A stretch of DNA of 34,225 bases. Origin: a virus. The notes beneath the pieces are model-generated. The model had not been told where the DNA came from. It did no database searches and was given only the letters and a program-made list of their open reading frames with translations. Below are positions 1 through 34,225 of the stretch, in pieces; positions within the stretch are counted from its first letter, which is position 1, and every line of letters begins with the position of its first letter. The stretch is taken from positions 1 to 34,225 of the IMG/VR virus record IMGVR_UViG_3300044632_000978; one strand, written 5' to 3'. A program made the translations under genes and the position numbers.

Positions 1-510
1 TGCTTTGCCGGCGCGTCCACGCCTGACGGGCCTGCGGTGCTGGGCCATGTGATGCAGGCCCGGCGCGATCGGGCTGTCGTGCATATCGACGTGGTTGGTG
101 TCGGCGCCTCGCCCTACGACCTGCTTGTGCAGAACCGCATCCAGACGGTGCCGATCAGCGGGGCTGCGAAATCCTGGGAAATGTCGAAGGACGGGAGCCT
201 GCGCTTTGCGAACCTGCGCTCGCAGCTCTGGTGGCAGATGCGAGAAGCGCTGGACCCGACGAACCCGAACCCGATCGCGCTGCCGGATGACCAACGGCTG
301 CTCTCCGATCTCACGTCGCCCCTGTGGAAGCCTGCGGTGGCCGGCATCCAGGTCGAGAGCAAGGAGGACATCAAGAAGCGGCTGGGTCGCTCGCCCGACC
401 GAGGTGACGCCGTGGTCTATGCGCTGATGCCGGCCATCAAGGAGGAAGCCTTGGGGGATACATTTCCCGGCAGCGCGGAATACGACCGCTACGCCGAGAT
501 CAGGAGGTAG
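1..510 (+). CDS. Terminase large subunit, C-terminal nuclease part (partial)
   Basis: This is the end of the DNA-packaging motor: the RNase H-fold nuclease that cuts concatemeric phage DNA during filling of the prohead. The frame is open from base 1, so the N-terminal ATPase lies outside the window. A hydrophobic strand ending in Asp-Val-Val-Gly-Val-Gly-Ala (around base 90) fits the nuclease strand that precedes a metal-binding acid, and the GDAVVYAL segment near the end (about 403-426) fits the last conserved acid of the fold. The first possible internal start in the window is GTG at 37, but the real start is upstream. A perfect copy of the repeated 11-base word lies at 450-460 and is read in frame as Ala-Leu-Gly-Asp. 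The portal gene downstream supports the call. Confidence 0.88.
   Translation, partial: CFAGASTPDGPAVLGHVMQARRDRAVVHIDVVGVGASPYDLLVQNRIQTVPISGAAKSWEMSKDGSLRFANLRSQLWWQMREALDPTNPNPIALPDDQRLLSDLTSPLWKPAVAGIQVESKEDIKKRLGRSPDRGDAVVYALMPAIKEEALGDTFPGSAEYDRYAEIRR
450..464 (+). promoter_or_regulatory. Repeated motif CTTGGGGGATANNNT, copy 1
   Basis: First of four identical 11-base words (CTTGGGGGATA), each followed three bases later by T. This copy lies inside the end of the terminase gene, 63 bases upstream of the ATG at 513 and so ahead of the head-gene block. A role as promoter or binding site is inferred from recurrence and placement only. Confidence 0.5.
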
Positions 511-512
511 GA

Positions 513-704
513 ATGTGTCTCAGCTCTCCCGAAGTGCCAGAGGTGCCTGAGCGCCAGGCTGCGCGGACGCCTGCGACGAGTGCGGTCGAGCGCTCCGAGG
601 ACAAGGCGAAGCGGCGCATGGCGATGGCGGCGACGATGCTGACCGGTTCGCGCGGGACGCTGGGCGCACCCTCCACGACGGGCTCGGGCTACACTGGTGG
701 CTGA
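513..704 (+). CDS. Small protein between terminase and portal
   Basis: A 63-residue, Pro/Ala/Arg-rich protein beginning MCLSSPEVPEVPE and ending in a Gly/Ser/Thr-rich tail (LTGSRGTLGAPSTTGSGYTG). The start is well supported by a strong ribosome site (AGGAGG at 502-507) seven bases before the ATG. It sits two bases after the terminase stop, and its end overlaps the portal start. Small proteins with an N-terminal Met-Cys, Pro-rich segment and a C-terminal LTG-x-x-G motif are common at this position in podovirus-like phages. No function is known to me; co-translation with terminase and portal suggests a head or packaging role. Confidence 0.75.
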   Translation: MCLSSPEVPEVPERQAARTPATSAVERSEDKAKRRMAMAATMLTGSRGTLGAPSTTGSGYTGG

Positions 705-2382
705 CGCGATTGCGCCGATCGGGAGCGGGCCGCCGACCGACCTACGCTCGTTCTGCGAGCGTCGGCTGGTGGGCATGAAGAACGTCCGTGACCAGATCGA
801 GCAGGACATGCGCGAGGTCTCGGACCTGTGCCAGCCCATGCGGTCGCGCTGGCTGCAATCGGACAACAACAAGGCCAAGGTGCGGGCCAACAGCAAGCTC
901 CGCGACAACCACGGTGTCATGGCCGCGCGCATTCTCGCCTCGGGCATGTCGAGCGGGCTGGCCTCGCTGGCGAACCCCTGGTTCAAGCTGGAGACGGCCG
1001 ACAAGGACATGATGGAATATGGGCCGGTCAAGGAATGGCTGGCCGAGGTCGAGCGCCGGCTTTACGCCTTTTTTGCCTCGACGAACTTCTACACCGCAGC
1101 CAAGAGCGGGTTTGCGGAGAACGGCATCTTTGGCACCGAGGCCGGGGTGATGGTCGAGCATCCGGTTGCCGGCATGGTCACGCACTCGCTCACGATGGGC
1201 GAATACTGGATCGCGGCCGACGAGACGGGCGAGATCACGACTCTTGTGCGCCGCGTGCCGATGACGTGCGAGCAGGCCATGAACAGCTTCGGGTCCAAGT
1301 GCAGCCAGCATGTGCGCGACTGCTACAGCCGGGGCGACTATTCGACCGAGGTGAACGTCTTTCACGCGATGATCCCGAACGGGCAGCGCAAGATCGGGCG
1401 GGCCGACAGCCGGAACATGGCTTATGCGTCGGTCTGGTGGGATGCCGAGGACACGGCGCAACAGGGCACGCTGCTGCGGCAATCCGGGTTCAACGAAAAG
1501 CCCTTCTGGTCCGCGCGGTGGGATGCTGTCGGCGGCGACGTGTGGGGCTATTCCCCGGCGCTGGAGGCATTGCCCGAACTTAGGGAACTGATGATCGCCA
1601 AGAAGCGCAAGGGCGAGGTGACGGACTACATCGTGAAGCCGCCCATGAAGGCTTCGCAGACCGCGGCGGGCAAGAAGATCAACACGCAGCCCGGCGCCTG
1701 GAATGCGTTTTCGAGCGCGGACCTGCCGAACGTCGGGCCGCTGTTCCAGCTTCCGCCGCAGGCGCTTCAGGCTGTCCGCGAGGACTATGACGAGGTGAAG
1801 CGGGCGATTGATCGCACCTTCTACGTGGACCTGTTCATGGCGATCACGCGCATGGAGGGGGTGCAGCCGCGCAACGTCGAGGAGATCGCGCGGCGCTACG
1901 AGGAGCAACTGAACCAGCTCGGCACGATGGTTACGCGGGCCAACACCGAGAAGCTGTCGCCGGCCGTCGAGCGCGCCTATGCCATCCTGGAGCGCGCCAA
2001 TGCGCTGCCGCCGCCGCCCGACGAGATGGACGGCGCCCCGGTGCAGATCGAGTTCGTGAGCCTGCTGACCCAGATGCAGCGCGTGGTGGGCGCTTCCGCG
2101 ATCGAGCGGACGGTGAACTTTGCGCTGGGCCTCGGCCAGGCGCTTCCCGACGTGGTGGACAAGATCGACCTCGACCAGGCCGTTGACGAGTATGCCCGAA
2201 TTGTCGGTGCGCCGCCGTCGATCGTGCGCTCGGATGAAGATGTCGAGGCCATGCGCGAGGCGAAGGCGCAGCAGCGCCGGATGCAGGAGATGGCCGCGAT
2301 GGCGCCGGCTGCCAAGCAGGGCGCGGACGCGATGAAATCAATGGCTGAGACGGCCGCGATGCAGAGGGAGCAGGCAGCCTGA
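697..2382 (+). CDS. Portal protein (head-to-tail connector)
   Basis: At 561 residues it has the usual size for a T7-type head-tail connecting protein, the dodecameric ring at the packaging vertex through which DNA enters and leaves. Family features include the N-terminal helical segment with FCERRLVGMKNVRDQIEQDM, the SSGLASLANPWFKL segment (about residues 86-99) and the conserved IDRTFYVDLFMAITRMEG stretch (around residues 371-388). The C-terminus is a long Ala/Glu/Arg-rich helix ending in QREQAA. The start is a GTG at 697 that overlaps the upstream gene by 8 bases; no ATG gives a full N-terminus. It is followed by scaffold and capsid genes, as expected. Confidence 0.92.
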   Translation: MADAIAPIGSGPPTDLRSFCERRLVGMKNVRDQIEQDMREVSDLCQPMRSRWLQSDNNKAKVRANSKLRDNHGVMAARILASGMSSGLASLANPWFKLETADKDMMEYGPVKEWLAEVERRLYAFFASTNFYTAAKSGFAENGIFGTEAGVMVEHPVAGMVTHSLTMGEYWIAADETGEITTLVRRVPMTCEQAMNSFGSKCSQHVRDCYSRGDYSTEVNVFHAMIPNGQRKIGRADSRNMAYASVWWDAEDTAQQGTLLRQSGFNEKPFWSARWDAVGGDVWGYSPALEALPELRELMIAKKRKGEVTDYIVKPPMKASQTAAGKKINTQPGAWNAFSSADLPNVGPLFQLPPQALQAVREDYDEVKRAIDRTFYVDLFMAITRMEGVQPRNVEEIARRYEEQLNQLGTMVTRANTEKLSPAVERAYAILERANALPPPPDEMDGAPVQIEFVSLLTQMQRVVGASAIERTVNFALGLGQALPDVVDKIDLDQAVDEYARIVGAPPSIVRSDEDVEAMREAKAQQRRMQEMAAMAPAAKQGADAMKSMAETAAMQREQAA

Positions 2383-2696
2383 AACGCGAGGAATTAGAGC
2401 GGGATGACCTGGAGTGGCTGATGGAGGCCCCCCAAGGTCGCAGGATCTTGTTCCGCATCGTCGATGCTGCTGGTATATTGCGCGAAGGCTACGGCCCCGA
2501 TGGACGCCACCTCGTGAAGCATGAGGGACGCAGGGAGCTGGGCTTGGAAATCCTCGGCTGGTTCGGACCTGTAAGGCCGGACGCGCTGCCAGCAGTCCTG
2601 CTTGAGGAACTTCAAACCCAACGCTCAACCCTGGAGGTGTCCAATGGCCGACGAGATCGCAACAACCGATACAGTGACGACGCCGAACGCGAATGA
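2379..2696 (+). CDS. Bbp19-like small phage protein
   Basis: About 105 residues starting LKREELERDDLEWLME, followed by a GRRILFRIVDAAGI segment and an acidic/aromatic C-terminal half. This matches the Bbp19-like family (named from Bordetella phage BPP-1), which usually begins with a charged DDLxWLM helix and then GRRxLxRI. The likely start is a rare CTG at 2379 that shares bases with the portal stop (CTGA) and has AGGGAG at 2365-2370. The first ATG, at 2421, would remove the conserved N-terminal helix. The end overlaps the scaffold gene by 53 bases. The molecular role is not established; the position suggests head assembly. The start codon is the main uncertainty. Confidence 0.72.
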   Translation: MKREELERDDLEWLMEAPQGRRILFRIVDAAGILREGYGPDGRHLVKHEGRRELGLEILGWFGPVRPDALPAVLLEELQTQRSTLEVSNGRRDRNNRYSDDAERE

Positions 2697-3351
2697 CGCG
2701 CCGGCCGACCAAGCCCCCGCACCAAGCCCCGGTGCAGAGGGATCCCCTGCTGCAACCTCCTCCCCGGAAGCAGCAGGGGCAACCCTTGGCGAAGATGAAA
2801 CCCTGCTCACCGGCAAAGTCGATCCGCAGCCTGAAGCCGATGGCGAGGCCGCGGCAACTGAAGCTGCTGTGCCTGAGAAATACGAACTCGCCCTCCCTGA
2901 CGGAATGACGCTCGACAGCGAGGCACTGGAGGAAGCGACCCCGGTGCTGAAGGAACTCGGGCTCACGAACGAGGGCGCAAACAAGCTGGCGCCGCTGGCG
3001 GCTGGGCTTGTTCAGCGAGGCGCGATGGGAGAGCGTCGGGCAATCGAAGCGCAGATTGTGGCGACCCGCAAGGCGTGGGTCGATGCCGCGCTGGCCGATG
3101 CCGAGATCGGCGGGACACCGGAGAACCACGAGACCGTAAAGGCCGTGGCGGCTCGGTTCCTGGACAGGTTTGCAGGGCCGGAGTTCCGGCAAATGCTGGT
3201 CGAGACAGGGCTGGGCAACCATCCCGAAATGATCCGGGCCGCGTATCGGGCCGGGCAAGCCATCGGGGAGGATGGCGACTTCGTGCGGACGGACGGTGCG
3301 CCTGCGCCTCGCCCGAAAGCATTCCACGAAAAGCTCTACTCCTCCGAATAG
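2644..3351 (+). CDS. Capsid scaffolding protein
   Basis: A 235-residue acidic protein. Residues 1-75 are a disordered Ala/Pro/Glu/Thr-rich region. It is followed by PEKYELALPDGMTLD, a signature of phage scaffold proteins, and then a long helical region (about residues 95-215). The C-terminus is basic (PRPKAFHEKLY), the kind of tail that contacts the coat protein. ATG 2644 is chosen because GGAGGT lies 7 bases upstream; the longer reading from 2602 has no ribosome site. It sits directly before the major capsid gene, where scaffolds normally lie. It would direct prohead assembly and leave before DNA fills the head. No protease motif was seen. Confidence 0.8.
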   Translation: MADEIATTDTVTTPNANDAPADQAPAPSPGAEGSPAATSSPEAAGATLGEDETLLTGKVDPQPEADGEAAATEAAVPEKYELALPDGMTLDSEALEEATPVLKELGLTNEGANKLAPLAAGLVQRGAMGERRAIEAQIVATRKAWVDAALADAEIGGTPENHETVKAVAARFLDRFAGPEFRQMLVETGLGNHPEMIRAAYRAGQAIGEDGDFVRTDGAPAPRPKAFHEKLYSSE

Positions 3352-3364
3352 AAAGGTTTGACCG

Positions 3365-4390
3365 ATGCCTACGATCAACGCAGCGGAGCACTCGCTTCTC
3401 GACGTGCTCAGGAAGATGGGTCCGGACGGCAAGCTCGTCGATATTGCCGAGATCCTGACCCAGGATAACGACATCCTGATGGACATGACCTGGAAAGAGG
3501 GCAACCTCGTGACGGGTGAGCGGACCGTGGTTCGCACGTCCAAGCCGGCGCCGACCTGGCGGAAGCTGAACGAGGGCATCCGTCCCACCAAGGGCACGAC
3601 CGGCGTGCAGGACGACGGCGCTGCGATGCTGGAGGCCGAAAGCCTTGTCGATCGCAAGGTCGCCATCCTGTCGGGCAACATCGCCAAGTATCGCGCGGAC
3701 GAACTGCGCTCGCACATGGAGAGCATGAACGACACGCAGGCGACGACCCTGTTCTATGGCAATGCCGCCGTGAACCCGGAGCGCTTCACCGGCCTCGCCC
3801 CCCGCTACAACTCGCTCGGCGGGGTGAACGGGGACCAGGTTATCAGCGCAGCCGGGACTGGCTCGTTCCTTGGCTCGATCTGGCTGATCGGCTGGGACCC
3901 GAGCAAGGTGACGGGCATCTATCCGAAGGGCACCAAGGGCGGGATTCAGCACACCGATGCGAGCGCCGGCCTGGGTTCGGCGGATGACGGCCACCCGCTC
4001 GGCCAGCGCGTGCTGGATGCGAACGGCGCTGCCTACTACGCCTATGTCGATCGGCTGGAGTGGAACTGCGGCCTGTCGGTGAAGGACCATCGCTATGTGG
4101 TTCGCATCGCCAACATCGCCCGCAACACCCTGACCGTGGACGGCGCGACCGGCGCGAAGATCGAGGATCTGATGATCCAGGCGATCAACCGCCTGCATCG
4201 CCTCAATGGCTGCCGTCCGGTGTTCTACTGCGACCGCGGCCTGATGGAGTGGATGGAGCGTCAGGCTCTCAGCGACAAGAAGCAGTTCCTGTCGTGGTCG
4301 GAATATGGCGGGCGCAACATCCCGTCGTTCCGGGGCATTCCGATCCGGCGCACCGACGCGCTGAACTTCAACGAAACCGTCGTGGCGTAA
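3365..4390 (+). CDS. Major capsid protein
   Basis: A 341-residue protein of the Bbp17/GP7-like major capsid type. It opens with a long N-terminal arm (MPTINAAEHSLLDVLRKM), followed by DIAEILTQDNDILMDMTW, a pattern typical of these coats. The C-terminus GIPIRRTDALNFNETVV is also characteristic of this coat family. The gene lies between scaffold and cement genes, with a GAAAGG ribosome site before ATG 3365. It would form the icosahedral shell. Length, neighbours and end motifs agree; exact subfamily naming is from memory of the family pattern. Confidence 0.9.
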   Translation: MPTINAAEHSLLDVLRKMGPDGKLVDIAEILTQDNDILMDMTWKEGNLVTGERTVVRTSKPAPTWRKLNEGIRPTKGTTGVQDDGAAMLEAESLVDRKVAILSGNIAKYRADELRSHMESMNDTQATTLFYGNAAVNPERFTGLAPRYNSLGGVNGDQVISAAGTGSFLGSIWLIGWDPSKVTGIYPKGTKGGIQHTDASAGLGSADDGHPLGQRVLDANGAAYYAYVDRLEWNCGLSVKDHRYVVRIANIARNTLTVDGATGAKIEDLMIQAINRLHRLNGCRPVFYCDRGLMEWMERQALSDKKQFLSWSEYGGRNIPSFRGIPIRRTDALNFNETVVA

Positions 4391-4423
4391 GGCGCCCACT
4401 GGCTCAAAGGAAGGAACACAGAC

Positions 4424-4846
4424 ATGATCCTCGACAGGCAAAACCAGCTCTGCGCTGGGCAAGCCATCACTGGCACCGATGGCTATTCGACGGACGCAAT
4501 CGACCTCGGCGCTGCGGTGAACATCAGCCGCGGCAAGGAGAAGCGGCTGTTCGTGAAGGTGGACGGCACCGCGTTCGCAGGCGGCACCTCGCTGGAGGTG
4601 CAGTATGTGCAGTCGTCCAACGCGAACCTGTCCTCGCATGATGTGCTGGCGACGACCGGCGCGATCCTGACGGCCGCACTGACGGCGAATGCAACCCTGA
4701 TGGACCTGCCGCTGCCGTCCAACACCAAGCGCTATGTCGGGCTTCGGTTCGACGTGACCGGCACCATGACGCAGGGCACGGTCTCGGGCTGGATCGTGGA
4801 CACGACCGACACCGGCACGCTCTACGAGGGCTACACCGGGCGGTAA
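4424..4846 (+). CDS. Bbp16-like capsid cement protein
   Basis: A 140-residue, mostly beta protein starting MILDRQNQLCAGQAITGT and carrying STDAIDLG, both typical of the Bbp16 capsid-cement family. These proteins bind the outside of the mature shell and stabilise it. The ribosome site is AAGGAAGG, and the gene lies 33 bases after the major capsid gene, the usual partner. The C-terminus (VSGWIVDTTDTGTLYEGYTG) is compact. It is followed by a hairpin terminator, so the highly expressed capsid pair is probably closed off here. Confidence 0.87.
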   Translation: MILDRQNQLCAGQAITGTDGYSTDAIDLGAAVNISRGKEKRLFVKVDGTAFAGGTSLEVQYVQSSNANLSSHDVLATTGAILTAALTANATLMDLPLPSNTKRYVGLRFDVTGTMTQGTVSGWIVDTTDTGTLYEGYTGR

Positions 4847-4869
4847 TCCGCGCCGCGCGAAAAAGGATG

Positions 4870-4906
4870 GGGCTTGGGGGATATGTTCCCTCAAGCCCTT
4901 TTCTTT
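4870..4906 (+). terminator. Intrinsic terminator after capsid genes
   Basis: A 12-base-pair stem (GGGCTTGGGGGA, 4870-4881, with TCCCTCAAGCCC, 4887-4898) contains one G-U pair and a 5-base loop. It is followed by TTTTCTTT at 4899-4906. The left arm contains one copy of the repeated CTTGGGGGATA word, so terminator and motif overlap. Confidence 0.78.
4873..4887 (+). promoter_or_regulatory. Repeated motif CTTGGGGGATANNNT, copy 2
   Basis: Same 11-base word plus T three bases later. It lies 48 bases upstream of the ATG at 4921, in the non-coding gap after the cement gene, and its first nine bases sit in the left arm of the terminator hairpin. Confidence 0.5.
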
Positions 4907-4920
4907 GCCTGGGAGGCATC

Positions 4921-5139
4921 ATGGCACGGCAACTGCGGAAGCTCCTCTACAACGCCATCATCGACGGCGAGCCGCTGGAGCGCGGCACCCTGCTCGACAT
5001 CCGCGAGCAGGACGTGGACGATCGCATCATCGACCTGACCGAGCTGGTGAGCGACGACGACGACGGCCCGGTGCGCGTGGCGGCGCCGGTTGACGAGGAC
5101 GACGACGGCAAGCCCGTCCGCAGGTCGCGTCGTTCCTGA
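4921..5139 (+). CDS. Small acidic protein, unknown function
   Basis: A 72-residue protein, MARQLRKLLYNAIIDGEPLE at the start, with an Asp-rich middle (SDDDDGPV) and a basic end (VRRSRRS). ATG 4921 is preferred over an in-frame ATG at 4867 because GGGAGG at 4911-4916 precedes it and the longer form would translate through the terminator hairpin. It lies between the capsid genes and the small structural genes. I recognise no domain; the strongly split acidic/basic character would fit a small virion or assembly protein, but this is a guess. Confidence 0.68.
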   Translation: MARQLRKLLYNAIIDGEPLERGTLLDIREQDVDDRIIDLTELVSDDDDGPVRVAAPVDEDDDGKPVRRSRRS

Positions 5140-5154
5140 TGATGGACGCTTGAC

Positions 5155-5535
5155 ATGGCAAAGGCAGTTCTCGACGCCGTTCTTGACGCGGCCTGGAACG
5201 AGATCCGGAACAACTGCACCCGCATGACTGCGTGCGCTGGGCAGCCGACGACGTTCACCCAGGCCAATGCGACCTTCGCGCTGGCCGACGTGACGATGGC
5301 GAGCGGGGATTTCACCATCGCAAACGGCGACAACTCGGGCCGGAAGATCACAGTTGCCGCCAAGAGCGGGGTGCTGGTCGATGCCAACGGGACAGCTGAC
5401 CACATCGCCCTGCTCGATGTCGCCGGCTCGCGGCTGCTCTATGTCACGACCTGCACTGCGCTTGCGCTTGTGGCGAACGGGGCGAACACGGTGAACTTTC
5501 CGAGCTGGAAGGCCGAGATCGGAGACCCGACCTAA
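5155..5535 (+). CDS. Probable structural protein, small virion module
   Basis: A 126-residue protein beginning MAKAVLDAVLDAAWNEIRNN, followed by beta-rich sequence with FALADVTMASGDFTIANGD and SGRKITVAAKSG. This pattern is common in a conserved but uncharacterised phage protein encoded between the cement and tail genes of podovirus-like phages. The C-terminus (SWKAEIGDPT) matches that family's usual Pro/Trp-containing end. Its TAA overlaps the next ATG (TAATG), so the two genes are probably translated together. A capsid- or neck-associated role is inferred from position only. Confidence 0.75.
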   Translation: MAKAVLDAVLDAAWNEIRNNCTRMTACAGQPTTFTQANATFALADVTMASGDFTIANGDNSGRKITVAAKSGVLVDANGTADHIALLDVAGSRLLYVTTCTALALVANGANTVNFPSWKAEIGDPT

Positions 5536-5948
5536 TGGCCGTTGCAAAGTGGGCCGCGCCCGGCGCGCGGAGCAGCAATCTTGCCGGCACGACGCTCAAC
5601 TCCCTGGCCAATGCCGGGGAGTCGACGGCGGTCACTTACGACAACAGCGCGAACCGGGACCTTTACGGCCTGGTGACGATCAAGCTCGGCTCCATCACCC
5701 CGGCGACGGGCGGCTCCGTCGTTGTCCGGGTCACGCTGAATGACGGAACGGACACAGCGGACAGGGTCGGCGGCGACCTCTATGTGGTCCCCCTGGTCGC
5801 GGGCGCAGGGGCCAAGGTGGCGGTCCTCAACATGGTCCGCCTCTACCCATACTCGATGCGGTTCTCCCTTGTGAATAACGCTGGGGTGGCCCTGGCGGCT
5901 TCGGGAAATGAACTCTACATCCGGCCCTGGAATGAGGACGTCTCCTGA
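5535..5948 (+). CDS. Probable beta-rich virion protein
   Basis: A 137-residue protein with alternating hydrophobic and Ser/Thr residues (LYGLVTIKLGSITPATGGSV, YVVPLVAGAGA, NELYIRPWNEDVS), suggesting a beta-sandwich. No signal peptide or membrane segment is seen. It overlaps both neighbours by single bases (TAATG and TGATG), so it belongs to a coupled set of small structural genes. Similar proteins ending in a Tyr-Ile-Arg-Pro-Trp-Asn/Glu motif occur beside the preceding gene in related phages. The exact position in the virion is unknown. Confidence 0.72.
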   Translation: MAVAKWAAPGARSSNLAGTTLNSLANAGESTAVTYDNSANRDLYGLVTIKLGSITPATGGSVVVRVTLNDGTDTADRVGGDLYVVPLVAGAGAKVAVLNMVRLYPYSMRFSLVNNAGVALAASGNELYIRPWNEDVS

Positions 5949-6742
5949 TGCCCCGAGGCGTCTCGCCTGTCGATGAGGCGCAGATCCAGAGGCGGCTGTG
6001 GACGCCTGCGCTTTTTGGTGGACGCCTTCTCGGCTGGTATGACGCCTCGGTTTCCGCATCCTTCACGCTGTCTGGCTCTGCAGTTACCGAGTGGAGAGAC
6101 CAGTCGGGCAACGGAAATCATCTTCAAAGCAGCGGGGTCAACGCGCCGTTGCTGGGCACATTTGCGGGGCGTCCGTCAGTCAATTTTGACGGGACGAACG
6201 ACTACCTCCTTACGGTAAACACGACACCACAAAAGACCGCCATCTTCGCACTCCACGGATATCCCACCAATAGCGCGGTTCCTCCCTTCGCGTGGTCAAG
6301 TTGGGCGTCTGGCGGTGAAAGCGTGCAGGAGGTGCACCTCCAAAGCGTCGGATCAATTCGGGCCATCAACTACGAGGGCGGCCCCTACGCCGACACGCCA
6401 ACCGGCACGCCGCAATCGTTCTTCGACGACTGCATCATGGGCGGCGCGTACGGTTCAACAGCCGACCCCGAACTGCGGGGGCACCTGAATGGACGGTCGG
6501 TATCTCTCAACCGATCACCAACGTCTGCAACGCTGTACCGAAAAGTATTCGGCGTCCGGAAGAATGCCATAACTTTCCCAAGCCAGTCACGCTTTTCGGA
6601 AATCATCATGATATCGGGCTGGTCACTGGCCGACCTGTGGAAAATTGAGGGCTATCTGGCGCATCGCTGGGGTGGTTTGCCACTATCGCGCTTGATCGCA
6701 GACCACCCGTTCAAGAACCGCCCCCCACTGATCGGAGACTGA
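5948..6742 (+). CDS. LamG / concanavalin A-like virion protein
   Basis: A 264-residue protein. Residues 25-50 hold GWYDASVSASFTLSG and VTEWRDQSGNGNHLQ, and NFDGTNDYLL follows; these are hallmarks of a LamG-type jelly-roll carbohydrate- or receptor-binding domain. Near the C-terminus EGYLAHRWGG and ADHPFKNRPP are another recurrent signature of this class. Codon use in about 6180-6720 is visibly richer in A/T-ending codons (TCA, TTT, AAT) than in neighbouring genes, suggesting acquisition from elsewhere. It lies in the small structural module, so a surface decoration or fibre role is likely. No catalytic residues are evident. Confidence 0.8.
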   Translation: MPRGVSPVDEAQIQRRLWTPALFGGRLLGWYDASVSASFTLSGSAVTEWRDQSGNGNHLQSSGVNAPLLGTFAGRPSVNFDGTNDYLLTVNTTPQKTAIFALHGYPTNSAVPPFAWSSWASGGESVQEVHLQSVGSIRAINYEGGPYADTPTGTPQSFFDDCIMGGAYGSTADPELRGHLNGRSVSLNRSPTSATLYRKVFGVRKNAITFPSQSRFSEIIMISGWSLADLWKIEGYLAHRWGGLPLSRLIADHPFKNRPPLIGD

Positions 6743-6743
6743 G

Positions 6744-7295
6744 ATGGCGTTGCGGGTTCGTGTTCCCAGCATCGGCCGCTATGCGGATGTGACCGGGGCG
6801 GCCGATCTCGTCATCCAGAACGGCGCTCACGCGCACACGGCGACGACGGCAGCCCTAGTCTCGACCTCGGCGCTTGCCATCGCGGCAGCGCAGCATGGGC
6901 ACATTGCGACCAGCCCCGCGCTCTCGGCCACCTATCCGCTCACTATCGGCAACGCGGCCCATTCCCATGCCGCAACCGCGCCGGCCATCACGTCCCTGAG
7001 CGTCCTCGCGCCCGCTGGCGCGCAACATGCCCACGCCGCGGACGCTCCAGCCCTGAGCAGCGCCGCTCCGGGCCTGAGCGCGGCAAATGCGGCGCATGGG
7101 CACACAGCCGGCAGCCTCACCCTGGTTGCGATCAACGTCTATCCGCTGACCATCCGGAACGCGATCCACGGCGGGACCATTGCGGGCGGCGGCGCGGTCG
7201 GCAGTCAGGGCGACGGCAACCGGCGCCAAGCCTATCGGAACCGGGACAGCGTGCCTCCGGCCTTGGGGGATAGGGTGGCCCGGCGATGGCGATAG
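6744..7295 (+). CDS. HxH-repeat structural protein
   Basis: A 183-residue protein built mainly from a 22-residue repeat, each unit carrying His-x-His: H29/H31, H51/H53, H73/H75, H95/H97, H118/H120, then a decayed unit at H142. A typical unit reads LTIGNAAHSHAATAPAITS. HxH motifs in T4 and P2 fibres and spikes bind metal ions on the threefold axis of trimeric fibres, so a trimeric, metal-stabilised fibre is plausible but unproven. The last 35 residues (from about SQGDGNRR) are basic and not repetitive. The gene ends 10 bases into the next gene and contains a copy of the repeated 11-base word. Confidence 0.78.
   Translation: MALRVRVPSIGRYADVTGAADLVIQNGAHAHTATTAALVSTSALAIAAAQHGHIATSPALSATYPLTIGNAAHSHAATAPAITSLSVLAPAGAQHAHAADAPALSSAAPGLSAANAAHGHTAGSLTLVAINVYPLTIRNAIHGGTIAGGGAVGSQGDGNRRQAYRNRDSVPPALGDRVARRWR
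6813..7175 (+). repeat. 66-bp coding repeats with HxH motif
   Basis: Five full units and one degenerate unit, spaced 22, 22, 22, 23 and about 24 codons, within the gene at 6744. Repeats are conserved as protein (Ala-x-His-x-His-x-Ala) more than as DNA, so the array is old or under protein-level selection. Confidence 0.8.
7262..7276 (+). promoter_or_regulatory. Repeated motif CTTGGGGGATANNNT, copy 3
   Basis: Third copy of the word with the trailing T. It lies inside the end of the HxH-repeat gene, read in frame as Ala-Leu-Gly-Asp-Arg, and 24 bases before the tail-adaptor ATG at 7286, ahead of the tail and ejection block. Confidence 0.5.
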
Positions 7296-7969
7296 ATCAG
7301 GTGAGCATCAGCAACGAGGCGCTGTCGGAGCTTCCGGCCGCGACCATTCAGGCGTTCGACGAAAACAGCCTGGAAGCCGCCGAGTGCCGGCGCTGGTATC
7401 AGACCATCCTCGACCAGCTTCTCAGCACCGCGCAATGGAAATGGGCAACCACGCGGGTCGCGCTGGCAGGTGTGGTGAACGACCGCGAGGCCGAGTGGCC
7501 CTACTGCTATCAGGCCCCGGCCGGGCTCAAGACGATGATCCGCGTCTGGCCCTACAGCGAGACGGGTTCGATCTATGGCCCGCTTGTCGGCCAGCAGCTC
7601 ATGGTGGGCGCGTTTTTCGCCGGGCGGCTGGACAGCTATCCCTACGAGATAGTGCAGGACAGGATCTACACCTCGGCCTCGGCCGCCATGTGCGACTATG
7701 TGAAGGGCGACGGGCTTGAAGCCCTGATGACCCTGCCGTTCCGTCAGGCGCTTGTGCTGGCGCTGGCGGCCCGCATCTGCCTGCCCATCACCAAGAGCCG
7801 TGAGCGCCGGCTTGAACTGCGGCAGGAGGCGGAACTCGCGCTGCAACGGGCGATCGCGCACAACGAAAACCAGCAGCCCGAGTTCTACGGCGTGGCAGTG
7901 TCCGAGCGCGACACGGCCTGGGTCTCGCCACTGGTGACACCGACCGAGCAAATCTACTGGAGGCGCTGA
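7286..7969 (+). CDS. Tail adaptor protein (T7 gp11 / tail tubular A-like)
   Basis: A 227-residue protein with the usual opening of this family: ISNEALSELPAATIQ, then ECRRWYQTILDQLLSTAQWK, then WPYCYQAPAGLKTMIRVWP. In T7 the gp11 ring connects portal and nozzle. A helical C-terminal half (about residues 150-190) contains ALVLALAARICLPI and an Arg/Glu-rich helix. The stop overlaps the next ATG (TGATG), and it is followed by the nozzle genes, the normal T7-type order. ATG 7286 overlaps the preceding gene by 10 bases. Confidence 0.87.
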   Translation: MAIDQVSISNEALSELPAATIQAFDENSLEAAECRRWYQTILDQLLSTAQWKWATTRVALAGVVNDREAEWPYCYQAPAGLKTMIRVWPYSETGSIYGPLVGQQLMVGAFFAGRLDSYPYEIVQDRIYTSASAAMCDYVKGDGLEALMTLPFRQALVLALAARICLPITKSRERRLELRQEAELALQRAIAHNENQQPEFYGVAVSERDTAWVSPLVTPTEQIYWRR

Positions 7970-8607
7970 TGGGCTTCCGGGTTCCGCTGACCAATTTCTC
8001 AAAGGGGGAAATCGCACCCGAACTGTATGGGCGTTTCGACGTTCAGCAGTGGCAGGCCGCGCTCAAGACCTGCCGGAACTTCGTCCCGCTCAAGACGGGC
8101 GGGGTGACGTTCCGGCCAGGCACCCGCCTTGTGGGCGAGGTCTATGACAGCACCAAGGATGCCCGGCTGATTCCGTTCCAGTTCGCAAACGACCAGGCAT
8201 ATGCGATCGAGTTCGGGCAGGGCACGGCACGCTTTGCGGCGCTTGGCGGGCTCGTGATCGAGGAGGAGCTTGCGATCTCGGGCATCACGCGGGCGGTCAA
8301 TGCACAGGTCACGATTGCCTATCACGGCTATGTCGCAGGCGACGACATCTATTTCCAGGGCGTTACCGGCATGACCCAGATCAACGGCAAGACCGGCCGG
8401 GTGCTGACGGTCATCGACGCCAACAGCTTCACGGTGGACATCAACACGTCCAGCTATGGCACGTTCACCGGGGCGACGGGCGGGATTGTGCGGACGGGGC
8501 CGCCGACCCCGGCGCCTGTTGCGCCGACTGTGCCGCCACCGGTGGCCGACGAGCCGCCCCCTGTGGTGCTGCCGCCTTGGGACGGCTTCGGGCTGACGTT
8601 CTTCTGA
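7969..8607 (+). CDS. Tail nozzle protein, N-terminal part of split gene
   Basis: A 212-residue protein that matches only the first part of the T7 gp12-like nozzle family: VPLTNFSKGEIAPELYGRFD, then FVPLKTGGVTFRPGTRLVGE and LIPFQFANDQAYAIEFGQG. Residues about 100-180 (GDDIYFQGVTGMTQINGKTG and a final ATGGIVR) look like the E1_FCCH-type beta domain often inserted in these nozzles. Instead of continuing into the nozzle platform, the protein ends in a Pro-rich tail (residues about 182-212). The missing remainder is encoded at 8918. GGAGG precedes ATG 7969, and TGATG junctions link it to the next two genes. Whether the two parts assemble together is inferred. Confidence 0.82.
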   Translation: MGFRVPLTNFSKGEIAPELYGRFDVQQWQAALKTCRNFVPLKTGGVTFRPGTRLVGEVYDSTKDARLIPFQFANDQAYAIEFGQGTARFAALGGLVIEEELAISGITRAVNAQVTIAYHGYVAGDDIYFQGVTGMTQINGKTGRVLTVIDANSFTVDINTSSYGTFTGATGGIVRTGPPTPAPVAPTVPPPVADEPPPVVLPPWDGFGLTFF

Positions 8608-8918
8608 TGGGCCCCGAGAAGCTATACCCGCCCGCCGACTATGGAGTGCGGTCCGATGGCTCCAAGAAGGGGCCGGGCTTTCTTGGGCCGCGCCGCGCCA
8701 AGGACGGCAGCATTATGACCGAGTTTTCAGTCGGCGTGGAGTTTGACGGCAAGAAGGCTGAAATCCCGACACTGGTGCCAACGCTGACGCCTTTGGAAAT
8801 CCAACACTTGCTGGACGGCAACGGCCCGACCGATGCCATTGTGGACAAGGCCGTGAGGCACGCGCGCGAGCGCATGAAGAAGGGGCTTTCCCCCTTTGCA
8901 GACGAGCGGGGTCGCTGA
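8607..8918 (+). CDS. Small conserved phage protein within the split nozzle locus
   Basis: A 103-residue protein starting MGPEKLYPPADYGVRSDGSK, with GPGFLGPRRAKDGSIMTEFS, EIPTLVPTLTPLEI and a terminal RMKKGLSPFAD. This is a recognisable but uncharacterised family of small phage proteins (RPDGT-KGPGFLG / IPTLVPTLT / SPFA) that I have seen associated with virion genes. ATG 8607 overlaps the upstream stop (TGATG), and its own stop overlaps the next ATG in the same way. An in-frame ATG at 8577 would overlap the Pro-rich tail. Its position between two halves of one protein is unusual. Confidence 0.8.
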   Translation: MGPEKLYPPADYGVRSDGSKKGPGFLGPRRAKDGSIMTEFSVGVEFDGKKAEIPTLVPTLTPLEIQHLLDGNGPTDAIVDKAVRHARERMKKGLSPFADERGR

Positions 8919-10717
8919 TGGGCGCGTCTCGCATCTACAAGGTCCAGGTGCCGTTCAACGCGGTCGATCTGCCAGAGGTCGATTACGCGCAATCGGCCGA
9001 TGTGCTCTATTTGGTGCATTGGGACTATGCGCCGTCCAAGCTGCTGCGGTTCGGGCATACGAACTGGCAGTGGCAGACGGTGGCGTTCGGGCCGCAACTG
9101 CCGGCACCCACAGGCGTCGGCGCCTCGCCTACCGTGGTCAATGATGGTGACGGCCCGCCCGGTGGCGACAGCAACAGCTATCCAAGCGCCTCGACCTATC
9201 AGGTGACGGCGATCTCCGACGAGACGGGCCAAGAAAGCCGGGCTTCGGCCACGGCCAGCGCGACCAACGACCTGTCGCTCAAGGGCAACTTCAACACCGT
9301 GACCTGGAGCGCGGTGTCGGGCGCTGACCGCTACACGGTTTACAAGAGCGAGAGCGGGTTCGACGCAACCCACGGCTATATCGGGGACACAACCGGGCTT
9401 TCGTTCACTGACCAGAACATCGGGCCGGACCTGTCCGACACGCCGCCGCTGGGCCGCAATCCGCTGGAAGGCGCCGGCAACTATCCCTCGACCGTCTGCC
9501 TGTTCGAGCAGCGCCTCGTGGTGGGCCGGAGCAAGAACAGGCCGAACGGGATCTGGACGAGCCGCAGCGGGGATTTCGAGAACCTGGACACGTCGCGGCC
9601 GTCGCGCGACAGCGATGCCATCAGCTTTGCCATCACCGAGGGGCGGCTGAACTCCGTCAATGCGCTCGTGCCATCGGGCGACCTGCTGGCACTGACATCG
9701 GATGCCATCTTCAAGATCACCGGGGCGAACCAGAACGGCTATCTCACGCCTTCGCTCGTGCGGCGGCGCATGGTGTCCTACGGGTCGAGCAGGCTGAAGC
9801 CGCTGCCGATCGGAACGCCGATCCTCTACAAGCCGACGGTGGGCAGCACGGTCGAGACGCTGGGCTACAGCTTCGACATCGACGGCTATCGGTCGAGCGA
9901 CGTGTCGATCTTCTCGCCGCACCTGTTCCGCGGGTTCGATATTGTGAGCTGGGCCTATGCGCGTGAGCCGCTGTCGGTGGTCTGGGCCGTGCGGAGTGAC
10001 GGCAAGCTGCTGGCCTTCTGTTGGGAGCAGGACCAGCAAGTCTGGGGCTGGAGCCTGTGCGAGACCGAGGGGCTGGTAAAGTCCGTGTGCGCCGTGACCG
10101 AGGGCGGCGAGGATCGGGTCTATCTGATCGTCGAGCGCACCATCGGCAATCGGCCGGTCAAGTTCATCGAGCGCATGGCATCGCCTCTGTGGGAGGAGAT
10201 TGATGACGCCTGCCATCTGGACTGTGCGGTATCGCTCAACCTGGAAACACCGACAGCCACAATCACGGCTGCATCTCATCTGGAGGGCAAGACGGTCTCG
10301 GCCGTCGTGGACGGAAGCGTGGTGACGGGGCTCACGGTGACGGGGGGCGTGGTGACGCTGCCGGTGGCGGGGCGCCGCATCACCGTCGGCCTGCCCTACA
10401 CCGGCACGGTCGAGACGCTGCCTTTGCATCTGGCGATCGAGGGCACCAGCATGGCGAAGCGGCAACTGCTGAAAGAGGCTGCGATCCGGGTCTATCGGAC
10501 GCGCGGGCTTGAGGCCGGGGTGACGGGGACGCCGCAATATGTGATCCGGCCGCGCAACAATGAAGCCTATGGCGAGCCTAACGCGCTGTTCAGTGGCGAT
10601 CTGGGGGTTGATCTTCCGCCGAATTGGGGCTCGTTCCAGAGCCTTGTGATCCACCAGCACAACCCACTGCCGGCGACCATTCTTGCCATCGGGCTTGAGC
10701 CAGCGGTGACGGGGTGA
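8918..10717 (+). CDS. Tail nozzle protein, C-terminal part of split gene
   Basis: A 599-residue protein that starts where the N-terminal part stops in the family: RIYKVQVPFNAVDLPEVDYA, then QSADVLYLVHWDYAPSKLLR and GHTNWQWQTV. Downstream are a fibronectin-like insert (about residues 65-175), the typical FEQRLVVGRSKNRPNGIWTS nozzle motif, SGDFENLDTSRPSRDSDAIS, and the C-terminal platform that ends with GSFQSLVIHQHNPLPATILA. Thus all nozzle parts beyond the N-terminal domain are present. ATG 8918 overlaps the preceding stop and has a weak GAGCGGGG ribosome site, so coupling is likely. The gene ends in GTGA with the gp13-like gene. Confidence 0.87.
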   Translation: MGASRIYKVQVPFNAVDLPEVDYAQSADVLYLVHWDYAPSKLLRFGHTNWQWQTVAFGPQLPAPTGVGASPTVVNDGDGPPGGDSNSYPSASTYQVTAISDETGQESRASATASATNDLSLKGNFNTVTWSAVSGADRYTVYKSESGFDATHGYIGDTTGLSFTDQNIGPDLSDTPPLGRNPLEGAGNYPSTVCLFEQRLVVGRSKNRPNGIWTSRSGDFENLDTSRPSRDSDAISFAITEGRLNSVNALVPSGDLLALTSDAIFKITGANQNGYLTPSLVRRRMVSYGSSRLKPLPIGTPILYKPTVGSTVETLGYSFDIDGYRSSDVSIFSPHLFRGFDIVSWAYAREPLSVVWAVRSDGKLLAFCWEQDQQVWGWSLCETEGLVKSVCAVTEGGEDRVYLIVERTIGNRPVKFIERMASPLWEEIDDACHLDCAVSLNLETPTATITAASHLEGKTVSAVVDGSVVTGLTVTGGVVTLPVAGRRITVGLPYTGTVETLPLHLAIEGTSMAKRQLLKEAAIRVYRTRGLEAGVTGTPQYVIRPRNNEAYGEPNALFSGDLGVDLPPNWGSFQSLVIHQHNPLPATILAIGLEPAVTG

Positions 10718-11166
10718 AAGTCGAGATCGTGCCGGCTTCTCCGGCGCATGTCGGCACGGTGGCGAACAGGATGCGGATGCAGGACGCGCGGGAGTGCTGG
10801 GCGCATGGCACCTCGCCCAAGCGGGCGCTCAGGATGGGGCTTCTGGGGTCGGCCCACGCGGTCACGGTGCTGATCGACGGGAGGCCCGAGGCGATTGCGG
10901 GCGTGACGCCTTTGGATCTGCTGTCGGGCATCGGGCAGCCCTGGATGCTGGGGACACCGAAGATCATGCGCCCGCATCCGGCATGGGTGGTCGAGGCGCC
11001 GCTGATGGTGGCGGAATGGCGGCGGCTGTTTCCGGTGCTGCGAAACAAGGTTGCGGCCGACAATCGGAAAGCAATCATGTGGCTGCGGCGCTTGGGGTTT
11101 AAGGTCGCGCGGGAGCATGTGATAGTGGGCGGGGTGCGGTTCCTGCCCTTTGAATGGAGAGCCTGA
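10714..11166 (+). CDS. T7 gp13-like virion-associated protein (GNAT-like fold)
   Basis: A 150-residue protein matching the T7 gp13 family: RMRMQDARECWAHGTSPKRA at residues 18-37, AIAGVTPLDLLSGIGQPWML, and the acetyltransferase-like C-terminus NRKAIMWLRRLGFKVAREH followed by GGVRFLPFEW. In T7, gp13 is needed for virion assembly and is associated with ejection proteins; enzymatic acetyltransferase activity is not shown for the family. The GTG start at 10714 overlaps the nozzle stop (GTGA). The gp14-like gene follows directly, as in T7. Confidence 0.83.
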   Translation: MKVEIVPASPAHVGTVANRMRMQDARECWAHGTSPKRALRMGLLGSAHAVTVLIDGRPEAIAGVTPLDLLSGIGQPWMLGTPKIMRPHPAWVVEAPLMVAEWRRLFPVLRNKVAADNRKAIMWLRRLGFKVAREHVIVGGVRFLPFEWRA

Positions 11167-11168
11167 CA

Positions 11169-11741
11169 GTGTGCGAGCCCGCCACAATAGCCGCTGTTGC
11201 CGCAGTGACGGCTGCTGCCGCTTCGGCGGTCGGCACCTATGGCGCAATGCAGCAGGCCAGCTATCAGGAGAAGGTCGGCAACCGGAACGCCAAGATGGCA
11301 GACCGGGCTGCGGTTGATGCGATCGAGCGGGGCAAGATCGAGACCCGCAATCACTACCGCGAGATCGGGCGGCTCAGGGGCCAGCAGGAAGCCGCGATGG
11401 CGGCCAATGGTGGCGACATGGCTTTCGGGTCGAACCTGGACCTGCTGGGCGACACGGCGATGGTGGGCGCCGAGGATGCCGAGATCATCCGCGAAAACTT
11501 CATGCGCGAGAGCCAAGGCTACAGCATCAGCGCAGCCAACTATCGGTCGCAGGCGAAGGCGGCCGGCATGTCCAAGGTGGGCATTCTGGCAGGCGGCATC
11601 GCTGATATGTCGAGCACCATTCTGAGCGGGTCGAGCCAGATGAAGGGCTTCAAGGCCGGGTCTGGTGGCGGCGGTGGCGTCGGTGACATGGCGATCACGC
11701 CGCACGGCAGCCGGTTCTACAACCCGAGCCTGCGCTACTGA
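11169..11741 (+). CDS. Internal virion protein B-like (T7 gp14 type)
   Basis: A 190-residue protein from GTG 11169, which gives a start of Met-Cys-Glu-Pro, a common beginning of this family. GGAGAG at 11156-11161 precedes this GTG; the in-frame ATG at 11154 has no ribosome site. A hydrophobic Ala-rich N-terminal helix (about residues 6-26) is followed by a long helical region with QASYQEKVGNRNAKMADRAA, NHYREIGRLRGQQEAAMAAN and a Gly-rich stretch near the C-terminus. In T7, gp14 forms part of the ejected trans-envelope channel. Order between gp13-like and transglycosylase genes supports the call. Confidence 0.8.
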   Translation: MCEPATIAAVAAVTAAAASAVGTYGAMQQASYQEKVGNRNAKMADRAAVDAIERGKIETRNHYREIGRLRGQQEAAMAANGGDMAFGSNLDLLGDTAMVGAEDAEIIRENFMRESQGYSISAANYRSQAKAAGMSKVGILAGGIADMSSTILSGSSQMKGFKAGSGGGGGVGDMAITPHGSRFYNPSLRY

Positions 11742-13867
11742 TGGCGATTGTTCCCCAGGCCCGCAATACGCAGTCCATGCGGGGCTTGCCTTCGGGCGGG
11801 CTGCAAGCGGCTGACAGCGGCAACGCGCAGATGATTGCCCGCGCCGGGCGTCAGATGGGCAGCGCGCTCTCTCGCTATGCCGACGAGGAGGACCGTCGCC
11901 TTGCCCTGCTTGACGAGGCGGCGGCGAAGCAGATTGATCTTGAGTGGAGCGCGTTCGAGCGGCAGCAGTTGTTCGGGGACGGCGAGAAGCCCGGCTATGC
12001 CGCCTCGCTGGGGCTGGACGCGCTGAATGGCCGGCAGCCAACCGAGCAGGCGTTCGAGGCCAAGCGCAAGGAGCTGATCGCCAAGGCCAAGAACCCGCGC
12101 CAGCAGATGCTTGTCGAGCAGACCCTCGGCGCACGCTACGAGAGCGCGGTCGGTCGCATCGGGCAACATGCCAGCAGGCAGGCCGCGGTCTATGAGGAGC
12201 AGTCAGCAAAGCTGCGTGAGGCTGACCTGATCGACCGGGCCATCATCGCCTACGGGAACGACGAGGAATACGGCAAGATCACGGCCGCGCTGTTCGCGGA
12301 GACAATGGAGCGGTCGGCCAAGTGGGGGGTCGAGGCGCAAGGCGCGGAGCTGCGCCGGGTGCAGACCGCGATCCACAATGGCGTCATCGACCAGATGTCG
12401 AACACGAGCGCGGTTGATGCCATGCGCTATCTGGACCTGCACCGGGACCAGATGGACGTGCGGACGGCCGAAAAGTGGCGCGACGTGCTGGAGCCGGAAG
12501 CAACCCGCGAGCGCGGCGAGTTCATCGCAGACGCCGTGCTGGGGCTTGGCCTGGGGGCAGAGCCGGGCCGGGTGGACTTTGATCGGCTGTGGGGCATTCA
12601 AGTTGGCGCGGAAAGCAATAACCGGCAGTTCGGCAAAAACGGGAAGCCGCTGGAGTCCGTCATCATCAGGGATGGCAAACGGGTCGAGGGTGCGATCGGC
12701 GCGGCGCAGGTCATGCGCGGAACTGGTCCCGAGGCGGCCAAGCTAGCCGGCCTGCCGTGGGACGAGAACAGGTGGAAAACCGACAAGGACTATAATCTCG
12801 CTATCGGCAAAGCCTATTCGCAGGAAATGTTCCGGCAGTTTGGTAATAATCCCCATGTCGCGCTGGCGGCCTACAATGCCGGACCGGGCAAAGTGCGAGA
12901 GTGGATTGCCAGCATAGGCGACCCGCGCAAGGGCGAGATCAGCGGCGCGGAGTGGGTGGCCCGCCTGCCCTACAAGGACACCCGCGACTATGTCGTGAAG
13001 ATCATGCGAGACTACGGTGCCACCGGCCCGAAATATGCCCCCCGCGACGAGGACATGGGGGCGGCGCTGGCCCGCTTGGACCAGATGGACCTGACGCCGG
13101 ACGAGCGGAAGGCTGCCGAGGCATCGATCACGGCGCGGGCGGCGCGCAACAGCCAGCTGCTGAAGGAGGCCGAGGCCAAGGCGACCGAGCGCGCGCTCAC
13201 CTATGTCGATCAGGGCAAGCGCCCGCCGCCTGCGCTGCTGGCAGCCCTGCCGCGCGAAAGCCGTGCGCGGGTGGAACGGGAACTGGACGCGCTGGCGAAA
13301 GGCGAGGAGGTCAAGAGCGATCCGGTCGAAGTGGCGCAACTCAGGGTCTTGGCCGTGACCGACCCGGAGAAGCTGGCGGCGCTGGACCTTGCCACGCTCC
13401 GGGGCAAGATGGCGCCTGACGACATCAAGCAGGTGGCGGGCTGGCAGGCGGCTGCGCTGAAGCAGGGCGGCACGTCGGTCAGCCAGAAGGACATGGTGGA
13501 CGCGGCCAAGCCGGTGCTCAACAGCATGGACATCATCACCGGGGACAGCCAGAAGGCGCAGCGGCCCAAAAACGCCGAGAAGCTAGACGCCTTCATGCGG
13601 CGCATGGAGGGCCTGGTCGAGAACCACACGCGCACGACGGGCAAGGCGCCGACGAGCAAGGAACTGCGCGAGTTCGCGGACTATCTGGGCCGCGAGGTGG
13701 TGGTCGAGACGGGCTTTTTCTCCGACACCAAGAAGCGGAACTACGAGCTGAATGTCGCCACGGTCCCGGCTGCTGACCGGCAGGAAATCGTCGAAGCGCT
13801 GCGCCAGCAGGGCATCATGCGCCCGACCGATGCACAGATCACCGCGGTCTATCTGGGGGCGCAATGA
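11741..13867 (+). CDS. Virion lytic transglycosylase (internal ejection protein)
   Basis: A 708-residue virion protein with an SLT lytic transglycosylase domain at about residues 280-430. The catalytic Glu is probably E291 (IQVGAESNNRQFG), followed by GAIGAAQVM and the AAYNAGPGKVREW motif near residue 378. The rest is helical: residues 30-270 and 430-708 are rich in Ala/Glu/Lys/Arg, as in T7 gp15/gp16-type proteins. The enzyme would open the peptidoglycan during DNA entry. Bases about 12600-12860, over the catalytic domain, use more AT-rich codons than the flanks, hinting at domain exchange. It overlaps the giant protein gene by 4 bases (ATGA). Confidence 0.88.
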   Translation: MAIVPQARNTQSMRGLPSGGLQAADSGNAQMIARAGRQMGSALSRYADEEDRRLALLDEAAAKQIDLEWSAFERQQLFGDGEKPGYAASLGLDALNGRQPTEQAFEAKRKELIAKAKNPRQQMLVEQTLGARYESAVGRIGQHASRQAAVYEEQSAKLREADLIDRAIIAYGNDEEYGKITAALFAETMERSAKWGVEAQGAELRRVQTAIHNGVIDQMSNTSAVDAMRYLDLHRDQMDVRTAEKWRDVLEPEATRERGEFIADAVLGLGLGAEPGRVDFDRLWGIQVGAESNNRQFGKNGKPLESVIIRDGKRVEGAIGAAQVMRGTGPEAAKLAGLPWDENRWKTDKDYNLAIGKAYSQEMFRQFGNNPHVALAAYNAGPGKVREWIASIGDPRKGEISGAEWVARLPYKDTRDYVVKIMRDYGATGPKYAPRDEDMGAALARLDQMDLTPDERKAAEASITARAARNSQLLKEAEAKATERALTYVDQGKRPPPALLAALPRESRARVERELDALAKGEEVKSDPVEVAQLRVLAVTDPEKLAALDLATLRGKMAPDDIKQVAGWQAAALKQGGTSVSQKDMVDAAKPVLNSMDIITGDSQKAQRPKNAEKLDAFMRRMEGLVENHTRTTGKAPTSKELREFADYLGREVVVETGFFSDTKKRNYELNVATVPAADRQEIVEALRQQGIMRPTDAQITAVYLGAQ

Positions 13868-16800
13868 ACAAGTATCTGGACGCCGCCAAGCAGTTCGTCG
13901 AGGCGAACCCTGACACCCCGCGCCTGACCAGCAAATATGCCGAGGCAGCGCGGGGCGTGGCGCAACAGCCGGTGCGCGATGCCAAGATCAACCTGGAAAC
14001 CGACAGGCAGCCGAACCCGGATGCAGCAGGCAAGGCGAACCTGCTGGCCCGCGCGACCGGCATTGCGCCCGAGACGGCCGAGCGACAGCTTCCCGAGGTC
14101 GAGCGGGATTTCGATTTCAAGCGCACGTCGCTGCTGCTGCAACAGGAACCCGCGCTGGCACAGTGGGCAGCAAACCCGCGCAACGCCAAGATCGCGCCGA
14201 CGTGGCAGGATATGTTCAGCATGTCCGAGATCACCCGCGACCTGAAGGCCATCAGAGGCCAGAAGGCGCTGGAGGATCAAGCCTTCGCTCCCAAGGCCGG
14301 GCAACGCTTGTTCCGCGAGGGCGAGCTTCGGCTGCGGTCGATGGGCGCAAGCCTGACCGCGACGGCCGCCTCGTTCGCTGGCCGGCTGATCTGGCCGACG
14401 CTGGGCGACAATGCCGTGGTGCGGGAAGCGCAGGCACAGGCGCGCTACCTGGACGCCGAAGCCGACAAGATCCGGGTGCAGAACCCCGGCAGCAACTTCG
14501 TGTCCGAGGCCATTCTGCAAGGCTTCTCGTCCGTGCCGACGTCGGCCTACAGCCTGCTGCTGGGCGGGACGGGCGGCATCGCAGCCGGCGCCACCCGCGG
14601 CGCTGTCGCATCGTCGGGCGCGATGGGCACGCTGACCGGAGCGCAATCCTATCAGGAGGGCATCGCAGCGGGCCTCGACCCCATTGCCGCGACCCGTTTT
14701 GCCGTCACACAAGGCGGCACCGATGCGGTGCTGGAATATGTGCCGGGCCTGAAGCTGCTGGAGAACCTGTCGATCGGGACGCCGTTCGTCCGCACTCTGC
14801 TGACCAACATGACGCAGGAGGCGCTGACCGAGGGCGCGACACAGGTGCTTCAGTCGTTCGACCGCACCGTGACGCTGGACCCGACAAAGCCGCTTGGCGA
14901 GTGGCTGCAAGAGCAACCCGCCGAGGTGCTGCAAGCCATGATCGCAGGCGCCGCTGGTGGCGGCCTCGTGACCAGCATCGTGTCAGGCGTCGATGCGGCT
15001 TTCCGCGCCATGCCGGAAGATCCCGAAGCCGCGCGAATGGAGCAGGCCCAAGCCGAGGCCGAGACCTTGGGCAAGCTGCTGGAGCGCGCCGCCGAGAACC
15101 CGGTGCGGGAGCGCGACCCCGTTGCGTTCGCGGAGTATCTGCAATCGCAGACGGACGGCACCCCGGTCGAGACCATCTATGTCCCGGCCGAAAAGGTGCT
15201 GGAGTTCTATCAGTCGCAGGGCATCGAGCCCGGCGCGGCCGATGACCCCTTTTTCGGATGGCTGGAAGGCTTCGGCCGGCAGTTGCAGCAGGCGGCCGTG
15301 TCAAACGGGGACATCGCCATCCCGACCGCAGGCTTTGCGGCCAACCTTGCCGGCTCGCCTGTGTGGGAGGCGCTGAAGGATGACATGCGGCTGTCGGCTG
15401 ACGGCCTGAGCGTGAACGAGGCCAAGGCGCTGAAGGAGACCGAGCAGGCCCGCAAGGAATTGGACCGGGCGGCGAAGGGTCAGCGGCTTGCCGAGGTCGC
15501 AGCCGAGGTGGCGCCGGTCGCCGCGATCTACACCGCCGAGACGGCAAAGCTGCGCGGGGCCGGGTTCACGCCGCAGCAGGCGAAAGCGAACGCGCTGCTG
15601 GTGGCCGAGCGGTATCGGGCGCGCGGTGCTGCGCTGGGCATCGACCTGATGGAACTCTACCGCCAGGACAACGTGACGGTCGAGCGTGTGCTTGGCGATA
15701 CGGTGCTGCGGGCGGAAAGGCCGGAAACTGAAGCCGAACAAAATCAACAACCTACCGAGGCCGGAAATAGGCCGGAAATAGGCCAGAAACCGCCCGAGTT
15801 CGACTTGGCTAAGGCTCGCGCGGAAAGGGAGGGGCAGGAAACCACTCCCACCCCCGAGCCGGCAGCGCAGGAACCGGGAGGCCGGGACGCATATCTAGCA
15901 GCCGAGCGCGAGAACGCAGCGCAACGCGAGCGCGAGATATTGGAAGCTGTCGCCAAGATTGAGCGAGGCGAAGCCCGGCGCATTGACCGAGATGCAATGC
16001 TGGCGGCTGTTGATGATCGCGCCAGATCGCGGACCCGCGCCAACATGGCAACGCTGCTGGGCGAAATCCCGGTGGAGACCATCGACCCCGCCGAGGTGCA
16101 AGCCGCATCGACCGAGCGCCTTGCCACTCTGGAGGGCGAGGTTGACGCGCTGGTGGCGAACGAGATCAGCGCCAACGACCTGTCGCCGGATGCTGCTGCC
16201 TATGTCGAGGCGGTCGCGCAGGATGCCGAACTGACGCCGCAGGACCATCTGACCGAGGCAGTGCTGGCCGAAGCTGAGACGGCTGACCCGGTGCCAGAGG
16301 GTGCGGTGTTGCGGCGGGCGATCTTGGGCGTGTTCACCGCTGCCGAGACCACGTTCCCAGGGCGCAACGTCGGCTGGACTAGCGCCAAGCGCGAAGCCTT
16401 CAGGGCGGGTGCCGAGGATGGGGTGATGGGCCGCAACTTCCCCGACGAGGCGGTGCAGCATCATGGCTGGCGCTTCGTGCCCGAGAAGCAGCGCACAGCG
16501 GATGGCCGCAAGACCATCGTGGAAGCCTATCGCGCGGGCCAGAGGTTCGGTGAGGCCAAGCGCGCGGAGATGGCGCGCAAGTTCGGCCAGTATCAGAAGG
16601 CGATGCAGGGCGAGTTCCCCGATGGGATGCTGGACAAGGCCGAAAGCCTGCTGCGCGACCTACCGGCCGAACTGCCCGAGCCTGACCCCGGTGGCGGAAC
16701 CCCGCTGCGAAATCAGGTCTATGCCGCGCTGAACCAGTTCGAGCGCACCATTGCAGACGACTTTCAACTGTTCGGGAAACGCCCCACCACGCCGCTCTAT

Positions 16801-19800
16801 GACAAATGGAGAGCGTGGCACGAGGCCAGCACCGACGCCGAGCGCGCCGCCTATCAGCAGGCCAACGAGCGCAGGGCCGACGCCGAGCGCAAGCGCCGCA
16901 CGTCGTTCGTTGACCTGGACGACGGCCAAGGCTCGTTCCCCCTGAAGAAGGGGAAGGAAAACCGCGCGCGCCTTGTCGCTATGCTGCGGACGCAGGCCGA
17001 TGCACTGCTGGCATCGGTGATGCGGGTGGACGCGATCGAGATCGTCATCAAGGACGAGCACCCGTCCTACAAGCAGGGCTATCGGGACGCCTACGCGGGT
17101 CGCCGGAAGCTAAACGCACCGGCCCGCGAGGCGGCGAAGCTGGACAGCGACAAGTATCTGCGCGGCTACCACGACGGCCTGAGCATGGTCGAGAACGCCA
17201 GCGCGCAGATCAAAGGCGACCCTGAGGTTCCAGGTCGCGCGGTGCTGCATTTCCGGCGCACGAAATGGCAGGTGTGGAACACGCCGATCGCGCTGCGGGT
17301 GGTGGCCGACAACTTGGAAGGGCTGAACGTCAGGACGTTTCGGCAGCGTGATCGCAAAGCTGCTGGGTGGACTGTTGAGACTGCCCAAGCCGCGCTGGCT
17401 CAGGTCGGCATTGACGGAGCTATCGTCACGAGCGTTGGCCCGCTGGGGCCAGTCATTGAAGGGCTAGAAAGTCGCTGGGCAGATGCGGTCAAGGCGCTTC
17501 GTGCGCTTCAGACTGGCGATGTTCGCGGCGCGCTGTCGCATCCGGCAGTCGGCGCAATTGATGTGCTGTGGGGAGAACCGGGCACTAGCAAGAGCGATGG
17601 CTACGGCCTTTCCAAGCTGGAGCGGTTTCACCCTGACGTAATCGACGACCTGCCTAACCTCTTGGCAGGAATGGCTGTTGATGTTGGCCGGACCACGAGG
17701 AGGCGCGTCCAACTGGAAAGCGCCAATCATCGCGCAGGCATTCGTTTGCAATATGATGGGGAGTCGAAAACCTGGCTACTGACGGCCTTCAAGAAGGATG
17801 AAGCCTCGGGCCAAGCGGACGACACGCTTGCTGGCGCTGAAGGTCGGGAAGGCTCCCCCGACCCCGAGGCTGGGTCTGATATACCACTCGCCCCACCGAG
17901 TTTCAACCAATCCACCCGCGGCAACATCCGCCTGACCGACAGCGGCAGCATCATCCAGCTTCACGCCGACGCGAACGAGAGCACCTACATTCACGAGCTG
18001 GGCCACCTGTGGCTGGAGCAGCTGCGCGCCGACGTGCAGCGCCCCGATGCCCCGCAGTGGCTGAAAGACGACTTCGCTACGGTGCAGGCGTGGTTCGCGG
18101 AGAACGGTCTGCCTGTCGGCCCTGATGGCACCGTCCCGGTCGCAGCGCATGAACTGTGGGCGCGGGGTGTCGAGCGCTACATGATGGAGGGCAAGGCCCC
18201 GTCCCTGTCGCTCCGCAAGGTGTTCGAGCGGTTCACCGGCTGGCTCACCAACATCTATCGCAACGTGCTGGCGCTCAACTCCCCGATCACTCCGGAGATC
18301 CGGCGCGTGATGGACCGTATGCTGTCGGTCGAGGATGCCGCTGCAAAGGCGCTGGCCGATGGGCAGTTTACGCTGCTGCCGCAGGACCAGTTGGGCATGA
18401 CCGATGAAGCCTATGCGGCGCTGAAGGCAAGCGCGGCCGAGGCGGTAGGCGATGCCAGGGCGAACCTGCTGAACAAGGCCATGACGCAAATCCGCGTGCG
18501 CCAGCAGGCGGCCTACCGTGCCGAGCGGGACGAGCTGCGCGCCAAGGTGCAGGCCGAGGTCGATGCTGACCCGATGATGCGGGCCTATCACCTGCTGCTG
18601 ACGGGCGCATGGCTGGGCGAGCCTGACCGGCAGCCCGAGCGGGTGCGCTTCAGCCGCGACTTGTTGACCGCTGCCCACGGCGCCGAGGCCCCGTCGCTGC
18701 TGCCTCGCTCCGTCCCGCCGATGGTGGACGACGAGAAGAAACCGGACGGCCTGCACCCCGACGAGATCGCGGAGATGGTCGGCATTGCATCGGGCGATGA
18801 ACTGGTGCGCGGCCTGATGGCAATTCGGCAGGAACAGATCGCCATGCGCGAGCGGGGCGACAAGCGCGGCTATCGCACGGCGCAGATCGAGAACCGCGTC
18901 GATGCCGAGATGGACAGCCGGCACGCCGAACTGCTGAACGAGGAAGCCATCATGGCCGAGGCGAAGGCGGTGCTGGCGAACGAGAAGATGGGCGAGGTGC
19001 TGGCCGCCGAACTGCGGGCCATCACGCGCTCGACCGGGACGCCGGGCGCAACCCCCACCCCGTTCGTCTATGTGCGGGCCTGGGCGCGGGAGCAGGTGCG
19101 GCAGGGCAACGGCCGCGAGGCGCTGTCGAGCAAGGCACAGGCGGGCCATGCGCGGGCGGCGGCGAAGGCCGGGCGCGAGGCGTTCGACCTGTTGCAGAAG
19201 GGCGACCGGGAAGGTGCGGCGCTGGCAAAGCAGCGGCAGATGGTGGCCCATGCGCTGCACATGGAGGCGAAGGAAGCGCACGAGGATGCGAAGGCTGCCC
19301 ACAAGCGGCTGAAGCAACTGGCGCGGCGCACCAAGGCTGGCAGCATCGACATCACCTGGTTCGACAAGATCCACGAGATGCTGGAAGCCTATGGCCTGAA
19401 GGACGCGCGGGATGACCGCGACGGGCCGGGCTATGTCGAATGGCTGCTGGCACAGGCGGCGAGCGGCGCCGAGATCGCGCTGCCTCCGGGGATGGGCGGG
19501 TTCACCGTTCCGCAGTGGGACACGCTGACCGTGAACGAGCTGATCGCACTGGCCGACACCGTGAACAGCCTTGCCCACATCGGCCGGCAGCTTCGCAAGA
19601 TCGAGGTCGCGCGCCAGGAGCAGGAGCTTGATGATTTCCTGACCGAAGCCGAGGAGGCGGCTGACAAGCGGCCCGACATCAAGCGAACGAACGATTTCAA
19701 CCAGCCCAAGTCAGTGCGCCGCGAGATTGTCGGAGGCGGCCTCAAGCTGGAATATCTGTTCGACGAACTGGACGGCGGCGACCCGAACGGGCCAATGAAC

Positions 19801-21723
19801 CGGCTGTTCGTGCAAGGTGCAACCGCTGCGGCCAACACGCGCTCACGGCTGCAAGAGCAAGTGTTGAAGCCAATCGCGGAAGCCTACCTTGCAATGGACA
19901 AGGCAGACCACAAGCGTCTGGGCAGCAAGGTCACGCTGGACCTGATCGACCAGAAAACCGGAGAGCGCGCGGTAATGACGCGCATGGACATGCTGTCGAT
20001 CGCGCTCAACATGGGCAACGCCTCCAATGCCGCGAAGCTGGCTGGCGGGTTCAAGACCAGCGAGGAAGCCGTGATGGCCGCGCTGGAGCCGCACATGACA
20101 AAGGCGGATTGGGATTTTGTGCAAGCCGTCTGGAACGCCATCGGCACGCTGAAGGCTGACATCATCCGGGTTGAGCGCGCCATGAAGGGCTTCACACCGG
20201 AGATGATCGAGCCGCGTCCGGTAATCACGCCGTTTGGCGTCTATGACGGCGGCTACTATCCTGTCGCCTACGACCGCACCCGCTCGACCATCACCGACAC
20301 GGACCCCGGAGACGAGGCCGAGCAGTTCATCAAGGCCATCGGCCCACAGGTCGGCACAAACAGCGGCTTCACGATCAGCCGCACCGAGGTCAAGGCCCCG
20401 ATCCTGTTGCAGCTTGAGCCTGTCCTGTTCGGGCACATTCGCAAAGTGGTGAACCGCATCGCCTATGCCGAGTATCTGCGGGATGCGCTGAAGGTTGCGA
20501 ACGAGCCGCGCTTCAAGAAGCTGGTCGAGACCAAGCTGGGCGCGGAATACGGCAAGCTGATCCGGCCTTGGCTGCGCGATCAGGTGCTAGACGGCGAGAT
20601 CATGCTGGACGGTCTGGGCTGGATGCAGAAGGCCATGCGCCGGCTTCGCATGGGCATCACGTTTGTCGGGATGGCGTTCCGGTGGGGAACCATGCTGGCG
20701 CAAACGGCTGGCTTCACCTCGACCGCCAATCGCATCGGCGCGGAGTGGATGGCGAAGGGCTTGGGCGAGTGGATGCGCCACCCAATCCAGGCGCAGCGGT
20801 TCGTGTTCGAGCGGTCGGAGGAGATGACGCGGCGAGCCAAGGAGTTCGACCGGGACGTGCGGGAAATTTATCAAAGCCTTCTGACCGCCAACAAGAGCCG
20901 TCTGGACCGCGCGCTCGCCAAGATCGACAAGGGCATGGCGCTGGGCTTCTGGCACATCGGCATGGCTGACCGGCTGGTGTCCGTCTCAGGCTGGCTTGGC
21001 GCCTACCGCAAGGGCATTGCCGAGGGCATGACCGAGGAGGAGGCAGCAGCCTACGGCGACAAGGTTGTCCGGCAATCGCAGGGCACCGGACGGGTGAAGG
21101 ATCTGGCCGAGTGGCAGCGCCCGAACAACGAGTTCGCCAAGATGGCGACCCTGTTCTATTCCTATTTCAACGTGCAGTTCAACGAGCAGTGGCGGGCGCA
21201 GCGGGACGCACGGCGCGGCGCGATCCATGCGGCTGCCATGAACACCTTCTGGATGATGATTGCTGCCCCGCTGGCCGGCGCGCTGCTCACGGGCGATATG
21301 CCGACCGAGGATGACGGCGAGGACGAAGCCGCAGCTTGGGCGCATTGGGCCATGCGGCATGTGTTCTTTGGCCTGTTCGCTGGCATCCCGCTGGTGCGCG
21401 ACGTTGCCGGCGCCGTGAAGCGAAAGGCGGGCGGGCAGTATGCCGATGTCGGCATGACCCCGCTGGGCCGCTTTTTCCAAGCGCAGTGGGATCTTGGCGA
21501 GGACATCGTGGCCCTGTTCGATGAGGACATGGAGCCGTCGAGCCGGTGGGTGAAGCACGCATTGGAAGCGCCGGGCTACTTCCTGCCGCTGATGCCCTTC
21601 TCGGGACAATTTGCCACGACTGCACAGTTCCTCTGGGACGTTGCCAATGACGAGCAAGACCCCGAGACCGCGAAGGATTGGTATTACGGCATAACCAAGG
21701 GGCGGGTGCCCGCCGACAGCTAG
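13864..21723 (+). CDS. Giant polyvalent virion protein with nuclease-like and protease-like domains
   Basis: A 2619-residue protein, probably ejected with the DNA. N-terminal hydrophobic/Gly-Ala segments (about 160-183, 220-263, 358-380) may be membrane-active. A Pro/Glu/Gln linker lies at about 619-682. A basic segment at 1063-1112 (YKQGYRDAYAGRR, YLRGYHDGLS) loosely recalls ribosome modulation factor. Residues about 1228-1312 (GAIDVLWGEPGTSKSDGYGL, then WLLTAF) match PBECR, a phage barnase/EndoU/colicin-like RNase family. Residues 1340-1470 hold a zincin motif, H1377-E-L-G-H1381, with E1430 a possible third ligand. Residues 1500-1960 are coiled. The C-terminal 650 residues show the conserved virion-protein signature (KDLAEWQRPNNEFAKMATLF) and hydrophobic helices near 2260, 2457 and 2497. 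Such architecture fits the 'polyvalent proteins' described by Iyer and colleagues. Which domains are active is unknown. Confidence 0.85.
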   Translation: MNKYLDAAKQFVEANPDTPRLTSKYAEAARGVAQQPVRDAKINLETDRQPNPDAAGKANLLARATGIAPETAERQLPEVERDFDFKRTSLLLQQEPALAQWAANPRNAKIAPTWQDMFSMSEITRDLKAIRGQKALEDQAFAPKAGQRLFREGELRLRSMGASLTATAASFAGRLIWPTLGDNAVVREAQAQARYLDAEADKIRVQNPGSNFVSEAILQGFSSVPTSAYSLLLGGTGGIAAGATRGAVASSGAMGTLTGAQSYQEGIAAGLDPIAATRFAVTQGGTDAVLEYVPGLKLLENLSIGTPFVRTLLTNMTQEALTEGATQVLQSFDRTVTLDPTKPLGEWLQEQPAEVLQAMIAGAAGGGLVTSIVSGVDAAFRAMPEDPEAARMEQAQAEAETLGKLLERAAENPVRERDPVAFAEYLQSQTDGTPVETIYVPAEKVLEFYQSQGIEPGAADDPFFGWLEGFGRQLQQAAVSNGDIAIPTAGFAANLAGSPVWEALKDDMRLSADGLSVNEAKALKETEQARKELDRAAKGQRLAEVAAEVAPVAAIYTAETAKLRGAGFTPQQAKANALLVAERYRARGAALGIDLMELYRQDNVTVERVLGDTVLRAERPETEAEQNQQPTEAGNRPEIGQKPPEFDLAKARAEREGQETTPTPEPAAQEPGGRDAYLAAERENAAQREREILEAVAKIERGEARRIDRDAMLAAVDDRARSRTRANMATLLGEIPVETIDPAEVQAASTERLATLEGEVDALVANEISANDLSPDAAAYVEAVAQDAELTPQDHLTEAVLAEAETADPVPEGAVLRRAILGVFTAAETTFPGRNVGWTSAKREAFRAGAEDGVMGRNFPDEAVQHHGWRFVPEKQRTADGRKTIVEAYRAGQRFGEAKRAEMARKFGQYQKAMQGEFPDGMLDKAESLLRDLPAELPEPDPGGGTPLRNQVYAALNQFERTIADDFQLFGKRPTTPLYDKWRAWHEASTDAERAAYQQANERRADAERKRRTSFVDLDDGQGSFPLKKGKENRARLVAMLRTQADALLASVMRVDAIEIVIKDEHPSYKQGYRDAYAGRRKLNAPAREAAKLDSDKYLRGYHDGLSMVENASAQIKGDPEVPGRAVLHFRRTKWQVWNTPIALRVVADNLEGLNVRTFRQRDRKAAGWTVETAQAALAQVGIDGAIVTSVGPLGPVIEGLESRWADAVKALRALQTGDVRGALSHPAVGAIDVLWGEPGTSKSDGYGLSKLERFHPDVIDDLPNLLAGMAVDVGRTTRRRVQLESANHRAGIRLQYDGESKTWLLTAFKKDEASGQADDTLAGAEGREGSPDPEAGSDIPLAPPSFNQSTRGNIRLTDSGSIIQLHADANESTYIHELGHLWLEQLRADVQRPDAPQWLKDDFATVQAWFAENGLPVGPDGTVPVAAHELWARGVERYMMEGKAPSLSLRKVFERFTGWLTNIYRNVLALNSPITPEIRRVMDRMLSVEDAAAKALADGQFTLLPQDQLGMTDEAYAALKASAAEAVGDARANLLNKAMTQIRVRQQAAYRAERDELRAKVQAEVDADPMMRAYHLLLTGAWLGEPDRQPERVRFSRDLLTAAHGAEAPSLLPRSVPPMVDDEKKPDGLHPDEIAEMVGIASGDELVRGLMAIRQEQIAMRERGDKRGYRTAQIENRVDAEMDSRHAELLNEEAIMAEAKAVLANEKMGEVLAAELRAITRSTGTPGATPTPFVYVRAWAREQVRQGNGREALSSKAQAGHARAAAKAGREAFDLLQKGDREGAALAKQRQMVAHALHMEAKEAHEDAKAAHKRLKQLARRTKAGSIDITWFDKIHEMLEAYGLKDARDDRDGPGYVEWLLAQAASGAEIALPPGMGGFTVPQWDTLTVNELIALADTVNSLAHIGRQLRKIEVARQEQELDDFLTEAEEAADKRPDIKRTNDFNQPKSVRREIVGGGLKLEYLFDELDGGDPNGPMNRLFVQGATAAANTRSRLQEQVLKPIAEAYLAMDKADHKRLGSKVTLDLIDQKTGERAVMTRMDMLSIALNMGNASNAAKLAGGFKTSEEAVMAALEPHMTKADWDFVQAVWNAIGTLKADIIRVERAMKGFTPEMIEPRPVITPFGVYDGGYYPVAYDRTRSTITDTDPGDEAEQFIKAIGPQVGTNSGFTISRTEVKAPILLQLEPVLFGHIRKVVNRIAYAEYLRDALKVANEPRFKKLVETKLGAEYGKLIRPWLRDQVLDGEIMLDGLGWMQKAMRRLRMGITFVGMAFRWGTMLAQTAGFTSTANRIGAEWMAKGLGEWMRHPIQAQRFVFERSEEMTRRAKEFDRDVREIYQSLLTANKSRLDRALAKIDKGMALGFWHIGMADRLVSVSGWLGAYRKGIAEGMTEEEAAAYGDKVVRQSQGTGRVKDLAEWQRPNNEFAKMATLFYSYFNVQFNEQWRAQRDARRGAIHAAAMNTFWMMIAAPLAGALLTGDMPTEDDGEDEAAAWAHWAMRHVFFGLFAGIPLVRDVAGAVKRKAGGQYADVGMTPLGRFFQAQWDLGEDIVALFDEDMEPSSRWVKHALEAPGYFLPLMPFSGQFATTAQFLWDVANDEQDPETAKDWYYGITKGRVPADS
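15759..15790 (+). repeat. 11-bp tandem repeat in giant protein linker
   Basis: Two perfect units GGCCGGAAATA (15759-15769, 15770-15780) and a third variant (GGCCAGAAAC); a related GGCCGGAAAC lies at 15719. The period is not a multiple of three, so each unit is read in a different frame within the disordered linker (EAGNRPEIGQKPPEF). Confidence 0.7.
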
Positions 21724-21724
21724 G

Positions 21725-21739
21725 CTTGGGGGATAGAGT
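21725..21739 (+). promoter_or_regulatory. Repeated motif CTTGGGGGATANNNT, copy 4
   Basis: Fourth copy, immediately after the giant protein stop (21721-21723) in the only clear gap of this region, 36 bases upstream of the tailspike TTG start. It heads the tailspike and lysis block. Confidence 0.52.
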
Positions 21740-21760
21740 GCGGCGCGAAGGAGCCGCATC

Positions 21761-23479
21761 TTGACCGTCACAAGCACGCTCACGCGCAAGGAGTTCATCG
21801 GCACCGGGGTCGCCACCGAGTTCGACCTGTCGCCCATGCGCGTCTTTTCGGCGGCCGAGCTGCGCGTGACCGTGAACGGGGCGGTCCTGCCGAGCTTCAC
21901 CTTTGTCGCGGATGGTAACGGCAGCGGCGAGGTGCTTATCACGCCGGCGCCGGCCAATCTGGCGGCTGTCGTGATCGAGGCGAACCCTGCCTTCACGCAG
22001 CAGATCGACTTTGAGAACGAGGGGCCATACCTGCCCGAAACGCAGAACGAGGGGCTGGATCGCTCCGTCGCGCGTGATCTGGTGCTGAAGGCCGGCGTTG
22101 ATCGCAGCGTGCGCGTGGACAGCAGTTCCGCCCCGATTGCCCCGTTGACGCCAGTGCCGGGCCAGTTTCTCACGTGGACAAGCGGCGGCCAGATCGGCAA
22201 TTCGAGCGGGACCGGGGCCGATGCCGGTCTGCGGACGGACTTGGCGCAACCTGACGGCGCCGAGCTGGTGAACTTTGGCAGCAAATCGCTGGGGTTCTAT
22301 ATCAACGTCATCAAGACGGTGGAGTATTACGGCGCAGCCGGCGATGGTGTGGCTTACGACAGCGCCGCCATCAACCTGGCCTGCGCGACCGACAATCGCG
22401 TGGTGTTCCGGCCGGACAAGACCTACCGCATCAACCAATCCATGCCCCTGGCAACCGACCGGAAGTTCATCGGTGAAGGCGCCATCATCCTGGTGGACGC
22501 CAATGTGGCGGCAGTGACCAACACGACCGGCGCCAGCGTGCTGTTCGCGGAAATGGAAAACCTGATCCTGCGCGCCAATCAGAACATCGCGGCCAGCTGC
22601 CTGGCGCTGGTGGACACGAGCTGGAGCAAGTTCCGCAACATCCGGCAGGACCGCGCCGTCGGCGGCGCCGGCTTCGCCTATTTCGTGCGCCTGCAGGGCA
22701 GCGTGAGCGCCTGTTACTGGAACAAGTTCTTCGACGTGGTGGGCACCGCCCTGACGGTCGGGGGCTTCCGCATCGGCGCCGGGTCCAACGACAACTTCTT
22801 TTACGACGCGCGGCTCATCAACCACATCAGCGCCTACCCCACCGAACTCGGCATCTGGCTCGAAAACGGCAGCAACAATCAGTTTTTCGGCGCGTCGCTT
22901 GAGGCCATCTGGGACGCACCGGGTGCGGCCAATGCCTATGCCGTGCGGATCGACACGGGCTGCGACGGGAACGGCTTCTACGGCTTGCGCACCGAAGGGC
23001 ATGGCGCGTCGGTCAATCACTTCGCCATCAACTGGAATGGCGGGCGCGGCAACGTCATCCAAGGCCACCGTCTGCTCGGCATGGGCACTCACGTTGGCGA
23101 CCCGCAAGGCAACGAGTGGGATGGCCTGAATGTAGTTGGCGGAGCGGCCGCGGGCTACATGGGCTCGACACAGGTTCGGATGCCGTTCAGCCCTGGTGCC
23201 CCCGCGTCGGACGCCGGCGCGATGAAATACAACACCACCAACGGCCGCTTTCAGGGCTTCCGGGACAGTGCGCGAGACTTCTGCATGTCGCCCGCCTTCT
23301 TCGCGCACGACATGGGGAACCAACGCATCGATAACTGCCAGCTCATTGCTTTGGCGGACGGGATTACGGCTCCTGCCGCAGTTGCCGGGCAGGCAATCCT
23401 GTTTGTGGATGCCGCAGACGGCGACCTAAAAGTCCGCTTTGGCGACGGCCTTATCAAGGTCGTTGCGTTCGATACCTGA
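21761..23479 (+). CDS. Tailspike / tail fibre with beta-helix domain
   Basis: A 572-residue receptor-binding protein. Residues 1-125 form an N-terminal virion-attachment domain (KEFIGTGVATEFDLSPMRVF, VTVNGAVLPSFTFV, LPETQNEGLDRSVARDLVLK) similar to podovirus tail-fibre anchors. From about 185, VEYYGAAGDGVAYDSAAINL begins a right-handed beta-helix of the pectate-lyase-3 kind, with Asn-rich turns (NNQFFGASLEA, GNGFYGLRTEG, GRGNVIQGHRLLG). This is the shape of polysaccharide-binding or -cleaving tailspikes; catalytic residues cannot be assigned by eye. The C-terminal 110 residues may be a trimerisation tip. The start is TTG 21761 with AAGGAG 8-13 bases before it; no suitable ATG exists. Confidence 0.85.
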   Translation: MTVTSTLTRKEFIGTGVATEFDLSPMRVFSAAELRVTVNGAVLPSFTFVADGNGSGEVLITPAPANLAAVVIEANPAFTQQIDFENEGPYLPETQNEGLDRSVARDLVLKAGVDRSVRVDSSSAPIAPLTPVPGQFLTWTSGGQIGNSSGTGADAGLRTDLAQPDGAELVNFGSKSLGFYINVIKTVEYYGAAGDGVAYDSAAINLACATDNRVVFRPDKTYRINQSMPLATDRKFIGEGAIILVDANVAAVTNTTGASVLFAEMENLILRANQNIAASCLALVDTSWSKFRNIRQDRAVGGAGFAYFVRLQGSVSACYWNKFFDVVGTALTVGGFRIGAGSNDNFFYDARLINHISAYPTELGIWLENGSNNQFFGASLEAIWDAPGAANAYAVRIDTGCDGNGFYGLRTEGHGASVNHFAINWNGGRGNVIQGHRLLGMGTHVGDPQGNEWDGLNVVGGAAAGYMGSTQVRMPFSPGAPASDAGAMKYNTTNGRFQGFRDSARDFCMSPAFFAHDMGNQRIDNCQLIALADGITAPAAVAGQAILFVDAADGDLKVRFGDGLIKVVAFDT

Positions 23480-23489
23480 GGAGAAACCT

Positions 23490-23684
23490 ATGACCCCCAA
23501 TCAATACTGCCGCCGCGTTCAGGCCCAACTGCTGAAGGTGGAGCGGGCGCAGAAGGCGGCTCAGGACGAGACGGCCAAGCTGCACGCCATGTTGTCGGAA
23601 GGGGTTTGCAAGTTCGGGCCGGGCATGGGCGTCGATGTGCAGCCGTTCAGCGGCGGCACGCCAAAGCCTGAGCGTCCGGCATGA
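23490..23684 (+). CDS. Small soluble protein after tailspike
   Basis: A 64-residue protein starting MTPNQYCRRVQAQLLKVERA, helical for the first 40 residues, then a Gly/Pro-rich tail (FGPGMGVDVQPFSGGTPKPE). The ribosome site GAGGAGA lies just before ATG 23490; a longer reading from 23439 would overlap the tailspike and lacks one. It overlaps the next gene (ATGA). No domain recognised. Position suggests either a tailspike accessory protein or the first gene of the lysis cassette. Confidence 0.68.
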   Translation: MTPNQYCRRVQAQLLKVERAQKAAQDETAKLHAMLSEGVCKFGPGMGVDVQPFSGGTPKPERPA

Positions 23685-24154
23685 TATGGTCCGCCGCCTT
23701 CGTCTTTGCGCTGGTGGGCGCAACGGCGCTGGCGGTCGCGTGGGGCGGGCCGGGCCTGAGGCGCACCGGCTTTGCCATGCTGGCCAACTGGCTCGCCTGC
23801 ATGGTGACGGTGGCGGTGTCGGGCAGCCTGACGCCCTGGGCGCTGTTCCTGCTGTTCGATGCAGCGACAGCGCTTGCCGTGGTCCGGCATCCGTCTTCCC
23901 GCCCGCAGGCCATCATCGGCGCGGTCTACTGCTTTCAGATGGCATTCCATGTTGCCTTTGCCCTTGTCGGAAATGGGTTGGCGGCGACGATGTATATAGA
24001 CCTGCTCGCGCTGGGGGGATGGCTCCAGATCGGCACTTTGCTGGGAGGCGCGATCTATGGGGGTGGCAGAAAGTTGTGGGCTGATCCTCGTTTTCGGGGC
24101 CGTTTGCGCAATCCTGATTCCGCGCATCGTCGCGGCATGGGGGCGCCACGATGA
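23681..24154 (+). CDS. Four-helix membrane protein in lysis region
   Basis: A 157-residue protein with about four hydrophobic helices: residues 3-23 (WSAAFVFALVGATALAVAWG), 32-47, 50-66 and 80-100, and a fifth shorter one near 110-130. The C-terminus is basic (RGRLRNPDSAHRRGMGAPR). It overlaps both neighbours by ATGA. Similar small polytopic proteins are common beside phage tail-fibre and lysis genes but are uncharacterised; a holin or antiholin role is possible, as is superinfection exclusion. No family motif seen that decides. Confidence 0.68.
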   Translation: MIWSAAFVFALVGATALAVAWGGPGLRRTGFAMLANWLACMVTVAVSGSLTPWALFLLFDAATALAVVRHPSSRPQAIIGAVYCFQMAFHVAFALVGNGLAATMYIDLLALGGWLQIGTLLGGAIYGGGRKLWADPRFRGRLRNPDSAHRRGMGAPR

Positions 24155-24387
24155 GCGGGAATGAGGCCCCGGTCACGGTGAACTGGTCGACCGTGTTTGC
24201 CTTCCTGGCACTGTTGTTTGCCGGGTTCGCGGCATGGCAGGCCATGCACGCGCGCGTGATCGTGCTGGAGGCCAATATGGCACCCGATCTGCGGGAGCAG
24301 CTGTCTGCGCTGAAATCGCAGAACAGCGAAATCCTGCGGCGTTTGGAGCAAATCGAGGAGCGCGCGTCAGGGAGCCCGCCGGCATGA
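24151..24387 (+). CDS. Single-pass membrane protein with coiled coil, lysis cassette
   Basis: A 78-residue protein with one transmembrane helix (residues 12-30, VFAFLALLFAGFAAWQAM) and a charged C-terminal helix with heptad-like pattern (LREQLSALKSQNSEILRRLE). It overlaps the genes on both sides by ATGA. The shape (short N-terminus, one membrane helix, helical tail) occurs in small holin-like and spanin-like proteins. Because Rz/Rz1 are present downstream, a holin or accessory role is more likely than a spanin. Function unproven. Confidence 0.7.
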   Translation: MSGNEAPVTVNWSTVFAFLALLFAGFAAWQAMHARVIVLEANMAPDLREQLSALKSQNSEILRRLEQIEERASGSPPA

Positions 24388-24503
24388 GCCTGACCGCACT
24401 GGCATGGCTGGCGCTCGGCATCGGCATCGCAGCGGCGCTGATCGGCGGGGCCATCGCCCTCGTCGTCGCACTCGTGCGCGCATTTCTGGAGGGCAGACTG
24501 TGA
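24384..24503 (+). CDS. Very small membrane peptide, lysis cassette
   Basis: A 39-residue protein with almost its whole length a hydrophobic, Gly/Ala-rich helix (LAWLALGIGIAAALIGGAIA), ending in a basic tail (RAFLEGRL). ATG 24384 overlaps the previous stop (ATGA) and its TGA overlaps the endolysin GTG start (GTGA), which supports real translation despite the short length. It could be a pinholin-like or antiholin-like peptide; the sequence alone cannot show which. Confidence 0.6.
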   Translation: MSLTALAWLALGIGIAAALIGGAIALVVALVRAFLEGRL

Positions 24504-25177
24504 GCGAGCTTGTCCGCACCCTGCAACGCCGCGTCGGCGTGGAGGCCGATGGCGCCTATGGTCCGGCGACACACCGGGCGGTCATGGCTGCGCTGGACCG
24601 TGCCGAGCCTGCGCAGACTCCGGCTGGCCCCTACACCGTCCGCGTGATGCAGGAACTGGTGTGCCATGAGGCCATCGTGCGTGAGGCATACCGCGACAGC
24701 AAGGGCATCTGGACTTGGGGCATCGGCGTCACGAACGCATCGGGACACGAGGTGCACCCGCGCTATCTGGACAAGCCGCAGAGCCTTGCGAAGTGCATCG
24801 AGGTGTTCGCGTGGCTGTGCAAGAAGCAGTATGGCCCCGAAGTCATCGAGGCGTTCCGAGGCCGCCAGCTGACCGAGGCGCAATTCGCGGCCGCCCTGTC
24901 ATTCCACTACAACACCGGCGCTATTGGGCGAGCGAGCTGGGTGCGATCCTGGCTGGCCGGCGATCAGGCATCGGCGCGGCTGCAATTCATGGAGTGGCGC
25001 CGGCCGCCTGAGATCGTCGAGCGACGCCGCAAGGAGTGCGACCTGTTCTTCGACGGCCGCTGGTCGAGCGACGGCAAGACGAACGTCTATCCGGTTCGGA
25101 AGCCGAGCTACACGCCCGCTTGGGGCATGGTGCAGCGCGTCGATATCCGCACCGCTCTGGCGGAGGCGCTGGCATGA
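24500..25177 (+). CDS. Endolysin: peptidoglycan-binding domain plus GH24 lysozyme
   Basis: A 225-residue enzyme. Residues 3-32 (LVRTLQRRVGVEADGAYGPA) fit a peptidoglycan-binding domain of the PG_binding_1 type. From about residue 50 is a GH24 lysozyme: E57, D66 and T72 in HEAIVREAYRDSKGIWTWG have the same 9- and 6-residue spacings as the T4 lysozyme triad. Later LTEAQFAAALSFHYNTGAIG is a typical phage lysozyme helix. No signal peptide or SAR helix is visible, so export probably depends on a holin. The start is GTG 24500, overlapping the upstream stop; a longer reading begins within the upstream membrane gene and is not favoured. Confidence 0.9.
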   Translation: MSELVRTLQRRVGVEADGAYGPATHRAVMAALDRAEPAQTPAGPYTVRVMQELVCHEAIVREAYRDSKGIWTWGIGVTNASGHEVHPRYLDKPQSLAKCIEVFAWLCKKQYGPEVIEAFRGRQLTEAQFAAALSFHYNTGAIGRASWVRSWLAGDQASARLQFMEWRRPPEIVERRRKECDLFFDGRWSSDGKTNVYPVRKPSYTPAWGMVQRVDIRTALAEALA

Positions 25178-25431
25178 CCCGCCGCTGGCTTCAGGCCCTG
25201 GCGGCCATCATCACGCTGCTGCTGGGCGGCGCGTCGTTCGCAACGGTGGCTTGGCTGCTGCTGCGGATTGCCGAGATGGGCTCCGCCAGCGTGGGCGAAG
25301 CCGGCGCGATCGCGGCGCTGTCGAGCTTGGCAACGGAGATGCTCGGCCACTCTCGCCGGGTGCTCTCGAACCTGTTCCCGGGGCCGGAGATCGACGTGCA
25401 ACCGGGACACCGAACGGAAGGGGAAGGCTGA
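25174..25431 (+). CDS. Small membrane protein after endolysin (holin candidate)
   Basis: An 85-residue protein with a basic start (MTRRWLQ) and a hydrophobic helix (LAAIITLLLGGASFATVAWL), followed by an amphipathic, Ala-rich helix and a soluble acidic tail (PGPEIDVQPGHRTEGEG). ATG 25174 overlaps the endolysin stop (ATGA) and its own stop overlaps the Rz start (TGATG). Placement between endolysin and spanins and a single strong membrane segment make it one of several holin candidates here. No named holin family recognised. Confidence 0.7.
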   Translation: MTRRWLQALAAIITLLLGGASFATVAWLLLRIAEMGSASVGEAGAIAALSSLATEMLGHSRRVLSNLFPGPEIDVQPGHRTEGEG

Positions 25432-25823
25432 TGAACCCGCTCACGCCCTACCTTGCCCTCGGCGCTCTGCTCACGCTCGGCGCCACGGCAACCGCCTCCT
25501 ATTTTGTCGGCCGGGATCATGGCCGCGATGCGTGCGAGGCGAAGCAGGCGAGAGCGGAGGACAAGGCCGCAAAAGGCGTGCAGGCCGCCAATGCCGACGC
25601 GGCGGGCAAAGAAACGATCCGACAGGAGAGCCATCGTGAGATCATCCGGGAAGTCCCGCGCATCGTCGAGCGCGAGGTCTATCGCAACGTCTGCATTGAT
25701 GCTGCTGGCGTCCAGCTGCTCGACCGGGCCGTTGCCGTCGCAAACGGCGAAGCGGGTGGACGCGAGCCTGATGCAGCCCCTCGCCCCCTTCTCCTCGATT
25801 CCCTCCAACGCGCGGAACCCTGA
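25431..25823 (+). CDS. i-spanin (Rz-like)
   Basis: A 130-residue protein with an N-terminal membrane anchor (residues 4-25, LTPYLALGALLTLGATATAS) followed by a charged periplasmic helical domain (DACEAKQARAEDKAAKGVQA ... IIREVPRIVEREVYRNVCID). This is the standard inner-membrane spanin plan. The REVPRIVEREVYRNVCID segment with a Cys is common in Rz proteins of this phage type. An o-spanin is encoded inside and beyond it in another frame. Together they fuse inner and outer membranes in the last step of lysis. Confidence 0.85.
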   Translation: MNPLTPYLALGALLTLGATATASYFVGRDHGRDACEAKQARAEDKAAKGVQAANADAAGKETIRQESHREIIREVPRIVEREVYRNVCIDAAGVQLLDRAVAVANGEAGGREPDAAPRPLLLDSLQRAEP

Positions 25824-25947
25824 CGGCTCGGTCAACGGCGAGGCGGTGCTGCCGTGGGCGCTGGAGACGCTGGAGATCGGCGGCCAATGTCGCGTCCGTG
25901 TCGACGGGCTGCAAGGCGCCGTGAAGGCGATGCAGTCGCCCAAATGA
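25636..25947 (+). CDS. o-spanin (Rz1-like lipoprotein), nested in Rz
   Basis: A 103-residue protein in the +1 frame relative to Rz, starting GTG 25636 with AGGAG 7 bases upstream. The N-terminus is basic and then hydrophobic, ending in LMLLASSC, a slightly non-standard lipobox (Ala at -3) with a lipidation Cys near residue 28. The mature part contains Ser/Pro-rich stretches (LMQPLAPFSSIPSN), as usual in Rz1. It extends 124 bases past the end of Rz. The start was chosen by ribosome site and signal peptide; a longer in-frame ORF begins at 25453 but would place the signal in the middle. Confidence 0.82.
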   Translation: MRSSGKSRASSSARSIATSALMLLASSCSTGPLPSQTAKRVDASLMQPLAPFSSIPSNARNPDGSVNGEAVLPWALETLEIGGQCRVRVDGLQGAVKAMQSPK

Positions 25948-25991
25948 GACCCCGTGCCGCGCGGGATATCGCGGTCCTCCCTGTAACAACT

Positions 25992-26024
25992 GCCCCCGCT
26001 GGTGAGAGCTGGCGGGGGCTTTTT
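25992..26024 (+). terminator. Strong intrinsic terminator after lysis genes
   Basis: GCCCCCGC (25992-25999) pairs perfectly with GCGGGGGC (26012-26019) around a 12-base loop and is followed by TTTTT. It closes the rightward late transcription unit before the attachment site. The rest of 25948-26148 holds no gene I can support. Confidence 0.88.
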
Positions 26025-26118
26025 CCTTTAACAGCCCGGTCGCAACCCATTGATTCGCAATGCTGCGCAAAATGGATAGGTTTAGACGGTAAGCCGCTGA
26101 AAATGGCTGCGAGGGAGT

Positions 26119-26158
26119 AGCTTGGAAGGCTGCTGCACTACCATTGTGCTATACCCGC
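26119..26158 (-). other. Attachment site attP: 5' half of tRNA-Gly(UCC)
   Basis: Read on the - strand, 26158 to 26119 gives the first 40 bases of a tRNA-Gly: acceptor arm GCGGGTA, a D-arm GCAC/GTGC around AATGGTA, and the anticodon loop CTTCCAA followed by GCT. The T-arm and 3' acceptor strand are absent, so this is not a functional tRNA. It overlaps the last 10 bases of the integrase gene, including its stop. Such tRNA fragments next to an integrase mark the recombination core. Three CGCAA words at 26041, 26056 and 26066 could be arm sites, but this is speculative. Confidence 0.78.
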
Positions 26159-27213
26159 GATTTAACAGGCTGTTTAGCATCTGCGAGCCGCGCGCCTATC
26201 TGAACCACCGTCGCGGCCTGGTCAACATAGACGCGGCGGATGGTGGCCACCTTCGCGGCACCCCAGCCCAGAATGCCTGCAATCTCCACATCCGTCAGCC
26301 CGGCAAGGCATAGCTCGGTCGCAAACGTGCCCCGGCAATCGTGAAGGTGCTTTGGCGGCAGCTTCAGCCGGTCGCGTTCGCGGGCGATGGCATGGGTCAA
26401 CCCGCTCTCGGTCCACGGCCTGCCATGCTCGTTCCGCAGGATGGGGCCTGTTGCGTTCTCTGGCCGGATGGATGCCAGCAGCTTCCGCAGCTCGGGCAGC
26501 ATGGGCACGGTCGCCACAACCTCGCCCTGCCCCTTCGCAGGCTGCCACACGATCGCGTTGACCCCGACCGCCTCCCAGGTAACGCGGCAAAGGTCGCCCC
26601 GCCTCATGCCGGTGAGACAGGCGAACTTGAAGGCAATTCTTACAGGTTCGGCCGCCCCTTCCCACGCCTCGCGTTCGTGGGCTTCCCAGATGATATGCGC
26701 CCTGCCGCCGCCCTTGTAGAGCTGGCGGATGCCGGCCGCCGGGTTCGCCTTCAGGTGCCCGCGTTCCACCGCCCAGGACAGGAAGGCGGACAGCACCTGC
26801 ATGGCATAGTCCGCCCCGCGCGGGGACGCCGCCAGGGTGTCCCGCCAGTCTATGATCTTGGCGCGCATGGCCGGGTTCTGGAAGACGGCAAACGGGGCCT
26901 TGCCCCACTTCGTTTCAATGGCTGCCAGCTTGTATCCCCACTGCATCCGGGTGCTGGCGGCCATGGCCTTCCACTGGGGGGTGGCGCGCCACTTCGCGGC
27001 CATGTCCGCCACCGTGTCCGGCTTGGCGAGGCTGCGACCGGCGCGGGCCTCTGCCAGGCGCTGAAGCGCGGCGTCGTCGATCACCGGACGCGGGCCGCCG
27101 ACCTGTTTCAGAATGCAGGGGCCGCCTCTCCAGGCATAGACATAGTGAAGGACCGGCTTTCCCGGCCTCTTGATCGAGACCCGATAGAGCCCCTTCACAG
27201 ACGATCCTGCCAT
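26149..27213 (-). CDS. Tyrosine integrase
   Basis: A 354-residue site-specific recombinase for integration and excision. Catalytic residues are visible: R204 in LTGMRRGDL, H291 and R294 in HLHDCRGTFAT, W317 in the GILGWG segment at the place of the third His/Trp, and the nucleophile Y329 in RRVYVDQ. The N-terminal part (KGLYRVSIKRPGKPVLHYVY) and a SAM-like core-binding region (about 65-160) precede the catalytic domain. The gene is the last of the leftward operon, and its end overlaps the tRNA-Gly core. It overlaps the small upstream gene by 19 bases, suggesting translation coupling. Confidence 0.93.
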   Translation of the reverse strand: MAGSSVKGLYRVSIKRPGKPVLHYVYAWRGGPCILKQVGGPRPVIDDAALQRLAEARAGRSLAKPDTVADMAAKWRATPQWKAMAASTRMQWGYKLAAIETKWGKAPFAVFQNPAMRAKIIDWRDTLAASPRGADYAMQVLSAFLSWAVERGHLKANPAAGIRQLYKGGGRAHIIWEAHEREAWEGAAEPVRIAFKFACLTGMRRGDLCRVTWEAVGVNAIVWQPAKGQGEVVATVPMLPELRKLLASIRPENATGPILRNEHGRPWTESGLTHAIARERDRLKLPPKHLHDCRGTFATELCLAGLTDVEIAGILGWGAAKVATIRRVYVDQAATVVQIGARLADAKQPVKSRV

Positions 27214-27380
27214 TCCTCGAATGCGTCCCTCGGCGCTGCCACTGGCGATGGAGACAAGCGGATTGTTCCGTCAGGTGCAAGTTCGATCGCAGCCGGCCCC
27301 GTCTTAGGCAGCAGCCCAACCTCGCGCGCCGCCTCGACGGCCTCGCGGATCTGCTGTCGCGTGGGATAGCGACGGCGCAT
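27195..27380 (-). CDS. Small integrase-partner protein
   Basis: A 61-residue protein: MRRRYPTRQQIREAVEAARE (a basic helix), then a short beta segment AIELAPDGTIRL, and a C-terminal helix EEWQDRL. Small proteins with this layout (PTRxxIxxAVxAA ... PDGTIRL ... W-x-x-RL) commonly sit immediately upstream of, and overlap, integrase genes in alphaproteobacterial phages and islands. A recombination directionality or accessory role is possible but not known. It overlaps the integrase start by 19 bases. Confidence 0.75.
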   Translation of the reverse strand: MRRRYPTRQQIREAVEAAREVGLLPKTGPAAIELAPDGTIRLSPSPVAAPRDAFEEWQDRL

Positions 27381-27381
27381 G

Positions 27382-27444
27382 TCAGGCCCGCGCCAGTTCA
27401 GCAGCGGTCCGCACCTGCGACGCGACGAGGCGGCGGCGGGTCAT
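27382..27444 (-). CDS. Possible 20-residue coupling ORF
   Basis: A 20-codon ORF (MTRRRLVASQVRTAAELARA) whose ATG overlaps the upstream stop (ATGA) and whose stop lies one base before the next ATG (TGACATG). It may serve only to carry ribosomes between neighbouring genes, or may be a remnant. Evidence is the tight spacing alone. Confidence 0.35.
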   Translation of the reverse strand: MTRRRLVASQVRTAAELARA

Positions 27445-27635
27445 GGGGCTTCCGCGTGTGAAAGCCTGAACCCGTCGATGGTGCTTTCGTATGCACTGCC
27501 GCTGTGCATCCATCCGACGTGGGCATCCCATCCTGTCGCGTGAAAGCGAACAAACAAGACGCGCGCCACGATGCTGGCGTCTTTGTCGATCAGAACCTCA
27601 TCACCGATGGCAAAGGGGCATGAATAATCAGCCAT
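27441..27635 (-). CDS. Small conserved phage protein, unknown function
   Basis: A 64-residue protein: MADYSCPFAIGDEVLIDKDA, then ARVLFVRFHATGWDAHVGWM and HSGSAYESTIDGFRLS. It looks like a small beta-barrel (SH3-like) fold by its alternating pattern, with an aromatic patch. ATG 27635 is preferred because GGGAGG precedes it on this strand; the longer frame to 27932 runs through two other genes. It overlaps the upstream gene by 8 bases. No family function known to me. Confidence 0.75.
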   Translation of the reverse strand: MADYSCPFAIGDEVLIDKDASIVARVLFVRFHATGWDAHVGWMHSGSAYESTIDGFRLSHAEAP

Positions 27636-27783
27636 GTGCCGCCTCCCACTCTCCGCAAAAATCCCACAGTCGGACGTTCGGCCAGCGAAGTTTCGCCGTT
27701 CCGCCCCATTGTGGATAGCAACCGGGATAGCCACGACAGCAGCGCCCGGTGCTGTGCCATCTGCACGTTTCGCAGGTGCCCAT
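27628..27783 (-). CDS. Cysteine-rich small protein (zinc-binding type)
   Basis: A 51-residue protein with six Cys: MGTCETCRWHSTGRCCRG, a Tyr-Pro/Cys segment, then LWDFCGEWEAA. The CxxC ... C ... C ... FCGEW arrangement is typical of small Cys-rich phage proteins that probably bind zinc. A strong ribosome site (AAGGAGG, - strand, 27792-27798) supports ATG 27783. The ORF is easily missed because longer ORFs in other frames overlap it. Function unknown. Confidence 0.78.
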   Translation of the reverse strand: MGTCETCRWHSTGRCCRGYPGCYPQWGGTAKLRWPNVRLWDFCGEWEAAHG

Positions 27784-27786
27784 CCC

Positions 27787-28224
27787 TCACCCCTCCTTCG
27801 GCGGCGCGGGGAGGGGCTGGACAGGCATCCAATGCGTTGCTCGATGAATGTTGTTAATTCCACCCCAGTCGCAATATCCGTTGCCGACCGGCACTTCGAC
27901 TTTGCGGTAGGTGTCGCCCTCAATGTGCTCAAACTGCCATGAGGTGAAAGGCTTGTGATAGCCCACCTCCAAGCTGTCGATGTCGTCTTCGCAGCAGATC
28001 ACGAAAGGCGTTCCATCTTTCGGCAGGGGGTGAATGCTGATGTCACGCCACCCCCGCGCCTCGTCGATGGCTGCGGATGCGATGATGCGCCACCTTTCTT
28101 GCCAGTCAGGCGAAAGCTCGTCGTAGGAAACGGCGGGCATGTCGCGCCCGTTGACGTTCTCACGGTCGCCATATGCAAGCGGCACTATCGCCCGCGCCAC
28201 CTTCACCGTCAGTTCGTCGCTCAT
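27787..28224 (-). CDS. DUF551-like phage protein
   Basis: A 145-residue protein. The N-terminal half is helical (MSDELTVKVARAIVPLAYG; ERWRIIASAAIDEARGW). The C-terminal half has WRDISIHPLPKDGTPFVICC, TYRKVEVPVGNGYCDWGG and a final ATHWMPVQPLPAPP, the pattern of DUF551 proteins found in many phage accessory operons. ATG 28224 overlaps the previous stop (ATGA); a longer frame to 28326 would overlap the upstream gene. No biochemical role is known. Confidence 0.8.
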   Translation of the reverse strand: MSDELTVKVARAIVPLAYGDRENVNGRDMPAVSYDELSPDWQERWRIIASAAIDEARGWRDISIHPLPKDGTPFVICCEDDIDSLEVGYHKPFTSWQFEHIEGDTYRKVEVPVGNGYCDWGGINNIHRATHWMPVQPLPAPPKEG

Positions 28225-28511
28225 TTTGGCGGCTCCATGCTCTTGACGATCCTGCGAAGGCGGGCATCTTGAGGTGAAAACACCCGCCCGTCCTTGCCCA
28301 TCCATGTCAGCCGCCCTTGCGCCCACAGTTCTGCCGGTTCGTCGCAGATGCCATTGGTGAGAATGCTCTCAAGCCGGTCGGGATGCTTAGCCAGATATGA
28401 GACGATCATGCCTGCCATCTCTATGCCGCCCACGCCTGCCTGAAGCGCGACATTCTCCGCGATCACCGCGATACGTGCGATCAGGTCACGCATCGCCTGT
28501 TCCCTATCCAT
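28221..28511 (-). CDS. Hypothetical helical protein, early operon
   Basis: A 96-residue protein, largely helical in the first half (REQAMRDLIARIAVIAENVA; MAGMIVSYLAKHPDRLESIL) and ending with a basic, mixed segment (MGKDGRVFSPQDARLRRIVK). It overlaps both neighbours by a few bases (ATGA type), as in the rest of the leftward operon. No recognised domain; not membrane-bound. Confidence 0.7.
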   Translation of the reverse strand: MDREQAMRDLIARIAVIAENVALQAGVGGIEMAGMIVSYLAKHPDRLESILTNGICDEPAELWAQGRLTWMGKDGRVFSPQDARLRRIVKSMEPPK

Positions 28512-28857
28512 CGGCCCGCTCCTGCAAGCGGGCGCGGATGGACAGGCGCACCTTCACGCCCCACCGGCTCAACTTGTGCTGAGGCAGCGCAAAAACGTAG
28601 GCCACCTGCTCGTCCGTCAATCGAGCGGCGAACAGCGCCGCGTCCGGCTTGGCAACGGCTCGCTCTTTCGGCCTGCCAGTCAGGTGCCTGCAATGCGTCT
28701 CGAACGTCTTGTCCAACCGTTCGCTAATTGCCGTGAGTGGCGGATAGATCGGCTGCGGGCACTCCCGACCTTCGGATGCGGCCCGTATCGCAGATTGGAA
28801 GCTGGCCCGCTGCGCCTCCGTCCGCCCGGCGATCACGCGGTCGATGTCGTCGGTCAT
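28504..28857 (-). CDS. Hypothetical protein, early operon
   Basis: A 117-residue charged, mainly helical protein: MTDDIDRVIAGRTEAQRASF, IYPPLTAISERLDKTFETHC, then LFAARLTDEQVAYVFALPQH and a basic end (VKVRLSIRARLQERADG). ATG 28857 has AGGAG upstream; the longer frame to 28968 runs into the next gene and is not needed. It overlaps the following gene by 8 bases. No function recognised. Confidence 0.7.
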   Translation of the reverse strand: MTDDIDRVIAGRTEAQRASFQSAIRAASEGRECPQPIYPPLTAISERLDKTFETHCRHLTGRPKERAVAKPDAALFAARLTDEQVAYVFALPQHKLSRWGVKVRLSIRARLQERADG

Positions 28858-29207
28858 CGGGCGGGCTCCTGTGCTGCGCGGAGTAGGGCGGCGCATAGGG
28901 CGGCGGCGGGGGTAGGTGCCATGCCCGAGCGCCAATCGACATCGCTGCTCCCTACGCTGGCAATCCAAAGCTCTGCGCCCTCAACTTGGTGTGCCATCAC
29001 CCACTTAAGCCCCCGCCGCTCGCACTCCTTCGCCAGCGTGGTAAGGCAGGTGGTGAAGGGGGGGCATTGCCTGCGACCCAGCGGCTCTCCGGGCTCAAAC
29101 CATAGGTGCAATCCTGCGGGGCTTTGACCCTCGCGCCGCCCCAGCGCCGTCGCCACCTCGGCATCCGTCGCCTCGCCCGCTTCGATCCTGGTCGGTAGGT
29201 CAGTCAT
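28854..29207 (-). CDS. Phage ABA-sandwich-like protein
   Basis: A 117-residue protein with MTDLPTRIEAGEATDAEVAT at the start, a central Trp-containing alpha/beta segment (LTTLAKECERRGLKWVMAHQ; ELWIASVGSS) and the C-terminal APTPAAALCAALLRAAQ, which recurs in proteins of the phage ABA sandwich type (Phage_ABA_S). ATG 29207 (GAAAGG upstream) fits that family's start and overlaps the previous stop. The family is widespread in phage accessory regions without an assigned role. Confidence 0.72.
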   Translation of the reverse strand: MTDLPTRIEAGEATDAEVATALGRREGQSPAGLHLWFEPGEPLGRRQCPPFTTCLTTLAKECERRGLKWVMAHQVEGAELWIASVGSSDVDWRSGMAPTPAAALCAALLRAAQEPAR

Positions 29208-29395
29208 GGCCGGGCCTTTCTGCAATCGCCACAATCTTCAAAGTCGAGAACGCCATGTTCGCAGGGTTGCATCGCTCGCACCCACGATTGACGCTGGGCC
29301 TCACGTTCGTCTGCCTCCAGCTTGGCGCGAACCTCTGGCGGGAGGCTGGCGCGGTGGGCTTCAATTTCATCGAGCATCTTGCGAAAGTTGGTCAT
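29204..29395 (-). CDS. Small Cys/His protein, early operon
   Basis: A 63-residue protein: a helical, charged N-terminal part (MTNFRKMLDEIEAHRASLPP; KLEADEREAQRQSW) and a C-terminal potential metal site CEHGVLDFEDCGDCRKARP. One C-x-H and one CxxC pair suggest zinc binding. It overlaps both neighbours by ATGA. No known function. Confidence 0.72.
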   Translation of the reverse strand: MTNFRKMLDEIEAHRASLPPEVRAKLEADEREAQRQSWVRAMQPCEHGVLDFEDCGDCRKARP

Positions 29396-29928
29396 GGCTG
29401 CCTCCGGTGTTCGCCGCGCTCTATGGCGTCGGCAAGGTTTATCCCGATGTCATATTGCGGGTCGGTGTAGGCAGTCTTGATCTCGCCCCGCAGCCAAGCC
29501 ACAATCCGCGCTTCGGCGGCATCGACGGCTGCGCGGGTGTGGGATTCGAGCGCTGGACGCAAATGCGGAAATGCCATGATCGCCAGTTCATAGGCGACGG
29601 CAATTTCTTCCCATTGGTGCAGGGGATGCGACGCTCCAATGCGTCGACACAAAGCCCGCGCCAGATCGTCAACGTCCATCTCGACATCGGCGCGGGTGTG
29701 GGATTCGTCGCGGCGGTTCCATGCGGCGATGGCTTGTTCCCGCGTCTGATATCCGCCCGTGATGCTGTTGCCGTGCCCAGCGGGGCAACGGGCGCAATGG
29801 CCGTAGTAGGCTGTCGTTACCGGGCTGCCATCCTCCCACGTCACGTCATCCAGCGGGCGGCTGTAGCGCACTGTGCCAATGTGGCTATCACCCCCACAAA
29901 ACGGGCACGTCTTCAGTTTAACGTCCAT
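29392..29928 (-). CDS. Lar-like (restriction alleviation type) zinc protein
   Basis: A 178-residue protein. Residues 4-55 fit the Lar family: KLKTCPFCGGDSHIGTV, GHCARCPAGHG and AIAAWNRRD, i.e. two Cys pairs followed by the A-x-x-x-WN-x-R end. Lar proteins of lambda-like phages reduce restriction by type I enzymes, but most relatives are untested. The remaining 120 residues are helical and contain two copies of ESHTRA (encoded by an 18-bp repeat). ATG 29928 has GGAGG just upstream; the longer frame to 30045 lacks support. Confidence 0.74.
   Translation of the reverse strand: MDVKLKTCPFCGGDSHIGTVRYSRPLDDVTWEDGSPVTTAYYGHCARCPAGHGNSITGGYQTREQAIAAWNRRDESHTRADVEMDVDDLARALCRRIGASHPLHQWEEIAVAYELAIMAFPHLRPALESHTRAAVDAAEARIVAWLRGEIKTAYTDPQYDIGINLADAIERGEHRRQP
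29531..29707 (-). repeat. 18-bp direct repeat pair in Lar-like gene
   Basis: GCGCGGGTGTGGGATTCG occurs at 29531-29548 and 29690-29707 (as written on the + strand), 159 bases apart and in the same reading frame, encoding ESHTRA twice. Confidence 0.8.
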
Positions 29929-30238
29929 CGGTGCCTCCGAGTGCTTGGGGTGAAACGAGCCGAAGATAGGCGGTTGGATGTTCAGCCTTGAGCCACGGGT
30001 AGTCTTCGCGCTCTGCATCGGCCAAGCCCTGCCACTCTTCGCCAAATGTTCCGTGCAGCGTGTTCAGTGCGACCTCGGCGTCACGGCATTCGGGGTGGTA
30101 GTAAACGCTGACGAAATCGCCATCGTTGAGCCCAGTCCAGTTTACCGCAGGATCACCGACTGCCAGCATCTTCAGGCAGCCGACGCACTGATGGGCCTTT
30201 CGAACCGCCCTAATGCTTTTTTCGCTAAAGCAAGTCAT
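29918..30238 (-). CDS. Phage zinc-motif protein, early operon
   Basis: A 106-residue protein: MTCFSEKSIRAVRKAHQCVG with CVGC, then GDPAVNWTGLNDGDFVSVYY and HPECRDAEVALNTLHG. The CxxC ... HxxC set suggests a small zinc-binding fold; proteins with RKxHxCxGC ... HxxC are common in phage early regions. AGGAGG precedes ATG 30238. The C-terminal half (EEWQGLADAEREDYPWLKAE) is acidic and helical. It overlaps neighbouring genes. No function established. Confidence 0.75.
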   Translation of the reverse strand: MTCFSEKSIRAVRKAHQCVGCLKMLAVGDPAVNWTGLNDGDFVSVYYHPECRDAEVALNTLHGTFGEEWQGLADAEREDYPWLKAEHPTAYLRLVSPQALGGTDGR

Positions 30239-30474
30239 TCGCCGCCTCCTAGTGCTTGGCGGGCGCGTTCCCACGCCGCGTCTGTGCTGTAGTGCCCGTC
30301 GCGCTGTTCGATCAGTTCCCGCAAAGCCCCCTCCAACTCGGCAACGCGAGCGGGGAGGCGGGCGAGTTCGGCGGATTCAATCACGACTAACTGGCTCGTT
30401 GGATTAGCGGCCTCGCGCGCGATCCATGCGTCGGCCTTGGCTTCAAAGTCGTCTCCAAACACGTCAGCCATCAC
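30235..30474 (-). CDS. Small coiled-coil protein, early operon
   Basis: A 79-residue protein starting MMADVFGDDFEAKADAWIAR, followed by a leucine-heptad helix (ELARLPARVAELEGALRELI) and a short tail (YSTDAAWERARQALGGGE). Either ATG 30474 or 30471 may be used; the latter overlaps the upstream stop. It looks like a small dimeric coiled coil. No function recognised. Confidence 0.68.
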   Translation of the reverse strand: MMADVFGDDFEAKADAWIAREAANPTSQLVVIESAELARLPARVAELEGALRELIEQRDGHYSTDAAWERARQALGGGE

Positions 30475-30758
30475 CCCTCCCCCACAAGCGCGGCGAGGGC
30501 GGCAAGTGCCATGTGCCGGTCATCTTCATGCACCGGATCGGTCTCGTAAGGCACATAGCAGCACCGGCTGCCCATGATTGCCCGGCCGACCCGATCCACC
30601 AACCCGGCATCCCCCCCCTGCACCTTCTCCCACAGGTCGAGCGCCTTGGCGATGTGGTCGGCGTTGTCGCCAAGCGTGACGCCAAACACGCCCCAGCCTT
30701 CGCGCTCACACTGTTCGATTAGTTCCCGCACGCGGGCGCTTGTGATGAGGTCAGACAT
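30471..30758 (-). CDS. Hypothetical protein, early operon
   Basis: A 95-residue protein with an N-terminal helix (MSDLITSARVRELIEQCERE), a WGVFGVTLGDNADHIAKAL segment and a C-terminal Ala-rich end (MALAALAALVGEG). No membrane or metal-binding motif. Overlaps both neighbours by 4-8 bases. Function unknown. Confidence 0.68.
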   Translation of the reverse strand: MSDLITSARVRELIEQCEREGWGVFGVTLGDNADHIAKALDLWEKVQGGDAGLVDRVGRAIMGSRCCYVPYETDPVHEDDRHMALAALAALVGEG

Positions 30759-31503
30759 GCTCGACCTCCGTCAGATGCAAGCTGATGCAATAGGTCGCCT
30801 CGCCGTTGCCATCACCAAGGAAATGAACCTCTCGGAACAGTGCCGAACCGCGCACACGCTCACCGTCTTCAAAATAAAGCTCGACCCGTTCCCGAGTGCC
30901 GCGAAGCGCGATTGCCTTGATCTGCAATTCGGCTTGGCTGCCAGTGAGCCCCCCCACACCGACAAACAGGTCGGACGCTTCCGGCTCTTGGCGACGAAGG
31001 CCCGCGACAGTGCGAAACTGCTCAGGCTGCCCGCCGTCAGATAGCTTCAGCAGGTAAGCCTTTCCTTGCGCCGCCCGGTCGCGGAACGTCAGCGCGGGTT
31101 CGCTTGCAGGCTCCGGCGTGGGCCGATAGGCACGACGCAAGATTTCGTCCGCCGCTCGGTCAAGTTCCTCCGGCTCCGGCGCGGGCTGGGCGAGGGCGTC
31201 GAGGCAATAGTCCCGACGCGCGTAGTTGCGCATTGCCTTGTCCGTTGCACCTTTCTCAAGGTGGCCGACGCCGTATTGGTCGAACCACTCTGCCGCCTGC
31301 TTGAGCGCCTCCCGCAGCGCGTCGGTCTGCGCGGGCGCGGGCTGGGCGAGGGCGGCCTTATTCACCGCAATGGCGAGTTTCCGCATGGCGTCTTTCGGCA
31401 CGGAAGCAGCGCCGCTGCCATCAATCGCGGCCTCTGCAATGACCGTCTCCGCCGCCTCCCGCAGCCCATCGCGCGCGGGCTCACGGATTAGTTGGCTGGT
31501 CAT
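30751..31503 (-). CDS. Hypothetical protein downstream of RecT
   Basis: A 250-residue protein. The N-terminal half is helical and Ala/Glu-rich with repeated ALAQPAP (KAALAQPAPAQTDALREALK and CLDALAQPAPEPEELDR), suggesting a duplicated linker. The C-terminal half (AYLLKLSDGG; ELQIKAIALRGTRERVELYF; ATYCISLHLTEVEHV) looks like a small beta domain. It shares ATGA with the RecT stop, so it is co-translated with the recombination genes. No family recognised. Confidence 0.72.
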   Translation of the reverse strand: MTSQLIREPARDGLREAAETVIAEAAIDGSGAASVPKDAMRKLAIAVNKAALAQPAPAQTDALREALKQAAEWFDQYGVGHLEKGATDKAMRNYARRDYCLDALAQPAPEPEELDRAADEILRRAYRPTPEPASEPALTFRDRAAQGKAYLLKLSDGGQPEQFRTVAGLRRQEPEASDLFVGVGGLTGSQAELQIKAIALRGTRERVELYFEDGERVRGSALFREVHFLGDGNGEATYCISLHLTEVEHV

Positions 31504-32603
31504 TCTGCACCTCCTGTCAGTTCGGCCTTCATGCGGTTCTTTAGCCGCACGATTGCATCATAGGTCGGCCCGTCCATCGCCTTCAGGCGCTTCAGGTCGT
31601 CGGTTAGCGTGAGCCAGCTCGCCGCCAGCGCATCGCCGCTCGTCGCCAGCTTCAGCTTTGCCTCGATCTCCGAACCCAGCGCGATATGCTCCGGCTCCGA
31701 GAACAAGCCTCCCGAGGCAGAAGCCGCAGCCTCTCCTGCCTCGCCTTCGGGCTCAACGCCGGCCGCTTCCTCGACCGCTGCGGGGGTGATGTCGTCCTGG
31801 TCCTCGCCAATCGGCTCCGGATCTTCGTCGGGGCCGCAGACCTGCGCCTCCAGCGCCTCAAGCCTCGACACAGGTGCGGGAACGGCCGCGATCGCAGCAG
31901 CAGCCACGTCGGCCGTCATGGTCTCGTCCCGCTCGAACTCGGCCTCAATGTCGGTGGACATGGGCAGCCGCTTGGCAAGGCGCCGCAGCACCGTCTTGCG
32001 CGCCATCTCGCCCCACCATGCCGACCACGGCCCATCATCCTTGGCCCGGCTGACAGCGCGCACCTGCTCGATCTGCTGCCGGTTCATAATCTCGACGAAC
32101 GAGGCGCCGCTTTTGAGCTTGGCGACGGCATAGACCCCGATCACCTGCCCGCGATCCCCGAACCAATCCGGCTCGTGCGCCGGCACCTCGTCGATGCCAG
32201 GGCGATAGGTGAACCTGTCGGCCGCGTGCACCAGCAGCGCGTCGATCGACGCCAGTTCGCCGCTGTTGCGGACTTTCTTCAGCACGCCGCCGATCATCGG
32301 CATCCACTGAACCGCGTCGATATACTGGCCGTCCCGCTTCGTGCGGAACTTGACGAGCGCGCCTTCCCGGCCATCGGGCAGCAGGCCGTCCTGTGCCGCC
32401 TTCAGGATTGCCGACAGCAGGCTGCGGCGATCGCAGTTCAGCAGCATGGGGTTCTGCTGAAGCGCGGTCATCGTCGTGCGGTGAAACTTGTCAACGCTGA
32501 CATGCGACGGCAGCGCCATCTTCAACTGGTCCCCGAGCGTCGTCAGGGTGCCGCGAAAAGCCTTCACCGCATCCTCGCGGTGCTCTGCAAGCTGGGTCGC
32601 CAT
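31500..32603 (-). CDS. recT: RecT-family single-strand annealing protein
   Basis: A 367-residue protein with clear RecT features: FHRTTMTALQQNPMLLNCDR, LLSAILKAAQDGLLPDGREG, VQWMPMIGGVLKKVRNSGEL, and WSAWWGEMARKTVLRRLAKR at the end of the annealing core (about residues 1-235). The last 130 residues are acidic and Ala-rich and probably bind partners. It anneals complementary single strands made by the adjacent YqaJ-type exonuclease, for recombination-dependent replication or repair. Its ATG overlaps the exonuclease stop (TGATG). Confidence 0.92.
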   Translation of the reverse strand: MATQLAEHREDAVKAFRGTLTTLGDQLKMALPSHVSVDKFHRTTMTALQQNPMLLNCDRRSLLSAILKAAQDGLLPDGREGALVKFRTKRDGQYIDAVQWMPMIGGVLKKVRNSGELASIDALLVHAADRFTYRPGIDEVPAHEPDWFGDRGQVIGVYAVAKLKSGASFVEIMNRQQIEQVRAVSRAKDDGPWSAWWGEMARKTVLRRLAKRLPMSTDIEAEFERDETMTADVAAAAIAAVPAPVSRLEALEAQVCGPDEDPEPIGEDQDDITPAAVEEAAGVEPEGEAGEAAASASGGLFSEPEHIALGSEIEAKLKLATSGDALAASWLTLTDDLKRLKAMDGPTYDAIVRLKNRMKAELTGGAE

Positions 32604-33544
32604 CAGTCGTTCCTTTCCTTGACATCGAAGCGGCGATAACCGCGCCGCCCCTTGATGATCTCGCCGGGCTCGGCCATCCGATCCGGGGTGTCCTTCGTGC
32701 GGTTCGCCGTGATCTTGAACCCGTCGAGCATGGCCCGTCCCGCGTCACCGATCAGCGTCAGCAACTCGGCCTTGCTCGCTTTCATCACCGCCTCGGCCTT
32801 GTCGCGGTCGGTCTTGGCGAACAGGAATTGCGCCGCCAGGATGCCGGCCCGGCCATTGTCGGTGAGATCCACAACCTCGTCGGTCGCATCGGCATAGACC
32901 TGCCCGATCGCGCCTGCGTCCTTGTTGAAATCCGGCGCCGGGGCATTGTCGCCGCGCACCCGTTCCCAGAAGGCTTCGACCCGCTTCTCGATCTCGGCAT
33001 AGAGCTTGGGCCGGAACTCATAGCGCCAGCGCTTCAACTCGTTCCCGCCGACGAGCACGATCACGTCGCCCCAGGTCGCACCGGACAGGCCCATGTAGGT
33101 CGTGAGCTGGAGCAGGTAGTGCAGCGGCGGCTCGTCGCCCCACTGCTTCGCCACCAGCCAATCGGCTGTCTTGACCTCTAGGATACCGATGCCGTCGCGC
33201 TCAGGGCAGCAGGCTGCCGCGTCGGGATGGCCAGCAAGCCCGCGACCATTTGCAAGGCGCTGGGCCGGATAGACCATCGCGTCATAGCCCCACTTGTCGC
33301 GCGCCCAATCGACGATCCCCGGCTCAAGCCGCTGGCCCGCCTCGATCCGCGCATTGCCGCTGAAATCGGGCTTGGCGATGGTGCCGACCTTCTGGTGATA
33401 GAGTTCGTATTCGGTCAGCCATGGGTTCGCATCGAACAAGGCTGAGACCTCGGACGCGCCGACGTGCCGAGCGCGAAAATGATTGTCGGTCTCGGCGCCA
33501 GTCGTGACAGCCAGCTCGTCCAGAATGTCTCCGATGGTCTCCAT
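32603..33544 (-). CDS. YqaJ-type recombination exonuclease
   Basis: A 313-residue PD-(D/E)xK nuclease of the lambda-exonuclease/YqaJ class. An early GASEVSALFDANPW segment is typical of YqaJ. Catalytic residues fit D108 (GHPDAAAC) and E123-x-K125 (GILEVKTADW), followed by LLQLTTYMGLSGATWGDVIV. It would make 3' single strands for the neighbouring RecT. ATG 33544 is supported by GGAGGG upstream; an in-frame extension to 33685 is unlikely to be translated because it crosses another gene. Confidence 0.9.
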   Translation of the reverse strand: METIGDILDELAVTTGAETDNHFRARHVGASEVSALFDANPWLTEYELYHQKVGTIAKPDFSGNARIEAGQRLEPGIVDWARDKWGYDAMVYPAQRLANGRGLAGHPDAAACCPERDGIGILEVKTADWLVAKQWGDEPPLHYLLQLTTYMGLSGATWGDVIVLVGGNELKRWRYEFRPKLYAEIEKRVEAFWERVRGDNAPAPDFNKDAGAIGQVYADATDEVVDLTDNGRAGILAAQFLFAKTDRDKAEAVMKASKAELLTLIGDAGRAMLDGFKITANRTKDTPDRMAEPGEIIKGRRGYRRFDVKERND

Positions 33545-33624
33545 CACGCAGCCCTCCGAGCGAGGACGGCTCCGGCTTCGATGTCGATGCCAGGATAGAT
33601 GCCGGGCTCGGTGATGGTGCTCAT
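33544..33624 (-). CDS. 26-residue ORF before exonuclease, exonuclease-N-terminus-like
   Basis: A short ORF reading MSTITEPGIYPGIDIEAGAV and ending LARRAA. It overlaps both neighbours (ATGA upstream, TGATG downstream), and GAGGTGG precedes its start, so it may be translated. The I-T-x-PGIY opening resembles the usual beginning of many phage exonucleases, but it is in a different frame from the YqaJ gene. It may be a relic of an older exonuclease, a leader or a coupling peptide. Confidence 0.5.
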   Translation of the reverse strand: MSTITEPGIYPGIDIEAGAVLARRAA

Positions 33625-34225
33625 TGCGCCACCTCGATTGCAGGCTTGCCGTCCAGCACCCGATGCAGCGCAGACCGGGCATCATCGTTGTTCAGGAAGA
33701 ACAGCGCGCTCGCCTCGGCCCCCAGAAGGATGTTGCCTGCCGCCAGCGTCTTCTTGTCCGGACCGACCTTCTTCTCAAGCTCGGCCTCAAGCTCGTATCC
33801 GCCGGGCGCCAGGTGGACGGCCCAGCCCGCGATGCAGTGCGACGTGCCGCAGTGCCACTCGAACATGTTGAGCGCATCGGGAGAGGCCGTTGCCGCCTCG
33901 GCGACCGCGCGCAGGAGGGCGGCGGCTTCCTCGGGCGCGGCGATGGGCTTGCCGGCGACCTCACGCAGCTGGGGAGCGTGGAAGCGTTTGCCGGCGTGGA
34001 TGTCGAGCCCGCCTCCGACGCTGGTCAGCACCGGCAGGTGCGCACCCTCGGCGCTGATGTCGAGCCAGCCTCCGACGCTGGTCAGCACCGGCAGCTGCGC
34101 ACCCTCGGCGCTGATGTAGAGCCCGCCTCCGACGCTGGTCAGCACCGGCAGCTGCGCACCCTCGGCGCTGATGTCGAGCCAGCCTCCGACGCTGGTCAGC
34201 ACCGGCAGCTGCGCACCCTCGGCGC
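33621..34225 (-). CDS. Repeat-solenoid protein with Cys/His C-terminal domain (partial at N-terminus)
   Basis: The frame runs to the window edge, so the N-terminus is missing. The visible part starts with 19-residue repeats (LTSVGGWLDISAEGAQLPV), at least three complete and a fourth degenerate, resembling a leucine-rich or beta-solenoid repeat. The C-terminal 130 residues (from about HAPQLREVAGKPIA) carry WHCGTSHCIAGWAVHLAPGG and LLGAEASALFFLNNDDAR, a recurrent domain in phage proteins of unknown function. It is the first visible gene of the leftward operon, immediately before the recombination genes. No enzymatic motif recognised. Confidence 0.82.
   Translation of the reverse strand, partial: AEGAQLPVLTSVGGWLDISAEGAQLPVLTSVGGGLYISAEGAQLPVLTSVGGWLDISAEGAHLPVLTSVGGGLDIHAGKRFHAPQLREVAGKPIAAPEEAAALLRAVAEAATASPDALNMFEWHCGTSHCIAGWAVHLAPGGYELEAELEKKVGPDKKTLAAGNILLGAEASALFFLNNDDARSALHRVLDGKPAIEVAQ
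33996..34225 (-). repeat. 57-bp tandem repeats in the solenoid gene
   Basis: Near-identical 57-bp units begin at 34021, 34078, 34135 and 34192 (plus-strand CTGGTCAGCACCGGCAG at each start) and continue past the window end; a diverged unit lies just before 34021. The high DNA identity suggests recent expansion and likely copy-number variation. Confidence 0.88.

Follow-up and report, generated by a model that had tools for sequence, protein, structure and literature searches.

Attachment core and integrase end

When a phage integrates through the 5' half of a tRNA gene, what becomes of the promoter of that gene? The question is raised by the DNA analysed here, a stretch of 34,225 nucleotides (hereafter, the window) that forms an IMG/VR record of a podovirus whose portal is BPP-1-like. 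The portal gene has relatives in phages of the BPP-1 or Salmonella 66FD kind, and searching these for att information on the window yielded none. At positions 33961-34225, repeated protein segments (GGWLDISAEGAQLPVLTSV) extend past the end of the record.

The segment 26158..26119 on the minus strand, GCGGGTATAGCACAATGGTAGTGCAGCAGCCTTCCAAGCT, represents bases 1-40 of tRNA-Gly(UCC) and comprises the acceptor 5' strand, the D-arm and the anticodon arm. Compared with the 5' half of the sphingomonad tRNA-Gly(UCC) gene, all 40 of 40 bases are identical, and the identity extends no further than base 40, immediately 3' of the anticodon loop. A chance origin of this exact match is excluded. An earlier note on this DNA had proposed that the attP core (26119..26158, minus strand) holds the 5' half of the tRNA gene rather than the usual 3' half, and had made the proposal depend on a host gene identical to the 40-base stretch; sphingomonad genomes provide such a gene, and bases 1-40 are all that the phage shares with it. 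When extended by the 3' half of any of six host or attL copies, the 40-mer was recognised by ARAGORN as a complete standard tRNA-Gly(tcc). A whole tRNA gene was not found in the window, whose record may be incomplete.

The core is entered by a tyrosine integrase gene of 354 codons (26149..27213, minus strand; PF00589, phrog_1), the product of which matches Pfam PF00589 with 5.5e-11 and 43 bits (cut-off 27.1), as expected for a phage tyrosine integrase. The reading frame, running from 27213 to 26149, ends with TCG CGG GTA TAG, so that its last codons and stop lie within the tRNA half. The TAG (26149..26151, minus strand) coincides with tRNA bases 8-10, in agreement with the overlap described earlier, and the same overlap occurs in two relatives. 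The nearest of all, L002 (90% identical), terminates with ...AAAACGCGGGTATAG precisely at its contig end. In L136, which encodes a far more distant integrase, the same kind of end is found on another tRNA-Gly.

Integration geometry in related prophages

Among the genomes searched, we found neither a lysogen of the window phage nor a host that could be assigned to it with certainty, and turned to the relatives of the phage. The exact 40-mer is present in 13 IMG/VR stretches and in one phage record. Two of these stretches (L010 and L014) are the ends of a single 42.8-kb contig containing both prophage junctions: at one end, host flanking sequence is followed by the 5' half and phage DNA, and at the other, the integrase gene is followed by 17 bp and a whole tRNA-Gly. 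The tRNA-Gly(CCC) 5' half is duplicated in Sphingomonas sp. R-74633 (G004), where the two copies share a strand and are separated by 40.8 kb. The attR junction of this prophage consists of the native promoter (TTGACC...GTGGCA) and the 5' half, which runs into phage DNA, and its attL of the integrase gene and the 5' half joined to the host 3' half, forming an intact tRNA-Gly. The rejoined host site maps back to the R-74633 genome as two pieces whose overlap is exactly the 40-nt core, and aligns without interruption across the junction to the related genome G1032 (query 44-356, 87% identity). The lysogens of relatives thus contain the tRNA gene in the form that had been deduced from the geometry of the window, as integrase end, phage 5' half and host 3' half. 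They also bear out that the rebuilt gene is severed from its own promoter, which remains some 40 kb away at the other junction. The layout in G004 and in the L010/L014 contig is that of the 5'-restoring islands catalogued in Islander.

In these relatives, the exchange that the integrase makes between phage and host DNA falls within the tRNA-Gly anticodon arm, and the window integrase would be expected to act likewise in tRNA-Gly(UCC). At attL, the phage would then give the 5' half and everything upstream of it (the integrase gene, its arm sites and, for most relatives, also a promoter sequence), with the host giving the 3' half. In the relatives, the far phage end at attR is faced by the native promoter together with the displaced 5' half, an arrangement that the window phage would presumably also form on integration. 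Of 397 family genomes, 370 contain the 5' half of tRNA-Gly(UCC) and only eight of these contain it twice, so that a single copy of the target is the rule. Among the genomes sampled, an integrase of the window's group is also present in four of these eight (G036, G222, G262 and G371).

The 40-mer is also found in a phage with a different integrase, which contains the arm-binding domain PF13356 (L004, around 4425-4464). Here the integrase gene lies across the core from its place in the window, and integration would leave the displaced host tRNA promoter pointing towards that gene.

A clade of integrases facing the 5' end of tRNA-Gly

We gathered integrase relatives from genomes and viral contigs and sorted them by the tRNA adjoining the integrase gene. 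Scanning the genome contigs with a single integrase protein returned no relative, and an alignment-based scan did return relatives. The window integrase belongs to a sphingomonad clade; in the classifiable members of this clade, a tRNA-Gly (UCC or CCC) directly follows the integrase gene. In all classifiable strong matches to the integrase profile, the tRNA-Gly lies on the integrase strand with its 5' end facing the integrase (5'-type). With two exceptions, the weak matches are 3'-type, with the tRNA convergent with the integrase gene or the 3' half carried, and their targets comprise nine kinds of tRNA (Gly, Trp, Lys, Met, Arg, Leu, Phe, Gln and Pro). The exceptions, L135 and L136, are weak matches on long branches that are nevertheless 5'-type. 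The window and 29 5'-type rows form a group in a quick integrase tree (SH-aLRT 94), within which the window has L028, L088 and L002 as neighbours. From the same tRNA-Gly genes, related Rhizobium and Mesorhizobium phages have taken the 3' half, so a single integrase family has switched orientation at one and the same target. At least two changes from 3' to 5' are needed on this tree, the long branches of L135 and L136 making their number unsure.

Several loci depart from the common pattern. Next to the integrase of L135/L150 (G472 contig 78), which lies outside the main clade, we read by eye an apparent 5' half of tRNA-Thr(UGU) on the integrase strand; use of a 5' half would thus not be confined to tRNA-Gly. 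In G403 (L136 and L147, contigs 23 and 10), an integrase gene runs into a tRNA-Gly and has its stop inside it, and an uninterrupted native tRNA-Gly(UCC) is present as well; the assembly is perhaps a mix of lysogen and empty site. A clade integrase gene adjoins a tRNA-Gly(UCC) without 5' part and without promoter block in L146 (G346 contig 162, 36000-55900) and also in L079. G346 yielded no further exact match to the UCC 3' half; L146 may reflect decay of the element, a gap in the assembly or something akin to tRNA-dependent lysogeny.

Host-type promoter sequences in the integrase tail

We compared the DNA preceding native and rebuilt tRNA-Gly genes. Native upstream regions, including many without a prophage, frequently contain TTGAC-N15-GTGGCA 14-22 nt before the gene. 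In most of the clade, this sequence is found about 75-97 nt before the rebuilt tRNA, mostly within the last ~35 integrase codons. At 10 or more of 11 matching positions, it is present in 26 of 32 5'-type and 0 of 16 3'-type loci, and in 21 of 39 native upstream regions, where dinucleotide shuffles lead one to expect 0.15, 0.02 and 0.15, respectively. Of the 5'-type tails, 30 of 34 reached p<=0.01 with a two-block profile trained on 38 native upstreams alone, as did 1 of 21 3'-type tails, and scores of at least 13 bits were obtained for 30 of 33 tails compared with 0 of 207 other integrase windows on either strand. The relatives mostly fit the form of the alphaproteobacterial housekeeping promoter, with TTGaCgS and GCtANAWC-like blocks a defined distance apart (PMC8144410), to which the window conforms weakly. 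The GTGGCA form is missing in about half of the native upstreams and is therefore not the sole promoter type. Among carriers of the 40-mer with other integrases, five of eight contain TTG-N18-GCTA (0.01 expected), a form shared by two native upstreams and resembling the Caulobacter RpoD consensus (PMC8144410). No promoter match was obtained for L088 and L136, and a weak one only for L081 (p 0.07).

In most cases, the blocks coincide with the codons TAY GTT GAC ... GTG GCA, which surround the catalytic tyrosine, and codon choice there is strongly skewed. GTT is used at 23 of 28 block valines (background 0.19, p 1e-12) and GCA at 18 of 22 block alanines (background 0.15, p 4e-12), counted over integrases in 18 clusters at 60% identity. 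In four elements (L023, L025, L082 and L027), the integrase gene lacks the blocks, which follow its stop codon 76-86 nt from the tRNA. In L094, the integrase gene is frameshifted and the promoter blocks persist. The presence of a host-like promoter sequence in integrase tails, outside the integrase gene and in elements with a decayed integrase makes it probable that the rebuilt tRNA in most of the clade has its own, phage-borne promoter.

A conserved CTAAGTnnTTGA immediately 5' of the tRNA was also considered as a promoter and rejected: it fits an IHF site (12 of 33 compared with 0.17 expected), and the 3'-half phage L018 has a comparable sequence next to its core, which counts against a promoter role.

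Attachment arms and a weak promoter match in the window

In the window itself, a -35-like TTGACCA (26219..26225, minus strand) within the codons TAT GTT GAC CA of the catalytic tyrosine region has the same position as the promoter of related phages. The GTGGCA -10 block is absent from the window, and a weak -10-like GTTCAGAT (26198..26205, minus strand) stands in its place; together with the -35, it scores 7.6 bits (shuffle p 0.05). Codons 326-339, which span both blocks, differ from those of L002 at 1 of 14 positions, compared with 41% of codons overall, and only 1.5% of 14-codon stretches are as conserved between the two. This conservation is suggestive, no more, of promoter blocks that have been kept.

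Probable integrase arm sites, TGCTAAAC-AGCC-TGTTAAAT, adjoin the tRNA start (26160..26179, minus strand). The arm sites of relatives are pairs of TG[TC]AAAAC, and the window lacks the exact TGYAAAMC form. The distal attP arm holds an IHF-consensus site, AATCAATGGGTTG (26043..26055, minus strand), which is the sole occurrence of WATCAANNNNTTR, or the strict IHF consensus, in the window (0.11 expected). In the distal arms of five relatives (L008, L010, L015, L057 and L068), a common TTTCTGCGGGTTTC stretch followed by TGCAAAAC-like repeats is located 10-25 nt past the core. The integrase gene of the window appears to have extended into the tRNA, leaving the arm sites next to it, and to have retained the -35 in a promoter region 39-67 nt upstream of the tRNA with a degenerate -10. 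This promoter may be weak, or helped by transcription of the integrase gene.

Source of the rebuilt tRNA

We consider it likely that the window contains an anticodon-centred attP core in the less common orientation, and that its clade brings a host-type replacement promoter. Sequence identity over bases 1-40 and the splitting of relatives' lysogens at the same core place the window among anticodon-centred tRNA-targeting elements. Integration would displace the native promoter, and it is because of this displacement that clade members would bring a replacement matching the host tRNA-Gly promoter TTGAC-N15-GTGGCA. The tRNA would be processed out of a short leader transcript; the sequence evidence for the promoter is strong, and transcription is its predicted outcome. 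That elements taking the 5' half bring a promoter appears to be the simplest reading. For the window, the missing GTGGCA and a best promoter match at shuffle p 0.05 count against it.

Alternatively, there may be no dedicated promoter, and the rebuilt tRNA may be read through from the integrase promoter, as in archaeal pTN3-like elements. The overlap of the window integrase gene with the tRNA and the weak -10 fit this scenario, which we nonetheless regard as unlikely: the host-type sequence is found in most 5'-type and in no 3'-type relatives, codon choice favours it, and it also occurs outside the integrase gene and where that gene has decayed. A host-type sequence on the phage side in most of the clade makes a dedicated promoter likelier than read-through. 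The earlier note had held that the tRNA would depend on transcription from the phage side. The phage side does lie upstream of the tRNA, but dependence in the sense of a liability or of read-through is not supported, a host-type promoter being predicted there in most of the clade.

The TTGAC...GTGGCA block could instead be an att-site element, bound by Int, Xis or IHF, that looks like a promoter. Its neighbours are paired arm sites and a site resembling that of IHF, and its distance from the core is nearly constant; att architecture could be the cause of this constancy, and the conserved block codons could serve Int or Xis binding. We find this improbable, since the same blocks with the same spacing precede many prophage-free host tRNA-Gly genes by 14-22 nt, the profile was trained only there, and 3'-type relatives contain arm-like repeats yet no such block. 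That the 40-mer is a passive tRNA remnant without a working attP is scarcely credible, even though no lysogen of exactly this phage was seen, given that Int abuts it, that the other arm holds an IHF consensus and that relatives of the same layout have integrated precisely at the 40-mer.

Capture of the 5' half should carry a cost, as a usually single-copy tRNA gene loses its promoter, and the clade suggests a remedy, a host-promoter look-alike written in the final integrase codons. The integrase tail would then hold overlapping coding and regulatory information, and the promoter signature may be useful for locating 5'-type elements and their hosts. Because the putative tail promoter adjoins arm and IHF-like sites, it is conceivable, if doubtful, that the phage not only maintains but controls host tRNA-Gly(UCC), with Int, Xis or IHF binding altering tRNA supply during excision. 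If true, such control would couple translation of host GGA codons to the state of the prophage.

Comparison with known systems

The window differs from the common class of tRNA-targeting phages in carrying the 5' half, and in relatives the native promoter lies at attR. Islander, in its account of tRNA-borne islands, lists 3919, of which 3760 have 3' fragments and 159 a 5' tDNA fragment that has been displaced (PMC4383910). As described there, the latter islands resemble the window's group in using the anticodon region, in restoring the 5' half from the element and in marking the far end with the displaced 5' fragment. They are a minority class whose promoters that account does not discuss, whereas here a whole integrase clade carries a host-type promoter sequence in the integrase tail. 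The cost of promoter loss may explain why 5' elements are rare (about 4% in the Islander figures).

Archaeal pTN3-like integrases, according to the passages that describe them, also use the 5' half of a tRNA gene, with expression said to come from the integrase promoter, and are seldom seen in bacteria (Cossu 2017; PMC8371274). They share with the window's group a tRNA rebuilt behind phage-side sequence. Integration splits the pTN3-like integrase gene; here, the stop codon lies within the core on the integrase side, the gene is whole in the attL of relatives, and a separate promoter is indicated by sequence. The dusA-targeting integrases likewise replace the 5' end of their target, with putative -35 and -10 elements upstream after integration (Farrugia 2015, PMC4482086). 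Their target is protein-coding, and the portion of that study dealing with these elements reports no promoter within the integrase gene. In tRNA-dependent lysogeny (Fionnbharth and others, PMC10865867), the lysogen similarly relies on a phage replacement for the targeted host tRNA, and the phage tRNA has its own promoter. That system answers a related problem differently, combining a core of ~10 bp with a whole phage-encoded tRNA; the window has a 40-nt core and no tRNA, and its half rebuilds the host gene. Also related by integrase are Rhizobium phage RHph_Y1_20 and Mesorhizobium phage vB_MseS-P1 (35-37% identity), which have the same targets, Gly UCC and Gly CCC, but carry the 3' half, convergent with the integrase gene and without the promoter block. 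Integration through a 5' half is an already known, rare class. What appears new, within the openly licensed literature, is its clade-wide use by sphingomonad phages together with a putative host-type promoter in the integrase end.
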